From Methanobacteriota archaeon (lineage in GTDB: Archaea > Halobacteriota > Methanosarcinia > Methanosarcinales > Methanosarcinaceae), in assembly GCA_016841625.1 (NCBI GenBank), contig JAENYU010000002.1, positions 10,041 to 72,480 of the forward strand: a stretch of 62,440 nt of DNA, given 5' to 3'. The translations under genes were made by a program, and so were the position numbers. Within the stretch, counting starts at the first letter, position 1, and each line of letters starts with the position of its first letter. Of the stretch, positions 1-62,440 are shown in pieces. The notes below the pieces were generated by a model that was not told the origin of the DNA, made no database searches, and saw only the letters and a list, made by a program, of their open reading frames with translations.

Positions 1-88
1 ATCCGAAAAAGTATGTTATCCGAAAAAGTATGTTATCCGAAAAAGTATGTTATCCGAAAAAGTATGTTATCCAAAAAAGTATGTTATC
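1..88. repeat. 17-bp tandem repeat array at window edge
   Basis: Five near-identical copies of a 17-bp unit (core GTATGTTATCCGAAAAA) run from the first base and decay into a sixth partial copy. The array may extend left of the window. It is non-coding and nothing in it resembles a protein. Confidence 0.95.
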
Positions 89-557
89 CAGAATAAAAAT
101 ACCGGGATGATCGTTTTAGTCCTGCGGCCTCAAGCTTTTCCATCCTTAGAAACTCTGAGACATATCATTGTAGAATTTTTTGGGACTAACAATTATATAG
201 GCAAAGGGATAATATTATACTGTTAATTACCTGCGGAACTTATTTCCACAGGACAACCTGTCTAACCGGGTTTGTCGTTCAATACTCAGAGGGGTTTTTG
301 GGGGATGATGAACTGCAGGAAGGCGACAAAACACCTAAAAAACTTTTAAAATTTGGTCGCATTTAACCGGCCTTTGGGGCTCAGATGCCGCATACCTGCT
401 CCGGCAGAGCGGTTTACAGGGGGAAGCAAAGCTGTTTTCCGCTGGAGCGAAGCCTTTAAAAAATAGAGAAACCTGGGAGCGGTAAAGCGCTGCCCGAGCT
501 TTCAGGAAGGGGTAGTTGGCAGCATTCGTGCAACAAAGAAAATGGAGTGGTTAAAAG
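89..557. other. Intergenic region before the DUF3303 gene
   Basis: About 470 bp without a convincing gene. It is AT-rich on the left. Between about 320 and 355 a GCGAC/GTCGC inverted repeat flanks an A/T-rich core that contains TTTTAAAA. From about 360 on it becomes more GC-rich and probably includes the promoter and leader of the gene starting at 558. I see no RNA gene here. Confidence 0.5.
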
Positions 558-824
558 ATGTTGTTTTTGGACATTAGTACCTGGGATCCGACGGACCGCG
601 ATAAAGTTATGGAACACTTCAAGAAACTTGAAGTTCCTGACGGAATTGATATCATCAACCAGTGGATTGACCTTTCCGGCAACCGTTACTTCATTCTCTA
701 TGAAGCGGAAAGTGCCGAAGCCTACGGAGCCTTCAACCTGCCCTGGACTGATATCTGTATAATCGACAGCGTACCTGTTATGGAAGCTGCCGAGTTCATG
801 CAGCTCCTGCCCAAGTACAAGTAA
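558..824 (+). CDS. DUF3303-type small protein
   Basis: This 88-residue protein has the look of the small DUF3303 family common in methanogens: an N-terminal MLFLDISTWDP strand, a predicted helix with HFKKLE, and a second strand pair ending in a hydrophobic helix. It probably folds as a compact ferredoxin-like alpha/beta domain. The function is unknown. GGAG at about 544-547 is well placed for the ATG at 558. It stands alone, with a long spacer upstream and the convergent aldehyde dehydrogenase gene downstream. No signal peptide or metal motif is visible. Confidence 0.8.
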   Translation: MLFLDISTWDPTDRDKVMEHFKKLEVPDGIDIINQWIDLSGNRYFILYEAESAEAYGAFNLPWTDICIIDSVPVMEAAEFMQLLPKYK

Positions 825-1024
825 GTTCTCAAGGCATTTCACAGGTACCGCATAACTTTTACGAATACCGGTTTCTGCAGGTAGATACACCGTAAGGCGT
901 CGAATCCTGCAGGTACCGAAAACGAGCATAAAACCAGGATTTCTGTTTAGTTTAAATTCGATTTAATTTCGATGAACGAGGCCTTTGAGACCGGTTCATC
1001 GGAGAAGCTTTCTTTTTTTCCAAT

Positions 1025-1130
1025 TATTTTCTGTCAAGTTCTGCTTATGATCAGGCACTGGTATTTTCTGTCAAGTTCTGCTTATGATCAGGCACTGGTA
1101 TTTTCGGTCAAGTTCTGCTTATGATCAGGT
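1025..1130. repeat. 37-bp repeat, three copies, last copy includes aldehyde dehydrogenase stop
   Basis: Copies at 1025-1061 and 1062-1098 are identical 37-mers. A third, slightly diverged and shortened copy at 1099-1130 contains the TGA stop codon (1125-1127) of the minus-strand aldehyde dehydrogenase gene. Each copy carries the same TGATCA-type palindrome. The array therefore looks like duplication of the gene's 3' end into the spacer. Confidence 0.93.
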
Positions 1131-2555
1131 CCTGATCATCACGGTTTTGCTTACCAGATAGTCCGAAAGAGCGGAAGGTCCGTTTTCCCTGCCAAACCCA
1201 CTTTCTTTCGTGCCGCCGAAAGGAAGTTCCGGGGCAACCTTCAGGTGCTGGTTGACCCAGACAGTCCCTGCCTCGAGCTGTTCGTATGCCTGCCGGACCC
1301 TATCAATGTTCTTTGTCCAGACGGATGCCCCGAGCCCGTACTTTGTCCTGTTTGCCTCTTCAATTGCTTCGTCCAGGGTCTGTACCCTGACAACCGGAAG
1401 CACAGGCCCGAATACCTCTTCATTCAAAAGCCGCGAATCCGGGGAGACCTCACTTACCAGGGTAGGCTCGAAGAAATAACCTTCACTGTAGCCCTCCCCT
1501 GTTGGGACCTTTCCGCCTGTAAGGATTTTCCCCTCCCCGCGCTCTTCCACACCCCTGACAAGTTCCGCAACGTAGTCCCGCTGGCTCTCGTTGTTAAGGG
1601 GGCCCATGTCGATACCGTCCAGGAGGCCATTTCCTACCCTGAGGCTACGGATCCTTCTTTCAAGTAGCCCGAGGAATTTTTCTGCAATCCCTTCGAAAAG
1701 ATAGAGCCTTTTTACTGCCGTACAGGTCTGCCCGCAGTTGTAAAACCTGCCCCTGAGCACCCCGTCCACTGCAGTTTCAAGCTCTGCGTCGTCACAGACG
1801 ATCATGGGGTCACTCCCCCCAAGTTCCAGGGTTAGGCGCTTCAGGGTTGGTGCCGCAAGGACTGCAACGCGTTTCCCGGTCCCTGACTCCCCGGTAAAGG
1901 AAAGTTTCCTGATGTCCGGGTGCCCGGCAATTGCCTCTCCGACAACTGAGCCAGGTCCGGTTACAAGGTTCAGCACCCCGGCAGGGAGCCCTGCTTCCCC
2001 CAGGATGGAAGCGAGCTTCAGGTTCGTAAGCGGGGTAGAACTTGCAGGCTTCAAGACCACAGTGTTGCCCGAAACAAGCGCAGGCCCGAGCTTCCAGCCC
2101 ATGATCAGGGTAGGCATGTTCCAGGGAATGATTGCCGCGCAGACCCCCAGGGGCTCATTGAGGGTAAAAGAATACCCGTTCCCCGGAACCGGGATAAACT
2201 CCCCTTTCAGCGTGCTTGCCAGCCCGCAGTAGTATTCTAACACCGAAGCAAAGCCCCGGATTTCGTTCCTGGATTCAGGGAGAGGTTTTCCCTGTTCCGA
2301 GGTAAGGAGCAGGGCCAGTTCTTCCACACGTCCCCGCACAAACCCTGCAGCCCTGTAAAGGAACCTTGCCCTTTCCTGAGGGGAAAGAGAAGCCCAGGGA
2401 CCCCCAGCCCGGCAGGCAGCATCCACCGCGGCATCCACGTCCTCCCTGCAGCCAGCCGGCGCACTATCGACCAGCTTTCCTGTTGCAGGGTTCCGGACCT
2501 CCATATATTCCGAACTGCAGGATTCTTCACTCTTTCCGTCTATCCACATTTTCAT
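1125..2555 (-). CDS. NAD(P)-dependent aldehyde dehydrogenase
   Basis: At 476 residues this is a full-length member of the aldehyde dehydrogenase superfamily, which oxidises an aldehyde to its acid with NAD(P). The conserved elements are in order: the PWNMP nucleotide-binding segment (about residue 143), FTGESGTG (about 220), the catalytic glutamate in ELGGSDP (about 244), and the nucleophilic cysteine in GQTC (about 275). The C-terminal ESGFGRENG signature is also present. It most resembles the succinate-semialdehyde/lactaldehyde group, but the substrate cannot be read from sequence. The GATGATGG run before the ATG may serve as a weak ribosome site. It is monocistronic; its 3' end is embedded in a 37-bp repeat array. 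Confidence 0.93.
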   Translation of the reverse strand: MKMWIDGKSEESCSSEYMEVRNPATGKLVDSAPAGCREDVDAAVDAACRAGGPWASLSPQERARFLYRAAGFVRGRVEELALLLTSEQGKPLPESRNEIRGFASVLEYYCGLASTLKGEFIPVPGNGYSFTLNEPLGVCAAIIPWNMPTLIMGWKLGPALVSGNTVVLKPASSTPLTNLKLASILGEAGLPAGVLNLVTGPGSVVGEAIAGHPDIRKLSFTGESGTGKRVAVLAAPTLKRLTLELGGSDPMIVCDDAELETAVDGVLRGRFYNCGQTCTAVKRLYLFEGIAEKFLGLLERRIRSLRVGNGLLDGIDMGPLNNESQRDYVAELVRGVEERGEGKILTGGKVPTGEGYSEGYFFEPTLVSEVSPDSRLLNEEVFGPVLPVVRVQTLDEAIEEANRTKYGLGASVWTKNIDRVRQAYEQLEAGTVWVNQHLKVAPELPFGGTKESGFGRENGPSALSDYLVSKTVMIRT

Positions 2556-3001
2556 GCCATCATCATCCGTGGTTTTCTAATCCCTGAATTATAGAGTAAA
2601 CATTAAATTCCTGACGTTTTATACGCGGCGCCCGCAGGGAGAAACTACTTGCCGCAAAACATCCTTTACGATTTCAACATACGATTTTACTGCACAATTT
2701 CAATGAACCTGAATGCATAACTTTAACGTATAAATCCAACGTATAATTAACGCACAGCTTTTCTTGGAAAAACTTCACCAGGGAGTTACGATTAAAAAAC
2801 ATTAAATATCTTAAAACCGGAAAAAGAGATAACTGGCAATTAATTAACATGCCAATTATTTTAATAATTAGTAAAATAGTTTTTAGTAAAATAGTTTTTA
2901 GTAAAATAGTTTTTGGAAAAATGGTTTTTAGAAAAATGCCATTTCGAAGTATATTGTTTAAAAAATACTTTTATCCTGATCAGCGTTACTAAGTGGAATG
3001 A
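2556..3001. other. Divergent intergenic region (aldehyde dehydrogenase / ArsR)
   Basis: About 450 bp separate two divergently transcribed genes and presumably carry both promoters. Apart from the 15-bp tandem array at 2870-2940 it holds AT-rich sequence with short poly-A and poly-T runs. No additional gene is visible. Confidence 0.6.
2870..2940. repeat. 15-bp tandem repeat before arsR-type gene
   Basis: The unit AGTAAAATAGTTTTT occurs three times exactly (2870-2914) and then twice with substitutions. It lies 60 bp upstream of the ArsR-family start codon, so it could sit in or near that promoter. Confidence 0.9.
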
Positions 3002-3358
3002 ATGTCTGAAAAAAAGCTCATCGAAGTCAGAAACTCGTACGCCCTTCCTGAAGATGTGCTGGATGACGTACATGAAGCAATGAACGAAGACGTAGGGGAT
3101 CTCGTTAGCCTGTTCAAGGTGCTCGCAGACCCTACCCGCCTCCGGATCCTCAAAGCCCTGGAGGTTCAGAGCCTTTGCGTATGCGTCCTTGTGGAAACCG
3201 CAGACCAGAAACATTCCGCTCTGTCCTATCACCTCAAACTCTTAAAAGAAGCGGAGCTCGTGGACTCCAGGAGGGAACGCAGTTTCCAGATATACGAACT
3301 CACGGAATTCGGGAGCATGCTCCTGAAATCCATTGAAAAGCATTTCGAAAAGAATTAA
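3002..3358 (+). CDS. ArsR-family metal(loid)-type transcriptional regulator
   Basis: The 118-residue protein is a winged-helix ArsR/SmtB repressor. After a roughly 30-residue N-terminal arm comes the conserved LFKVLADPTRLRIL helix, then the recognition region ALSYHLKLLKEAELVDSRRE and a wing. The third helix carries SLCVCVLVE, matching the ELCVCDL cysteine pair by which classic ArsR proteins bind As(III)/Sb(III) or similar thiophilic ions. Inference: it derepresses a target when the metal binds. No efflux pump or arsenate gene is adjacent, so its regulon is elsewhere or it acts on the divergent aldehyde dehydrogenase. The ribosome site upstream is weak. Confidence 0.9.
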   Translation: MSEKKLIEVRNSYALPEDVLDDVHEAMNEDVGDLVSLFKVLADPTRLRILKALEVQSLCVCVLVETADQKHSALSYHLKLLKEAELVDSRRERSFQIYELTEFGSMLLKSIEKHFEKN

Positions 3359-3428
3359 AGAATAAAAGTTAAAGGTAAAAGTGGGAACTGAAAAGGCGAA
3401 AATCAAAAAATTGAAATTGAAAAGGCAT

Positions 3429-3851
3429 TCAGATTTTTTCACTGGATGCCACTGTGGTGAGTTTTGAGAACTTTACGCCTTTCAGGGACATGATAGCTTC
3501 GGCAAGTTCCTTGATATCTGCTCCCTCTCCGTCCAGCACTATCACTTCGAAACAGTTGTCATGGTCCAGGTGGATATGCACTGAAGACTTGATAAGGTGA
3601 GTGTAGTGGTGCTGAATGTCGGCAAGGGCATTGGAAAGCCCGCGCTTTGTGTGGTCGTAAATTACAGAGACGGTTCCGACACGATGACCTTTGATATCTC
3701 CCATCCATTCATAGTAGGAAATGTAGTTCCTGATGGCATCCCTTATGCCCTCGGAACGAGAGGAATAGCCTCTCTTATCAATAATCTCATCAAATTTATT
3801 CAAAAGGGTGTCAGGGAGGGAAACCCCTATCCTCATAAGCTCTTTTTCCAT
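3429..3851 (-). CDS. nikR: Nickel-responsive regulator NikR
   Basis: This 140-residue protein has the two-domain NikR layout. An N-terminal ribbon-helix-helix DNA-binding domain ([18 protein letters not shown], then [15 protein letters not shown]) is followed by an ACT-fold metal domain. The family's nickel ligands are visible in the stretch from HHYTH through [11 protein letters not shown] (about residues 75-100: His, His, His and Cys). NikR represses nickel uptake genes when nickel is abundant. A Cbi-type ECF metal transporter lies about 40 kb away in this window and has a candidate palindromic operator, making it a plausible target. The gene is monocistronic and sits behind an AT-rich promoter with repeated ATACTTAATA elements. 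Confidence 0.95.
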
Positions 3852-3897
3852 CGTATCACCATTACTGTCGAATTTATGCGAGAAAATAATAGAAGTA

Positions 3898-3940
3898 GTT
3901 ATACTTAATAATACTTTAACTTATCATACTTAATATAATA
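3898..3940 (-). promoter_or_regulatory. Repeated element in nikR promoter region
   Basis: The decamer ATACTTAATA occurs at 3901-3910 and again at 3926-3935, 25 bp apart, with a TAATACT between them, within 90 bp upstream of nikR. The spacing would place both copies on similar faces of the helix. Autoregulation by NikR is a possible reading; no operator consensus could be tested. Confidence 0.35.
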
Positions 3941-4210
3941 TATGTTTTTTTCACAGATCAATTAAAATAATAAAGATATTTTTGTGTGTTATTTAGTTTT
4001 TCAGTATGGTTAATGTTTGATTAATGTTTGGAATTTATTAATACTTGATATTAAGGAGCAAAATCGAAAATATACCCCGAGAGTTTGAAAAATAACCGCA
4101 AAAAAGTCACATATTTGCATTCATAAGGGGTTTTTCGGAGAAGCGCTTTCAGAATATCGGTTTCAAAAAAGGTCTACGAGAAAGCTGCCCCCAAAAGCAA
4201 ATCTTTATTC
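3941..4210. other. Intergenic region between nikR and F390 synthetase-like gene
   Basis: With the nikR promoter segment this spacer is about 360 bp. It is strongly AT-rich and contains several TTAATG/TTTGATTAATG near-repeats. No coding potential or RNA gene was recognised. Confidence 0.5.
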
Positions 4211-5569
4211 TTACCTGCGATCCACAAGCCTTTTTGGCCTGCCCTTTATCTTATGCAGTTCCAGCCCCCTGGGACCTGTGAAATTGAAAAGGACCTTGAA
4301 AACTCCCTCATCATACGCCCTTGATAGTAGCGGCTTATACTGCAGGAAAGCCCGGAGGAAATTCTCCTTAATAAGGTTCCTGTCACAGGTCTCCGGGTTC
4401 TCACACTCCATGCTGACCCTGAGCGTCACCTCTCCTTCGTCCTCGTCCCCGTAGAGGAAAGCTTCATACTCCCCGGTAAGGAAGTCCATGTTCTCGTGCT
4501 GGAAAACGCCCTTTTCCACGTCCACACGGTTGAAAGGGGAATCTGCCACCCAGACCGTTTCGGCTTCCCTCTGGGGAGTCATGATTTTCATATGTGTCCG
4601 CCCGCAGGGGCAGGGGTCCCGGGTGATCACGACAGTTGTGTCCTCGGTATCATAGTTTAAGAGAAGGTTCCCCGCTTTTGCACCCACTGGCAGAAGGGTG
4701 CTCAGGACGACACGCCCGCATTCCCCGTCAGGCACGAAATTTTCGATCAGGGGGTCGTAGACGTCCAGATGGACCATATCTTCGGGCACGTGCAGTCCCG
4801 AAATTTCACTGCACTCCCCACACATGGTCCCTTCCGTGCTCCCATAGATGTTGTAGACCGGACAGCCCCAGATTTCCGCAAGGTAATTGCGTGACTCTTC
4901 GGCAAAAGCCTCACCCCCAACCACCAGCTTATCGATCCCCGATTCCCGGGGGTCAAGTCCCTCGGCCTGCATCCGCCGGGCAAGGTTCAGGAGCTTGAAG
5001 ACGCTGCCCACGATACCGGTTGGCCTGTAGGATTTGATGACCCGCAGGGGAAAAGTGCACTTGCCTTCCGGGATAATTGCCATACCGATCTGGCTTGCTG
5101 CAAGGGTCATGGTATTTGCCCCGACGTTCATCCCGTAGGAAGCGCAGACCACGACCCTGTCCCCGGAACCGAAGCCCTGGGACATGAAGATCCGGGCGTA
5201 TTTTTCCGCATAGCGTTCCCATTCCTCCCAGGTCAGGAAAAAACTCTTGGGCGTCCCACTGGTCCCGCTGGTCTCATGGATGGTGAACACGTCTTTCCAG
5301 TCCACGCTCTTGAAAAGGAAAGCATCTGTCTCTGGAGGCTGGTTTTCCCGGATGGTCTTCCCGGAGATAACAGGAAGCTCCAGGAGATCTTCATGGGCTT
5401 TGACATCCCCTGGCTTTACGCCATGCCTATCGAACCACTTCCTGTAAAAAGGAGAGTTTTCTGCCGCATATTTTACAGTATAACGCACACGCTCTTCGAT
5501 GAGAGCGTCAAGTTCTCCCCTGTCCATTATTTCGATTTCAGGGTTGAAATAAGGTTTTGAACTATCCAT
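4211..5569 (-). CDS. Coenzyme F390 synthetase / phenylacetate-CoA ligase-like adenylating enzyme
   Basis: The protein (452 residues from the preferred start) belongs to the ANL adenylate-forming superfamily, PaaK branch. It has the Ser/Thr/Gly-rich ATP loop ETSGTSGTPKSF (about residue 95), the A5-type YNIYGSTEGT (about 235), a zinc-like Cys set (CGECS, CPCGR) and a C-terminal GRPKRLVDRR. Methanogen members of this size are annotated as coenzyme F390 synthetase, which adenylylates F420 when cells meet oxygen. That assignment is by family, since PaaK relatives are similar. I chose the ATG at 5569 because GGTGGTG lies just upstream; an in-frame ATG at 5593 would add eight residues. Confidence 0.8.
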   Translation of the reverse strand: MDSSKPYFNPEIEIMDRGELDALIEERVRYTVKYAAENSPFYRKWFDRHGVKPGDVKAHEDLLELPVISGKTIRENQPPETDAFLFKSVDWKDVFTIHETSGTSGTPKSFFLTWEEWERYAEKYARIFMSQGFGSGDRVVVCASYGMNVGANTMTLAASQIGMAIIPEGKCTFPLRVIKSYRPTGIVGSVFKLLNLARRMQAEGLDPRESGIDKLVVGGEAFAEESRNYLAEIWGCPVYNIYGSTEGTMCGECSEISGLHVPEDMVHLDVYDPLIENFVPDGECGRVVLSTLLPVGAKAGNLLLNYDTEDTTVVITRDPCPCGRTHMKIMTPQREAETVWVADSPFNRVDVEKGVFQHENMDFLTGEYEAFLYGDEDEGEVTLRVSMECENPETCDRNLIKENFLRAFLQYKPLLSRAYDEGVFKVLFNFTGPRGLELHKIKGRPKRLVDRR

Positions 5570-5739
5570 TACCCGGCACCACCACTGAGACATTTAGCTG
5601 TAAGAAAAGCCTATTATATATTAACTTCCAGGATGAAACAGTTTTGGCAGATAGCCCGCTGCAGAGGATAAAAACAGCAGTATTAACCTCTTAACCGCCA
5701 GGAAAAAAGCCGGATCAAAAACCCTTTTTTTCAAAAGAG

Positions 5740-5778
5740 AAAAGACAAAGGGAAAAGACAAAGGGAAAAGACAAAGGA
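5740..5778. repeat. 13-bp tandem repeat
   Basis: Three copies of AAAAGACAAAGGG (last base varied in copy three) lie in the spacer just 3' of the minus-strand zinc-ribbon gene and upstream of the F390 synthetase-like gene. Confidence 0.9.
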
Positions 5779-5813
5779 AAAATGGAAAAAAATAAACACG
5801 TTTTCCGGGTTTA

Positions 5814-6209
5814 TCAACTGTCAAAAGGCACGAGGTATACGCCGTCCGGCCTTTTCTGTCCCTTTAAAAGCTCACAATGCCTCAGGAGAGCGAACTGGTT
5901 CTCGGCTTCCCGGGGGGAAATTTCAAACTTTTTTGCAAGATCTTCACGTTTTACCCCACCTGTGGAGACGATGAGTTCGTAAATGGCTTTTTGCAGGTCG
6001 GTCAGACCGTCCGTCCCTTCAAGCCCCGCTTCTTCCCTGAAGATCTTTTTAGAACGAACTGCCCAGGGATTGCAGGCCTGGATTTTATGGTGCCCCTCTA
6101 TGTAGCAGTCTTCACAAAAAACCTTGCCTTCATCCTCAATGCTGTCTTCCCCTGCAAGTTCACATCCGCAAACCTCACAGGTGACATGGTCGGCTTTTTC
6201 TTCTGTCAT
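5814..6209 (-). CDS. Zinc-ribbon plus winged-helix protein (short paralogue)
   Basis: This 131-residue protein starts with a treble-clef/LIM-like zinc site (CEVCGC, then CEDC, about residues 10-36). An RSKKIFREEAGLEGTDGLTDLQKAIYEL linker leads to a winged-helix-like module ending in LALLRHCELL-type sequence and VPFDS. The whole chain is homologous to the C-terminal part of the protein at 6932-7525, so the two are tandem paralogues around an AhpD-like gene. DNA or protein binding is likely, but no function is known. GGTGAT sits 5 nt before the ATG. Upstream lies a spacer full of inverted repeats that may contain its promoter (TTTATAAAT at about 6338). Confidence 0.8.
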   Translation of the reverse strand: MTEEKADHVTCEVCGCELAGEDSIEDEGKVFCEDCYIEGHHKIQACNPWAVRSKKIFREEAGLEGTDGLTDLQKAIYELIVSTGGVKREDLAKKFEISPREAENQFALLRHCELLKGQKRPDGVYLVPFDS

Positions 6210-6230
6210 CTAATATCACCACTCAGTTCT

Positions 6231-6272
6231 AAAATCCAGTGATTGGTGTAAACTAAAAAATCACTGGATTTT
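6231..6272. promoter_or_regulatory. 14-bp perfect inverted repeat (hairpin A)
   Basis: AAAATCCAGTGATT (6231-6244) pairs exactly with AATCACTGGATTTT (6259-6272) across a 14-nt loop. It lies 22 bp upstream of the zinc-ribbon gene start, within its likely leader. Its right arm recurs, with one change, in hairpin B 270 bp away. Confidence 0.85.
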
Positions 6273-6286
6273 GAAATTGCTTATAG

Positions 6287-6415
6287 CTCACATTTCGACC
6301 CAATGCCATATGAGATATTAATTCCTGTATGTTGGCCATTTATAAATAGGGTCTCAACAGAATGGCACCTTTGTACCGTGAATTAGTACAAAAATGCCAG
6401 GATTCGAAATGTGAG
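6287..6415. repeat. 12-bp perfect inverted repeat enclosing a TATA-like core
   Basis: CTCACATTTCGA (6287-6298) and TCGAAATGTGAG (6404-6415) are exact reverse complements 105 bp apart. Nested inside are TGCCAT (6304-6309) and ATGGCA (6362-6367), also complementary, and an ATTTATAAAT TATA-like segment. The arrangement could be a small mobile-element relic, a structured RNA or a looped regulatory site. Confidence 0.7.
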
Positions 6416-6428
6416 GTATAATCCTTTG

Positions 6429-6453
6429 AAGACTTCCTCTTAATCGAAGTCTT
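6429..6453. terminator. 8-bp inverted repeat
   Basis: AAGACTTC (6429-6436) and GAAGTCTT (6446-6453) can form a stem with a 9-nt loop. On the minus strand it lies downstream of the AhpD-like gene. It may contribute to 3'-end formation, although no clear U-run follows. Confidence 0.4.
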
Positions 6454-6498
6454 TAGATACCGAATATTGAGTTTGATTAAAGAACGAATTCTTTCTGC

Positions 6499-6545
6499 AA
6501 TTCAGTGTTTCAATCAAAAAATACAAAAATCACTGAATTTTGAAC
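6499..6545 (-). terminator. Hairpin B, probable 3' end of AhpD-like transcript
   Basis: AATTCAGTG (6499-6507) pairs with CACTGAATT (6531-6539). On the minus strand the hairpin begins about 30 nt after the AhpD-like stop codon, and its loop is U-rich, consistent with a transcript end. AATCACTGAATTTTGAA at 6529-6545 repeats the right arm of hairpin A with one mismatch. Confidence 0.5.
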
Positions 6546-6569
6546 CAGAGTCTACATCACCCGAAGGTT

Positions 6570-6869
6570 TCAGACATTCAGTTCATCCAGGGTATCAAGG
6601 ACAACCGTAGACCCATAAGCCACGGCAGGCCCGCCAGCCATCAAGATGGTTGCGCCGACAGCCTCCATGATTTCCTCACGGGTCGCACCCATACTTACAG
6701 CTACCTGAACGTGTTTCCGAAGGCAGTGCTCGCAGCGCAGGGCTAATGAAATCCCAACCATCATTGTTTCTTTCGTTTTGGCGCTGAGAGCCCCGTCCTT
6801 GACGACTTCGCTATGAAGTCCCATAAGCGCGTTCATTACTCCCGGGATCTGTTCAGCCATAGCTGCCAT
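6570..6869 (-). CDS. AhpD/carboxymuconolactone decarboxylase-like protein
   Basis: The 99-residue chain is a CMD/AhpD-fold protein. The helical core carries CEHCLRKHV (about residues 47-55), the CxxC-x3-H redox motif by which AhpD-type proteins act as thiol-dependent peroxidase partners. A hydrophobic GATREEIMEAV helix and an alanine/glycine-rich helix follow. The reading frame stays open for about 20 codons upstream of ATG 6869 without an ATG, GTG or TTG, while a good SD-ATG pair (GGAAGTGATG, ATG at 6904) lies in another frame. Either the N-terminus is short or a one-base shift has occurred. It follows the zinc-ribbon regulator by 62 bp and is probably co-transcribed with it. Confidence 0.85.
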   Translation of the reverse strand: MAAMAEQIPGVMNALMGLHSEVVKDGALSAKTKETMMVGISLALRCEHCLRKHVQVAVSMGATREEIMEAVGATILMAGGPAVAYGSTVVLDTLDELNV

Positions 6870-6931
6870 TCTTTCGTCTATATCAACTTTTTCTGTCGTT
6901 TCATCACTTCCTTCATTACTTAAGGAATAAT

Positions 6932-7525
6932 TTAAGAGTCAAACGGCACCATGTAAATCTCTTCACCCATTTTCCGCAACTTTACCAGCTCACAGTGCCT
7001 CAGGAGCGCAAGCTGGTTACTCGTTTCCTGAGGTGTAAGTCCGAAAAGTTTCGAGATTTTGTCAGGTGTGGCGCCCCCTTCTGTCAGGATAAATTCATAG
7101 ATTTCCTTTTGCAGGTACGTCAGTCCCTCTGTGCCCTCAAACCCATGCTGTTTTCTGAAGAGTTTCTTGGAACGCACCGCTACAGGATCTGCAAACTTGA
7201 TTTTTTGATGAGCTTCGAGGTAGCAGCCCTCACAGATCCCACGGCCGTTCTCGTTGACGTACTCGTCTCCCGGGATTTCCCGGCCGCATTCAGGACACAT
7301 TACGGAATAAGCCTTTGTCTCGTCAAGCTCCCTGTACCCGAAGTTGTTTATCCTTACCAGGCCGTGAAACTCCAGGCAACTCACTATTTCATATACTGTC
7401 GACCTGGGAATTCCGTATCCTATCTTTGCTTTTTTGATGACATCCCGGATGTGGAAGCCACGGTCTGTTTGAACATTTTTGATGCATTCAAGAATCCAGA
7501 CCTCTTCTTCATCCAGCACAAGCAT
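6932..7525 (-). CDS. Winged-helix plus zinc-ribbon regulator (long paralogue)
   Basis: From the ATG at 7525 the protein has 197 residues. An N-terminal winged helix (WILECIKNVQ, then GIPRSTVYEIVSCLEFHGLV) is followed by a zinc ribbon (MCPECGRE, then CEGC) and a second winged-helix-like module ending in LALLRHCELV and VPFDS. The latter half is paralogous to the protein at 5814-6209. I chose 7525 over an open frame reaching 7699, because the extra 58 residues are AT-driven and unlike protein and because the DNA there looks like a promoter. It probably regulates itself and the downstream AhpD-like gene; the signal is unknown. Confidence 0.78.
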   Translation of the reverse strand: MLVLDEEEVWILECIKNVQTDRGFHIRDVIKKAKIGYGIPRSTVYEIVSCLEFHGLVRINNFGYRELDETKAYSVMCPECGREIPGDEYVNENGRGICEGCYLEAHQKIKFADPVAVRSKKLFRKQHGFEGTEGLTYLQKEIYEFILTEGGATPDKISKLFGLTPQETSNQLALLRHCELVKLRKMGEEIYMVPFDS

Positions 7526-7799
7526 CCTTGCATTCTCCAAGAACAGGGGTTCAAAAACACCTTTTTTAGAACAATATCCTTTCAAGAAAGATTGTCTCTT
7601 TATCTCTCTAAGAAGTTTATAACATATTAAATTATCGATAATAGTAAATATAATAATAGTGAATTCCGGAAAGAAAAAGTATAACCAGAAATCAAACACT
7701 CAAACATTCAAAAAGTGAAAAGTTGAAAATTTAAAAGATTGAAAATTAAAAAGTTAAAAAATAAAAAACTTATGAATGAGGCGGGAAAAAAAGAGAAGT

Positions 7800-8123
7800 T
7801 CAGACCCTGCACTCGCACCCTCTTTCTCTCAGGGTTTTGACCTGTTCCTCATACGGATATACAAGCTCGTCCTGCACAGCTTTCCCGGTCGCAAGCTCAG
7901 GGTCAAGCGGAGAATGGTGTTTATAGCCCCGCTGGCCCATCTCGCCCACAAGGGCTTCATGCCGCAGGTAGAGGGCCTTTAATTTCCCTCGCCAGCGTCC
8001 GGGATGGTTGGCGTAGGCTTTTTTGTTATTGGTAATGATGGACCAGAGGGCGTGCAGTTCCCGGTGCTCACCGAGCAGGTGCTGCCTGCACATTTTTTCA
8101 GGAGGAATGTCCCAGATTCTCAT
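7800..8123 (-). CDS. Pyr_excise-family protein (pyrimidine-dimer glycosylase type)
   Basis: This 107-residue protein begins MRIWDIPPEKMCRQHLLGEHRELHALW, the N-terminal pattern of the PF03013 family named after T4 endonuclease V. The internal NHPGRWRGKLKALYLRHEALVGEM and the YKHHSPLD segment also fit archaeal members. T4 endonuclease V cleaves the glycosidic bond at UV dimers using its N-terminal amine. In these short archaeal relatives activity is an inference from family only. It lies about 2.7 kb from class II photolyase, so a shared role in UV-damage repair is plausible. It starts divergently from the membrane protein gene at 8270. Confidence 0.75.
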   Translation of the reverse strand: MRIWDIPPEKMCRQHLLGEHRELHALWSIITNNKKAYANHPGRWRGKLKALYLRHEALVGEMGQRGYKHHSPLDPELATGKAVQDELVYPYEEQVKTLRERGCECRV

Positions 8124-8269
8124 GATATGGCCTCAAATCCGATTTCAGGGAAGTTAAAGTTTTTTATTCCGCAGGCCTCAATCCGCTGCTGCAAATTATT
8201 TTTCAGTATCCAAGTTCAGATATTTATTATTCTGATACTTATTTACAGCTTCCCGGAAAAATATAATAC

Positions 8270-9334
8270 ATGAAAAAGTGGGGGCTCCGGAATTCCGGCT
8301 TTTTACTCAGACCTGCATTTATGCTGCTAACTGCGCTGCTAACCTTATATTTCCTGTTCTCGCCGGTTTTTGCTCATGTACCTGTGTTCGGCGGGGAAGG
8401 CAAAAGCCTTGAAGAGGCTATTTTCGTTGAAGACCCTTTGAAATCCCGCGTCCTTTACGGGCAGCTTTCCGGGGGAGGGGATGTACGGTACTACAGTTTT
8501 GAAATGGAAGAAGGGGAAAGAATCCTGCTGCAGCTCATCGTCCCTGTTGAACCCGGAGCCCGGGACTTTCCTAACCTCGTCCTGATGGGGCCGGGCCTTT
8601 TAAGCGAAGAAGGGAGCGGAGAGGCAGCAGAACTGCCCGAACCCGTGGAAATTCCCGAAGGAAACGGGGCAGTGGCAGTTCCGGGGAGCAGGCCCAAAAG
8701 CGCAACTTATGAGGGTTTCAGTCCCAGCGCCTTCTATTCCCTTGCCAGGCTTGACCTGGAAGCACCCGAAAGCGGGACCTATTATGCAGCAGTCAATTCC
8801 CCGCCCGGAGGAGGTAATTACGGCGTAGTTCTGGGGTATCTGGAAAGCTTCTCCCTTAAGGAGTGGCTGCTCATCCCCCTGGACCAGATCAGGATCTATC
8901 GCTGGGAAGGCCAGAGCCTGTTCTTCATCTTCACCCCGCTGCTGCTCACACTCGCTATGGGCTTCCTGATTATTCTCCGTACAAAGGCAGATCTGGTTGA
9001 TTACGATCCGGGGCGGTGGTCCGGGGCCCTTGCAGGGCTCCTTTTCCTGGGCACAGGAATATCTTTCCTCTTCCAGATGCTGGTTTCGTTGAGCAAGAGC
9101 GCCTATACTCCCGAGATTATTATTACCCTCTTTCTGGCTTTTGCAAATCTGGGGCTAGGAGCAGCTGCAATTTTCCTGAGCCTAAAAGGGAAGGTTTACG
9201 GGAAAGAAAGAACTAGAGACCCCCTATATTTCTTAGTCCTGGGAATGGGTGGTTTTTTGCTCTGGGCAGGATGGATTGTCGGGCCAGTCCTGGCATTTGA
9301 GGCAGGACTCTTAGCCTGGGGGCGAAAAGAGTGA
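8270..9334 (+). CDS. Signal-peptide-bearing membrane protein, unknown function
   Basis: The 354-residue protein has a basic N-terminus and a hydrophobic signal segment (about residues 16-36) ending SPVFA before HVPVFGG, a plausible signal peptidase site. A beta-rich extracytoplasmic domain of about 160 residues follows, with YYSFEMEEGERILLQL and SGTYYAAV, which resembles pre-peptidase/C2-like carbohydrate or metal domains. Four predicted membrane helices end the protein (about 215-235, 250-270, 280-300, 320-345). I do not recognise a named family. It likely acts as a surface-exposed, membrane-anchored domain. The ATG at 8270 follows the AATATAATACATG junction; no strong SD is present. It is divergent from the Pyr_excise gene. 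Confidence 0.75.
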   Translation: MKKWGLRNSGFLLRPAFMLLTALLTLYFLFSPVFAHVPVFGGEGKSLEEAIFVEDPLKSRVLYGQLSGGGDVRYYSFEMEEGERILLQLIVPVEPGARDFPNLVLMGPGLLSEEGSGEAAELPEPVEIPEGNGAVAVPGSRPKSATYEGFSPSAFYSLARLDLEAPESGTYYAAVNSPPGGGNYGVVLGYLESFSLKEWLLIPLDQIRIYRWEGQSLFFIFTPLLLTLAMGFLIILRTKADLVDYDPGRWSGALAGLLFLGTGISFLFQMLVSLSKSAYTPEIIITLFLAFANLGLGAAAIFLSLKGKVYGKERTRDPLYFLVLGMGGFLLWAGWIVGPVLAFEAGLLAWGRKE

Positions 9335-9492
9335 AACAATAAAGAATGAATTAATAAAGGATGAGCCCACGTGGTATAACACATATAAAATATAACTTAA
9401 AAGATAAGGTTGAGAGGTATAATTTTCAAATTATTATTGCTGTTATCACAGATGGTGCAGCCTGAATCGCACAGAGGTTGGAGGGAAAAAAT

Positions 9493-9975
9493 ATGGTGAA
9501 GACATCTTTAGAAGCAGGCCAGCCTGCTCCGGAGTTCTGCCTGTCCGACCAGGATGGGAACAAAAACTGTCTGGAAGACCTGAAAGGTAAATGGGTGGTC
9601 CTGTATTTTTACCCACGGGACAACACCAATGGCTGCAGCCTGGAAGCCATGGACTTCAGCAGGTTGAAAGAAGCCTTCGAAGCCGAAAATGCCGTAATCC
9701 TGGGGGTCAGCAGGGACAGCGAGGAATCGCACCGAAAATTCATAGAGAAAAAAGATATCAGCATTTGCCTGCTCTCCGATACGGGAATTAACATTCACAA
9801 AACATACGATGTATTCCACATGAAAAACTTCAGGGGAAAAGAAGTTATGAGCACGGTCCGGACAACCTTCCTGATAGATCCCGAAGGCATAACCGCCAGG
9901 ATCTGGAGCAACGTGAAAGTGAGAGGCCACGCCGAAGAAGTGCTTGCCGAACTCAGAACCCTGAAAAAGCAGTGA
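9493..9975 (+). CDS. Bcp-type peroxiredoxin
   Basis: The 160-residue protein is a thioredoxin-fold peroxiredoxin of the BCP/PrxQ group, reducing peroxides with thiols. The N-terminal AGQPAPEFCLSDQDG and the strand VVLYFYPRDNTNGCSLEAMDF contain the peroxidatic cysteine (about residue 46). The PrxQ resolving cysteine usually five residues later is replaced by methionine, so this looks like a 1-Cys variant needing an external thiol. FLIDPEG and a C-terminal helix complete the fold. The ATG at 9493 follows GGAGGG at 9479-9485; the upstream TTG would place the SD inside the gene. It stands alone. Confidence 0.92.
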   Translation: MVKTSLEAGQPAPEFCLSDQDGNKNCLEDLKGKWVVLYFYPRDNTNGCSLEAMDFSRLKEAFEAENAVILGVSRDSEESHRKFIEKKDISICLLSDTGINIHKTYDVFHMKNFRGKEVMSTVRTTFLIDPEGITARIWSNVKVRGHAEEVLAELRTLKKQ

Positions 9976-10354
9976 AAAGGATTCCCACTCCTCTACCTGC
10001 ATTTCCGACCTGCTAAAATTCCGGGAAGGAACATACAAACCAGGCAGGGCCCGGAATAAAGGGCACATAGAAACTTCACTGCTCAAAAAAGGAAAATAAA
10101 GGTAAGAAAAAAGGGAAAGGATTTGAGGGAAAAAATTTCAAATCCAGCCAATAATAAAAGTAAAGGCCGGGTGATAAGGCAGGCATTCAGATGCTTGTCT
10201 TCAGATTTTCAGTTCCCATTCAGAAGATTTATTTCTCTTTCGTGGTTCTTCAGTCCTCATCTAGACTTTTTAGTTCTAATTTAGGTGTTTAGTTCCCATT
10301 TAGGTGTTTCAGTCTCCACTTAGATGTTTCAGTTCCCATTTAGATTTTTAGTTC
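9976..10354. other. Convergent intergenic region
   Basis: About 380 bp separate the plus-strand peroxiredoxin and the minus-strand DUF378 gene. The left part is purine-rich; the right part (10236-10361) is a degenerate tandem repeat. No gene is apparent. Confidence 0.5.
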
Positions 10355-10361
10355 TCATTTT
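10236..10361. repeat. Degenerate ~20-22-bp repeat (AGTTCCCATTTAGGTGTTT type)
   Basis: About six diverged copies of a unit resembling AGTTCCCATTTAGGTGTTT run up to the 3' end of the DUF378 gene. The last copy, AGTTCTCATT, reaches its stop codon at 10355. Confidence 0.75.
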
Positions 10362-10552
10362 TTCGTTGCAAAGTAGATCATGTAAATCGCTGAAAGTCCC
10401 ACAAGCGAATATACGGCCCGTGCGATTGTGCTCATTTCCCCGAAGATAGCTGCCACCAGGTCAAAATTGAAGAGACCAACAAGGCCCCAGTTCAAGCCCC
10501 CTACAATAACAAGCACCAACGCTATCCAATCAATTGCACTCTTCTCTACCAT
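10355..10552 (-). CDS. DUF378-type small membrane protein
   Basis: From ATG 10552 the product has 65 residues: a short charged N-terminus, a first membrane helix with ALVLVIVGGLNWGLVGLF, and a second with IARAVYSLVGLSAIYMIYF. This is the compact two-helix DUF378 (YuzA-like) pattern, including the GGLNWGLVG signature. The role is unknown; it is an inner-membrane protein. GGGAG sits just before the chosen ATG, whereas the longer frame to 10609 has no ribosome site. The upstream region contains an AATATAAAAATGC TATA-like stretch on the plus-strand reading. Confidence 0.85.
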   Translation of the reverse strand: MVEKSAIDWIALVLVIVGGLNWGLVGLFNFDLVAAIFGEMSTIARAVYSLVGLSAIYMIYFATKK

Positions 10553-10790
10553 AATAACCACTCCCTTTTGGTTGCCCCTTATTTTGGGCAAACTAATATA
10601 AAAATGCAATTATAAATATGATTTTTATTCTACTTATAGGTTGCAGAAACTCACTTATACCGGGCTCATATTCGGCAGCCGCACGGGGAGAGAAAAAACA
10701 GAAACCGCCATTTAGGAGGGCGAACTCTTCTTTATTCGGCATAAAAAATAAACCGTTTTCAGAGGGATCAAAAACCCTCTTATTCTTAAG

Positions 10791-12215
10791 TCACTCAACA
10801 GGAGGATACCTGGCTACATAGGCGTCAACATCGAACTTCCGCCTGGCGCCCGAATAGTTCATGTAGCGGAGTTTTCCGAAAACCTCCCTTTCCCTCCAGG
10901 CACGGTCGTGAAGCCCTCCGATGCTCCAGAGAATGCCCACATAGCCGTTAGGATCCCTTCCGTCCAGCTCGTACCTATCATTAAGGTAAATGGCAGTCTC
11001 AAGCGCCTTTTCCGGGGACTCGCTCCATTCCAGGATCTTTTTTGCCCAGTACATCCTCATGTACCCCTGCATCTTCCCGGTGCGGAGCAACTGGACCTGA
11101 CTTGCATTCCAGAGAGGGTCATGGGTCTTTGCAAACTCCAGTTCTTCCCGAGTGTACAGGTACTCCCGCCGGTCCTGTCTGTGGGCATCCAGAGTCTTCT
11201 TTGCCCAGGCAGGCAGGCTCTCAAAGCTGTCATACGCCCGGTTATAGTAGCAGAAGTTGTCCGTAAGTTCCCTTCTTACGATTAGCTGTTCCAGAAACGC
11301 AGCCTTCGATTCTTCGTTGGCCCCGGTTTTTTCAACCTCAAGGGCAACCCGCTGGGCTGAGATCTGCCCGAAATGCAGATAAGGAGAGAGGTCCGAAGAC
11401 ATATCCTTTGTGGGATCATTGTGCAGTGCATCGTAAGAGTCCAGGCGTTGCGTGAGGAAAGTTTCCAGCCCCTCCCGTGCGGCACTTTCCCCCGGGACAA
11501 AGTGACCCGATTCGAAATAAGGGTCAGTACCTTCAACCCTCAACTGTTCAGGCAGGAGTTCTGCCATGTTCCTGCCCCCGGGACTTTCTTCAACCTCCTT
11601 TCCCACTTTTTTCCGTACTGCCTTTTTCCTTCCTGCTATTTTCCCGGCAAAAGTTTCAGGGAATTCGGAGTTTGGTTCCAGTTCCGGGAACTCTACCAGA
11701 AACTCGGGAAGCAAAGCACTGATCTTCGGACGGAAAGTGTAAGCCGCATATTCCTGTTTCCCTGATGCAACCCAGCAGGGAACGATGTTGTGGGCATCCA
11801 CCTCATAAAAGGGAATCTCAAGCTTCAATGCGGTTGTTTCCACCCACTCCTTTTTGGACCTCAGTGGACTGAAATCAGTAACAAGGATACCGATTCCGTA
11901 TTTATCCACAAAGGAAGGGATTTCTTCCCCGGGACTCCCCGGGAGGAATACGAAGGGGATCTTTTTCAGGGAGAGGGAACGCTCGACTTCCTGCAGCCCT
12001 TCCAGCATGAACTCGTACTGCCTTTTCCCGGCCCCCAGAAACTCGTTCACCAGACAAAAAATTACCACCAGGGGTACACCTGCATCCACCGCAATTCCCC
12101 GGGCGAAAAGGAGCGCCCAGTTGTCCTCCACCCTCTGGTCCCGGCTCATCCAGTAAGCAACCGGCCCGTGTCCCCCTTCCCCCGATTTAAGGGTCCGGAT
12201 CCTTTTCGGGTTCAT
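10791..12215 (-). CDS. phr: Class II CPD photolyase
   Basis: The 474-residue protein is a class II deoxyribodipyrimidine photolyase, which uses FADH- and light to split UV cyclobutane dimers. Typical features are [15 protein letters not shown] near the N-terminus, an alpha/beta antenna domain, and a C-terminal helical FAD domain. The latter has [20 protein letters not shown] (about 275), [11 protein letters not shown] (about 320), the [16 protein letters not shown] run (about 385) and [21 protein letters not shown]. This matches Methanosarcina class II enzymes in length and layout. A GAGGAGGG ribosome site lies somewhat far from the ATG, about 15 nt. It is followed upstream by a repeat-rich purine spacer. 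Confidence 0.96.
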
Positions 12216-12277
12216 GATGAATTTTAATTCCCTCCTCTATAAAGAGATGCCAGAAGGATAAATAACGCTGCAAAAGT

Positions 12278-12400
12278 GGGAATAAAAGAGGAGTGGGGAA
12301 GGGAATAAAAGAGGAATAAGAGAGGAACTAAAGAGGAGTGGGAAGGGGAATAAAAGAGGGATAAGAGAGGAACTAAAGAGGAGAAGGGGAAAGGTAGTGA
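12278..12400. repeat. 45-bp purine-rich repeat
   Basis: AATAAAAGAGGAATAAGAGA-type sequence begins at 12304 and recurs 45 bp later at 12349 with few changes. A partial third copy starts at about 12279. The block separates photolyase from the metallo-hydrolase gene. Confidence 0.85.
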
Positions 12401-12422
12401 AGAAAGGATTGATTTTTCAGCC

Positions 12423-13178
12423 TTAGAATTCAAAGACCTGCCCATCGTACCCGAGGGGCAAAAACATCGATTCGAGATCATGAGAGCGGAAGAAATGACT
12501 GAGGTGTGTGAGCACCACCTCTTTAGCATTGAGTTCCCTGGCAAGTTCCAGAGCCTCCTCGGAATTCATGTGCTTTTTAATGTGGATTCGGGGGGGAACT
12601 ATGGCATCGGCAATCAGTAGGTCAGGATTTTTCATGAGATTGAGGCTGGCTTCGGGGATCGCTTTGTTCGTGTCACCCGTTATCACCACTTTCTTATCCC
12701 CTTCGCGGATAATAACCCCGGTCGGAGTGTCGACCGGGGGATGGTTGACCTTGAAGAGGGTGAATTCCAGCCCTATAAGCTCGAAAGGTTCGTAGAGTTC
12801 CACGTAATGGTATCTTGGCTTCAGGAAATAAACGAACTTGTTGATGTAGTCCAGGGTTTCGGGAATCCCGTAGACATCGACTTTATTCTGGACCCTGTAA
12901 AACTCCCCGAACCCCGAGTAATGGTCATAGTGCCCATGGGTCCAGATCACCCCGTCCACGCAGGTCCCGTCCGTACAGGAGACCTTTTGCCTTAGGAGTT
13001 GCTGCCGCAGGTCCGGGCTCGTATCAATAAGTATCCTGCCCTCGGAGGATTCCACAAGGATCGAAAACCTCAGCCTCTGACTCTTTCCACCTTTGCAAGC
13101 GTCCGTGCAGGCAGGACAGGTGCAGCCTATTTTCGGGGTTCCTATAGCATCCCCGGTCCCAAGGAGTGTGAGTTTCAT
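12423..13178 (-). CDS. PhnP-like metallo-beta-lactamase-fold hydrolase
   Basis: The 251-residue protein is an MBL-fold hydrolase. MKLTLLGTGDAIGTP leads to a CTCPACTDAC zinc-site segment characteristic of PhnP/PqqB relatives. The metal ligands appear as HGHYDH (about residue 80), GDTN (about 168) and LTHLSHF (about 225). PhnP enzymes hydrolyse cyclic phosphodiesters; the substrate of the archaeal group is not known. It could equally process a cyclic nucleotide or damaged-nucleotide product. The start lies 98 bp downstream, on the minus strand, of the AAA ATPase gene, so the two may be co-transcribed. Confidence 0.88.
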   Translation of the reverse strand: MKLTLLGTGDAIGTPKIGCTCPACTDACKGGKSQRLRFSILVESSEGRILIDTSPDLRQQLLRQKVSCTDGTCVDGVIWTHGHYDHYSGFGEFYRVQNKVDVYGIPETLDYINKFVYFLKPRYHYVELYEPFELIGLEFTLFKVNHPPVDTPTGVIIREGDKKVVITGDTNKAIPEASLNLMKNPDLLIADAIVPPRIHIKKHMNSEEALELARELNAKEVVLTHLSHFFRSHDLESMFLPLGYDGQVFEF

Positions 13179-13276
13179 TTTTCGAGCCTCATCTTGCTAA
13201 ACTAATTTTTTGATCCTCATTTTGAGAATCTCGTTTTTCAAAGCCCATTGCTAGCCTCGTTTTGTTGGTTTTGCAC

Positions 13277-14554
13277 TTAATCCGCGCCGTACTCTTCGGA
13301 CTTGAGATCTGCCCTTTCGTCAAAGGATAGTACGGCTTCCAGCAGGTCCTGCTGGGTCAGTACCTTGCGTTCTTCCAGAAGGGCACTCAGGACAGCTTCC
13401 CGGATCACCATACGCAGATCCGAACCCGAGTAACCTTCGGTCATTTCCGCAATTTCCTTCGTGTCCAGGTCCCCTTTGATATACTTGGTCACCAGATCAA
13501 GAATTCCTTTGCGCATCTCGGGGTCCGGGAGGGGAAAGTGAACGATTTCATCAAAACGCCTCCATGCAGCACTATCAAGCATCCGGGGGTGGTTGGTAGC
13601 GGCAATCAGGAGGACGCCGTGTTCCACAAGGCTGATCTCGTCAATGGCTTTCAGGAGAGTGTTGACAGCCCGCTTGATTGCGGCGTTCTCGTCCGAGGTC
13701 CGGGCCTTTGCCACGAAGTCAAGTTCATCGATAAAGAGGATGCAGGGATTCAGTTTCTTGGCCAGCAGGAAGACCCTGTCGATGTTCTTTGCAGTCTCAC
13801 CAAGGTACTGGTCCGTGACCATGGAAAGTTTAACCTCCACGAAAGGAATGGAAAGCCGCTCGGAAAGCGCCCGTGCAATAGAGGTCTTCCCGGTTCCAGG
13901 GGGTCCTACGAAGAGGAGCTTGCCTATATCGTGCAGCCCGATTTCCCTGAGATATTCCCGGTGCTGGATCGCTTTCATGACTTTTTCGACTTCGTCTTCC
14001 TGCTCCTTTGTGAGGACGAGGTCCTTGACTTTCTGTTTAACGTCTTCCGGGGCGATGATCGTCACCAGTTTGAGCATGTCTTCGCCCTTATCTTCCTTCC
14101 GGATTTCGGCAATCAGGGACTCGATCCATTCCCTGTCAACTTCTTTCGGCCTTGCCTTCGCCTTTGCCTCTGCATAGCTTGCAGCTTCCAGTTTCCTGAT
14201 TTCCCCGAAGTAGTAAGCAAGAACAGGGTTATTTTCAATTATTTCCGGGGCATCTTCCTGCTTTTCGAACCATTCCACTGCAAGGTCGAAAGCGCTCAGG
14301 CGGATTTCACCATTGGACCTGTCGGTAACTATGAACGGCACATTCCTGACACTTTTTTCAACGTCCTCAATGTCCTGTAATTTTTCAACCCTGGGAATTG
14401 TAACAAGAATGGGTTTGGGGACGGTTCTTTCCGCGCTGCTCCAGTAGTTTTTCCGGATCTCCTTTGGGAGGTCATTCACGTCAAGCTCAAGGTAGCGGTT
14501 ATAGATCTCTGCAGTGAGTAGCAGCTCTACTATGTTAATTATGGTGCCTGGCAT
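13277..14554 (-). CDS. AAA-family ATPase
   Basis: At 425 residues the protein has a roughly 200-residue alpha/beta N-terminal region, including a coiled segment rich in Ala, Lys and Glu (about 130-170), followed by one AAA module. Walker A is GPPGTGKTS (about 217), Walker B ILFIDELDF (about 275), sensor 1 ATNHPRML, and arginine fingers lie in AWRRFDEIVHFPLP. The C-terminal lid has GYSGSDLRMVIREAV. The single AAA ring is like PAN/ClpX-type remodelers, but the N-terminal domain is not the PAN coiled-coil OB unit. The substrate is unknown. AGGT precedes the ATG. Confidence 0.88.
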   Translation of the reverse strand: MPGTIINIVELLLTAEIYNRYLELDVNDLPKEIRKNYWSSAERTVPKPILVTIPRVEKLQDIEDVEKSVRNVPFIVTDRSNGEIRLSAFDLAVEWFEKQEDAPEIIENNPVLAYYFGEIRKLEAASYAEAKAKARPKEVDREWIESLIAEIRKEDKGEDMLKLVTIIAPEDVKQKVKDLVLTKEQEDEVEKVMKAIQHREYLREIGLHDIGKLLFVGPPGTGKTSIARALSERLSIPFVEVKLSMVTDQYLGETAKNIDRVFLLAKKLNPCILFIDELDFVAKARTSDENAAIKRAVNTLLKAIDEISLVEHGVLLIAATNHPRMLDSAAWRRFDEIVHFPLPDPEMRKGILDLVTKYIKGDLDTKEIAEMTEGYSGSDLRMVIREAVLSALLEERKVLTQQDLLEAVLSFDERADLKSEEYGAD

Positions 14555-14978
14555 GTTTTTTACCTGTTACGTGCTTAGGATAAATCACTCTCAAGTGCTG
14601 GGCCCTTAAGTGCGGTAAGTTCTGAAGTCCCTATTTAAGCGCCTAAACCCTGTAATAGGTTTTCTTCCATGATATAATTTACTAAGCGGCAGACAGGATA
14701 CGGGATTTAAAACGGCACCCTGATGATACATTTATCTAGCAGAAAGACATTATCGTCTACTCCATCTTTTCAGGAAAAGCAAGAGGAATTTGTTTCGAAT
14801 AACTTTTCCGCTATGGAAATGCCTCAAGCACTCCCGAAGAGACAAATCTTGTTATCCCCAATAAAAATTCTATTAAAAAATCCAATAAAATTCTATTAAA
14901 ATTCATTAAAAACTCTATTATTGTCCGGAAATCCCTCTGTCTCCGGAAATAAAGGATAATCCCTGAGAGGATCACTGC
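14555..14978. other. Divergent intergenic region (AAA ATPase / purC)
   Basis: About 425 bp with promoters for the divergent AAA ATPase and purC genes. Near 14860-14930 imperfect repeats of AATAAAATTCTATTAAAA occur. No coding frame of note was found. Confidence 0.5.
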
Positions 14979-15692
14979 ATGAAAAGAGAACAGCTCTATT
15001 CCGGGAAAGCAAAGACCATTTACGCGACTGATGATCCCGATGCCCTCATCTCCGAATTTAGAAACAGCCTGACGGCCTTCAACGGAGAAAAGAAAGGAGA
15101 AATGGAAAAGAAAGGGTATTACAACTCCCAGATCTCGAAAAAACTCTTTGAGATGCTGGAAGAAAAAGGGATCAGGACCCACTTCATAAAGATGCTTTCC
15201 GATATCGAAATGCTTGTGCGGAAAGTTGAGATCATAAAAATCGAGGTTATTGTCAGGAACATTGCCGCAGGTTCCATTACAAGGAAATATCCCATAGAGG
15301 AAGGCATTGTTTTCGAGTCCCCGGTTCTGGTCTTTGACTACAAGAGCGATGAGTTCGGCGACCCCATGCTCAATGACGACATAGCCCTTACCCTTGGCCT
15401 GGCTACCCGGGAAGAAATCGCCACCATCCGGAAGCTTGCCCTCAGGATTAACGAACTGCTTGTGCCCTATCTGGACGAGCGGGGAATCCTGCTCCCCGAC
15501 TTCAAACTCGAGTTCGGGAGAATCAACGGGGAAATCATCCTTGCCGACGAAATCTCCTGTGACACCTGCCGTTTCTGGGACAAGGAAACAAAACGGTCCA
15601 TGGACAAGGACGTCTTCAGGTTTGATAAAGGCGACATCTCAAAGGCTTACGAAGAAGTTGCCCGGCGCATCGTACCTGAAATATTTGAATAA
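14979..15692 (+). CDS. purC: Phosphoribosylaminoimidazole-succinocarboxamide synthase
   Basis: This 237-residue enzyme ligates aspartate to CAIR with ATP, forming SAICAR in purine synthesis. The family hallmarks are clear: [11 protein letters not shown] at the N-terminus, [11 protein letters not shown](ITR) at about residue 90, LNDDIAL (about 130), and near the C-terminus FKLEFG with [13 protein letters not shown]. Length is typical for archaeal and bacterial PurC. GAGAGG lies about 9 nt before the ATG. It stands apart from purL (19.4 kb) and purH (47.6 kb), all on the plus strand, so purine genes here are dispersed. Confidence 0.97.
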
Positions 15693-15821
15693 GGTGCAAA
15701 AAACTAATTTTTATTTTTGATTTTTAGGTGGATGCCCTATCCACCAGCACTATTTTTTAGGGATCTTGAAAAAGAAGAACTTCAAATTTTGGGCTTAGAC
15801 TTTAGGTTTTACATTTTGAAC

Positions 15822-17054
15822 TTAAATATTGAAAAAAGAATTTAGAGTAGTCTGGAAGCGGAAATCCGAAAGCAGCCTGGCTTTTTGCACCCATTCGTCC
15901 CTGGGAGTGCGCACCCTTCCTGCAAGGTCCGAAACTGCGGCTTCAAGGGAATCAAAGGTTTGTGGGGGGTTTTTGAAGGCGTTTTTTACCCCTTCCCGGA
16001 CGACCCAGACTCCCAGGGGAGCCCAGTAATCGGGAGTGATTTCCCTGAGGATGAAGACCGAAGCCTGCCTTTTGACCCCTGCAAGATACTCAAGCACCGG
16101 AAGCCTTGCCGCATAGTAACCTCCTGCCAGGGAAGAATACTTCTTTTTCCCGTCCAGGCCCTCGCTGTCTTCCCCGACCCAGCTCGATTCCCCGGACCAG
16201 ACGGTCTTTGGGAGCCAGGCTTCGATCAGTTCGAAAGAGTAGACTCTCGGGAGGAGGAGGATTTCAAAGTGGTTCCCGAAATGGGTCCCGCTAAAGAGCG
16301 TGATTTCGGAAACCCAGGGGTAGTCCAGGATTTTGTCCGCCAGTTCCTTTCCTGCCATATCGTCCACTGCAGTAATGGACCAGCGGGTGGGTACGACTTT
16401 TCGTTCTTTCCCGAGCAGGCCGATAGAAAAGAGGCGGGTTATCTGTTCTCCTGAAACGTCGCCTTTGTAAAGTTCGAGTACTGCGTCTTTTGCCAGGGCG
16501 TCGGTATCGTAGACAAGGTAGTCTACTTTTTTCGGGACTTTCGGGTTTTCGGCAAGCTCGAAGTTCTTTACAAGCCCCGAAGGGCCCATGGGGGTGTGGA
16601 CCGCATCGAATTTAAGTTCCAGTTTCGGGGCTTTGAAAAACCAGGCTTCCGTATCCACGGGGTTTTTGGAAAGGGCAAGTTCCTGCGCCTTTGCCAGAAG
16701 AGGATTTTCCTTGCCCTGGGCATCCTTTACATGGAGGGTCGTGTTTGCTCTGACCAGGCGGGAACGCATTGATATGATATCTTCAATCGGCATGTTTGCC
16801 CACCTGGCAGGGTCTTCAAGGAGCAGGGCATCATCCTCTTTTGCAAAGGGAGGGATCAGGGGGCCCGCAGATACCCTGGGGTAACCAAAACTTCCTACAA
16901 AAATAGCCGGTGGAGAAGCTCCAAAAACGGAGTTTCCTGAGATATCGGAAGAGATTGACTGCACGGACTTGAATTTTTCAAGAATAGGACATCGGGGGCG
17001 CCCACACAGACCTTTACCTTTACCTTTACATTTGATACAGGTCCTGGCCTTCAC
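15822..17054 (-). CDS. NreA-type DNA repair protein with C-terminal PIP box
   Basis: The 410-residue protein matches the archaeal Nre family. An N-terminal zinc motif (CIKCKGKGKGLCGRPRC) is followed by AIFVGSFGYPRVSAGPL, the KVPKKVDYLVYDTDALAKDAV segment, and a C-terminal tail. The last residues, QTTLNSFFNI, fit a PCNA-interacting (PIP) box (Q-x-x-L-x-x-F-F), a known feature of NreA. The family is linked to DNA-damage tolerance. The start codon is GTG, overlapping the TGA of the HTH gene as GTGA, so the two are translationally coupled. Confidence 0.92.
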   Translation of the reverse strand: MKARTCIKCKGKGKGLCGRPRCPILEKFKSVQSISSDISGNSVFGASPPAIFVGSFGYPRVSAGPLIPPFAKEDDALLLEDPARWANMPIEDIISMRSRLVRANTTLHVKDAQGKENPLLAKAQELALSKNPVDTEAWFFKAPKLELKFDAVHTPMGPSGLVKNFELAENPKVPKKVDYLVYDTDALAKDAVLELYKGDVSGEQITRLFSIGLLGKERKVVPTRWSITAVDDMAGKELADKILDYPWVSEITLFSGTHFGNHFEILLLPRVYSFELIEAWLPKTVWSGESSWVGEDSEGLDGKKKYSSLAGGYYAARLPVLEYLAGVKRQASVFILREITPDYWAPLGVWVVREGVKNAFKNPPQTFDSLEAAVSDLAGRVRTPRDEWVQKARLLSDFRFQTTLNSFFNI

Positions 17055-17416
17055 TTGGAATCAATGTCTCCACAAATGCCGCAGGATTCCACTCCAGGTG
17101 CATTCTTGTACAGCCAGCCGGATTTCTGGACAAACTTGCAGACGTTGCACATCCCCTGGACTTTTTCCGGGGAGGAAAACTCCGTATTCAGGAGAACTTC
17201 TGCAAACCTTCGGATTTCTTCCTGGGTATCTTTCGAGAAATCAACGTCTGCTCCACGTTTTTCGCTCACGTACTGGGACACCGCAGCCCTTGAAAGTTCC
17301 AGAATCTCCGCTACATCCTGCTGGGTGCAACCATGTTCGAAAATCAATATCCGCGAAAGTTCAGCCCTTATCGCAGGCAGTACTCTCTGTACCATTACTT
17401 CACATGTTGTTTTCAT
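17051..17416 (-). CDS. HTH-type regulator with C-terminal cysteine cluster
   Basis: From the ATG at 17416 the protein has 121 residues. A helix-turn-helix similar to sigma/Xre-type regulators (CTQQDVAEILELSRAAVSQYVSEKRG, about residues 30-55) is followed by a helix and a four-cysteine tail (MCNVCKFV, then ESCGICGDIDSK) that could bind zinc or an Fe-S cluster. GAGGT just upstream supports this ATG over the GTG four codons earlier. The stop overlaps the NreA start, so it is probably a regulator or accessory of the repair gene. A redox-responsive role is speculation from the cysteines. Confidence 0.83.
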   Translation of the reverse strand: MKTTCEVMVQRVLPAIRAELSRILIFEHGCTQQDVAEILELSRAAVSQYVSEKRGADVDFSKDTQEEIRRFAEVLLNTEFSSPEKVQGMCNVCKFVQKSGWLYKNAPGVESCGICGDIDSK

Positions 17417-17644
17417 GAGAGACCTCACTTACACAGGATAAATACGGATATCGGCGTTCTTAACTACTGCACATTCTTGATAAATAGTTCTCCTGAAGAG
17501 GAGCCTGAACTCTCCTTACTGCAACACCAGGGCACTGCAAGTCGCCGGAAAAAACCGATAAAAAATATGTGTGCAACTCCGGAATTCGGAGAAGTTGCGT
17601 TATCATAAGGCCCGCTCTAGCCCTGAAGAGCGAAAATTCAGCCG

Positions 17645-17953
17645 TTAATTTTTGATTTGTTCAGCAGTGAAACCTTTTTCCATAAGTACTTCTTTCATGC
17701 GGCCCAGGTGGTTGCCCTGAAGTTCGACCGTGTTCCCTTTTACGGTACCTCCGCATGCAAACTTTGACTTAAGGTAGGTGGACAGTTCGTGAAGGTCAAT
17801 TTCACTGGCGTCGAAACCCTCTACAACCGTAACTTCCTTTCCATATCTCCGTCTGTTGACTTTCACTGTGATCCGCTGCTGCTCTTTCGCAACCTCTTCG
17901 CAAATGCAAAGTTCATTTGGAAGCCCGCAAACCGGGCACATTCCGCTGCTCAT
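17645..17953 (-). CDS. Translation initiation factor eIF1/SUI1-type
   Basis: The 102-residue protein is an archaeal SUI1/eIF1 homologue that assists start-codon selection on the small ribosomal subunit. It begins with a short zinc-like cysteine motif ([13 protein letters not shown]), then the SUI1 core with [21 protein letters not shown], and [18 protein letters not shown] at about residues 70-88. A strong GGAGGATC ribosome site at 17963-17970 precedes the ATG. It is monocistronic in this window, with a long AT-rich region upstream. Confidence 0.95.
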
Positions 17954-18497
17954 TTGTTGGTAGATCCTCCAAATTTGTAATAATTATATATGTACATTAC
18001 ATCTAAAAATTAATGAGTGGATATAAGGTACTTATCAATGAAGGTATTAAAGCCTAATGGTATTTTCAGGCAGTCTTATGCCGAATTTTGCACACTGAGT
18101 ACAAATTTGTAAGATCTACAAAAAGCATAACGCTTGAACCGGGGCTTTATGGTTTTATTGTTTACTCCAATATATTATATTATATTATTGATCGTGATAT
18201 TTCACATTTGTAACGCGATATAAAGGCTTGAAGGATATTTTCACCGACCTGCCAGGCAAAAAACTTCAGCAGGCAGGCAATCTATGCAGCAAAGGAAAAA
18301 CGTCCCGGTAAAGAAAAAAAACCCGAAACTGTATTTTCCACTGGAAAAACACGCTTCAGCGGCGAAAAGCTAAATATAGATTGAACTCCATAGATTTATA
18401 TAGCCCATTATATACATGGATATATGCACTCGTTGGATATAAAACCGGTCATATAAAAATGGTGGGACAAAAAAATAGCATATTCGGGAGTTGCCCA
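17954..18497. other. Divergent intergenic region (SUI1 / winged-helix gene)
   Basis: About 540 bp, very AT-rich in places (18170-18190). A CCTGCCAGGC/GCAGGCAGGC pair near 18250-18280 and several AT palindromes occur. No conserved gene or RNA was recognised; both flanking promoters must lie here. Confidence 0.5.
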
Positions 18498-18737
18498 ATG
18501 AACGAGTTAATAGGTTTTGTGAACGGAAGCAATGCACGGCAAAAAGTACTCTCCTTGCTTGCCTCAAAGGGAGAGATGGAAGGAAAACGCATCGCAAAAA
18601 CTCTGCACATTGTATATCCATCCATGCAAAAAACCCTCGGGGAACTGGAGGAAAAAGAACTGGTCTCTAAAAAAGAGGAGATTTACTCCCTGACCGAAAA
18701 CGGGGCAAAAGTGGAAAAAATTATCCAGCAGATCTAA
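18498..18737 (+). CDS. Small winged-helix DNA-binding protein
   Basis: The 79-residue product starting at ATG 18498 is a single winged-helix domain: ARQKVLSLLASKGEMEGKRIAKTL, a recognition helix with YPSMQKTLGELEEKELVSKK, and a wing ending EIYSLTENGAKVEKII. It resembles small archaeal MarR/ArsR-like regulators. GGGAG at about 18487-18491 fixes this start; an open frame to 18381 adds hydrophobic residues encoded by AT-rich promoter-like DNA. Target and signal are unknown. It is probably a stand-alone repressor. Confidence 0.8.
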   Translation: MNELIGFVNGSNARQKVLSLLASKGEMEGKRIAKTLHIVYPSMQKTLGELEEKELVSKKEEIYSLTENGAKVEKIIQQI

Positions 18738-19148
18738 ACTTATTATTATACTTCAGAGAAAATCACTATTTATTTTTTACTTGAATTCCGATTTTTACCC
18801 AGGGCAGAAGTTACTGCTTTATGGTAGTTTGCCCTGCAGACTTTTTCCGGCTACTTAGTTTACGGCCAATTTTTACCGTTTGGATTTTATTGATTGAATC
18901 TTATCTATTGGATTTTATTGATTGAATTTTATCGACCGAATTCGCGGACTTTTTCAGCTGCCGGGTTTACTGAGGATTTATCGATTGAAGGTAAGAGCTG
19001 GTTACCCATTGGCCCGGGGGGCTTTTACCGCCAAATACTTCCCCATAAAACCGTCGAGGTATCCGCTGCTTATGTTACCTGGCGCAAAGAAATCTTTATC
19101 TAATCCCTATCCCTTTATGACGGCATAGTCTATTAACACCAATCAAAA

Positions 19149-19166
19149 TCCCTGAGTTCTCAGGGA
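19149..19166. promoter_or_regulatory. 18-bp palindrome upstream of purL
   Basis: TCCCTGAG at 19149-19156 is the exact reverse complement of CTCAGGGA at 19159-19166, with two bases between. It lies 190 bp upstream of purL and could be an operator or an RNA hairpin. Confidence 0.6.
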
Positions 19167-19219
19167 CCGATTATCAAAAAAAACCTCAAGTTCGGGTTTC
19201 CGGAATAAACGAACCTGCA

Positions 19220-19307
19220 AGGAACCAGGAAAAGAAACCGGTATTTGGAAGGGACCGGAGACCAGGCCTGCACAGGTCAGTCAGCAGCCCGGTAGACCCC
19301 GGTTCCT
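19220..19307 (+). ncRNA. Candidate structured leader of purL
   Basis: AGGAACC (19220-19226) pairs with GGTTCCT (19301-19307), enclosing CCGGT/ACCGG (19238-19242 with 19254-19258) and GACC/GGTC (19260-19263 with 19275-19278). The enclosed segment is GC-rich compared with flanking spacers, and the last stem ends 50 bp before the purL ATG. It may be a regulatory 5' leader. Pairing by eye is weak evidence and no known riboswitch class is recognised. Confidence 0.3.
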
Positions 19308-19356
19308 GGCATTCACGAAACATCCGAATGAGGCTTTAAGAATCAGAGGCAAAGCA

Positions 19357-21504
19357 ATGTTACCTGAAGAAGACCTGAAGATCATTAAAAAAGAACTTGG
19401 ACGTGAACCCAACCTGGTAGAGCAGGGCTGCTTTTTAAACCTGTGGAGTGAACACTGCTCATACCGTTCAAGCGCCCCCCTCCTGAAGACTTTTACCACC
19501 ACGGGCGAAAATGTCCTTATCGGCCCGGGAGACGACGCTGCAGTCCTTAAATTCGAAGACGGGTACGTGCTCTCCATAGCCATGGAAAGCCACAACCACC
19601 CTTCCTATGTGGACCCTTACAACGGGGCAGCCACCGGGGTGGGAGGCATTGTAAGAGACGTAATTTCCATGGGAGCCCGTCCGATTGCCCTAATGGACCC
19701 GCTCTATTTTGGCCCCCTTGACACCCCGAAAAACCTCTTCCTCTTTGAACAGATCATAAAGGGAATCGCAGGGTACGGAAACTGTATCGGAGTTCCGGTG
19801 GTCAACGGCGAGACCCTCTTTGACCGGCAGTACAGCGGAAACCCCCTGGTAAACGTGGTCTGCGTGGGGCTCTGCAAGGAAGAGGACGTCATAACTTCCA
19901 TCGCCAAAAAAGCAGGGAACAAGCTGGTTCTTGCGGGGTCAAGCACCGGAAAGGACGGGCTTGGTGGAGCATCCTTTGCCTCAAGAGATCTCTCGGAATC
20001 TGCCGAAGCCAATGACAGGCCAAGCGTCCAGGTAGGCGACCCGTATACCGAAAAACTTGTTATTGAAATGACCCTGGAAGCCACCGAAAAGGGCTATGTT
20101 AAGTCCTGCAGGGACCTCGGGGCCGCAGGTCTCGGAGGGGCAAGCTCGGAGATGGCTGCCAAAGGAGGGCTGGGAGCCCGGATCATTGCGGATGCCGTCC
20201 CTCAGCGCGAACCCGACATGAACGCCTATGAGATCCTGCTTGCCGAGTCCCAGGAACGCATGCTCTTTGAAGTAGCTCCCGAAGACGTGGACGCCGTACT
20301 TGCCCTGGTCGAGAAGTATGACCTGAACGGGGCTGTGGTCGGGGAGCTTACCGAAGAGTCGAACTACAAAATTGAGTTCAGGGGAGAAAACGTTGCCACC
20401 ATCCCTATCGCCCTCCTTACAGAAGGAGCCCCGACCTTCGAGCGGCCTTCAAAAGCTCCCGAAGCCAGGGAAGAAAGCAGCAAACCGGAAAGCCCTGCAG
20501 ACCTGAAACAGGCGCTCCTGACAGTCCTGTCCTCTTACAATATAGCCTCAAAGGAATGGATTTACAGGCAGTACGACCACCAGGTCCAGCTCAGGACAAC
20601 GGTTCTTCCCGGAGAAGACTCTGGAGTCCTCAAAATCACCGACAAAAAGGGAATAGCCCTTTCCTGCGGCTGCCAGCCCAGGGTAACTCTCCTTGATCCC
20701 TATGCAGGCGGAAAGACCGCAATTGTGGAAAACGCCATGAACCTTGCCGTAAAAGGAGCTGAAGGGCTTGCTATCGTAAACTGCCTGAACTTTGGAAATC
20801 CCGAACGCCCAGAAATCTACTGGCAGTTCAAACAGGCAGTCCTGGGCCTCGGAGACGCGGCAAGGGAACTTGAAATCCCTGTTGTGGGAGGAAATGTGTC
20901 CCTCTACAACGAAAGCGACGAGTTCGGGACCGCAATTCCACCGACGCCTTCCATCGGAATGATAGGAAAGGTAGACCTTGAAATTCCTCTCCCCTCAAGC
21001 TTCTTTACAAAAGCAGGGGACAGCATCGTCCTTATAGGAGAAACAACTTCCGAACTGGGAGCTTCCGAATACTACTCCTGTCTCGGAGCCACGGAAGCCG
21101 GAAAAGCCCCTGCAGTCCCTGAAAATGCCCCGAAGCTTATAAAAGCTGTCATTAAGGCCGTGAAAAGCGGGAAACTGAGCTCTGCCCACGACCTATCCCT
21201 TGGAGGGCTTGCAGCAGGGCTCGCCAGGATGTGCAAAACCCTCGGGGCAAAAGTAGACCTGAACGAAATTTCCGGAGACCTGCAGGCAGAAGAACTCCTC
21301 TTTGCAGAAACCCCTGCAAGAGCCCTCCTTGCCACTTCCGAGCCGGAAGCTCTGCAGGAAATCCTCAAAGACGTCCCCTACACCGTAATCGGGACTGTCA
21401 ATGGGGATGCCCTGGAAATCAAAGGAAAGGACTTTGAAATGGCCCTTTCCCCGGAAGAGCTCACCACAGCATACGAAAGCCTGAACGACTTTATGATGGG
21501 ATAA
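19357..21504 (+). CDS. purL: Phosphoribosylformylglycinamidine synthase II
   Basis: This 715-residue protein is the small-type PurL (FGAM synthase subunit II), which converts FGAR to FGAM with ATP and ammonia supplied by PurQ, with PurS as a partner. Features include [23 protein letters not shown] at the N-terminus, GPGDDAAV with [21 protein letters not shown] (about 75-95), the duplicated AIRS-like second half with [14 protein letters not shown] (about 410), and [11 protein letters not shown] near 610. Length is typical. Neither purQ nor purS is in this window. The TAA stop lies in the loop of a 10-bp hairpin. Confidence 0.97.
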
Positions 21505-21515
21505 TTCCCATCATA
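21492..21515 (+). terminator. 10-bp hairpin with purL stop codon in its loop
   Basis: TATGATGGGA (21492-21501) pairs perfectly with TCCCATCATA (21506-21515), and the 4-nt loop TAAT contains the purL stop codon. C/T-rich sequence follows. It could end transcription or stabilise the message. Confidence 0.7.
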
Positions 21516-21544
21516 CATTTCACAATTTTTCCCCCCATAATCAC

Positions 21545-21623
21545 TTACCTCAGAATCAGTTACCTTAGAATCAGTTACCTCAGAATCAGTTACCTTAGAA
21601 TCAGTTACCTTAGAATCATTTTT
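21545..21623. repeat. 15-bp tandem repeat
   Basis: Five copies of TTACCTTAGAATCAG or TTACCTCAGAATCAG (period 15 bp) fill the spacer after purL. Confidence 0.93.
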
Positions 21624-21729
21624 CTATGCTTGCTCTGGATTTTATCAGAAGTTCCCAACCCTTTCCTCCAATCCGGCAATGTGGGAAACAATAGGTATTA
21701 GTACCTCAACCCTACATCATAATTATGTT

Positions 21730-23001
21730 ATGAAAGCGGTATGCGTATGCGGGGGGGTGCACTTGCCTTACAGTCCTAAATGGTACTGGCCTGTAGAAGG
21801 TTTTTCAGGGTTACCTGAACCCAACCGATACTTTGATATGGAGCATATTTTCTTGCGGTTTCAGGAAACCGGAAGGGAGATGCTTCACCTTAACGACCTG
21901 TTGCTGGAGTCCATAGAAGGAGGAGGCAGATATGCCCTGAACCTCTCGGGGCTTTTCCTGGAACAATGTCGGTGGAACCCGGAACTTGTTGATTCCTTCC
22001 GGGAACTCGGAGAAAACGGAGGCGTGGAATTTACAGGGAACTGTTACTACCACTCCCTGAGTGCCCTTTACCCGGACCTGGCCGGGTTCAGGGAAGAGGT
22101 GTTGAAGCATAGAGAAATAAGCCAGGAAATGCTTGGCGTTACCCCGGAAACTTTCATAAACACCGAACTCCTGCTTTCCGGGAAATTGGGGAAGTTACTT
22201 TCGGGGATGGGGTTCAAATGCCTTATTGCCGAAGGCTCTTCAAATCTAACTAACGGATATGACCCGGTAAATGTCTACGAAAATGATCTTCCGACCCTGC
22301 TCAGGCATATAAACCTGAGTGAAGACCTCGAACTCCGTTTCTCGGAAAAAAGCTGGGAAGGCTACCCCCTGATCCCGGAAAAATTTGCTGACTGGATCAG
22401 CAGCATGGAGGGAGATGTCCTTACGCTTTGTTTCAACTACAGTAGCCTCTATTTCCATCACAGGAAAAAGAGTCTGGTTGTCGACTTTATCCGGGAGCTT
22501 CCGGAGAGACTTGAAGAAAGGGGGATCAGCATGCTTACACCTTCGGAAGCTGCAAAGCATTTTAAGCCTGTAAAACTTCCCACCCTGAAGACCGAGCAGA
22601 CTATCCGCTACGGGATGCACAATGTCCTGGGGAATAAGGCCCAGCAGCTCTATTTGAGGGAACTCGTACAGATAGGGGAGGAACTTGAAGAGGCAGGAAG
22701 GAAAGGAAGCCCGAACTACGGAAAACTGAAGAGGGTTTTCGGCTACCTCCAGCAAGGCGACATCCTCTTTTCCATGAATTCCGGGGAAAACATAAGGGAA
22801 GGATACGAGAGAGCTGTTAATTATTATTCCATCCTCTCGGATTTCAGGAGAGCTGTTCTGGAGGAAAGTACTGTTACAGAGGAGAACACTATTCCAGAGG
22901 AGAAGGCTGCTACAGTAGAAAGTACTGTTCCGGAGAAAAGGGTTATTCCAGAGGAGAAAGCTGTCCCGGAGAAAATGGCTAATCCAGAGGAGATAGCATG
23001 A
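21730..23001 (+). CDS. GH57-like protein, probably catalytically inactive
   Basis: The 423-residue protein aligns along its length with the neighbouring GH57 enzyme, so it belongs to that glycoside hydrolase family. The family's N-terminal HQP-type motif is degraded (GVHLPY), the nucleophile region keeps a Glu (FINTELLLSG, about residue 155), but the motif 4 acid/base region reads FNYSSLYFHH where the partner has MDYETFGEH, losing the Asp. I infer a pseudoenzyme or a glucan-binding partner. The last 45 residues are a charged EEK/PE-rich tail built from repeats. ATG 21730 has no clear SD. It overlaps the next gene by 4 bp (ATGA). Confidence 0.85.
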   Translation: MKAVCVCGGVHLPYSPKWYWPVEGFSGLPEPNRYFDMEHIFLRFQETGREMLHLNDLLLESIEGGGRYALNLSGLFLEQCRWNPELVDSFRELGENGGVEFTGNCYYHSLSALYPDLAGFREEVLKHREISQEMLGVTPETFINTELLLSGKLGKLLSGMGFKCLIAEGSSNLTNGYDPVNVYENDLPTLLRHINLSEDLELRFSEKSWEGYPLIPEKFADWISSMEGDVLTLCFNYSSLYFHHRKKSLVVDFIRELPERLEERGISMLTPSEAAKHFKPVKLPTLKTEQTIRYGMHNVLGNKAQQLYLRELVQIGEELEEAGRKGSPNYGKLKRVFGYLQQGDILFSMNSGENIREGYERAVNYYSILSDFRRAVLEESTVTEENTIPEEKAATVESTVPEKRVIPEEKAVPEKMANPEEIA

Positions 23002-24194
23002 CATCCCTTTGCCTTTATTTCCAGATACACCAGCCATTCCGCCTGCGCTGGTTCTGGCCAGATGACAGGACCGGTTTTTTCCGCTATTTCGATGAAAGAG
23101 GAGATCGAGAGATTTTTAAGAGAGTAGCCGAAAAATGTTACCTGCCTGCCAACAGGGTTCTCCTGGAAGCCCTGGACGAGCACAGAGGAGAATTCAAATT
23201 CGCCCTTTCGGTGACAGGGACTCATCTGGAGCAGTGCGGGCTCTGGGAAGAAGAAGTGCTCGAAGGCTTCAGAGAGATGGCGAAAACCGGAGCTGTGGAG
23301 TTCCTGGACGAGACCTGTTACCATTCAATCTCGAGCCTTTTTGAGGATAAAACGGAATTTATCGAAGAGATAAGGGAACACCGCAAGCTCATGAAAGACC
23401 TTCTCGGAGTAAAACCCGAAGTGTTCCGGAATACAGAGCTACTTTACAATAACACGATAGGAAAAATTGCCTCGGATCTCGGATACAAAGCAATCCTTAC
23501 GGAAGGTGCGGACCACATGCTCGGCTGGAGGTCCCCGAACTTCGTGTACGAAGCAACGGGTTCCGGAATACCGATCCTCGTCAGGAACTACAAGCTGAGC
23601 GACGATATAGGGTACCGTTTTTCGGCCCGTTGGTGGGAAGGCTACCCCCTGACTGCGGAAAAATGGGCTCAATGGGCTTCCGGCATCAGGGAAGACTGCA
23701 TCAACATTTTTATGGACTATGAGACTTTCGGGGAGCACCAGTGGGAAGAAACAGGCATCTTTGCGTTTCTGAAAAAATTCCCGGAGAAAGTCTTAGAGAC
23801 TCATTTGAATTTCGATACCCCCTCGGATGTTGTGAAAAAATATACTCCAGTAGCGGAAATCGATGTAGGGGACTTTTCCACCATCTCCTGGGCGGACATG
23901 GAACGTGACACCAGCGCCTGGCTGGGAAACGATATGCAAAGACGTTGTTTTGAAGAGATCAAACTTCTCGAACCTTTTGTGAAAAAAACCGGGGACCCGG
24001 AACTCCTGAACATCTGGAAACACCTGCTGACCTCGGACCACTACTACTACATGTGCACAAAATGGCTCGGAGACGGGGACGTTCATTCTTACTTCAGCGT
24101 ACACCCAACACCCTTTGATGCCGGAGTAAATTTCATGGCCGCATTGATGGACTTTAAGGCCAGGGTGTTCAGGAAACTCAACGCAATAGCTTAA
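22998..24194 (+). CDS. GH57 glycoside hydrolase (alpha-amylase-like)
   Basis: The 398-residue protein is a GH57 enzyme, probably intracellular since no signal peptide is visible. Motif 1 appears as FQIHQPFRLRW, the expected nucleophile Glu lies in FRNTELLYNN (about residue 150), and the acid/base Asp in FMDYETFGEHQW (about 243). GH57 members act as alpha-amylases, branching enzymes or 4-alpha-glucanotransferases; the GH15 glucoamylase downstream suggests glycogen-like glucan breakdown. The start overlaps the degenerate GH57 paralogue, implying coupled translation and possibly a heterocomplex. Confidence 0.92.
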   Translation: MTSLCLYFQIHQPFRLRWFWPDDRTGFFRYFDERGDREIFKRVAEKCYLPANRVLLEALDEHRGEFKFALSVTGTHLEQCGLWEEEVLEGFREMAKTGAVEFLDETCYHSISSLFEDKTEFIEEIREHRKLMKDLLGVKPEVFRNTELLYNNTIGKIASDLGYKAILTEGADHMLGWRSPNFVYEATGSGIPILVRNYKLSDDIGYRFSARWWEGYPLTAEKWAQWASGIREDCINIFMDYETFGEHQWEETGIFAFLKKFPEKVLETHLNFDTPSDVVKKYTPVAEIDVGDFSTISWADMERDTSAWLGNDMQRRCFEEIKLLEPFVKKTGDPELLNIWKHLLTSDHYYYMCTKWLGDGDVHSYFSVHPTPFDAGVNFMAALMDFKARVFRKLNAIA

Positions 24195-24232
24195 TCAAAT
24201 GCACGTATATAATTCATAGGGGTTGAAGTTCT

Positions 24233-25042
24233 ATGGTTCGGGACTTATGCTTGTTTGCAGGCTACAACGAGGACACACAGATCGTATGGTTTAAGATCTC
24301 GTACTCAAAAGGTCGTGGCGTACTGCCTGCGATAATTAATTTCCTGGAAGAACAGGATGTACTCATAATGATCGGGCATCTTGACAATATGAACCAGGAA
24401 ACAGGAGAGTATTCCATCTTCACCGAAATTAGAAAAGAAGTTGACCTGGACGAACTTTCCCGTAAAATAGGGGAGTTGGAAGTTGTCCAGCAGGTGGAAT
24501 ACGGGATTTCGGAACACAGGATGATTCATCTGGTGGACTTCCCCTTGAATGTGATAGGGGTCCGGGCAATCATTGCTCGAGCTCCTACCCTTGTTGATAT
24601 CATCAGGACCCTGAATGAGAGTGCCCCGCATGCCGAGGGCCTGCTCACCCTTTCAGGCCTGCGGGGAGGGATCCATGCTGCAAAGTATTTCAGGAGCATC
24701 ATGCCCCTTGACGATAAAAACTTCACCAGTATCCTGACAGAACTTTACAGGGCTGTTGGCTGGGGCATCCTGGAAATCGATTGTGACCCCGAAACCTTTG
24801 AGGGAAAGATCATTGTAAGGGATTCCTTCATTGCAGACGTCTACGGGGAAACGGATCAGCCGATATGTGCCTACATGAGCGGGTACTTCGCAGGGTACCT
24901 GACCGAATACTCCGGAAAGAACATCAGGGTCAGGGAAGTCAGTTGTAAAGCCACGGGACATGAGGTCTGCGAACATATCATCTCCCCGGCCCCATCCGGT
25001 GAAAAGCAGGAGCATGTGATCACGAGAGGGGTAAGCAGGTGA
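24233..25042 (+). CDS. V4R-domain sensor protein in glucan operon
   Basis: The 269-residue protein has an N-terminal ACT-like half (KGRGVLPAIINFLEEQDVLIMIGHLD with GEYSIFTEIR) and a C-terminal V4R domain, seen in SFIADVYGETDQPICAYMSG and AGYLTEYSGKN, ending in CKATGHEVCEH with the paired cysteines common to V4R proteins. V4R domains bind small hydrophobic ligands or tetrapyrrole-like compounds and often act in regulators. No HTH is visible, so it probably senses a ligand and acts by protein contact. Its TGA overlaps the GTG start of the glucoamylase. Confidence 0.85.
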   Translation: MVRDLCLFAGYNEDTQIVWFKISYSKGRGVLPAIINFLEEQDVLIMIGHLDNMNQETGEYSIFTEIRKEVDLDELSRKIGELEVVQQVEYGISEHRMIHLVDFPLNVIGVRAIIARAPTLVDIIRTLNESAPHAEGLLTLSGLRGGIHAAKYFRSIMPLDDKNFTSILTELYRAVGWGILEIDCDPETFEGKIIVRDSFIADVYGETDQPICAYMSGYFAGYLTEYSGKNIRVREVSCKATGHEVCEHIISPAPSGEKQEHVITRGVSR

Positions 25043-27024
25043 TCAAACAACCCAATGTCATTTTAGGAAATGCCGAACTGCTCGTGACCATGGGCAGGAA
25101 GGGAGAACTCTTCGGCTTTTTTTACCCACGGAGAGACCACGCCCAGCATATCGATGAGTCTCTTGCCTGCATCCATACTGGAGAAACTCTCCTCTGGACA
25201 AACAGCAATGACTGGCAATCGATCCAGAACTACATAGAGGACACAAACATCGTGTCCACAAAGCTTTACCATGATTCGGGAATCCGGATTTCGATCCTGG
25301 ACCTGGTACACCCTGACGTCCCGGTTCTCATCCGCAGGTTCAAGATCCAGTCCCAGAAAAAAATTTCCGGGAAGTTTTACTACTATTCGAACTTCAACGT
25401 GGGGGAAACTTCAAAGAAAAATTCAGGTTACTGCGACACAAACGCCCGCATGATAGTGCAGTACTGGCAGGACTACTATATCGGAATCCACTCCATGCCC
25501 GAGTTTTCGGAATGGCAGATAGGAAAAGCAATGGACACCATCTGGTGGACGAATTCCAGGTACGACATGGAAGACGGGAAACTCCAGAATAATAAGGAGG
25601 ACATCGGGAACATAAACAATGCTGCGGGCTGGGAACTCGAACTGGAAGCAGACGGCACCAAAGAGTTTGTGATTTTCGTGGGCGCTGCCCCTTCCCGCAA
25701 CCTCCTGTACAAGCGGATGCACGAACTTGCAAAACTGCCCCTTGAACAGATCTTCGAAAAGACCAGGGAACACTGGGTTATGTGGCTGTCCAAAAAACAG
25801 GTGCTGAAAATGTCGGGCCTCGAAGGTTACAACAACCTCCGCCAGGAACTTTTCAACGCCTACAACCGCGCCCTGCTCACGCTCTACCTTATGAACGACC
25901 ACGAAAACGGCTCCTTTGTGGCCGCCCCGGAATTTGATTCCAACTTTGAGAAATGCGGAGGGTACGGTTTTTGCTGGAACCGTGACAGTTCCGAAGTGGT
26001 GCTCGCCCTGAAACATTCAGGTTATCCCGAATATTGCGACAGGTTTTTCAGCTGGTGCATCAGGACCCAGCTCCCCGACGGATCCTGGTTCCAGCGCTAC
26101 TGGCTGGATGGGAATAAAGCCCCTTCCTGGGGCAACTTTGATTATTCCACCCAGATCGACGAAACCGGTTCAACCCTCTATGCCATGGACGTCTATTACA
26201 GGACCCTGGAAGGCCTGAAAAAAATAGAGTTCCTGGAAGAAGTCTGGATTTCGGTGCTGCGAGCTGCCGAATACCTGATGAAAAGGACCAAAACGGGGCT
26301 GCATGAAAGCTGCATGGACCTCTGGGAGACATACTACGGAATTTTCACCTATACGAACGCCTCAGTCTATGCAGGGCTTGTGGGGGCTTCCAACCTGGCT
26401 GAGGAAAATGGAGAAGCAGGACTGGCCCGGCGCTGGAAAAAGCGAGCTGAGTTTATCAAGCAGGCTACCATCGACCGCTTCTGGCTCCAGGAAGGTTATT
26501 TTGCAAAAGGGGTCGTAAGCGAAAAGCTGGACAAGACCCTGGACGCAAGCGTCCTGGCCACCTATATCCCCTTCGGGATGCTCTCCCCCCGAAAACCTGT
26601 AGAAAGGGACATGATCTTCTTCCTTATCGAAAACATCCAGAAAAAGCTATCCAGCCCGGTAAACCGGCACTATGGGATCAAACGCTACGAAAACGACGCA
26701 TACATCAACGGGAACCCCTGGATTGTGACCACCCTCTGGCTCTCGGAAGTCATGTTTGCCCTTGCCCTGGACCTTCCTTACGAAGAAGAAAAAGACCTGC
26801 ATGAAGAGACCCGGAAAAAGCTGACCGAAGAAGGGATCAGGTTCCTGAAATGGGCTCTTGCGGGCACGACCAGTGCAGGGCTCCTTCCCGAACAGGTGGA
26901 CAAGTCCACAGGTAAGCCGGCCTGGGCAATTCCCCTGGGCTGGAGCTGTTCCCTCATGCTTGACAACATCCTTCTCCTGGACAAAATCTGCAGGCGAAAA
27001 GCCGGAAGTGAGACCGAAGGTTGA
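25039..27024 (+). CDS. GH15 glucoamylase
   Basis: At 661 residues this is a GH15 family glucan 1,4-alpha-glucosidase with an N-terminal beta-sandwich domain (about 1-270) and a C-terminal (alpha/alpha)6 barrel. Motifs include FCWNRDSSEV (about 315), DGSWFQRYW, the proposed general acid Glu in DLWETYYGIFTYTNA (about 432), and the base Glu in GLLPEQVD followed by PLGWSCSLML. It releases glucose from alpha-glucan ends. No signal peptide is seen, fitting use on stored intracellular polysaccharide. It starts with GTG, overlapping the V4R gene by 4 bp. Confidence 0.94.
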   Translation: MIKQPNVILGNAELLVTMGRKGELFGFFYPRRDHAQHIDESLACIHTGETLLWTNSNDWQSIQNYIEDTNIVSTKLYHDSGIRISILDLVHPDVPVLIRRFKIQSQKKISGKFYYYSNFNVGETSKKNSGYCDTNARMIVQYWQDYYIGIHSMPEFSEWQIGKAMDTIWWTNSRYDMEDGKLQNNKEDIGNINNAAGWELELEADGTKEFVIFVGAAPSRNLLYKRMHELAKLPLEQIFEKTREHWVMWLSKKQVLKMSGLEGYNNLRQELFNAYNRALLTLYLMNDHENGSFVAAPEFDSNFEKCGGYGFCWNRDSSEVVLALKHSGYPEYCDRFFSWCIRTQLPDGSWFQRYWLDGNKAPSWGNFDYSTQIDETGSTLYAMDVYYRTLEGLKKIEFLEEVWISVLRAAEYLMKRTKTGLHESCMDLWETYYGIFTYTNASVYAGLVGASNLAEENGEAGLARRWKKRAEFIKQATIDRFWLQEGYFAKGVVSEKLDKTLDASVLATYIPFGMLSPRKPVERDMIFFLIENIQKKLSSPVNRHYGIKRYENDAYINGNPWIVTTLWLSEVMFALALDLPYEEEKDLHEETRKKLTEEGIRFLKWALAGTTSAGLLPEQVDKSTGKPAWAIPLGWSCSLMLDNILLLDKICRRKAGSETEG

Positions 27025-27033
27025 AAAGGAATA

Positions 27034-27077
27034 AAAAAAATATGAAAAAAATATGAAAAAAATATGAAAAAAATATG
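27034..27077. repeat. 11-bp tandem repeat after glucoamylase
   Basis: Four copies of AAAAAAATATG (period 11 bp) follow the GH15 stop codon. They lie between convergent genes, the glucoamylase and sppA. Confidence 0.9.
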
Positions 27078-27120
27078 AGAACTCTATTTATGGCCGCTTT
27101 ATCTTGCAGATTTTAACACT

Positions 27121-28077
27121 TCATGCCTGGATTTTCCCGTATGGGTTTTCTTCATAATAACTGACAAGCTGCCGGACTGCGTCGGGACTCGAGGATTCCG
27201 AGCCCAGGAGCAGCCTTGAAAGGGTTGCCCTGTTCATATACACGACCCTTGGTTCCCCTTCGATGCCCCCGAGTTCGGCAGCCTTATCAATGGCGTCGTA
27301 AAGGTTCCCCATATCATCTACAAGTCCCAGTTCCTTCGCCGTTGTCCCCATATATATGCGCCCGTCGGCGATGGCCTTTACATCACCCCGCGTCATATTC
27401 CGCCCTTCGGCAACCTGGGCCACAAAGTCTTCATAGCTTTCGAGAACCACCCTGTCAGCGTATTCCTTTTCCTCATCAGTGAGTCCACGCCAGGAGCCAC
27501 CCATGTCCTTCAGTTCCCCGGACTTTGAGATGTAAAACTCAACACCCTCTTCCTCATAGAAAGCGGACATGTTCTCAAAAATCCAGATCACCCCGATCGA
27601 CCCGGTGCCTGTGGAAGGGTTTGCAATAATGTAGTCCGTCGGAGCCGAGATGTAGTAAGCGGCACTGGCAGCCACATCCCCCATAGAAACAACCACAGGC
27701 ACCCCTTCTTCCTGGGCTCTTTTAATCTCCACGGCAATTTCCTGGGCAGCTGCGGGGGACCCGCCCGGACTGTTGATCCGGAGCACGATTGCCCTGACCT
27801 GCTCATCTTCCACGGCCCTGCGGATGTTTTCCGAGATCTCTTCCGATGTTGCATAACCAAGACCTGAAGGGATGTTGCCGGAAAGCATGGTGCCCTGGAC
27901 ATAAATTACAGCCACCTTATCCGAGGTACCCAGGTCCCCTTTAAAGCCGAAGCCATAAAAAATTGCCATCAGACTTACCCCTATGACCAGAAGCAGGGCG
28001 ATTAACACGATCACGTAAGATATGTGGTTGCGTTTCTTATTCTCGGGAACCGGGGGAGAAGAGGTGTTTGACTCCAT
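27121..28077 (-). CDS. sppA: Signal peptide peptidase SppA (S49 protease)
   Basis: The 318-residue protein has one N-terminal membrane helix (about 18-42) and an S49-family serine protease domain outside the membrane. Conserved features are VIYVQGTM, LRINSPGGSPAAAQEIA (about 100), the catalytic Ser in GDVAASAAYYI (about 135), TGTGSIGVI (about 160) and the candidate general-base Lys in SGELKDMGGSWRGLTDEE (about 190). SppA degrades leftover signal peptides and membrane fragments. The C-terminal YYEENPYGKIQA is short. It is divergent from metG. Confidence 0.95.
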   Translation of the reverse strand: MESNTSSPPVPENKKRNHISYVIVLIALLLVIGVSLMAIFYGFGFKGDLGTSDKVAVIYVQGTMLSGNIPSGLGYATSEEISENIRRAVEDEQVRAIVLRINSPGGSPAAAQEIAVEIKRAQEEGVPVVVSMGDVAASAAYYISAPTDYIIANPSTGTGSIGVIWIFENMSAFYEEEGVEFYISKSGELKDMGGSWRGLTDEEKEYADRVVLESYEDFVAQVAEGRNMTRGDVKAIADGRIYMGTTAKELGLVDDMGNLYDAIDKAAELGGIEGEPRVVYMNRATLSRLLLGSESSSPDAVRQLVSYYEENPYGKIQA

Positions 28078-28607
28078 GATTTAACTCTCACGTCGATAAA
28101 CGTCAATATTAACCTATTTAAGATTAAGAATCGGTTTTGGATTACGAATCGATTAGGTATTCAAGCCCCTTACTTAAGGAAATAAGAATTTTTCCGGAGA
28201 CAAAACGAAACGGACGGGAATCCGGGATAAACCCCTCTGTCATCAGGACCTCCAGATAGGAGTTCTTTTCAGCATTCATTATTAATATTACTTTCCGAGA
28301 TATCTTTTGAAACCACTTCAGATTAATACATCGGGCGTATAAGTTCCGAACCTCCTCCGAAAGGATTTAATTAAAAGATTCATTGGACAATGCCGATGAA
28401 TTCATTTTCCCGACATAATACCCGTTTTAAAGCAGGTATGAAAGGATTCCTCATCCCGGCTGAAAGCCCCGAAACCATCTTTTTACACATAAAACTATAA
28501 ACTATCCCTTCAAAAAGCTTCCCTTAAACCTGCAATAAGCGAAATATATTTTAGAATTGCAGACGTCCAAGAGGGATATATCCGTAAAATAATACATGGA
28601 GATTAGA
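28078..28607. other. Divergent intergenic region (sppA / metG)
   Basis: About 530 bp of moderately AT-rich DNA with no recognisable gene. Promoters for sppA (minus) and metG (plus) must lie here; several TTTAATTAAAA-like A/T blocks occur around 28365-28380. No RNA element such as a T-box was seen. Confidence 0.5.
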
Positions 28608-30734
28608 ATGTCAGAATCATCCGATAAACCCGTACTTGTCACCTGCGGCCTGCCCTACGCCAACGGAAAGGCCCATGTCGGCCACCTCCGGACTTACGTG
28701 CCCGCAGATATCTTTGTCCGCGCCCTCAAGAAGGAAGGGAGGGACGTTACCTTCGTATGCGGTTCGGACACACACGGCACCCCCATTGTCGTTAACGCCG
28801 AGCAGCTCGGGATCACTCCCGGGGAACTTGTAGAAACATACCACAAACATTTTGACGAGACCTTCAAGCAGCTTGGGGTTAACTTTGACGCCTTCGGGAC
28901 CACCGACGACCCTGAAAACCACAACAGGACCCTGGACATCGTCAACAAGCTGATAGAAAAGGACTACGTCTACCCAAAGACTATCGAAATTGCCTACTGC
29001 CCGAAGTGCGACCGCTTCCTCCCTGACCGCTATGTGGAAGGGACCTGCCCCCACTGCGGGGAAACCGCAAGGGGAGACGAATGCGACCAGGGCTGCGGAA
29101 AGCACCTGGAACCCGGGGAACTCAAAAGCCCGGTCTGTACCATCTGCGGAGGGCCTGCCGAGTACCGCAAGCAGGAGCACTTCTTCTTCAAGCTTTCCGA
29201 ATTCAGCGACTACCTGATGAACTACCTCTCAAACGAACTCGGAGGCACCACCAACGCCAGGAACTACGCGCTTGGCTGGGTAAAACAGGGCCTTGAAGAC
29301 TGGTGCATCACCCGGAACCTGGAATGGGGGGTTAAGTTCCCCGGCCACGACGACCTGGTGGTCTATGTCTGGGTTGACGCGCCCATAGGGTACATGGCCT
29401 TCACGGAAGAATGGGCTGCCCAGGCCAACGATTCCTGGGAAAAGTACTGGAAAGATGACGGGGAGATCATCCATTTCATAGGAGGAGACATCACCTACCA
29501 CCACTGCATCTTCTGGCCTGCCATGCTCAAAGGCGCCGACTACTCCGTACCGACGGACGTTGTGGCCTCAGGCATGGTCAAGATCGAGGACAAGACCTTC
29601 TCCAAGACCAGGGGCTATGTGGTCTGGGTCGGGGAAGACTACCTGGACCACGGTTTCCACCCTGACCTCCTGCGCTACTACCTGGCAAGCTACACTTCCC
29701 ATACCAAGGAACTGAACTTCTCCTGGCGCGTGCTTCAGGAAAAAATCAACACCGAACTCGTGGCCGTGCTCGGGAACTTCCTGTACCGGACAATGCTCTT
29801 TACCTTCAAGAACTACGGGGAAATCCCCAAAGGGGAAATCGAGCCGGAAGTTAAGGAAAAGATCGAAACTGCGATCAACGAGGTCAAAGCCGCCATGGAC
29901 GAGTACGAGTTCAAGAAAGCAGTGGACACCGCTATGGCCCTGGCATCATTCGGGAACATTTACTTCCAATCCCACGAACCCTGGAAACTTGTCAAGGAAG
30001 ACAAAGGAGCCTGCGGACAGGTGCTCTACAACTGCCTCCAGCTCGGAAAAGCCCTTACCCTGCTCTTTGAGCCCATACTCCCCGGAAGCATGGAAAATGC
30101 CTGGAAAGGCCTCGGCCTGGAAGGAGACGTTCACGAGGCACAGTATTCAGATGCCCTCATTCCCCTGAAGGCTGGCAGCGGATTTGCAAAACCGAAGATC
30201 CTGTTTACCAAGCTCGAAGACGACAAAATCGGGGAAATGGAAGAAATCTCCAGTGAGAGGGTCAGGATTGCCATTGCAAAGCAGACCGGTCCAAAGGAAG
30301 GTAAAGAAGAAAAGGAAGTAGCCAAATCCGAAGGCAAACCTCCGGCAGCAGAAGAAAAGACTGAGGCAAAGCCCGAAGAAGAGGAAGAAGAGGAAGAAAA
30401 CCTCCCCCAGATCGAGTACGACGACTTTGCAAAGCTCGACATCAGGGTAGGAAAAGTCCTTGTGGTTGAAAAAATAAAGAAGTCAAAGAAACTCCTGCGG
30501 ATCGAAGTGGATATCGGCGAGCCCGAACCCAGACAGCTCGTCGCAGGCATGGCTCCCTACTACGACCCCGAGGAACTGGTCGGCAAGAACATAATCGTGC
30601 TTGCCAACCTGAAACCCACCAAACTCTGCGGAGTCAAGTCCAACGGCATGATGCTCGCAGCCGACGACGGGGGAGACATTGTCGCAGCGCTTATGCCGGA
30701 TAAAGAGCTCAAACCCGGGTCAAGGATAAGATAA
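28608..30734 (+). CDS. metG: Methionyl-tRNA synthetase
   Basis: The 708-residue enzyme charges tRNA-Met. It shows the class I signature as [12 protein letters not shown] (about residue 15), four-cysteine zinc knuckles (CPKCDRF, CPHCGET, CTICGG), the KMSKS equivalent as KTFSKTRG (about 325), an anticodon-binding helical domain, a Glu-rich linker (about 585-600), and a C-terminal EMAPII/Trbp OB domain from [14 protein letters not shown]. The fused OB domain is usual in many bacteria; in archaea it is often a separate protein. GGAG at 28598-28601 sits inside a longer frame and sets the start at 28608. Confidence 0.97.
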
Positions 30735-30916
30735 GGGGAGCTAAAAATAAGGTAAGAATCCGGAATTGCCGGGAAATTATTGAAAAAAGCTTCTGATTCA
30801 AGGGAATCAGAAGTATTAACTTTTTTATTCACGAGTATTTCGTTATTCGCGAATGTCTCTTTATTCAAGGGAGTTAAAGGGAGTTTTCGGTATCCATCCC
30901 GGAATTTAAAATAGAA

Positions 30917-31390
30917 TCATACAATAATTTCCTGCCTTAATATCACAAGTTTCTGGTCTCCGTCAACGACCTTCAGGAAGATGGTATCTCCTGCATTAAT
31001 CGCATCGATTTTTCCCGTGTTTTCAGGTTTCAGGGGAGTCAGACACACATTCACTGTTTCGCCTGCTCTGATGGTTGTACCGTATAAATTGCTAATATTG
31101 AGTTCAATGCTCTCCCCTTCGATCTCGATAAGTACCTTTGTGTTCTCCAGAAAAGTGAAGGGTTCCCCTCCGTTATGGCTGAGGGTTATTGTATCCCCTT
31201 CAAGGGTGCCCCCGTCAAGCCTGCCCATTCCAATATTTGTCGAATAACCCTGTAAGATTCCTGTAAGAGAACTTGAACTAATTACAGTTGCAAAAATAAT
31301 AGTTAATAAAGTAAGCATAACAACCCCAATGAGAGGCGAGATTGCTTTATTATCTTTAAGAATACTTGCGCCCGTTACTTCCACCCCCAC
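30917..31390 (-). CDS. Archaeal type IV pilin-like protein
   Basis: The 157-residue protein has the archaeal pilin N-terminus: a short charged leader ending DNKA, followed by ISPLIGVVMLTLLTIIFATVIS, which matches the prepilin peptidase site and the helix that builds the pilus core. The remainder is a small beta-rich head with a GGTLEGDTITLSHNGGEPF pattern common in archaeal pilins. The start codon is probably GTG (31390, or two codons later). A TATA-like TTATATAT lies about 90 bp upstream. The last 12 codons have a diverged duplicate at 31556-31594. Confidence 0.87.
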   Translation of the reverse strand: MGVEVTGASILKDNKAISPLIGVVMLTLLTIIFATVISSSSLTGILQGYSTNIGMGRLDGGTLEGDTITLSHNGGEPFTFLENTKVLIEIEGESIELNISNLYGTTIRAGETVNVCLTPLKPENTGKIDAINAGDTIFLKVVDGDQKLVILRQEIIV

Positions 31391-31555
31391 ATGCAGAAAC
31401 CGCTTTTACAAGCATAAAGACCAGATTGTACACACATGAAAAACATTTTCAAAATAGTATAGGTATACAAGGATATATAACTTTTAAGACGAAGTGCAAA
31501 GAGTCTTAAAAAGTAAGTAATGTTTATGCATCATAAAAATTAAAGTGCAAAGTAC

Positions 31556-31594
31556 TCATACCACAACTTTCTGCCTTAAAATCACAAGTATCAG
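31556..31594 (-). pseudogene. C-terminal relic of a second pilin gene
   Basis: On the minus strand this segment encodes LILVILRQKVVV followed by TGA, matching the end of the pilin at 30917 (QKLVILRQEIIV, stop). Nucleotide similarity covers about 39 bp, including the stop codon. No upstream pilin sequence remains, since the CYTH-domain gene ends 6 bp before it, and the relic is in that gene's frame just after its TGA. I infer that a tandem pilin copy was almost wholly removed. Confidence 0.7.
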
Positions 31595-31600
31595 GTAAAT

Positions 31601-32134
31601 TCAGTCATTCAGATTTTCAAGCACCAGTTCAAGATAAGAAGTACGGATCGAGTCCTCTTCCCTCACCCCAAACTGCTTTAAAAGCTCGAAAAGTTTAAGC
31701 CGGATCGGGCCAAGCTCCTGTTCTTCCCCGGCAACTATTTCCACCTCCAGAAATTCCCCGAGGCCCTCAACGGAATCAAGGCAGACGGTAATGTCCCCGG
31801 CCCTGAAGACTTCCCGACTTTTCCTGACGGCCCCTGCCTCCGAAAAGCCCAGGGCATGGAGGATTTCGATTGTATTTTTTTCGTCCACAAAAGTTTCAAA
31901 CTCTTTCCGGGTTTTAGAGACGCTGTCCAGTTTAGGACCCTTATAGGTCAGCACAGCCCTCCCATCCAGGTTCCGGATCCTCAGTGCCTCGTCGGTTTTT
32001 GCAAAATCCCGGTGTGGAGCGGCGAAATAGGTATCAGACTGTTCCTCAACCCCTATTTTTACTGCCCCAATATTTTCAAGGATGGGACGGACCTTCGAAA
32101 GATCCGCTTTTGCCTTGACTTCCACTTCAATCAT
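31601..32134 (-). CDS. CYTH-domain protein (class IV adenylate cyclase / ThTPase family)
   Basis: The 177-residue protein starts MIEVEVKAK, the ExExK signature of the CYTH family of triphosphate tunnel enzymes. Basic residues in RIRNLDGRAVLTYKGPK (about 55-70) and CLDSVEGLGEFLEVEIV (about 120) fit the metal and phosphate-binding tunnel strands. Family members hydrolyse or cyclise nucleoside or thiamine triphosphate; archaeal members are mostly of unknown substrate. The ATG at 32134 is preferred; the longer frame begins with TTG. A pilin relic follows its stop. Confidence 0.9.
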   Translation of the reverse strand: MIEVEVKAKADLSKVRPILENIGAVKIGVEEQSDTYFAAPHRDFAKTDEALRIRNLDGRAVLTYKGPKLDSVSKTRKEFETFVDEKNTIEILHALGFSEAGAVRKSREVFRAGDITVCLDSVEGLGEFLEVEIVAGEEQELGPIRLKLFELLKQFGVREEDSIRTSYLELVLENLND

Positions 32135-32210
32135 GTTTTCCCGATATCTCCAGTTCAATCCACTGTGTTCAATTATTCATGAGATTTGATTACATGATTC
32201 AAGGACCGGA

Positions 32211-32606
32211 TCAGCCATCAACAGGGATGAATTTGGTCCCGTAGTAGATCATGCCCCGTTCGCCGCCTTCGCCAAGTTTCCGGAAGACAGACCTCACACG
32301 CATCCCGATGTACGCATTTACGGAGGAGCCTACCACCTGAGCGGTCAGGCTAGGGCCTTCGTCCAGTTTGATAATGGCAAGGGTGTAAGGGGCCTGCTTT
32401 TCAAAGCCTTCTGCGGCGGTGTGGATAACCGTGTAAGTGACAATTTCACCTGTGCCTTTGAACCTGTAGGCCTCGATCTGCCCCTGGCGCCTGCAGTTCA
32501 CGCAGGTGTTGCGGGGGGGATAGAAGTATTCACCGCACTCCACGCAGTGGGTGCCTTTAAGGTTGTACCGGCTGTCAAGTTTTCTCCAGAATCTGGGTAC
32601 TGACAT
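32211..32606 (-). CDS. DUF35 zinc-ribbon/OB-fold protein of the thiolase-HMGCS complex
   Basis: The 131-residue protein has an N-terminal zinc ribbon (CVECGEYFYPPRNTCVNC, about residues 21-38) and an OB domain (GEIVTYTVIHTAAEGF, then PYTLAIIKLDEGPSLTAQVVG). DUF35 proteins in archaea bridge acetoacetyl-CoA thiolase and HMG-CoA synthase in one complex, handing the CoA intermediate across. The gene lies 6 bp after the thiolase stop in the order regulator, synthase, thiolase, DUF35, as expected for that complex. Confidence 0.94.
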   Translation of the reverse strand: MSVPRFWRKLDSRYNLKGTHCVECGEYFYPPRNTCVNCRRQGQIEAYRFKGTGEIVTYTVIHTAAEGFEKQAPYTLAIIKLDEGPSLTAQVVGSSVNAYIGMRVRSVFRKLGEGGERGMIYYGTKFIPVDG

Positions 32607-32612
32607 CGAATA

Positions 32613-33785
32613 TCACCTCTCCCTCGAGAATATGTGTACTACTGCCGTCGCTCCTGACCCTCCGACATTGTGGGTCATCCCGTACTCTGCGCCTTCCACC
32701 TGGCGCTTTCCGGCCTCTCCGCGCAGCTGGGTTACGATTTCCACAGCCTGCTTGATACCGGTGGCTCCAACAGGATGTCCGCAGGCTTTAAGACCGCCCG
32801 AGGTATTGACAGGGATCAGGCCACCAATTGCGGTTTCACCTTCTTCGGTAAAGATTCCCCCTTTGCCTTTCTCTGTGAAACCGAGGTCTTCCACGGCGCA
32901 GATTTCGGCAATGGTGAAGCAGTCGTGCACTTCAACAAGGTCAATGTCTCCGGGGCCCAGCTTTGCCATCTCATAAGCCCGCTTTGCAGCCATCACCGAT
33001 GCGTCCAGGGTTGTTATGTCCCTGCGGTCGTGAAGCGCAATGGTGTCACTTGCCTGAGCAGTGGCCTTGATATAAATGGGAGTGTCGGTGTACTCGTGGG
33101 CAATCTCCGCAGGTGCCAGCACAAGAGCCGAAGCTCCGTCCGTTATAGGAGAGCAGTCAAAAATGTGCAGGGGGTCGGCTACCATGATCGAGTTCAGCAC
33201 CTGGTCGACCGTGATTTCATTCCTGTACTGGGCAATGGGGTTCAAGCACCCGTTCCTGTGGTTTTTCACCGCAGCTTCGGCGAGCTGCTCGCTGGTTGTC
33301 CCGTACCTGTGCATGTGCAGTTTTGCGATCATTGCGTAGAGTCCCGGGAAAGTTGCTCCTGCCATGCCTTCCCATTCCCGGTCGGCTGCTGCCGCAAGGG
33401 CTGAGGAGGCTTCCTGGGCTCCCACATCCGTCATCTTTTCGGCTCCTGCTGCAACCACGATGTCGCTGTAGCCGGAAGCCACCGTCAGAATGGCCTGTCG
33501 AAGGGCAAGCCCGCCTGAAGCACAGGCTGCTTCCACTCTTGTAGCGGGAACGTGCAGGTTCCGCGAAAGCCCGGAATAGTCCGCAATCAGGGCTCCGATG
33601 TGTTCCTGATCAACAAAGCGGCCACCGCTCATGTTCCCCACGTAAAGGCCATCAATATCCTTTCCGCCTACACCTGCGTCTTCGATTGCGCCGATGCCGG
33701 CCTCTACCACGATATCCCTGAGGGAACGTTCCCAGAGTTCCCCGAACTTCGTGTTCTTTACTCCGATAATTGCTACGTCTCTCAT
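32613..33785 (-). CDS. Acetoacetyl-CoA thiolase (SCP2-type, archaeal mevalonate pathway)
   Basis: The 390-residue thiolase condenses two acetyl-CoA to acetoacetyl-CoA at the head of isoprenoid-lipid synthesis. The nucleophilic Cys is in [15 protein letters not shown] (about residue 86), and the His-containing motif is [17 protein letters not shown] (about 335-350). A C-terminal GGSGATAVV glycine-rich strand closes the domain. It is flanked by HMG-CoA synthase (15 bp upstream) and DUF35, matching the three-protein archaeal complex that channels the intermediate. Confidence 0.95.
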
Positions 33786-33800
33786 GTACTCACTCCGTTT

Positions 33801-34850
33801 TCAGGACAGGCGTATCTTGCCCTTGTGCTTGGCATACCGTGCATAGTCAATGTATATAGGGTCCTTGATAAGTTCGGCAACCGTCGGTGCCCTGTTCCGG
33901 ATCTCTTCGATTTTGTCGGTGACCGTTATGCTGAAGGAATCAGAACCTGCCCCGGACCCGAAAGCCGTCGCAAAGATTCGGTCCCCGGGTTTTGCCTGGT
34001 CCAGGGTTGCCGCAATGCCCATGAGGCAGGAACCGGAATAGGTGTTTCCGATCTTCGGGACTACAAGCCCCGGCTCAATCTGGGCCTTGCTGAAACCGAG
34101 CAGCTTTGCGACCCTGCTAGGGAACTTCCCGTTTGGCTGGTGGAAAACCGCATAATCGTAATCTTCCGGCTTTGTTCCGATTTTTTCCATAAGCCCTCTG
34201 GCCCCGTTTGTAACATGCTTAAAATAGCCGGGATCTCCTGTAAAGCGTCCTCCGTGTTCCGGATAGGCCATTCCTTCCCTTCTCCAGAAGTCAGGGGTGT
34301 CAGTTGTAAAAGAGTAAGTATCTTCAATAATTGCAGCAATTTCGGATTCTTTTTTTCCGATAATGCAGGCAACTCCACCCGCGGCTGCTGTGTACTCGAG
34401 CGCGTCGCCGGGTGCGCCCTGGGAGACGTCAGCCCCGATTGCCAGGCCAAGGTCGATCATCCCGGAACTCACCAGCCCCATGCAGGCCTGGATTGCCGCA
34501 GTCCCGGCCTTACAGGCAAACTCAAAGTCTGCCGCAGTCATTACAGGGGTTGCCCCAATAGCCTGACCGACAATCGTGCTTGTGGGTTTTACGGCATAGG
34601 GGTGACTTTCCGAACCCGTATAAACCGCCCCGATTCTTGAGGGGTCAATTTCACATCTTGCCACTGCAGACCTTGCAGCCTCAACTGCAATGGTGGCTGC
34701 GTCTTCATCAACATCGGGAACGGATTTTTCATATACCATCAGCCCTCTTTTCAGGGCCTCTGCGTCATCGCCCCAGAGACGGGCGATTTCCTCGATTTTT
34801 ATACGGTATCTCGGGACGTATGCACCGTATGATACGATTCCAATAGTCAT
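33801..34850 (-). CDS. Hydroxymethylglutaryl-CoA synthase
   Basis: The 349-residue enzyme condenses acetoacetyl-CoA and acetyl-CoA to HMG-CoA for mevalonate and archaeal lipid synthesis. It has the archaeal form: [14 protein letters not shown] at the N-terminus, ASRS-like [13 protein letters not shown], the catalytic Cys in [17 protein letters not shown] (about residue 110), a later His in [15 protein letters not shown] (about 230) and [11 protein letters not shown]. It is 49 bp downstream of the XRE regulator gene on the same strand, and operonic with thiolase and DUF35. Confidence 0.96.
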
Positions 34851-34899
34851 ATTTTCACCTGTTTTTGGAAAATTCAGGGAATAGGGTTTTCGGGGAAGG

Positions 34900-35640
34900 T
34901 TATTCCTTCACGTGATACTGACTGTATTTTTTCAGTGTCTGGATGATCTGGTCAAGATCCATCGTTGTTGAAAGTACGGGGATGCGATCAACCTCTGCCA
35001 TCTTGACGACAACCGGCTCTACATCTTCTATTCGAAGCCCCTGGAGCACAACTGCCCCGGGTTTGAGGTTGGTTACCCGGATAGCCACCATGGGAGATTT
35101 CCCGGTTGTCACTTTGGTAAAGATCATAGCCCTGTCCGTACTCCAGCCGTATAGTTTCTGGAACTCGTGGGAGGAGAGTTCCAGGATTGCCCGCTGGCTA
35201 TCGATAATGGAAAAACCGTAAAGGGGCCTCTCCGATCCTTTATAGACCACTTCAGCTTCGATCAGGGTAACCAGCTTTGCAAGCTGTATGGGGATAGTGT
35301 ATTCGTATGTAGAGTAGATGGCTTTCGAGATATTATCAGAACTTAACATTGTTTCGTAAGCATGGATCTTCTTTCCGCCCCGCCCCACATCAATCTCGAT
35401 CAGTGACTCCACGATCTTCCGAACGATCAGGGTCCCGGGGGACTTTCTTCTCCCGCTTTCATAATCACTGATAACGGAGGGGGAAACCTTCAGGTAATTT
35501 GCAATATCGGTCTGGGAGATTTCGAAGTTCAACCTCCACTTTTTCAGTGACTCTCCCGGCTTATCCGAAAGAGTGATCTCACCAGCCATTTTTTCCGCCA
35601 GGCGGTTTCGAAGATTTTCTGAGGATTCATTGGATGTCAT
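34900..35640 (-). CDS. XRE-family regulator of the mevalonate-entry operon
   Basis: The 246-residue protein has an N-terminal Cro/C1-type helix-turn-helix ([38 protein letters not shown], about 28-66). The roughly 150-residue C-terminal domain ends in strands with [18 protein letters not shown] and a possible ligand-binding fold. Such XRE proteins next to HMG-CoA synthase in methanogens are believed to regulate the cluster; that is inference from position. It leads the operon at the divergent promoter with the Cas4-like gene. The ligand is unknown. Confidence 0.88.
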
Positions 35641-35827
35641 GACTCACATACCCTATGATGAAACAGTCCCATATATATCTAACGAATGTGGTGTCGTCAA
35701 TTGTCGCAAATTTGTCTGTACCTGATTTACAGAAAAAATCTCAGCTCGATAATTATCAGACATGCCTGGTTTACAGCGAGATCTTCCTTCAATTATTTAT
35801 AAGACATCCCTCATAAATTAGTATGTA

Positions 35828-36646
35828 ATGCCTGCAAATTCCCGAAATCCGGAAATGAGCGTCTCTGACATCAGACTATATATTGGCTGCCCAAGAAGGG
35901 TATACTTTGCCAGCCGGGGTTTCGAACTTATTACCGAAATGAATGCTCCCAGACTTGAAAGGATGCTCCTGAAAGAACTTGCCCTGAATTATCCGGAAAT
36001 TTTGAAGGAATATTCGTTAAACGCCGATAATCTTTACTGCGAACTTGAGGCTGCGCTGGAGGGGGCCCAAAAAGACCTGCCTCTTTTGTTTCCGGGAGAA
36101 CTCACGGGAGCAGGGCAGGAGATGTTCGAAGAAGGTGCGGCAGCTGCGAGAGCCCGGCTTCAGGAAATTGCAACAAACCTCCTCCTGGCCCTGGAAGAAT
36201 ACGGGAAAGACCCCCTGCTTGCGGCAGTCACCCCCGTGAAAACCGAGCCTTTACTCTCCTCAGCCCGCCTGAACCTGAAAGGCGTACCTTCCAAACTGGT
36301 CTGTTTCGAAGGTACACTTGTACCTTCCATCATCAGGCCCGGAAACTGCCCCACTCAGGGCGTCTGGGCATCGGACCGGCTGCATGCGGTAGCTCTCGCC
36401 CTGATACTGGAAAACGAATCAGGAAAAGAAGTCCCCTTTGCCTTCGTAGAGTATGCGGCATTCGGGCTTCTCCGAAGGGTAACGGTCCGCAGTGCCGACC
36501 GGAGGGAAGTTCTGAAAATATCCAGGCGCGTGGAAAAAATAAAAGCCGGATTCATGCCCGAAAAGAAAGAAGGAAAACTCTGCAGCCATTGTAGTTTTGC
36601 CGAACACTGCAGTTCCGGCTCCTCCCTCCTGTCAAAATTCTTCTAG
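35828..36646 (+). CDS. Cas4/Dna2-like Fe-S protein with degenerate nuclease site
   Basis: This 272-residue protein has the Cas4/DUF83 outline: one Cys near the N-terminus (YIGCPRRVYF) and three near the C-terminus (LCSHCSFAEHC), the usual 4Fe-4S set. The PD-(D/E)XK core is not intact: GVPSKL replaces the expected GxxD, and LVPSIIRPG replaces the E-x-K strand, although WASDRLHAVALALIL resembles the following helix. It probably binds DNA without cutting it. The last residues, SLLSKFF, resemble a PIP box lacking the Gln. The stop is TAG, the only one in this window. No CRISPR locus is near. Confidence 0.78.
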   Translation: MPANSRNPEMSVSDIRLYIGCPRRVYFASRGFELITEMNAPRLERMLLKELALNYPEILKEYSLNADNLYCELEAALEGAQKDLPLLFPGELTGAGQEMFEEGAAAARARLQEIATNLLLALEEYGKDPLLAAVTPVKTEPLLSSARLNLKGVPSKLVCFEGTLVPSIIRPGNCPTQGVWASDRLHAVALALILENESGKEVPFAFVEYAAFGLLRRVTVRSADRREVLKISRRVEKIKAGFMPEKKEGKLCSHCSFAEHCSSGSSLLSKFF

Positions 36647-36749
36647 GAATCGGCAAAAAATGGAAAGAAGCAGGAAGTCAGGAGCGCAAAAACACCTGCC
36701 TTTCTGCACAGGTACCTGAAGTTTCCGGTGTGACCGAGGTGCCCGGAAG

Positions 36750-37037
36750 TCAGCGCATGAGTTCCACACGAAAACCTTTTTTTGAACCGACGACCGCGTT
36801 ATACAGTGCCCCGGTGATAAGCCCTATGAAATATCCCGAGACCCCGTAAAAAATGGGCAGGCTGACTACCGCCCACTTCCCGAAGATCAGGGAAAAAATT
36901 CCCAGGGAATAAGGCATTGAAAAGCCCATAAATGCGGCGATTGTCGTGAAAAGCCCGAAGACGAAACCCATTGTCCCATAGAGTATGGCAAGGATCTTGC
37001 CGTATGCAACCGGGTCTATTTCCTTAATGATTACCAT
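36750..37037 (-). CDS. Small membrane protein of unknown function
   Basis: The 95-residue protein has two or three hydrophobic segments: ILAILYGTMGFVFGLFTTIAAFMG, the mid-region YSLGIFSLIFGKWAVVSLPIFYGVSGYFIGLI, and a short C-terminal basic tail. The glycine-rich helices with small residues suggest tight packing, as in DUF3566-like membrane proteins. It is conserved-looking and monocistronic. The function is unknown. It is convergent with the Cas4-like gene, with just over 100 bp between the two stops. Confidence 0.75.
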   Translation of the reverse strand: MVIIKEIDPVAYGKILAILYGTMGFVFGLFTTIAAFMGFSMPYSLGIFSLIFGKWAVVSLPIFYGVSGYFIGLITGALYNAVVGSKKGFRVELMR

Positions 37038-37291
37038 AAAATCCCCCGTATTTCATAATTATGATATTTATTGTGGATGCTATATATTAGTACGTGTTTA
37101 GGGAGAGATACGTTCAGGAAAAAATGCGTTCAGGGAGAGGGGTAACGCAAAGTTGGGACACCAAAATAACGATACGAAATAACAAATGAAAATCAAGGAG
37201 CCGGACCTGAAAACTTATGGATGTTGTGCCCCGGAAACCCAGGCTTAAAGCCAAAGCCTTTTAAAGGGGGACTGCTCTCAATCAGCGTGAC

Positions 37292-39208
37292 ATGTCCAGA
37301 CCAGCATACCTTGGCAAAATGCTCCTGCACTGGTGCGAGGCTTGCAATGTACCCGTGCTTGGAAAAAAGTGTGGGTGCGGCAAAAAGACTCAAAAAGTCG
37401 AGGTCACCCCTCCGGGAGACATCCGCCCGGCTTTTGAATATGATATCAAGCGCATAAATTCGGTTTCCGAAAAACAGTTCAATGTTCCCCTGATCCCCGA
37501 AGGGCACCTCACGGTTCTGAACAAAGCTCCTTATGAAGACCGGATGGACGAAATCGTAGTGGACGGAAAAGTCCTGGCTTCCATCAGGTTTGAAATAGAG
37601 AGCTGTGAATGGGTCATCCTCCCCCGCCTCGAAGGTGCAAGGCGACTTTTCCAGGGCAGGGACCCGAAAAGTTTGAGTGGAAATTTGAAGAAATGGGTAA
37701 TCATAGACGAGGGAGTGGTACCCTTCATCCTGAAAAAAGGAGCAAGTGTTCTTGCCCCGGGGGTACTGGACGCGGATCCCGGGATCCGGAAAGACGATGA
37801 AGTGGTGGTGCTGACCCCCACAGGAGACGTTATCTGCTGCGGAAGAGCCAGGATGGCAGGGCAGGAGATGCGTGATGAAAAACGTGGGAATGCCGTGAAG
37901 CCGCGCTGGAACGAAGAACCGGTTGAGGCAAAAATCCCCACGGGAGGGCAGAGCTGGGACGACGCTGTCAGGGCAAATGAAAAGCTCCTGGACGCAATGA
38001 TAGAAGAGTCCCATACTTTCATCCGAAACGTTGCCGGAAGCATTGACAGGGAAGTCAGCGTCTCCTATTCCGGAGGAAAGGACAGTCTGGCTGTGCTCCA
38101 GCTCGTTGATGAAGTCCTTGAAGATTACGAAATCATGTTTGCCGACACCGGGATTGAGTTCCCGGAAACCCTGGAAAATGTTCAGGATGTGGGCACATAC
38201 TACGGAAAAACCCTCAAGATCACCAGTGCAGGAGACGCGTTCTGGGACTCGATCGGAGTTTTCGGCCCCCCGACAATGGAAACCCGCTGGTGCTGCAAAA
38301 TCTGCAAACTGGGTCCCATAACCCGGCTGATCGACGAGAATTACGAAAATGGGTGCCTGAGTTTCATAGGGCAGAGGAAGTATGAGTCCCATGCCCGCTC
38401 CATAAGCAAAAGGGTCTGGAAAAACCCCTGGGTTGGAAACCAGGTGGGAGCCGCCCCGATCCAGGAATGGACCGCCCTGCACGTCTGGCTCTACCTTTTC
38501 AGGACAAAGGCCCCTTACAACCCTGCTTACGAGACAGGTTATGACAGGATGGGGTGCTGGCTTTGTCCCTCGTCATCCCTTGCCGACTTTTTCCAGCTCG
38601 AGGAAAGCCACCCCGAACTCGCGGAGAAACTAAACTCCCATCTCCACTCCTATGCGGAGCGCATGGGGCTCTCCCCGGAATGGGTGAAGTACGGCTTATG
38701 GCGCTATAAACGGTATCCCAAAGTCCTCACGGAACTTGCGGAGAAAAAAGGGATAGAACTGCTCCCGAAACATGCTACCCCTGAAGAGCTCCACCTTGAG
38801 GTCACCACGGGTTACAGGCCCTGCAAGGTAGGAGGAATTTCTGCGGACGGGAGTTTCGGTCAGGCTGTGGACATCGAAAGCCTGGAAGAGAGCGGGATGC
38901 TAAACGCCGTCGGAAAGGTGTCCTACATCGAAGGGGCGGCTTCGGTTGCCGCAGGGGAGGCCAGAGCCCAGGTCTTTGCCACGGGAAACGTCAACGGGAG
39001 AAGCGAGGACGAAAAACTCGTGAAAAAACTGATGAGGAAGATGGAACTCTCAGTAAGAAGGGCAATCCTCTGCCAGGGTTGCGGGGTCTGCGTAGGGCAC
39101 TGCGAACACGGTGCGATTAAAATGAAAGCTGGCAGGGCAGAGATCAAGGATAGCTGTATCCACTGCGGGAACTGCATTGAAGTCTGCCCACTTGCAAAAT
39201 TCATATAA
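37292..39208 (+). CDS. PAPS-reductase family Fe-S protein with PUA and ferredoxin domains
   Basis: The 638-residue protein combines several modules: an N-terminal zinc-ribbon-like CEACNVPVLGKKCGCG, a PUA-like domain (RKDDEVVVLTPTGDVICCGRARM, about 165-190), a phosphoadenosine phosphosulfate-reductase P-loop domain with SYSGGKDSLAVLQL (about 253), and CC (WCCKIC) plus CWLC cysteines about 85 residues apart that resemble the Fe-S site of APS reductases. The C-terminal 2[4Fe-4S] ferredoxin motif is CQGCGVCVGHC with CIHCGNCIEVC. It may reduce a sulfur compound or thiolate an RNA; substrate unproven. No other sulfate gene is adjacent. Confidence 0.86.
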   Translation: MSRPAYLGKMLLHWCEACNVPVLGKKCGCGKKTQKVEVTPPGDIRPAFEYDIKRINSVSEKQFNVPLIPEGHLTVLNKAPYEDRMDEIVVDGKVLASIRFEIESCEWVILPRLEGARRLFQGRDPKSLSGNLKKWVIIDEGVVPFILKKGASVLAPGVLDADPGIRKDDEVVVLTPTGDVICCGRARMAGQEMRDEKRGNAVKPRWNEEPVEAKIPTGGQSWDDAVRANEKLLDAMIEESHTFIRNVAGSIDREVSVSYSGGKDSLAVLQLVDEVLEDYEIMFADTGIEFPETLENVQDVGTYYGKTLKITSAGDAFWDSIGVFGPPTMETRWCCKICKLGPITRLIDENYENGCLSFIGQRKYESHARSISKRVWKNPWVGNQVGAAPIQEWTALHVWLYLFRTKAPYNPAYETGYDRMGCWLCPSSSLADFFQLEESHPELAEKLNSHLHSYAERMGLSPEWVKYGLWRYKRYPKVLTELAEKKGIELLPKHATPEELHLEVTTGYRPCKVGGISADGSFGQAVDIESLEESGMLNAVGKVSYIEGAASVAAGEARAQVFATGNVNGRSEDEKLVKKLMRKMELSVRRAILCQGCGVCVGHCEHGAIKMKAGRAEIKDSCIHCGNCIEVCPLAKFI

Positions 39209-39448
39209 GCTGGTCACATATAAGCTGATTACATGGAAGCTAGTCAGGATGAAGAAAGAGATAGCATCCCCTAACTAAAGAACAGAAAAACAGCAGCAAT
39301 TGCGGTTTAATTTAAAAGAGCATGCAAGTGTAAAAATTGGCATTCAGCTTCAGGTCTGGAACCTGAAGCTATTTTTCGGTACAGGGTCACTGTTCCGGCA
39401 AAGGGCGTTTTTCCGGCCTAAAGTAATATTCAGCAACCTTTTTGGGTT

Positions 39449-39700
39449 TCATTCGGCGTCTATATTGATTTCAAAACAGCTTACGATCTGGTTTCCTTTA
39501 CAGCATGTTCCTGTAATTTTCTGGCTTCCAGAGGAAATCACCTGGATTTCCCATACGCGGTAGCCGCCTTCCAACGTTTCTTCACCGTTGGGGACGTATC
39601 TTTCGCTCATAACCTCAAGGCCGTTGCTCGTTGCTATGTCCCAGGAAAAACCCGTGCCCGGATTCTCTGGGAACTGGATGGTAAACGGTCTCTTCAGCAT
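39449..39700 (-). CDS. Chagasin-like (I42) cysteine protease inhibitor, short form
   Basis: The 83-residue protein matches the core of chagasin-family inhibitors, which block papain-type cysteine proteases. The N-terminal NPGTGFSW corresponds to the conserved NPTTGY loop. The later GGYRVWEIQV strand follows. The third inhibitory loop, usually with an RPW, is replaced here by ITGTCCKGN, so inhibition may be altered. The length is shorter than the common 105-115 residues. No secretion signal is evident, which would suggest an intracellular target. Confidence 0.72.
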   Translation of the reverse strand: MLKRPFTIQFPENPGTGFSWDIATSNGLEVMSERYVPNGEETLEGGYRVWEIQVISSGSQKITGTCCKGNQIVSCFEINIDAE

Positions 39701-40193
39701 GTTATTCCCTCTCCTAACAGTCTACTAACGAATCCGTCCTTCCCTGTACCACTAATAAGTTCTTTGCCATTTTTGAGCGAATATCCACAGTTTACCATTT
39801 TACAGGAAATTCGCGTGCAGACAGGATCTACAGTAGAAATAGCCACATCTGAAAATATAGGGATGGAAGCTCAGGTTATGGACGCAAATTTGAATAATTA
39901 ATCCATATAGATATTGGATTTCTTGTGTGATAAATTTTGTGAAAAAATCTTTCACATAGGTTAACAAAAAAATGGAAAGTATAAGACATAAAATGCAAGT
40001 TTGTGCCGCTTCAGAGATGTATATAAACAGTATTGGAATACTAATTTTTTAATTTGTGCTCATCCCCCCGCAGGCAGAAAATGGGTAAACAGAAAGTCCG
40101 GCTTCTGGAATTATAATATTATAAAATTCGCAAAGATAAAACTCGGTACCCTTAAAGTACGCCCTGCCAGGCTAAAGACCCGCAAAAAAGACT
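39701..40193. other. Intergenic region upstream of inhibitor gene
   Basis: About 490 bp before the 30-bp array, AT-rich. Near 39925-39960 TGTGAAAAAATCTTTCACA forms a short inverted repeat. No protein gene is convincing. Confidence 0.5.
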
Positions 40194-40283
40194 CCTGATA
40201 GATCAGGCACTATAAAAGCAGCTCCTGATAAATCAGGCACCGTGAAAACGACCCCTGATAAATCAGGCACCGTAATCAAAAAG
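40194..40283. repeat. 30-bp tandem repeat, last copy includes dinB stop
   Basis: Three copies at 40194, 40224 and 40254 have a period of exactly 30 bp. Each holds the palindrome CCTGATAAATCAGG (or near it). The third copy overlaps the 3' end of dinB, including its TGA stop (40263-40265, minus strand). Confidence 0.95.
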
Positions 40284-41366
40284 GCTGGTCTGCCCTTTCT
40301 TCTTCTGGAGCCCCCCGACCCTCACCCCTACGCGCCGGAGTTCAACGGGACTTTCCGAAAGGAAAGCGGCAAGAATATCCCGGGCCGTCTCCCGGAGAAT
40401 TGCCCTGTCCGAGACGGGGTGGTTCAGGGTCCGGCTCTTAGTACGCGTCCTGAAGTTAGAATTTATCGCAGTTATGGTAACGACCCTGAAAGCCAGCCCC
40501 CTTGCGTCCAGTTTTGCAATAAGGTCCTCCGTCAGCCTGTCCACCAGCGGATAGATCAGTCCGGGGTCCAGAGTATCTTCGGGAAGTGTTGCAATCCTCC
40601 CTATCTGCTCGGAACCTTCCCGCTCTTTTACAGGAGAGTCGTCAAACCCTGCCGCCGCCTGTTTGAGCCAGGTCCCCCGGGCTTTCCCGAAAGCCGAGAT
40701 CAGCCCGATCACGTCGTACTCCGCCAGTTCCCCTACCGTGAAAACCCCCATTTCCTGCAGTTTGTCTGCGCTTACGTCCCCGAGTCCCCAGAGCTTCGTA
40801 AGTTTCAAAGAGCCCAGGAAGCCGGAAACATCCATCGGTTTAACCATCGTTATCCCGTCAGGTTTTTTCACCGAAGAAGACATTTTTGCAATGAGCTTGT
40901 TCGGGCCGATCCCCACAGAACAGGTCAGTTTCTCTTTTACCCGGACCCCGTCTTTTATCTGCACCCCGAGCTCGAAAGCCCTGTCAAAGTCCCCTCCGAC
41001 CCGCTCCGTGACCTCCAGGAACGCCTCGTCAATGCTTATCTGCTCAAAGGCATCCCCATTCTCCCCGGGATCCGCATAGCACCGGAGAATTTCCATGACA
41101 TTGTCCGAGACCTCTTTGTAAAAGTCCTTCCTGACCGGCAAAAACACCGCATCAGGATTCAGTTTCTTTGCCCTCGAACAGGGCATCCCGGACCTGATCC
41201 CGGACTTCCGGGCAATGTAGTTGCAGGTGCTGACCGACCCGCTCAGCTCACTCCGCCCCGAGAGCATACAGACCACGACGGCTTTTCCCTGGAGTTCCGG
41301 GTTTTCCCGTTCCTCGATTGCGGCATAAAAAGAGTCCATGTCCACATGGAGAACGATCCGCTGCAT
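40263..41366 (-). CDS. dinB: DNA polymerase IV (DinB, Y-family)
   Basis: The 367-residue translesion polymerase has the family signatures in order: HVDMDSFYAAIE at residues 7-18, SVSTCNYIARKSGIRSGMP, ISIDEAFLEVT (catalytic Asp/Glu, about 105), SVGIGPNKLIAKMSSS, and helix-hairpin-helix KLWGLGDVSADKL. A little-finger domain and a short tail follow. The end, QTSLFDYGA, fits a PCNA-interacting motif. It bypasses UV or other base damage. The 3' end lies in a tandem repeat array. Confidence 0.96.
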   Translation of the reverse strand: MQRIVLHVDMDSFYAAIEERENPELQGKAVVVCMLSGRSELSGSVSTCNYIARKSGIRSGMPCSRAKKLNPDAVFLPVRKDFYKEVSDNVMEILRCYADPGENGDAFEQISIDEAFLEVTERVGGDFDRAFELGVQIKDGVRVKEKLTCSVGIGPNKLIAKMSSSVKKPDGITMVKPMDVSGFLGSLKLTKLWGLGDVSADKLQEMGVFTVGELAEYDVIGLISAFGKARGTWLKQAAAGFDDSPVKEREGSEQIGRIATLPEDTLDPGLIYPLVDRLTEDLIAKLDARGLAFRVVTITAINSNFRTRTKSRTLNHPVSDRAILRETARDILAAFLSESPVELRRVGVRVGGLQKKKGQTSLFDYGA

Positions 41367-41529
41367 TAAAAGAAAAAATGCGGGGAAGCTTTGTATAATT
41401 ATCTGCAGAATTCATAAAAAACGAAGCAACGAAACACAAACCATAATAAATAAAAACCATAACCTCATTTGTGCTAACACTGTTTTTTATAAAGTTGCAC
41501 AGTAACTCCCCACTTACAGGACGTTATCG

Positions 41530-42516
41530 ATGAAGAAAAAACCAGACCCAAGCAAAATCCCCGGCAAAGGGAAAGATGTTCCGGGAGAACTCCCGAGTGA
41601 AAACGGAAGAAAAGAGGATTCAAGCCAGAAGAATCCGAACCGGGTCGAGAAAAAAACCGACACCCTTATCCTGGAAGTAAGGAAGCTCTACCACAGGTAC
41701 CCCCACCTGGATGAGAACGCCCTGGACAACATCAACCTGAAGATATACAAAGGAGAAAGAGTAGCGGTACTCGGGGCCAACGGAGCCGGGAAGTCCACCC
41801 TGTTCAAGCACCTTAATGGGATCCTGAAACCGCTCTCAGGGGAAGTGCTGGTAAAAGGGGAAAAGGTCACGAAAAAGAATGTCCGGGCCTGCCGGGAAAC
41901 CGTAGGAATCGTCTTCCAGGACCCGGACGACCAGGTACTTGCTCCGAGCGTGGAAGAAGACGTGGCTTTCGGGCCGATAAACATGGGACTGCCCAGGGAA
42001 AAGGTTGAAGCCAGGGTAAAGGAAGCCCTGGAAATGGTGGGGCTCAGCGGCTTTGAAGAGAGAGCTCCGCACCACCTCAGCGGAGGGCAGAAGAAGCTGG
42101 TGGCAATCGCCGGGATCCTTGCCATGCGCCCCGAAGTAATCGTGCTCGACGAACCGACAGCTGGCCTCGACCCCCTCAGTTCCGCCCGCATCCTGGACCT
42201 GATAATGAAAATGAACCGGGAACTCGGAATTACCCTGCTCCTCTCCACCCACGACGTGGACGTGGTACCCTATTTTGCAGAAAGGGTGTTCGTCCTCCAC
42301 CATGGGAAGCTTGAAGCCGACGGGAGCCCGGAAGAAATTTTCAGCGATCCCGAGCTGCTCAGGAAAGCCCATCTGAGGCTTCCCAGGGTGGCCGAAGTCT
42401 TTGAACTGCTGCGGCAGGAAGGCATCAATGCCGCCATACAGATAACAGCAGAATCCGCAAGGGACGAAATTATGAGGGTTCTTGGCCGGGACACTAAAAG
42501 CGCTGGAATGAAATAA
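41530..42516 (+). CDS. cbiO: Cobalt/nickel ECF transporter ATPase
   Basis: The 328-residue ATPase powers an energy-coupling factor importer of cobalt or nickel. Walker A is GANGAGKSTL (about residue 78), Q-loop FQDPDDQV (about 127), the signature LSGGQKK (about 178), Walker B VIVLDEPTAGLDP and the His switch STHD. The first 45 residues are a charged, Lys/Glu/Pro-rich extension absent from usual CbiO proteins. It lies 47 bp before cbiQ. cbiM and cbiN follow 560 bp later in a separate block. Confidence 0.95.
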   Translation: MKKKPDPSKIPGKGKDVPGELPSENGRKEDSSQKNPNRVEKKTDTLILEVRKLYHRYPHLDENALDNINLKIYKGERVAVLGANGAGKSTLFKHLNGILKPLSGEVLVKGEKVTKKNVRACRETVGIVFQDPDDQVLAPSVEEDVAFGPINMGLPREKVEARVKEALEMVGLSGFEERAPHHLSGGQKKLVAIAGILAMRPEVIVLDEPTAGLDPLSSARILDLIMKMNRELGITLLLSTHDVDVVPYFAERVFVLHHGKLEADGSPEEIFSDPELLRKAHLRLPRVAEVFELLRQEGINAAIQITAESARDEIMRVLGRDTKSAGMK

Positions 42517-42563
42517 AAACACCAGAGAGACCTGAAAAAAGCTGCAGGAAAGGAGAAGACTCA

Positions 42564-43370
42564 ATGGTAACCCTTACCGATATCGAGCGCGAAACTTACA
42601 AAAACAGTCCCATACACCGGCTTGACCCCAGGATAAAACTGTTCTTTGCACTTTTAGTTATTATTTACGCAGTCAGCCTGCCCCGCATCCACGAAAATAA
42701 CGTAGCTCGGCTTTTGGCCGTCGAAGCATACCTTCTGCTCATTGTCCTTGCCGCGGGGCTGGACCTCAGGTATTTTCTCCTGCGCATCCTTGCCGTGCTG
42801 CCTTTCGGGCTTGGAATAATACTATTCCAGCCCTTCCTGAAGCATTCCTTCGTGGAAAGCTATACAGTTTATCCGCTGGACCTGCCATTAGGGCTCAGCA
42901 TAACTTATGAAGGGCTGGCTTTCGGGCTTACCCTGCTCCTGAAATTCCTGGTCTGCGTGACATCCGTGGTCCTGCTATCCTCCACCACCCGCATGAGGGA
43001 CATGGTGGCTGCGGCCGACAGGGTCGGATTCCCCAGGGAATTTACCCTGCTCCTTAGCATGATGGTGCGCTACCTTTTCCTATTCTGGGCCGTCCTGAAG
43101 CGGATAAGGGTTGCCCAGGAGACCCGCCTCTTCAACATATGGAATAAAGATGTGCCAAGGATGTGGGTCATCGAACAGATCGGACACAGCATAAGTTCGA
43201 TTTTCATACGCTCTTACGAACAGGGAGAAAAGACCTACATAAGCATGCTCTGCAGGGGATACGGGAGCGGGCATGACAAGGCATATTACAGGACAAAAAT
43301 CAGGGCAGCGGATGTCTTCTTTTTATTCCTGAGTTTTAGTTGCATCTTCATTATCCACTTTTTTACCTGA
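42564..43370 (+). CDS. cbiQ: Cobalt/nickel ECF transporter membrane subunit
   Basis: The 268-residue protein is the T-component (CbiQ) that couples CbiO to the CbiM substrate subunit. It has NSPIHRLDPRIKLFFAL at the N-terminus, several membrane helices, the family's AAADRVGFPREFTLLLSMMVRYLFL region, and the cytoplasmic coupling-helix-like segment ending MLCRGYGSG. GGAAAGGAG just upstream is a good ribosome site for the ATG. Its stop codon TGA starts a run of four hairpin-forming 17-bp repeats. Confidence 0.95.
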   Translation: MVTLTDIERETYKNSPIHRLDPRIKLFFALLVIIYAVSLPRIHENNVARLLAVEAYLLLIVLAAGLDLRYFLLRILAVLPFGLGIILFQPFLKHSFVESYTVYPLDLPLGLSITYEGLAFGLTLLLKFLVCVTSVVLLSSTTRMRDMVAAADRVGFPREFTLLLSMMVRYLFLFWAVLKRIRVAQETRLFNIWNKDVPRMWVIEQIGHSISSIFIRSYEQGEKTYISMLCRGYGSGHDKAYYRTKIRAADVFFLFLSFSCIFIIHFFT

Positions 43371-43433
43371 AACTTTCAGGTACTTGAAACTATCAGGTTC
43401 TTGAAAGTTTCAGGCTCCTGAAAACCCAGGCAG
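43366..43433. repeat. 17-bp tandem hairpin repeat containing cbiQ stop
   Basis: Four copies (43366, 43383, 43400, 43417) of a 17-bp unit like CCTGAAACTTTCAGGTA follow each other. Each is nearly self-complementary. The first contains the cbiQ stop codon (43368-43370). It may act as a transcription terminator or mRNA end. Confidence 0.93.
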
Positions 43434-43645
43434 AATTAGCAAATCCCCAAAAACTCTTTTTCCCGGAATCCGGGTTCCTGCTGGAAATGCTGGCCCTCGA
43501 AGAGGGAAAACTACAGACCAGAAAATAAAAGAAAAACGGTTAGGAAATCGCAGCATATTGATTGCACAATTTATTACCAATGGCCACCGCCGGGATACTG
43601 AATCCCGATTAGAATAAATAATTGTCGAACAAAGTAATACCAAAA
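43434..43645. other. Intergenic region between cbiQ and cbiM
   Basis: The left part of this spacer (to about 43645) is mixed sequence with no convincing gene. The right part holds a TATA-like box and palindrome described separately, followed by about 250 bp of leader before cbiM. A 72-codon open frame at 43622-43840 is probably fortuitous. Confidence 0.5.
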
Positions 43646-43679
43646 CGTATATATGTAATACTGAAATACTTAGTATTAC
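43646..43679 (+). promoter_or_regulatory. TATA-like box and 8-bp inverted repeat before cbiM
   Basis: GTATATATG (about 43648-43655) is followed directly by GTAATACT (43655-43662), a 9-bp spacer, and AGTATTAC (43672-43679), an exact palindrome. A third GTAATAC lies at 43634-43640, 21 bp upstream of the first half. The palindrome covers the region where transcription would start from this box. NikR, encoded at 3.4 kb, is a candidate binder. Confidence 0.55.
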
Positions 43680-43930
43680 TAAGAATATTCACCAAGAATA
43701 TTGATCAGTGGGCACGCATCCCGAATAATGTTCAGAACTACATTTCAATTATATATCCAGCAATACACACCAATTGGATTCCACATATGAGTGTTGCGGA
43801 AATATCCCGGAAACTCGCTTCAAGAATACGCAATTATTGATCTAATCCAGGGAAATTCCCCAGGCAATTGTTTCGGAAAAGTTCGAGATTGCACAGGAAA
43901 TGAAAAAAAGGGGAAAAAGAGGGAAAACTC

Positions 43931-44596
43931 ATGCACATACCCGATTCGTTTATACCTTTAGACCAGGCAATAGTTTACTGGGTAATCGCTATCCCATTCA
44001 TTTTCATGTCTATGAAATGGGCGAAAAACGAGCTCGATGAGATGAAAGTACCGATCCTGGCTGCCCTTGCAGCCGGAATCTTCGCGATTCAGGCCATGAA
44101 CATCCCCATCGGGATGGGGACAAGCGGACATATGGTAGGGGCAACCCTTGTGGCCATTGTCTTCGGAAGCCCCTGGGCAGGCGTCCTTGTTCTGACTCTC
44201 GTGCTGCTCGTGCAGGGCTTTGGCTTTGCTGACGGCGGAATCACGGTGCTTGGCGCAAATATCCTGAACATGGGAGTAATTTCCGGTTTTGTGGGTTACT
44301 ACACCTTTGTCACCCTGCGCAGGAGCCTGAGCACGAACATTGCAGCCTTCGGAGGTGCCTGGCTTGGCCTTTTCGTCTCAGCAGTCGCCTGTTCTATCCA
44401 GATGTCAATTGCAGGTATTTTCCCCCTGGTCCCGGGGCTCATGGCCATGGGTACCTACCACCTGATCATAGGCTTCATCGGGGAAGGACTAATCACCTCT
44501 ATTGCAATCTCCGCAATTGCAAAATCCCGCCCTGACCTCCTGGAGGACAGTTTAACTTCCGGGGCAGAGAGATTTGACATGGAGGCCATAGCATGA
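43931..44596 (+). CDS. cbiM: Cobalt/nickel ECF transporter substrate-binding subunit
   Basis: The 221-residue protein begins MHIPDSFIP, the metal-coordinating N-terminus of CbiM/NikM where the second-position His and the amine ligate the ion. Several membrane helices with GGNIL-like LGANILNMGVISGF and the family's FGGAWLGLFVSAVACSIQM follow. The metal, nickel or cobalt, cannot be assigned here. The next gene starts inside its stop (ATGA), so translation is coupled. Confidence 0.95.
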   Translation: MHIPDSFIPLDQAIVYWVIAIPFIFMSMKWAKNELDEMKVPILAALAAGIFAIQAMNIPIGMGTSGHMVGATLVAIVFGSPWAGVLVLTLVLLVQGFGFADGGITVLGANILNMGVISGFVGYYTFVTLRRSLSTNIAAFGGAWLGLFVSAVACSIQMSIAGIFPLVPGLMAMGTYHLIIGFIGEGLITSIAISAIAKSRPDLLEDSLTSGAERFDMEAIA

Positions 44597-44898
44597 GCGG
44601 CAATTCAAACATGAAATTCCTCTACGCAGGAATCTTAATCGCCCTGGTCCTTTCAGCCCTCGCCCCCTTCCTTGCCTCCCCGAACCCGGACGGCCTGGAG
44701 AGTGCAGCAGGAGGCGTAATTGAGGAGTCCAGAATGTCCGAACTTGAAGAAATGGAACCTGCAGTGAACTCACCCATGACGGACTATGCAATCGAAGGCA
44801 TGGGTAAGGGCGGGGAAGTCGCTGCAATTGCCATCGGGACGTTTGCAGTCCTTGCCATAAGTTTCGGATTTGGGAAAGTCTTCAACAAAAGAGCCTGA
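44593..44898 (+). CDS. cbiN: CbiN-like / PDGLE-domain ECF subunit
   Basis: The 101-residue protein has an N-terminal membrane helix (FLYAGILIALVLSALAPFL), the short motif SPNPDGLESA characteristic of PDGLE domains, an acidic extracytoplasmic loop, and a second helix (AAIAIGTFAVLAISFGFG). It takes the place of CbiN beside CbiM in many archaeal and bacterial metal importers. The start overlaps cbiM by 4 bp. Its short positively charged end is KVFNKRA. Confidence 0.88.
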   Translation: MSGNSNMKFLYAGILIALVLSALAPFLASPNPDGLESAAGGVIEESRMSELEEMEPAVNSPMTDYAIEGMGKGGEVAAIAIGTFAVLAISFGFGKVFNKRA

Positions 44899-45025
44899 AG
44901 TTTCCCAAACCGTTAATTTTGCGATAAATTGGATTTACAACCCCCAAACCACAGAAAAATCATTATCTCTTCCTGGGCAAAGTCCGGGAGAGAAATGGTT
45001 TAACAACTGAAACTATTTTGAAAAT

Positions 45026-45730
45026 TTACAGGTCCATGAATATAATGCTCGAAGGGCAGAGCCTGTTCACCACACACTCCGAGCACTTCGGTTTCCGGGC
45101 TGTACATACTTTTCTTCCGTGAAGAATCAGCGTAATGGAGAGCGAATCCAGGTCTTTTTTAGGGGCGAGGGTTATCAGGTCCTGTTCTATTTTTACGGGA
45201 TCGGAATTATTAGTAAAGCCCATCCGCCCTGAGAGCCTCTTTACGTGGGTATCTACCGCAATGCCTTCTATTACCCCAAACCCTCTTGAAAGTACGATAT
45301 TTGCGGTTTTGCGCCCGACGCCAGGCAGGGTTACGAGCTCTTCCATAGTATCCGGGACTCCCCCATTATGGCGTTCAAGAATAAGCCCGGCAGCCGCTTT
45401 GATGTTTTTTGCCTTGTTCTTGTAAAAGCCCGTGGAATAGATATCTTCTTCGAGTTCCCGGAGGTCTGCGTTCGCATAGTCTTCCACAGTCCGGTATTTT
45501 TTGAATAAATTCTCAGTCACCCTGTTGACCTGCACGTCCGTACACTGGGCGGAAAGGACAGTAGCTACCAGGAGTTCAAGGGGATTGCCGTAATTCAGGG
45601 CTGGCTTTGAATCCGGGTACTCTTCCCCGAGAATGCCCCAGATTTTGTCGAAGTTGTGGCGGTTGTCAGGAATTTCGTATTCTTCATCAGATCCGGGATT
45701 TTTCTTTTCTTTTCGGCTTTTTGAGGGCAT
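45026..45730 (-). CDS. nth: Endonuclease III (base excision DNA glycosylase)
   Basis: The 234-residue enzyme removes oxidised pyrimidines and cleaves abasic sites. The N-terminal 25 residues are charged and extra. NPLELLVATVLSAQCTDVQVNRV (about 45-65) precedes the helix-hairpin-helix LPGVGRKTANIVLS with the catalytic Lys, and GIAVDTHVKRLSGRMG holds the catalytic Asp. The C-terminal 4Fe-4S ligands are C-x6-C-x2-C-x5-C in VCTARKPKCSECVVNRLC. Length is normal for archaeal Nth. It is followed upstream by the flavin disulfide reductase gene with a 117-bp gap. Confidence 0.95.
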   Translation of the reverse strand: MPSKSRKEKKNPGSDEEYEIPDNRHNFDKIWGILGEEYPDSKPALNYGNPLELLVATVLSAQCTDVQVNRVTENLFKKYRTVEDYANADLRELEEDIYSTGFYKNKAKNIKAAAGLILERHNGGVPDTMEELVTLPGVGRKTANIVLSRGFGVIEGIAVDTHVKRLSGRMGFTNNSDPVKIEQDLITLAPKKDLDSLSITLILHGRKVCTARKPKCSECVVNRLCPSSIIFMDL

Positions 45731-45846
45731 GGGGCGGCACCTTCCAGAATTGAATTCTAAGCTTTGAGTTAGTTTGAAAAACTACTAACAAAATCTGCTA
45801 ACAATCCATTTCCGGAACTGATATTTACAGGTTTGGGCAGGAAAAG

Positions 45847-47199
45847 TCAGATCATGTACACTATATCCGAACAGATTCCGGGATACGCATACACGACATT
45901 CTTGAGGTCCGAAGCCTTTAAACCCAGCCGCATCACCATGGCAAAAATGTTAATCGCTTCTTCCGCGTTTGGGCCAAGGATGTGGGCACCCAGGATCCTG
46001 TCGTTATCCTCGTCAATAATTACCTTCGATGCCGCAAACTCCAGACCTGTCCGCCGCGTGGAGTACCAGCCCCCCCGGTCCCTGAAGACCACCTTATATT
46101 CCTTGCTGTCCTGAGGCACACTGATCCCCACGGAAGCCATTGTAGGAATTGTAAAGACCGCGCTCGGGACGCCCGTGTAATCAACTTCTGCCAGGTTTCC
46201 ACCCAGGATGTTTGCTGCCGCAACTCCTGCCTGGAGGCCAGCGATCGGGGTTAAGGGCGTCCCTTCGGAACTGCAGTCGCCCCCTGCATAGATCCGGGAG
46301 TTTGAGGTCCGCATGTGCTTGTCGACTGCAATTGCCCCGTTCTCAATCCTGATCCCGGCGTTTTCAAGCTGCAAGCCTTCGATGTCAGGGACCCGCCCTG
46401 CCCCGTGCACGACCATATCCGCGACAAACGTATGGGTTTCGGCATGGGATTCGGTTTTGAACTCTGTTTTGACCAGGAAATGGTCTCCTTCTTTTTCCAC
46501 CGCGACCACGGGATTCTCGGGGAGCACTTCGATTCCTGCGGCTCTGGAGGCTTTCAGGAGCACGTCCACAAGGTCAGGGTCAAAACCCTTCAGGACCCTC
46601 TTGCTCCTGTGCAGGATTGCGACCTCGGACCCGGCTCTCCGGGCAATATGGGCAAACTCGAAGGAGATGTACCCGCCCCCGACAAAAGCGATTCTTTTCG
46701 GAAGGTTTTCCGTTTCCATGAACTCTTCGCTTGACGTAAGGAATTCCTCACCCGGGATTCCCAGTTTGCGGGGTTTTGCCCCGGCGGCAACAAAGATGTA
46801 TGCTCCCCGCAACATATCTTCCCCCACGGCAACGGTGTTTTCGTTTTCGAAGGAAGCCTGCCCGTGATACGTATCGATCCCCATCTCAAAGAGGCTTTTT
46901 TCTATCTTCCGGGGGTAGTCCTCCGTAAAGGTCCTCTTGAATTCGATTAGAGGGGGCCAGTCAATGCTCAAAAGTCCCTCAGTCCCTGCCCCTTTGCCTA
47001 TGAGCCTGTTGTTCCAGTCCGTAGCCTCAGATGCGCTGGCAAGTACTTTTTTTGGGTCGCAGCCCCTCAGAGAGCAGGTCCCCCCATACTCCCTGCAGTC
47101 AATAATAGCAATATTAAGCCCTGACGACGCGACTTTGTATGCAAGGGTTGTACCAGCAACCCCGCTTCCTATGATTATGATATCGTAGTCCCTTTCCAT
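45847..47199 (-). CDS. FAD-dependent pyridine nucleotide-disulfide oxidoreductase
   Basis: The 450-residue flavoprotein is a class I disulfide reductase related to dihydrolipoamide and mercuric reductases. The N-terminal FAD motif is IIIGSGVAGTTLAYKVA, the redox-active pair is GGTCSLRGCDPKKVL (C-x4-C, about residue 42), then a NAD(P) loop VGGGYISFEFAHIA (about 175) and the C-terminal partner motif AHILGPNAEEAINI with the candidate catalytic Glu rather than the usual HxxGxxAxE His position fully clear. The substrate is unknown; thiol, coenzyme or metal reduction is possible. Confidence 0.88.
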   Translation of the reverse strand: MERDYDIIIIGSGVAGTTLAYKVASSGLNIAIIDCREYGGTCSLRGCDPKKVLASASEATDWNNRLIGKGAGTEGLLSIDWPPLIEFKRTFTEDYPRKIEKSLFEMGIDTYHGQASFENENTVAVGEDMLRGAYIFVAAGAKPRKLGIPGEEFLTSSEEFMETENLPKRIAFVGGGYISFEFAHIARRAGSEVAILHRSKRVLKGFDPDLVDVLLKASRAAGIEVLPENPVVAVEKEGDHFLVKTEFKTESHAETHTFVADMVVHGAGRVPDIEGLQLENAGIRIENGAIAVDKHMRTSNSRIYAGGDCSSEGTPLTPIAGLQAGVAAANILGGNLAEVDYTGVPSAVFTIPTMASVGISVPQDSKEYKVVFRDRGGWYSTRRTGLEFAASKVIIDEDNDRILGAHILGPNAEEAINIFAMVMRLGLKASDLKNVVYAYPGICSDIVYMI

Positions 47200-47559
47200 C
47201 CGGCACCCCTTCTTCTGCTTCGATGAACCCTGAAAAAACCAAAAATCCCGGTAAACCTATATATCACCTCTATTTCTAAACAATAAGTATTTCACCTGAA
47301 CCTTTTTCCTGAAAGGTGATACTGAATGGGGAATGGGTTGAATGGAAAAAAACCTGAATGAGAAACAGCCTGAGTGGGAAAAAACCTGAAAATATGGGAA
47401 GAAAAGGCTCTGCAGGAAAATCCAGAAAGGTCTCAGAACAGGACTTTAAGAAAAGACTTTAGATTCTTAAAATGGAAGAGGGCCCCACTTTCAAGTTAAC
47501 ATAAATAAAAATCAAAGGAATTCTATCCCGATTTCTTCCTGAAATGGAAACTTTTTTTA
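47200..47559. other. Divergent intergenic region upstream of purH
   Basis: The first 360 bp of this spacer contain degenerate repeats of GAATGGGTTGAATGG and AAAAAACCTGAA type near 47325-47395. No gene is apparent. The promoter-proximal palindrome of purH follows (separate entry). Confidence 0.5.
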
Positions 47560-47588
47560 TATATAACATGTTGACCAAAAGTTATATA
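47560..47588 (+). promoter_or_regulatory. 8-bp inverted repeat over purH TATA region
   Basis: TATATAAC (47560-47567) and GTTATATA (47581-47588) are exact reverse complements 13 bp apart. The left arm overlaps the best TATA-like box (TTTATATATAAC), about 60 bp upstream of the TTG start. A repressor bound here would cover promoter and start site. Confidence 0.55.
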
Positions 47589-47624
47589 GCCAATAATTTT
47601 TAAACCAAGTATATTGGTGATTTA

Positions 47625-49241
47625 TTGGTAAAAAGGGCACTGCTCAGCGTCTCAGACAAGACAGGAATCGTGGAATTCGCACGCGGGCTCGAAGAACTTG
47701 GTGTGAAGATAATCTCAACAGGCGGGACAGCGAAAATCATTCGCGACGCCGGTATTGAAGTTACTGATGTTTCGGAAATAACGGGCTTTCCCGAGATGAT
47801 GGGAGGGCGGGTCAAGACTCTCCACCCCAGGATCCATGGAGGGCTTTTATGCCTCAGGGAAAGCGAAGAGCATATGGAAGAGGCTTCAAAGGAGGACATC
47901 TCCCTCATTGACATGGTTGCCGTAAACCTTTACCCCTTCGAAATCACGGTTTCGAAAGAAGGGGTGGAACTGGAGGAAGCCATCGAAAACATCGACATAG
48001 GCGGCCCTACCCTGCTCCGTTCGGCAGCCAAGAACTACCACTCCGTGACAGTGCTCTCTGACCCCGCAGACTACGGGCATGTCCTGAAAGAACTGCGTTC
48101 CAGCGGGGTTATCTCGGAGGAAACCCGGGCCAGACTTGCGGTCAGGGCTTTCAGGCATACTGCAGACTACGACGCGGCCATCGATATCTACTTGAGCAAA
48201 GTCCTTCTCGGAGAAGAAGTGCTCCGCCTGAAGTTCACCGACGGCGTGAAACTCCGCTACGGAGAAAACTGGCACCAGGAAGCCAGTTTCTACAAAGAAC
48301 CCGGCCTGGAAGGCCCAAGCCTCGCAAAAGCTGCCCAGCTACACGGAAAAGAACTTTCCTTTAACAACTACGTGGACGCCGACAATGCCCTTCAGACAGT
48401 CAAGGAACTGGGAGACACCTCCCCTGCTGTTGCCATAGTAAAGCACAACAACCCCTGCGGGCTTTCCACGGGAGATACCCTCCTGCAGGCGCTGCAGGCT
48501 GCCTGGGACGGGGATCCCATCTCAGCTTACGGGAGCATTATCTGCACAAACGAAACCTTTGACCTTGAAGCGGCACTGTACCTGAACGGAAAATTCGTGG
48601 AAATCATCCTTGCCCCGGATTTCACACACGATGCCCTCGAATACCTGAAAAACAAGAGCGTTAACTTAAGGCTCCTGAAACTGCCCGATCTCAGGGAAGA
48701 TTTTGGGACGGATTACACCCACAGATACATAATCGGAGGCATGCTCAAACAGTCCCGGAACATAGGGATCTACGAGAAGTGGGAATCCGTTACAGAGGCC
48801 CCCTATCCCGAAGAAAAACGCGACCTATCAGAGTTCTGCCTCAAAGCCTGCAAAGCCACAAAATCCAACGCAGTAATCATTGCCCGCGAATACGAACCAG
48901 GTTACTTCATGGTGCTGGGAATGGGCGCAGGACAGCCGAACCGCGTGGATTCCATCCGCAAGCTGGCAGCCACAAAAGCCGTCGAAAACCTGAAGCTTAT
49001 CTACGAGCGCGAAGAGCCGGGCATCCCCTTCGAAGAGTATTGTAAAAATACCCTGTCCGAATGTGTGATGGTCTCGGACGCCTTCTTCCCCTTCGACGAC
49101 AGCGTTATCCATGCCGCAGAGAACAACATCCGCTATATCGTATCTCCCGGCGGGTCTATCAGGGACGGAGAGGTCATCGCCACCGCAAACCGGCTCAATG
49201 TAGCCCTGGTCTTCACCGGCATGCGCCACTTCCTTCATTAA
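47625..49241 (+). CDS. purH: Bifunctional AICAR formyltransferase/IMP cyclohydrolase
   Basis: The 538-residue protein catalyses the last two steps of IMP synthesis. The N-terminal IMP cyclohydrolase domain starts ALLSVSDKTGIVEFA and carries STGGTAKIIRDAGIEVTDVSEITGFPEMMGGRVKTLHP. The formyltransferase half contains LRYGENWHQEASF, VAIVKHNNPCGLSTG (about 268) and SDAFFPFDDSV near the end. Many archaea use separate PurP/PurO instead; here the bacterial-type fusion is present. The start codon is TTG, with GGTGA nine bases upstream. A palindrome lies over the promoter. Confidence 0.97.
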   Translation: MVKRALLSVSDKTGIVEFARGLEELGVKIISTGGTAKIIRDAGIEVTDVSEITGFPEMMGGRVKTLHPRIHGGLLCLRESEEHMEEASKEDISLIDMVAVNLYPFEITVSKEGVELEEAIENIDIGGPTLLRSAAKNYHSVTVLSDPADYGHVLKELRSSGVISEETRARLAVRAFRHTADYDAAIDIYLSKVLLGEEVLRLKFTDGVKLRYGENWHQEASFYKEPGLEGPSLAKAAQLHGKELSFNNYVDADNALQTVKELGDTSPAVAIVKHNNPCGLSTGDTLLQALQAAWDGDPISAYGSIICTNETFDLEAALYLNGKFVEIILAPDFTHDALEYLKNKSVNLRLLKLPDLREDFGTDYTHRYIIGGMLKQSRNIGIYEKWESVTEAPYPEEKRDLSEFCLKACKATKSNAVIIAREYEPGYFMVLGMGAGQPNRVDSIRKLAATKAVENLKLIYEREEPGIPFEEYCKNTLSECVMVSDAFFPFDDSVIHAAENNIRYIVSPGGSIRDGEVIATANRLNVALVFTGMRHFLH

Positions 49242-49884
49242 ATTTAAAAAAAGAAAGGCTGCAAAATCCGAAATTCAAACTTCCCCGCCGAATGGCAGGG
49301 AAGCATTTTCACTATTTTTGGACATACTAATTTTATACAGCTTGAACAGATGAATTTTAGCATAAAGCTTTGGCAGAAAGCTCGGTTTTCAACAAAAAAA
49401 CATTCAACCAATACAGCATTCCACAAACCTTCCTAATCACTGATTTTATTAGAGCTAAATTTTTTTTGGCTCTTCACCATTTCTCGTGGGAAAGATAAGT
49501 TTCAATTCAAGAGAGTGGCTATTTTTTTGAAACTTGGATATACAAAAGAACAAGGGGCTTAATTTTTAGTCCTGAATTGGAATATATCATTAAGATTAAT
49601 GGATACCAATGACATAATACAATTATTCACGAGGGAGATTAAAATAATAACAAAGTAATCCAATTTTTTTAGACTACCGCTTCAGATTATCCGTGGAAGA
49701 GAAGAAAAGACTGGAGAATAAATAACACTATCGAAAAAGATAATATATGTTGAATTCGTATACTACTCTAGCAATGATATACGATTAACATCTGGATACC
49801 ACTTTAATATAATATGATAAATTAAATAAATATGACGGAAATCCTTTTAATTTACAAATCTCACCGGGAAAATTTATCAGGAAG
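49242..49884. other. AT-rich intergenic region
   Basis: About 640 bp of strongly AT-rich DNA between purH and the regulator gene. AGAGC-poly-T-GCTCT near 49450-49475 is a possible weak hairpin. No conserved protein or RNA was recognised. Confidence 0.5.
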
Positions 49885-50715
49885 ATGGGATTTGCAATCA
49901 AAAAGTTAATGAAATCAGGGTTGATCAACGTGAAATCCAACGGGTTATTAAGTATCCTCACATTTTCTGAAAAACGAAAGGACCTGCTCTTCTTGATTAA
50001 GGAGAGTCCAAGGACTCTTTCCGAAATCAAGGATCACTTCGATGTAAAATCTCCTGAGATTCTGCCCCGCCTGAAAGAGATGGAAAAGGCAAACCTGATC
50101 TCCCGGAAGGAAGGAATGTACTGGCTGACTCCTCTCGGAAAGGTTTCAGAAATGTATTTCAAACCCTTCCTTGACACCCTTTCCGCCATAGAAGCAAATG
50201 AAACATTCTGGAAAGAGCACGATCTGGCAGGGATCCCCGAAACCCTCCTAAACAGAGTCCAGGAACTTAGGGAGTGTCGAGTTATAAGGGAAGAACATGA
50301 AAACATCTATGACTCTCACAAAACATTCGTAGATAACATACAATATTCAACCCGTCTCATGGGTCTTACATCCATATTCCTTCCCCACTACCCCCAGATG
50401 TTTCTGGAAATGGCACGCAGTGGTACCCCAATCTCCATAATAGTAACTCCAAATGTTTTTTTCAAACTGAAAAACGAATACAGCACTGAAATCGAAGAAT
50501 ATCTGGAACACAAAAACGCGAGCTTTTACGTTTATGACAATGCCAGGATCACTTTTGCCGTAACAGACCGCTTTACCTCCCTCTCCCTTTTCTATAAGAA
50601 CGGCACCTTTGACCTACGAGACGACCTTGTCGGTTTCGATGCACTTGCTATCAAATGGGGAGAAGACCTTTTCAAGCACTACAAAGAAAACTCAACAGAA
50701 ATAAAGAACCTTTAA
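49885..50715 (+). CDS. FilR1-type winged-helix regulator
   Basis: The 276-residue protein begins with a winged helix (KRKDLLFLIKESPRTLSEIKDHFDV, then ILPRLKEMEKANLI and a wing) and continues with a roughly 190-residue domain resembling the FilR1/DUF1724 middle domain found in many Methanosarcinales regulators, including GLTSIFLPHYPQMFLEMARSGTPISIIVTPNVF. That domain is thought to bind a ligand. The first residues to about 24 are weakly supported; the ATG at 49909 is an alternative start. It is alone on its strand. The target is unknown. Confidence 0.82.
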   Translation: MGFAIKKLMKSGLINVKSNGLLSILTFSEKRKDLLFLIKESPRTLSEIKDHFDVKSPEILPRLKEMEKANLISRKEGMYWLTPLGKVSEMYFKPFLDTLSAIEANETFWKEHDLAGIPETLLNRVQELRECRVIREEHENIYDSHKTFVDNIQYSTRLMGLTSIFLPHYPQMFLEMARSGTPISIIVTPNVFFKLKNEYSTEIEEYLEHKNASFYVYDNARITFAVTDRFTSLSLFYKNGTFDLRDDLVGFDALAIKWGEDLFKHYKENSTEIKNL

Positions 50716-51577
50716 AAACCGGAGCATTTAAAAGCCAGCTTCCCCCTTCGAAATCCGGGCAGGCTGAGATACGAAAGAACATGACCAGAAGACCATTTGA
50801 TCTTCTGCCCACCCTATTTTTAAAATTAAGGGAATATTGTCCGGTTTCCGTCCACTAAACTAAAAAATAAAGGATCAGGCTAATTGTTAATATGATAATA
50901 TAATAATTATTTTTACAATGATTTGAAGTATAAAATAAATCAACAATTATACCAATAAACTAACGGACAAATAAGTAACTTTCTTTTATATTGTTTATCC
51001 CCAAAAACTCCTTGAAAAGGTGGTCCTGTTCCGAATCATCGCCTATACGACAATCAAGGCGGGGACAGGGAAATTCAAGGACGTAAGCAGAACCATGATT
51101 CTCTTAACCCACGTCTTCCTGCTAAAGGAGATATATCTCTAAAGCTCCGTGAACTGCAAGAAAAAAAATGGAACCCTGACTCAAAATGCCTCCTCCGAGG
51201 GGCAGAGGAAGAGACAGCATCCGGATATGCATCGGAAGCAGAGCTGAAGGAAGGGGGAGCCTGAACCCGAATAAAAGAATTTCCCTAAGACCCGCAAAAG
51301 AGGTGAAGTAAAAATACTCCGAAAGTTTTATCTTAGACAAAGTCATATTTCATTGAGCACATTACAAAAAATATCAACCTAGTGGTAATGTTTTAGAAAA
51401 TGTGATTCGACCCCTACAAAAACCGGTAAATCCCAAACCCACGATCGAGATAAAACCCACAAAACCCTTAAATTAGATTTTTGAAAAATTGGAGAACTAT
51501 CTTGGCAGGAAAAAGGGGGTAAGACGTTGAAATCAATTCCCGAAAAAAGGTACTAAAAAGCCAGGTGGTATGCATAA
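50716..51577. other. Long decayed intergenic region
   Basis: About 860 bp with no intact gene. From about 51000 to 51141 an open frame encodes about 48 residues (ending TMILLTHVFLLKEIYL, stop), less AT-rich than its surroundings; it may be the end of a lost gene, but I do not recognise the family. The rest is AT-rich, with an AGAAGACC/GATCTTCT-type near-palindrome at about 50788. Confidence 0.45.
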
Positions 51578-52003
51578 TTGAATCAGGGAAAACTTGCAGA
51601 GAGGAGGCTATCTCTTGCAGGAAGTAAGAAATTCCTGCAGGAAATTGCAATGAACTACGAAGAGGGCCAAATTTTCCAGACGGCAATAGAACTTGGAATT
51701 TTTACAAAATTGATGGAACCCAAAAGTGCGGAAAACATTGCAGAAGAACTCGGGACTGACTCCCGGCTCACGGCCAAGATCCTGGACGTGCTGGTCTCCA
51801 TCGAAGTTCTGAAAAAAAGAGAAAAAACCTACACCACATCCCCCATGCTGGCTCCCTTCCTGCTGGAAGGCAGCCCTGCTTCGTCCCGGAGTTTGAGTTT
51901 TTCACATGAGGAGGGAAGCGGGGTAAAAAATAAGAACCTGTTTGAAGAAAAAAGCTGCATAAGAGCTGTGAAAGCCAGCGGAGAAACCCCTTTCCCTAAC
52001 TAA
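51578..52003 (+). pseudogene. Truncated O-methyltransferase (dimerisation domain only)
   Basis: The 141-residue frame begins with the helical dimerisation/winged-helix domain of small-molecule O-methyltransferases: EEGQIFQTAIELGIFTKLMEPKSAENIAEELGTDSRLTAKILDVLVSIEVLKKR and the wing TYTTSPMLAPFLLEGSP (about 30-100). The SAM-binding Rossmann domain that should follow is absent; after residue 100 the sequence turns into unrelated low-information residues. I infer a 3' truncation. The TTG start has AGGTGG nine bases upstream. It may still produce a protein. Confidence 0.75.
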
Positions 52004-52118
52004 ATTGAAAGGCTATGGCAATTGAAGGGATATGGATCAGGGATATGAAAACGAAAACCTGCAAACAAGAGGAAATAAACAGAGATAGCAGCCCCAAAGC
52101 ATCACAGCTTCTATCCTC

Positions 52119-52964
52119 TTAACCCCGGTTTTCCCACCACAATTTCACCCTTGTACTCCACCCCCTGTTCACAAGGCTTCCGTTTTTTTCTTCAAGTAAC
52201 TCTTTGAGATAGGCCCTGAGAATCTCTTCCTGTTCTTCTGACATTACGGCATAATGGGGTTTGAAATTATCAACCGCTTCATCAAGGCTTGCAAAGCTCT
52301 GGACGTGCTCAAAGGGAAAAACCTCCATGTTGGGATAGATGCCCATATCATAGAGGACATTGTAAAGGACATCAACTTTGGAACCCTGCTGGTATTCATA
52401 CCCGTGCAGATAGGGCCAGAGCTTTCGGGAGTGCATGTCCCAGGAAGTTTCCCCTGCAAACCAGTAGAGATAGATGTACCCCGAAGAGACGTCTATCATT
52501 TTCCGGATTGAAGCGCGGATATCTTTCATACCCAGAGAATAGGAAGCAAAAACCACGTCATAAGGGCCATAGAGATCCATTTCGACATCAACGGCTTCCC
52601 AATCTTTGTACACACAATTTATATTCTCAATTCCGTAAGTTTCGATATTCTCCTTAAGGACACTCATCATCCCTTCAGCAGGTTCCACCGCTGTAACGTG
52701 CGCAACCCTTTCCGCAAGAGGGATTGCAAGGTTCCCGGGACCCGCCCCGATATCAAGAACCCTGGAGTCCGGGGTCAGGGCCATACCCTGTATCGTTTTT
52801 TCGATCCGGCCCCCATTGTTCCGGGACATCTCCCAGAAACGCCTTGCACTTTCTTTTTTCTGCCAGATGCTTCCGCAATCTGAATTACGGCACGCTCTGT
52901 TCTGGGCTTCCATTCTTTCCTTCCAGACTTCATTCCAGTCAATGCTCTCTGCGTCCATTTTCAT
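52119..52964 (-). CDS. Class I SAM-dependent methyltransferase
   Basis: The 281-residue protein has the Rossmann methyltransferase motifs: VLDIGAGPGNLAIPLAE (motif I, about residue 70), VTAVEPAEGMM (motif II), and YDVVFASYSLGM (motif IV, about 137). An N-terminal helical region carries two cysteines (NRACRNSDCGSIW), suggestive of metal or redox sensitivity. The C-terminal part has a WWENRG end. Several such paralogues occur in Methanosarcina; the substrate is unknown, and corrinoid or metal-related methylation is only a guess. It is oriented toward the truncated methyltransferase. Confidence 0.85.
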   Translation of the reverse strand: MKMDAESIDWNEVWKERMEAQNRACRNSDCGSIWQKKESARRFWEMSRNNGGRIEKTIQGMALTPDSRVLDIGAGPGNLAIPLAERVAHVTAVEPAEGMMSVLKENIETYGIENINCVYKDWEAVDVEMDLYGPYDVVFASYSLGMKDIRASIRKMIDVSSGYIYLYWFAGETSWDMHSRKLWPYLHGYEYQQGSKVDVLYNVLYDMGIYPNMEVFPFEHVQSFASLDEAVDNFKPHYAVMSEEQEEILRAYLKELLEEKNGSLVNRGWSTRVKLWWENRG

Positions 52965-53076
52965 TCCTCATTCGTTTTCCCCAAGCCTGAACCCAAGTAA
53001 TACAAAAAAACAGATATGTATTAAGAAATAAATAATTTTCCAAAAAAGATTTTGAAAAATGCTACAAAAAACGGAG

Positions 53077-53128
53077 AATGTAAAAAGACAATGTAAAAAG
53101 ACAATGTAAAAAGACAATGTAAAAAAGG
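53077..53128. repeat. 13-bp tandem repeat 3' of aceP
   Basis: Four copies of AATGTAAAAAGAC (period 13 bp) lie next to a GC-rich hairpin, downstream of the minus-strand acetate transporter gene. Confidence 0.92.
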
Positions 53129-53147
53129 TCCGGGCATAAGGCCCGGA
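53129..53147 (-). terminator. Intrinsic-like terminator of aceP
   Basis: TCCGGGC (53129-53135) pairs with GCCCGGA (53141-53147), loop ATAAG. On the minus strand the stem is followed by a CCTTTTTT run, 33 bp after the stop codon, so it looks like a hairpin/U-tract terminator. Confidence 0.75.
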
Positions 53148-53179
53148 AAAATTATTCTCTATCCTTGAAAGCAGTGTTT

Positions 53180-53785
53180 TTAGAGAGGAACAATCTTTTT
53201 ACCATACATCTCGTTCAGCACCTGACCAAGGGCCGTGTAGATGGCTGCAAGCCCTGTGAAGATTCCTTCAAACCCGGCAACCCTGAGTATTGCCGCATTG
53301 CCAAGGTAGTTCCCGGCAGCAAGCAGGAAGAACAGGATTGCAAGAGCCAGGAAAACGACCTGTAATGACCTGCTGGCTTTCAGCGTGCCTACGAACATGA
53401 AAAGGGTGAAGACTCCCCACATGAAGAGGTATGCCGCAAAGGCTGTCTTGGGAGGAGCAAGAGATGCAAAGTTATCTCCAAGCTTTGGGATCAGAACAAT
53501 TCCAACAAGGGAAAGCCAGAACAGCCCGTAAGAGGTAAATGCCGTGGTCCCAAAGGTATTGCCTTTCTTCCATTCCATGATCCCTGCAATGACCTGGGCT
53601 ATGCCACCGTAAAAGAGGCCCATGGAAAGGATCATTGCTCCGAGGCCATAGTAGCCGGCGTTGTGTATATTCAAAAGCACCGTGGTCATTCCGAAACCCA
53701 TCAGCCCGAGGGGAGCCGGGTTCGCAGTAAAGTCCTGGACTTTTACGTGCGTAATATTCATAATGTCTTGAATTTCCTTACTCAT
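53180..53785 (-). CDS. aceP: AceP/YaaH-type acetate transporter
   Basis: The 201-residue membrane protein has six predicted helices and the signature [23 protein letters not shown] (about residues 23-45) of the GPR1/FUN34/YaaH family, including the expected [28 protein letters not shown]. Family members take up acetate (or succinate), and acetate-using Methanosarcina carry it. The protein fits an acetoclastic lifestyle. Its leader has a 38-bp repeat, and a GC-rich hairpin with a U-run follows the stop. Confidence 0.93.
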
Positions 53786-54086
53786 TAATAGTCAATCCTC
53801 CTTCCCGTTACATGGAGATCCAATCCAATCTCCTTGCCTGTTAAACGAAGATTCAATCCAACCCAATCCCCTTGCCTGTTGCTCGGGGACACAATTTAGT
53901 TTTTCGATAGATGTTAACAGAGACTCTATAAGAATTATTTTCAGCCTCTTTTTTACCTTTTGGAGGATTATGTAATTATTAATACTTATATTTACGGACT
54001 TCTGATATATTTTCAATACAATATAAATATATTACATACATATTCATAACAAGGTATTTATCAACAGATGCGGAAATTCCCTGCAT
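53786..54086. other. Divergent intergenic region (aceP / gpmI)
   Basis: About 300 bp. The sequence CCTTGCCTGTT recurs at 53832 and 53870, giving a 38-bp imperfect direct repeat in the aceP leader. The right part is AT-rich, with TATA-like runs for both directions. Confidence 0.55.
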
Positions 54087-55646
54087 ATGACGAAGGAAAG
54101 ACAACCTCTCATGCTAATGATCCTGGACGGCTGGGGTTACCAGCCCACAGAAGAAGGAAACGCAGTCCAGGCAGCCAGGACCCCGAACCTTGACCACCTT
54201 GTGGAAGAATACCCTTCCTGTTTCTTTGAAGCCTCGGGGGAAGCCGTGGGACTGCCCGAAGGGCAGATGGGGAATTCGGAAGTTGGACACCTTAACATCG
54301 GGGCGGGGCGTGTCGTGTACCAGGACCTTACCCGCATCAACCTTTCTATCAAGAACGGGGACTTTTTTGAAAACAGGGTTCTTCTGGACGCAATAGAGAA
54401 CGCAAAAAGCCATGACTCCAGCCTGCACCTCATGGGGCTTGTCTCATATGGGGGCGTGCACAGCCATATGACCCATCTGAAGGCCCTTATCCGGCTTGCA
54501 AAAGAAAAAGGTCTCAGAAAAGTGTATATACATGCTTTCCTGGACGGGCGGGACGTGCCCCCCAGAGCTGCCCTGGAAGACCTAAAAGAACTCGAAGCCT
54601 TCTGCCGGGAAAGCGGAGTTGCAAAAATAGCTACCGTGTCAGGGCGCTACTATGCAATGGACCGGGACCAGCGCTGGGATAGGACAAAACTCGCCTACGA
54701 CGCCCTTACCCTGGGACTTGCGCCTTACAATGCCCCTGGGGCAGTTGCCGCAGTCGCCAAAGCCTACTCCAGGGACGAGTCCGACGAATTCGTAAAACCG
54801 ACAGTAATTACCGATGCGGCAGGGAACCCGACTGCCACCGTCCTGGACAATGATTCCGTAATCTTCTTTAATTTCAGGCCAGACAGGGCTCGGCAGCTCA
54901 CCTGGGCCTTCATAAACGAAGACTTCAAAGACTTCCCCAGGAAAGCTACCCCGAAAGTGTACTACGTCTGCATGGCCCAGTACGACGAGAACCTGGACCT
55001 GCCAATCGCCTACCCCCCCGAAACCCTGGATAACGTACTTGGAAAAGTGCTCAGCAAAGCCGGTATGGCACAGCTTCGCATCGCGGAAACCGAAAAATAT
55101 GCCCATGTGACCTTCTTCCTGAACGGGGGAGTCGAGAAGTGCTATGAAGGAGAATACCGCTTCCTGATCCCCTCCCCAAAAATCGCCACCTACGACCTGC
55201 AGCCAGAGATGAGTGCCTACGAGGTAACAGCCGAGGTAATCAAAAGGATCGAATCCGGGAAGTACGACGTAATTATCCTGAACTTCGCCAACATGGACAT
55301 GGTCGGCCACACAGGGATTTTCGACGCCGCAGTCACCGCAGTGGAAACCGTGGACAGCTGCGTTGGAAAAATCATTGAAGCCCTGCAGAAAGCAGGCGGT
55401 GTGGCAATTGTCACCTCGGACCATGGAAACGCCGAACAGATGAGGGACAGGAAAACCGGAGATGCCCACACAGCACATACCTCAAACCCGGTGCGCTGCA
55501 TCTACGTAGGCAATGACGAGGTCGAAGCCCTGAAAGACGGGAAGCTCTGTGACCTTGCCCCGACCCTGCTTGACCGGCTGGGTATCCCGAAACCTGCAGA
55601 GATGACAGGGGAATCAGTAATCATAAGGAAAGGAAGCAAGTTCTGA
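54087..55646 (+). CDS. gpmI: 2,3-bisphosphoglycerate-independent phosphoglycerate mutase
   Basis: The 519-residue enzyme interconverts 3- and 2-phosphoglycerate through an alkaline-phosphatase-like metal site. Visible features are LMILDGWGY (metal Asp, about residue 10), the phospho-Ser region [15 protein letters not shown] (about 60), [12 protein letters not shown] (about 155), and the metal motifs [21 protein letters not shown] and HTAHTSNPV. Length is that of the bacterial-type GpmI rather than the short archaeal ApgM. It is alone on its strand. The ATG follows a CATATGACG sequence with no strong SD. Confidence 0.96.
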
Positions 55647-55961
55647 GACTTTTATTATTTCCTTTCTTTATTCACATTTCTCAGTTCATTTCGTTATTAT
55701 GTAATTCTCACAAAATATTCTTATTCTTTATCTTGTAATACCCTAAAAAATTTTTATTTATTTTCACTTTTTTTCATCCACTTTTCATTTTATCTTTATT
55801 TTCGTCTCAATTAAAGTGCAATCTCTTCAAAAGGCGCAAATTTGTCAAAATTACATATGAAATTTCACCAAAAGGGTTATAAATTTTTATTGACAGATAG
55901 TACACTTAACATTCGAAATTATTTTTACTTAGGGGTACAGGTCTTAGTGGGATGAATTTCT
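55647..55961. other. AT-rich spacer before secretion genes
   Basis: About 315 bp; T-rich after gpmI (several TTTTTATTT runs that may end transcription) and A/T-rich upstream of the secretion ATPase. No gene or RNA was recognised. Confidence 0.5.
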
Positions 55962-58466
55962 ATGGACGATAAAAACGAGAATATCTCAGAAAATACTTTA
56001 AGCTCAAATCAGAGCTCGGATGAAATGGACGACAAAAAAGGCCTCCGGGTTGAAAAAACCAATAAAGAGGAGGTTCCGGATGAAAATTCGGCGATGCGAC
56101 AGAGCAAGGATGAGAAGAGCTCTGAAAGGGATTCTTCCGAAGGGAGGGACGACGAAATTATTCTGACCGGGGAAGCCGCCAATGAAAGCGGATTTGAGGG
56201 AGATGTTTCGGGGGAAGAGGAGGAAAGCCCCCGGGAAAAGGAAACCGACAATATAGTTCTGCTTGCTGATTCGGGAGTTGGAAGTTCCCGGAATTCCGAT
56301 GATTATCCAGAACCGCAAATGGATGAAAGTCCGGATAGGGAGGAGGGCACCCCCAATTCTGAAATTTTAAATAAGGACGTTGAGCCATTATCAGACATTT
56401 CAGGGGAAGATATAGATTCGGAAGAGGAATCCGCAACCTCCGAAAATTTCGGCCTTGGAATAGAAGTTGAGCTTGTTATAGAAACTGAAAAAACAGGCAT
56501 ATTTCCCCCTGCGTGCGAACCCGATATTGGAAATGAGCAACGTCCCGCAGAAAAACCAAAAATTGATACGGTTCCCAAAAAAATAAGCGAGACGAAAGAA
56601 GTCAATACTCCCGGCAAGTTGGAAAAATCCCCTGAAAAGGAGAAAGCAGAGGAGGAAGAAAAAGGGGAAGAAGAAGGGGAAAAGAAAGAAAAAGGAAAAA
56701 GGAAAAGGAAAGGAAAAGGGGGAAAGAAAGGAAAGGAGAAAAGAAGAAAAACCGGGTCATCGGCTAAATTCAAAGAACTGGCTTATGATATTGCAGGAGT
56801 CAGGGAAGGGGAAAAGCTTGGAGATAAGGTAAAAGAATTCCTGGGAGAAGTAAAGACTCCGGAGGGGGCAAAAAAGAAGTTTGAAGAAATAATGCAGAAA
56901 CTAAAGGATGAAGAAATAAGGTCCCTTCCCACCTACGACCCCGAAACCTACGGCCCTCTCCTTCAATACGAAATCCCTGAGAACTTCACCGAAATAGAGC
57001 GCTACTGGGTAGAAGAGCCCTACGCTTTTGTGAGCATCATCGAAAACAGGGAGACGAAGTTTTACAATGTGGTGGAGCCCATTCTCTCTGCATATGAAAA
57101 AGCTATCCTTGAACGTGTCCGGAACAACCTGGAAGATACCCTCACCCAGGAAGACATGAGACTTGGCAGGGAAAAAGAAGTCATACTCACAAACAAGGCC
57201 TTGCGCCTTTTTGACCAGTATTACAACACCCTTGAACTGCCTTCTCTCCACAAGATTATGTACTTCCTCCGGCGGAATTTTATCGGGTACGAACGGATCA
57301 ACGCCCTGATCCAGGACCCAAACATTGAAGACATCTCCTGTTCAGGGGTTGAAATCCCGATTTACCTCTACCATATGAAGCACAATAACATTGTGACAAA
57401 CGTTATTTTCGGGGAAAAAGAACTTGATTCTCTCGTGGTCAAGCTCTGCCAGCGCAGCGGGAAGCACATTTCAATCGGGGAACCGATTGTGGACGCTACT
57501 CTTCCTGATGGGTCAAGGATCCAGGCAACCCTTGGAAGAGAGGTTACCACAAGGGGCAGTTCTTACACCATTAGGAAGTTCAAGGGAGACCCGATTACCC
57601 CGATCGACCTTATAAAATACAGCACATGTAGTGTTGAAATGATGGCTTACTACTGGATTGCCATCGAAAATAATGCCAGTGTACTCCTTGCAGGCGGGAC
57701 GGCTTCCGGGAAAACCTCGCTCATGAACGCAATTTCTCTCTTTATCCCAAGGCTTGCCAAGATCGTATCCATCGAGGACACCAGAGAAATTATGCTCCAC
57801 CACGAAAACTGGATTGCAGACGCTACCCGGAAGTCCTTTACGGTGGGAGGTACCGGGGAAATTTCCATGTACGAACTCCTGAAAGCTGCCCTCCGACAGC
57901 GTCCTGAGTACATCATTGTGGGAGAGGTCAGAGGAAAGGAAGCCCTGACCCTTTTCCAGGCCATGTCCACAGGGCACACCACCTATTCCACCATGCACGC
58001 AAGTGACGTGCAGACGGTTGTTAACAGGCTTGAAAACGAACCCATCAACGTCCCACACGTGATGATGCAGGCCCTTGGGGTCATTTCCATCCAGATGCAG
58101 ACCTACGTGAATGAGGTGAGGGTCCGGAGGACCAAGACCATTGTCGAAATTACGGGGCTTGATGCGAGGACCGGCAGTCTCCGGATCAACGAACTCTACA
58201 GCTGGGACCCCCAGCATGACACTTTCAAACGGGCAGGGGATTCCTATGTGCTAAACGAGATCATGAGGGCAAGGGGCTGGAACCCGGATAAACTCTTTAA
58301 GGAATTCCAGGAAAGGGAAAAGATCCTTGCATACATGGCTGAGAATAATATGAGGGATTATGTAAGTATCTCTCTGATCGTGCACATGTACGCCACCAAT
58401 CCTGGGCTTGTAATGGAAGCGGTCGAAAATGGTAACTTGCGAGAAATGTTCCTGCACGGGGACTGA
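55962..58466 (+). CDS. Type II/IV secretion ATPase (FlaI/GspE family) with long charged N-terminus
   Basis: The 834-residue protein has a C-terminal secretion-superfamily ATPase: an N2-like domain with EIPENFTEIERYWVEEPYAFVSI, Walker A GGTASGKTSLMNAIS (about residue 575), Walker B RQRPEYIIVGEVRG (about 650), and the His box STGHTTYSTMHASDV. It is longer than usual because the first 265 residues are acidic, Ser/Glu/Asp-rich, ending in a Lys/Arg/Gly block (about 230-270). It powers pilus or archaellum-like assembly with the adjacent membrane protein, whose start overlaps its TGA by one base. Confidence 0.93.
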   Translation: MDDKNENISENTLSSNQSSDEMDDKKGLRVEKTNKEEVPDENSAMRQSKDEKSSERDSSEGRDDEIILTGEAANESGFEGDVSGEEEESPREKETDNIVLLADSGVGSSRNSDDYPEPQMDESPDREEGTPNSEILNKDVEPLSDISGEDIDSEEESATSENFGLGIEVELVIETEKTGIFPPACEPDIGNEQRPAEKPKIDTVPKKISETKEVNTPGKLEKSPEKEKAEEEEKGEEEGEKKEKGKRKRKGKGGKKGKEKRRKTGSSAKFKELAYDIAGVREGEKLGDKVKEFLGEVKTPEGAKKKFEEIMQKLKDEEIRSLPTYDPETYGPLLQYEIPENFTEIERYWVEEPYAFVSIIENRETKFYNVVEPILSAYEKAILERVRNNLEDTLTQEDMRLGREKEVILTNKALRLFDQYYNTLELPSLHKIMYFLRRNFIGYERINALIQDPNIEDISCSGVEIPIYLYHMKHNNIVTNVIFGEKELDSLVVKLCQRSGKHISIGEPIVDATLPDGSRIQATLGREVTTRGSSYTIRKFKGDPITPIDLIKYSTCSVEMMAYYWIAIENNASVLLAGGTASGKTSLMNAISLFIPRLAKIVSIEDTREIMLHHENWIADATRKSFTVGGTGEISMYELLKAALRQRPEYIIVGEVRGKEALTLFQAMSTGHTTYSTMHASDVQTVVNRLENEPINVPHVMMQALGVISIQMQTYVNEVRVRRTKTIVEITGLDARTGSLRINELYSWDPQHDTFKRAGDSYVLNEIMRARGWNPDKLFKEFQEREKILAYMAENNMRDYVSISLIVHMYATNPGLVMEAVENGNLREMFLHGD

Positions 58467-60430
58467 TGCGTGGTGGTGGCATGAGCGCTATTGATACCTT
58501 TGCCTTCCGGATTTTCGGGGAGAAGATCCTCGAGTATGAAGACCACTTCTCTATGTTCAGGATAAAGCTAAGGCAGGCTCAGATCCCTCTTCCTGTGGAA
58601 CAGTACGTATCTACAGCGATTCTGTATTCTCTGTTTGCGGGTTTATTTGGAGGGCTTACAGGCCTCTTTCTGGGAGGATTGCTGTTCAGGGGTATAACTC
58701 CCGAATCCATAGTTTCCACTCTGCACATTTCTTCGAGGGTTACCCGGGCCGTTGAAACTCCCGGGTTTATTGAAGCTCGTCTCCCCCTTCTCCTCACCTT
58801 TGTAGGGGGGATTTTGCTTTTTCTGCTGCTTGCTGCTCTTACCTACGGGCTAATCATGAGCTACCCCCCCATGAAAGCTGACAGCAGGAAAAGGGCGATA
58901 AATGAAGTTATGCCTCATGCGACCGCTTTCCTCTATGTTCTGCAGCGGGGAGGTGGGATGACGATTTTCGATACAATGAAATCTCTGGCGGAGCATGCCC
59001 ACCTTTACGGTAACACTTCCCGAGAGTTCGGAAACATTATCCGGGACATGGAGTATTTCGGAAAGGACATGCAAGACTCCCTCTGGGATGCGGCCGACAG
59101 GACGCCCTCCGAGCATTTAAAAGACCTGGTCGACGGGCTGATTTCCATCGTTTCCAGTGGAGGGGACGTAACCCTTTATTTGAACAATAAGACAGAGCAT
59201 TACAAGTCTGAGGCCAACAAAGCTCACAGACGTTTCCTTGAAACCCTGGGACTGCTGGCAGAGGTATACATCACCGTGTTTGTCGTAGGCCCCCTTTTCC
59301 TTATGATAATTCTTGTGGTGATGAACCTGATTGATAACGGGGGTCCTGCCAAACTCTACCTCCTGGTGTATGGGGCAATTCCCTTCGGGACAGTCATTTT
59401 CCTTATTTTTCTGGACATGCTTACCGGAGAGGCCGAAAAACTGCCGGAGGAAATCATTGCCCGGACCAGACCCGATTCTTTCAGTGACGTCAGGGTAAAA
59501 CCGGAAACAGAACATGACCTTGAGCTGATGAAGAAAATGGAGATTTATGAAAAGCTCTTCTGGGTCAAAAACACCCTATTTCACCCTATCCGGGTAATGA
59601 TCCAGAAACCTCTGTGTGCTTTTGTCGTAAGTGCCCCCCTGACCTTCGGATATTTCACCTCCGCCTACCTGAAAAACAGGCCCTATTATGGAGGGTTCAT
59701 TGAAATTGCGTCGACCCTTGACGATTACATATATTTCAGCCTTCTCATTCTCTTTATCCCCTTCATCATCTTCCACGAACTTGAAGTCCGGAAGATCGGG
59801 CAGATAGAAGACCAGGTGCCAGAGTTTCTCAAAAGGCTTGCAAGCATTAACGGGACCGGAATTTTGCTGACTGACGCCATTGCCATTACCGCCCAGTCAA
59901 ACATGGGCCGGCTAAAACCCGAGATTAAAAGGATGGTTCAAGATCTCCGCTGGAACTCAAATATGGTGAATGCCCTGAAGCGCTTTGAGTCCCGCATCCG
60001 GACCAACCTTACCCGCCGCAGCATATCTCTCATTGCCCAGGCCAGCGAGTCCACAGGGAACATCCACGAGGTAATAAGCGTCGTTGCGGAAGATTCCGAT
60101 GTCCAGAAAAACCTGAAAAAAGAACGTTCTGCCGAGATGTTCATCTATGTTTTCATCATCTTCGTGACCTTCTGCGTCTTCCTGGTCATCGTATACGTAC
60201 TTGCGGCTTTCTTCCTCCCTGCCCTGGACGGTTCCAGCAACCCGGCAATGTCCATGGGCGGCTTCGACATAAATGAATATAACATGCTCTTCTTCCACGC
60301 AGCCCTCCTCCAGGGCTTCGGTTCCGGGCTTGTAGCAGGGAAAATGGGATCTGGCAGCCTTCCTTCGGGGCTCAAGTACTCCCTTGCCATGATGAGCTTT
60401 GCCTATGTGCTGTTCATCGTGTTTCTCTGA
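58466..60430 (+). CDS. Type II/IV secretion membrane platform protein (TadC/FlaJ-like)
   Basis: The 654-residue protein has two T2SSF repeats separated by membrane helices (about 40-70, 108-135, 260-300, 390-470, 550-590). Typical are HATAFLYVLQRGGGMTIFDTMKSLAEHA in the first repeat and EFLKRLASINGTGILLTDAIAITAQSN in the second. It forms the platform on which the ATPase assembles a pilus. Both ATG 58466 (overlapping the ATPase stop) and ATG 58481 (after GGTGGTGG) are possible starts. At 654 it is longer than many FlaJ proteins. Confidence 0.93.
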   Translation: MRGGGMSAIDTFAFRIFGEKILEYEDHFSMFRIKLRQAQIPLPVEQYVSTAILYSLFAGLFGGLTGLFLGGLLFRGITPESIVSTLHISSRVTRAVETPGFIEARLPLLLTFVGGILLFLLLAALTYGLIMSYPPMKADSRKRAINEVMPHATAFLYVLQRGGGMTIFDTMKSLAEHAHLYGNTSREFGNIIRDMEYFGKDMQDSLWDAADRTPSEHLKDLVDGLISIVSSGGDVTLYLNNKTEHYKSEANKAHRRFLETLGLLAEVYITVFVVGPLFLMIILVVMNLIDNGGPAKLYLLVYGAIPFGTVIFLIFLDMLTGEAEKLPEEIIARTRPDSFSDVRVKPETEHDLELMKKMEIYEKLFWVKNTLFHPIRVMIQKPLCAFVVSAPLTFGYFTSAYLKNRPYYGGFIEIASTLDDYIYFSLLILFIPFIIFHELEVRKIGQIEDQVPEFLKRLASINGTGILLTDAIAITAQSNMGRLKPEIKRMVQDLRWNSNMVNALKRFESRIRTNLTRRSISLIAQASESTGNIHEVISVVAEDSDVQKNLKKERSAEMFIYVFIIFVTFCVFLVIVYVLAAFFLPALDGSSNPAMSMGGFDINEYNMLFFHAALLQGFGSGLVAGKMGSGSLPSGLKYSLAMMSFAYVLFIVFL

Positions 60431-60552
60431 ATTTCCGGTACTTTTCCGGAAGTTCTCTTTTTTTGATTTTTTTTCTTTTTTAGAATCTCTTCCGGAATTT
60501 CTGGGTTTTATCTCCGGATTTTCCTTTCATTTCGTTTCTTTTTTAAAGATGA

Positions 60553-61188
60553 ATGCCTATTCCTAAAAATATGGTTGAAGACTCAATGATGAAAAGAACA
60601 CTCCTGGTCCTACTCATCATGACGGTCGTTCTGTCCTCCTTTTTTGTGCTGGACTTTAAGGCTGCAAAAAGCGAAACCAGGGCAAATTCCCAGATAGCGA
60701 GCTATTCTACAGGAGAGCCCCGGATAGACTTCCCCGGCAGGATCTATCTCTATGTGGAAGGCGACGATGCCCTTTCAGGGTTTATCCGGGAAGAAATCAG
60801 GGCAGAACTGGAAAAGGTAGGGATGGATGTGGAGGAGGCCGGAACCTTCGAGGAAAAGTATGATTCTCAGGCCCTGCTGGTAAATATCAGGGAATCCGAA
60901 GGACTGTATACGCCCTTTTATGCTTCCTCAAGCCTTAAAATTACGTATTTCTATACCTCCACAGGAGAAGACACCATATATTTTGAAAAATTCAAAGAAG
61001 GAAACGTTACCGTGAGATTCGTAAACACCAGTCTCCGGGAAGGGGAAAAACTGATGGATGGGGAACTGGAACTGCAGGATTCCACAAAGGGCATCATCTC
61101 AATGAAAGCCTACAGGAAGCACCTTGCTGAAGAAGCGGCAAAGAATGTTGTCGACCAGCTTCAAACCCAGATTCGTGACATCCCCTGA
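60553..61188 (+). CDS. Membrane-anchored protein of the secretion cluster
   Basis: The 211-residue protein has an N-terminal membrane anchor (TLLVLLIMTVVLSSFFVLDF, about 16-35) and an extracytoplasmic region with YLYVEGDDALSGFIREEIRAELEKVGMD and a C-terminal helix KHLAEEAAKNVVDQLQTQI. No known family was recognised. It follows the platform gene by 122 bp on the same strand, so it may be an assembly or minor component of the same pilus-like system. The start could be 60553, 60586 or 60589; the later ATGs give a cleaner signal anchor. Confidence 0.7.
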   Translation: MPIPKNMVEDSMMKRTLLVLLIMTVVLSSFFVLDFKAAKSETRANSQIASYSTGEPRIDFPGRIYLYVEGDDALSGFIREEIRAELEKVGMDVEEAGTFEEKYDSQALLVNIRESEGLYTPFYASSSLKITYFYTSTGEDTIYFEKFKEGNVTVRFVNTSLREGEKLMDGELELQDSTKGIISMKAYRKHLAEEAAKNVVDQLQTQIRDIP

Positions 61189-61250
61189 AAAGTTTCCTGC
61201 CGAGGTTATCAATTTATTTGCCAAACAGCCACTGTCATGACCCGGATCCT

Positions 61251-62099
61251 TTATCGAAGCGGTTTACACCAGATGTTCATGTCCTCAAAACCTTCCGCGA
61301 TCCTGCAGTTGTTTACAAGCCTGCCGGTATAGGAATAACAGAGGGAGGAAAAAGCCTGGTTGATTCCGGGCGAAGGAGCCCTGCACAGGGTGTAGAGGCT
61401 TTTAAAGTTTCGGGCCGCAAGTTCATTTTCAAGGCCCAGAATAAGCGATTTAATATGGCCTTTTCCCCTTTCTTCCGGAATTGTAAGGCAGTCGGTTACT
61501 TCGGCGTTTTTCATTGAAGATTCCGTTTCCGCAGATGCCAGGCTTACGATTTTTCCCCTTTTTTCGATCACCAGGTAGAAGACCCCCGAACCCATGGCTT
61601 CCAGCAGATAACTTTCTTTGTGAAGGGGACTCGGGTATAGCTGAAATCCCCTGGAATACAGGGCAGCCATTGCAGGGACATCTGCCTCATCTGCGGGCCT
61701 GAGGATATAGTCTTCCGGGAGGGTGTTTTCTTTGGTGACCATGCCCCTGCTGTGCTCTTTTTTTTCCTGGAACCTGGATTTGTTAAGGCATTCTTCTATT
61801 ATTCGGTCCTCTTTTATGGGAAAGGAAGGTTCCTTTCTGGATTTTTCCGGAAATGTAGAGAAGATGTGACAGTCTTCCCCGGCAAAATAACCTGTAATCA
61901 TACCTTCTTTTTCGTATCCGCAAGCTTCAAGGGTATGAACTTCTCTTGAAGGAGTGTATACGATGATTTTCCCCATCTTTTCCAGGTCTGCAAGTTCTTT
62001 AAGGAAAGGGTTCAGGACCTCGAAAGGCCCCCTGAAGTTCATTACTTTAATTCTTCTGCTGAAATAATCAATCACAAGGTCTGCTGAAAGGCCTGGCAT
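61251..62099 (-). CDS. ablB: Beta-lysine N6-acetyltransferase
   Basis: The 282-residue protein matches AblB of methanogens, which acetylates beta-lysine to the osmolyte N-epsilon-acetyl-beta-lysine. An N-terminal half with IIVYTPSREVHTLEACGYEKEGMITGYFAGEDCHIFS leads into a GNAT domain (EDYILRPADEADVPAMAALYS, TDCLTIPEERGKGHIKSLIL) and ends YTGRLVNNCRIAEGFEDMNIWCK, a signature tail of the family. The ablA lysine 2,3-aminomutase partner is expected upstream on this strand, i.e. beyond the right window edge. No SD is clear before the ATG; the frame continues upstream without a start codon. Confidence 0.92.
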   Translation of the reverse strand: MPGLSADLVIDYFSRRIKVMNFRGPFEVLNPFLKELADLEKMGKIIVYTPSREVHTLEACGYEKEGMITGYFAGEDCHIFSTFPEKSRKEPSFPIKEDRIIEECLNKSRFQEKKEHSRGMVTKENTLPEDYILRPADEADVPAMAALYSRGFQLYPSPLHKESYLLEAMGSGVFYLVIEKRGKIVSLASAETESSMKNAEVTDCLTIPEERGKGHIKSLILGLENELAARNFKSLYTLCRAPSPGINQAFSSLCYSYTGRLVNNCRIAEGFEDMNIWCKPLR

Positions 62100-62308
62100 T
62101 TTGAGTATTGTTTTTTTCCAGTATCCCGGAAGTTCTTCTTCTTTGTTTAGGGTAAAAGGTATTTGTTTTTCGATAAAAAATTCCTCCTCGGATTGGTGGC
62201 TGGCGCATTTTAAAGCCGGTGTATTTTATAAAAGGTAAACATTCAAAAGTTGAGCATTTAAAAGAACCTTAAAAGTTGATTGTCTCAAAAGTTCAGCGCC
62301 TCAATGGT
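62100..62308. other. Spacer upstream of ablB
   Basis: Up to about 62225 the ablB frame stays open without a start codon. Beyond that the sequence is AT-rich with degenerate forerunners of the 16-bp repeat that follows. Confidence 0.5.
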
Positions 62309-62440
62309 TGAGTGTCTCAATAGTTGAGTGTCTCAGTGGTTGAGTATCTCAGTAGTTGAGTATCTCAGTGGTTGAGTATCTCAGTGGTTGAGTATCTCAG
62401 TGGTTGAGTATCTCAGTGGTTGAGTATCTCAGTGGTTGAG
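62309..62440. repeat. 16-bp tandem repeat array at window edge
   Basis: About eight copies of the 16-bp unit TGAGTATCTCAGTGGT run to the last base and presumably beyond. Copies are more uniform toward the right, suggesting recent expansion there. Confidence 0.95.

Follow-up and report, generated by a model that had tools for sequence, protein, structure and literature searches.

GH57 enzymes use a Glu in CSR-3 as the nucleophile and an Asp in CSR-4 as the proton donor. The family also includes proteins termed "alpha-amylase-like", for which a 2011 paper by Janecek and Blesak is reportedly the defining account. They are a described category with incomplete catalytic machinery, lying near the alpha-amylases with one or both catalytic residues replaced; in the parts of the source available to us they are treated as a sequence group, and a fixed pairing with an active paralogue, shared deletions or an operon context was not found there (PMC6037648). 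Among archaeal GH57 proteins, AmyA of S. acidocaldarius sits in a glycogen operon, and deletion of amyA abolished glycogen accumulation, which complementation restored (PMC8158581). The GH57 glycogen branching enzymes (P. horikoshii, T. kodakarensis and T. thermophilus) have the same catalytic barrel but carry a BE_C domain (PF09210). Outside the family, the plant isoamylases ISA1 and ISA2 combine an active and a dead paralogue in alpha-glucan metabolism; these are eukaryotic GH13 proteins of unrelated origin, and their complex has been shown by experiment (PMC3787081), whereas the complex that we propose below is a prediction.

Here we describe two overlapping GH57 genes from a Methanosarcinaceae genome, the first (ps) encoding a paralogue with a degraded active site and the second (ac) an alpha-amylase-type protein. 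By motif comparison, ac resembles both AmyA and the M. jannaschii-type archaeal GH57 alpha-amylase, with HQP, NTE, MDYETFGEH and CSR-5 intact. In the open-access papers searched, which do not include the 2011 paper, we found no description of the pair and its conservation, of the deletions common to ps proteins or of the gene junction.

Two overlapping GH57 genes and their active sites

The window (the whole stretch of DNA analysed, 62,440 nucleotides) is part of contig C35. The genome measures 3.76 Mb, is 99.7% complete and has no GH57 genes other than ps and ac (Table 1). The TGA stop of ps sits inside the ATGA that opens ac. Both proteins score well above the PF03065 (GH57) cut-off of 21.2 bits, with ps covering profile positions 28-288 of 291, which places it in the family. 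They share 31% identity across approximately 400 aa in pairwise alignment, and a profile-profile alignment between them spans 373 columns (E 1e-82). The original prediction, made from the sequence alone, had described overlapping genes encoding full-length homologues, and both points were borne out. An upstream ATG at 21679 would give a longer ps ORF, but relatives favour the start at 21730 (MKAVCVC) used in that prediction. In the spacer upstream of ps (window positions 21539-21618), a 15-base unit, AATCAGTTACCTTAG, occurs five times in tandem with a 93% match.

Table 1 Features of the ps-ac locus, in window coordinates.
Feature	Position	Strand	Basis or remark
ps, GH57 paralogue with degraded active site, 423 aa	21730..23001	+	PF03065, 194.5 bits; start by alignment with relatives; model
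Nucleophile-position Glu146 of ps, retained (INTELL)	22165..22167	+	Aligned with Glu147 of ac
Asn236 of ps, replacing the acid/base Asp	22435..22437	+	Aligned with Asp240 of ac; N/K/R/S/D in relatives
RYG motif of ps, at the ac CSR-5 core SWADMERD	22606..22614	+	Five residues deleted in all ps
C-terminal tail of ps, low-complexity, Pro/Glu-rich, repeat-encoded	22879..22998	+	36-base and 18-base repeats; repeat-encoded C-terminus within 22861-22998; disordered in model
ATGA overlap, ps stop and ac start	22998..23001	+	ORF coordinates; common to 58/65 pairs
ac, GH57 alpha-amylase-type protein with full catalytic set, 398 aa	22998..24194	+	Pfam, 285.8 bits (PF03065); model
Nucleophile Glu147 of ac	23436..23438	+	Invariant in alignment A2
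Acid/base Asp240 of ac (MDYETFGEH)	23715..23717	+	Invariant in alignment A2
CSR-5 SWADMERDTSAW of ac, core missing from ps	23886..23921	+	Alignment
Loop KWLGDGDVHSYFS of ac, deleted in ps	24060..24098	+	Alignment
V4R-domain protein; many relatives have it between ac and GH15	24233..25042	+	PF02830, 67.5 bits; conserved position
GH15 glucoamylase/oligosaccharide amylase	25039..27024	+	TIGR01577, 935 bits (cut-off 821)

Structural modelling against characterised GH57 proteins, proposed as a check on the original prediction, placed both proteins in the family fold. The ps model (pLDDT 83, pTM 0.81) forms a (beta/alpha)7 barrel, and its matches to GH57 amylopullulanases reach Z 29-31 and extend across more than 330 residues; the ac model (pLDDT 84, pTM 0.87) matches the GH57 fold with Z of approximately 30. 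The pLDDT of ps falls below 50 from residue 392, in the C-terminal tail. Relatives of ps from the same genus also have long C-termini, with total lengths of 416-440 aa, and those from other genera are mostly approximately 375-390 aa and end before the tail region.

Sequence searches of solved structures with ps gave no residue-level match covering the catalytic residues, so its catalytic positions were set by alignment to ac together with published GH57 motifs. All five GH57 conserved regions are present in ac, in which Glu147 (FRNTELL), Asp240 (FMDYETFGEH), HQP and the SWADxERDxSxW pattern of CSR-5 are invariant in the alignment. The corresponding motifs of ps are HLP, FINTELL with Glu146, and FNYSSLYFHH with Asn236, and the core of CSR-5 is absent. 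FNYSSLYFHH in place of MDYETFGEH had been noted in the original prediction; CFNYSSLYFHH and FMDYETFGEH align without gaps, which pairs Asp240 with Asn236. We also considered whether the catalytic Asp of ps had moved to another aligned position, which would have spoken against the original prediction, but the ungapped alignment holds no other Asp there. Two parts of that prediction were overstated. GVHLPY had been read as the loss of HQP, and the Gln is indeed changed, but His and Pro are kept. The first protein had likewise been said to lack catalytic residues; the acid/base Asp is gone, but this wording is too strong because the nucleophile-position Glu146 is retained in CSR-3.

The larger differences lie in two deletions. 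At CSR-5, SWADMERD..W of ac is reduced to RYG.. in ps by the loss of five residues, and ps is also without the DGDVHSYFS loop that lies within KWLGDGDVHSYFS of ac. Judged from the alignments, these segment deletions speak more strongly for inactivity than the D-to-N change alone does, and they are absent from the original prediction.

The ps clade and its distribution

We assembled 65 ps and 74 ac sequences, all distinct; both deletions recur in every ps protein of this set, and both segments are present in ac proteins. The RYG motif is well kept among ps relatives (R in 63/65, Y in 60/65, G in 61/65), and the Glu146 position is Glu in 59/65. In ps, the counterparts of Glu242 and Glu246 in CSR-4 of ac are mostly or wholly replaced. 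Several residues are fixed in ps and differ from ac, for example His193, Phe219 and Gln342 (65/65), Arg293 (63/65), Tyr294 and Gly295. Part of the pocket is conserved in ps (His11 together with the unchanged Gln79, Asn144, Glu168, Arg192, Asp199 and Trp209), and the catalytic pocket varies between genera.

A tree of 72 proteins, comprising 30 ps and 42 ac or outgroup sequences, recovered ps as a single clade (support 100/100) and the ac proteins of pair-bearing families as another (100/99), in a three-way split whose root is not fixed. The nucleophile and acid/base letters are ED in all 42 ac and outgroup proteins. Among the 30 ps they are EN in 12, EK in six, ED in five, QN and DD in two each, and ER, QD and ES in one each. 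At least seven changes are required at the Asp position within ps; Asp changed to N, K, R or S and Glu to Q or D more than once. In the deepest ps, those of families f2 and f3, the Asp is still present, with Glu changed to Asp in f3, and some deep members retain both Glu and Asp; all carry the deletions. Because both deletions are found in 65/65 ps, the clade as a whole looks catalytically dead, Asp-bearing relatives included. The simplest reading of these sequences is a single early loss of activity through loop loss, followed by drift of the catalytic letters. With the root of the tree not fixed, the best explanation for the origin of ps appears to be a duplication at or before the Methanosarcinales ancestor. 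With its Asp replaced and its clade beside alpha-amylase-type proteins, ps fits the definition of the GH57 alpha-amylase-like proteins.

The search for the pair in other genomes that had been suggested as a further check found it widely. With a cut-off of E 0.001, ps has a match in 95 of 112 Methanosarcinaceae genomes, and in nearly all of these two matches lie side by side, ps before ac; ps occurs in three Methanosarcinales families in total (f1, f2 and f3: Methanosarcinaceae and two further). It adjoins ac wherever the contig permits a view, and the junction has the same form in 58/65 pairs, an ATGA with ten codons from there to the HQP His. Chance adjacency was rejected given this constant junction and its conservation across the order. 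In two genomes (G001 and G111) ac alone was seen, but since it lies 89-239 bases from the contig end, ps may simply be cut off.

Outside the three families, ps was not detected in a sample of 393 genomes from the phylum, a handful of which list at least two GH57 matches; as this is a sample, wider absence is not proven. Genomes of the sampled phylum outside these families have as a rule one GH57 match, with the weaker score expected of ac. Their archaeal GH57 alpha-amylases differ from ac in being encoded as a rule by a single gene with no ps partner, and often have a C-terminal extension, with ORFs near 500 aa. Among the outgroup genomes L145-L167, solo ac-type proteins are often approximately 500 aa, about 100 aa longer than ac of pair-bearing families. 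When bacterial and archaeal genomes were scanned by pattern, only close relatives matched (Methanosarcina and Methanosarcinaceae). An ANME-like family of the same order (f4) has an ac-type gene without ps (L104-L109), which indicates that an ac-type protein can do without this partner. In L104, a divergent protein with a GDE_C domain is encoded next to the solo gene, on the opposite strand.

Glycogen genes and the branching question

Downstream of ac, the start of the GH15 gene overlaps the stop of the V4R gene by 4 bases. The V4R protein is a possible ligand-sensing regulator of the glycogen genes. The gene order in other genera is glycogen synthase (PF05693), GalT-like, GT4/5, ps, ac, (V4R), GH15 and GH133 debranching enzyme. 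In L058-L061, from several genera, CorA, DUF432 and MscS-type channel genes (families identified in L058) lie between GT4/5 and ps. The 95 Methanosarcinaceae genomes that match GH57 are the same 95 that have a strong match to the GH133 debranching enzyme, and 94 of them have an orthologous GH15, though the 112 genomes are not independent events and some are incomplete. In the 17 genomes without GH57, GH133 and GH15 are absent beyond weak paralogue matches. The genomes without the module belong to four genera; two of these, g9 and g14, also hold module-bearing genomes.

In the source genome we found a debranching enzyme at G000:C14, synthase-like genes at G000:C24 and no GH13 match. Among module-bearing Methanosarcinaceae genomes, 65/95 have no GH13 match. 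The BE_C domain was found in none of 186 Methanosarcinales genomes, the source genome included, in searches whose positive controls matched; ps and ac therefore differ from the classical GH57 branching enzymes, which carry it. A 2024 review proposed that archaeal GH57 "amylases" are perhaps the missing branching enzyme in glycogen-makers without a classical one (PMC11046441). With a debranching enzyme present and GH13 and BE_C lacking, this proposal and the amyA phenotype make the ps-ac pair the most obvious branching candidate. We offer only tentatively, as a rather doubtful reading, that ps and ac are the two subunits of an archaeal glycogen branching enzyme, where the dead barrel would hold the acceptor or donor chain for ac. 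An alpha-amylase role is just as possible as a branching role.

Proposed role of ps

We consider ps to be probably a non-catalytic GH57 paralogue that acts as an obligate partner subunit of ac in glycogen turnover. The two proteins would be translated together via the ATGA junction, and this coupled translation would give rise to an obligate complex. The ps barrel retains the GH57 fold and some of the pocket, and the acid/base residue and two active-site loops have been lost. The most likely task of ps is therefore to bind or position a chain of alpha-glucan, to stabilise ac, or both, with the chemistry carried out by ac. Here we infer the physical complex, the binding of glucan by ps and the reaction of ac, whether alpha-amylase or branching. 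A dead GH57 pocket can hold glucan, as GH57 amylopullulanase mutants D352N and E256Q/L have been crystallised with bound oligosaccharides (entry titles). The pocket of ps differs from genus to genus, and this speaks against a single ligand conserved at the active site. The pair may act together with the neighbouring GH15 and, elsewhere, with the GH133 and glycogen synthase genes. In an analysis of rate covariation, the partial correlation between ps and ac given GH15 was 0.65, and those of the other two pairs were 0.45 and 0.23; this covariation is modest and partly phylogenetic, as the kinship signal was not wholly removed. Together with the junction, the joint retention of the two genes and the ISA1/ISA2 precedent, it lends the proposed complex indirect support.

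Other explanations can be set against this one. In close pairs, dN of ps is up to approximately 3-fold that of ac, as might be expected of a functionless duplicate in decay. However, across 16 pairs ps shows dN/dS values of 0.03-0.20, well below 1 in all of them (0.03-0.12 for ac, with ps often higher), and therefore ps is not a decaying copy. It is also kept across three families, with no stops inside the domain among the aligned copies, and we regard decay as ruled out for all practical purposes. An active ps with altered chemistry would combine Glu146 with a new acid, for example from the conserved RYG region. The retention of Glu at this position in most relatives and the fixation of His193, Arg293, Tyr294 and Gly295 are in keeping with such an enzyme, but it appears quite improbable given that Glu has become Q or D in several lineages, that the Asp position has no fixed replacement, and that two active-site segments are missing throughout.

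The partly conserved pocket and the glycogen operon context would also suit a free-standing glucan-binding or regulatory protein, one that reports the glycogen state or anchors enzymes with no stable complex with ac. We think this unlikely, since the fixed 4-base junction and constant adjacency point to a fixed-ratio partner of ac and not a free sensor. Alternatively, ps could be mainly a folding partner, the heterodimer serving for ac stability only. The co-translation junction is compatible with this role, and a precedent exists in ISA2, a dead isoamylase needed for the stability and activity of ISA1-ISA2 (PMC3787081). Yet ac-type genes occur elsewhere without ps, and the partial conservation of the pocket together with the ps-fixed residues suggest more than packing, so that a role restricted to folding seems very improbable. 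That ps is a pseudoenzyme paired with an active GH57 protein, as originally predicted, is well supported by the deletions found in every ps, by the fact that Asp and Glu were lost repeatedly and in this clade alone, by the purifying selection and by the invariant linkage. The further suggestion of that prediction, that ps may bind glucan or scaffold the active subunit, would be in keeping with the genetics.

If the dead twin is needed in Methanosarcinales, tests of the active subunit alone could miss the true activity. An obligate ps-ac complex would be a prokaryotic parallel to the pseudoenzyme heteromer of plant ISA1/ISA2. Should the pair prove to be a branching enzyme, it would fill the branching step in those Methanosarcinales that have a debranching enzyme and are without GH13 or a BE_C-type GH57. 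Methanosarcina is genetically tractable, and the role of the pair is therefore directly testable.
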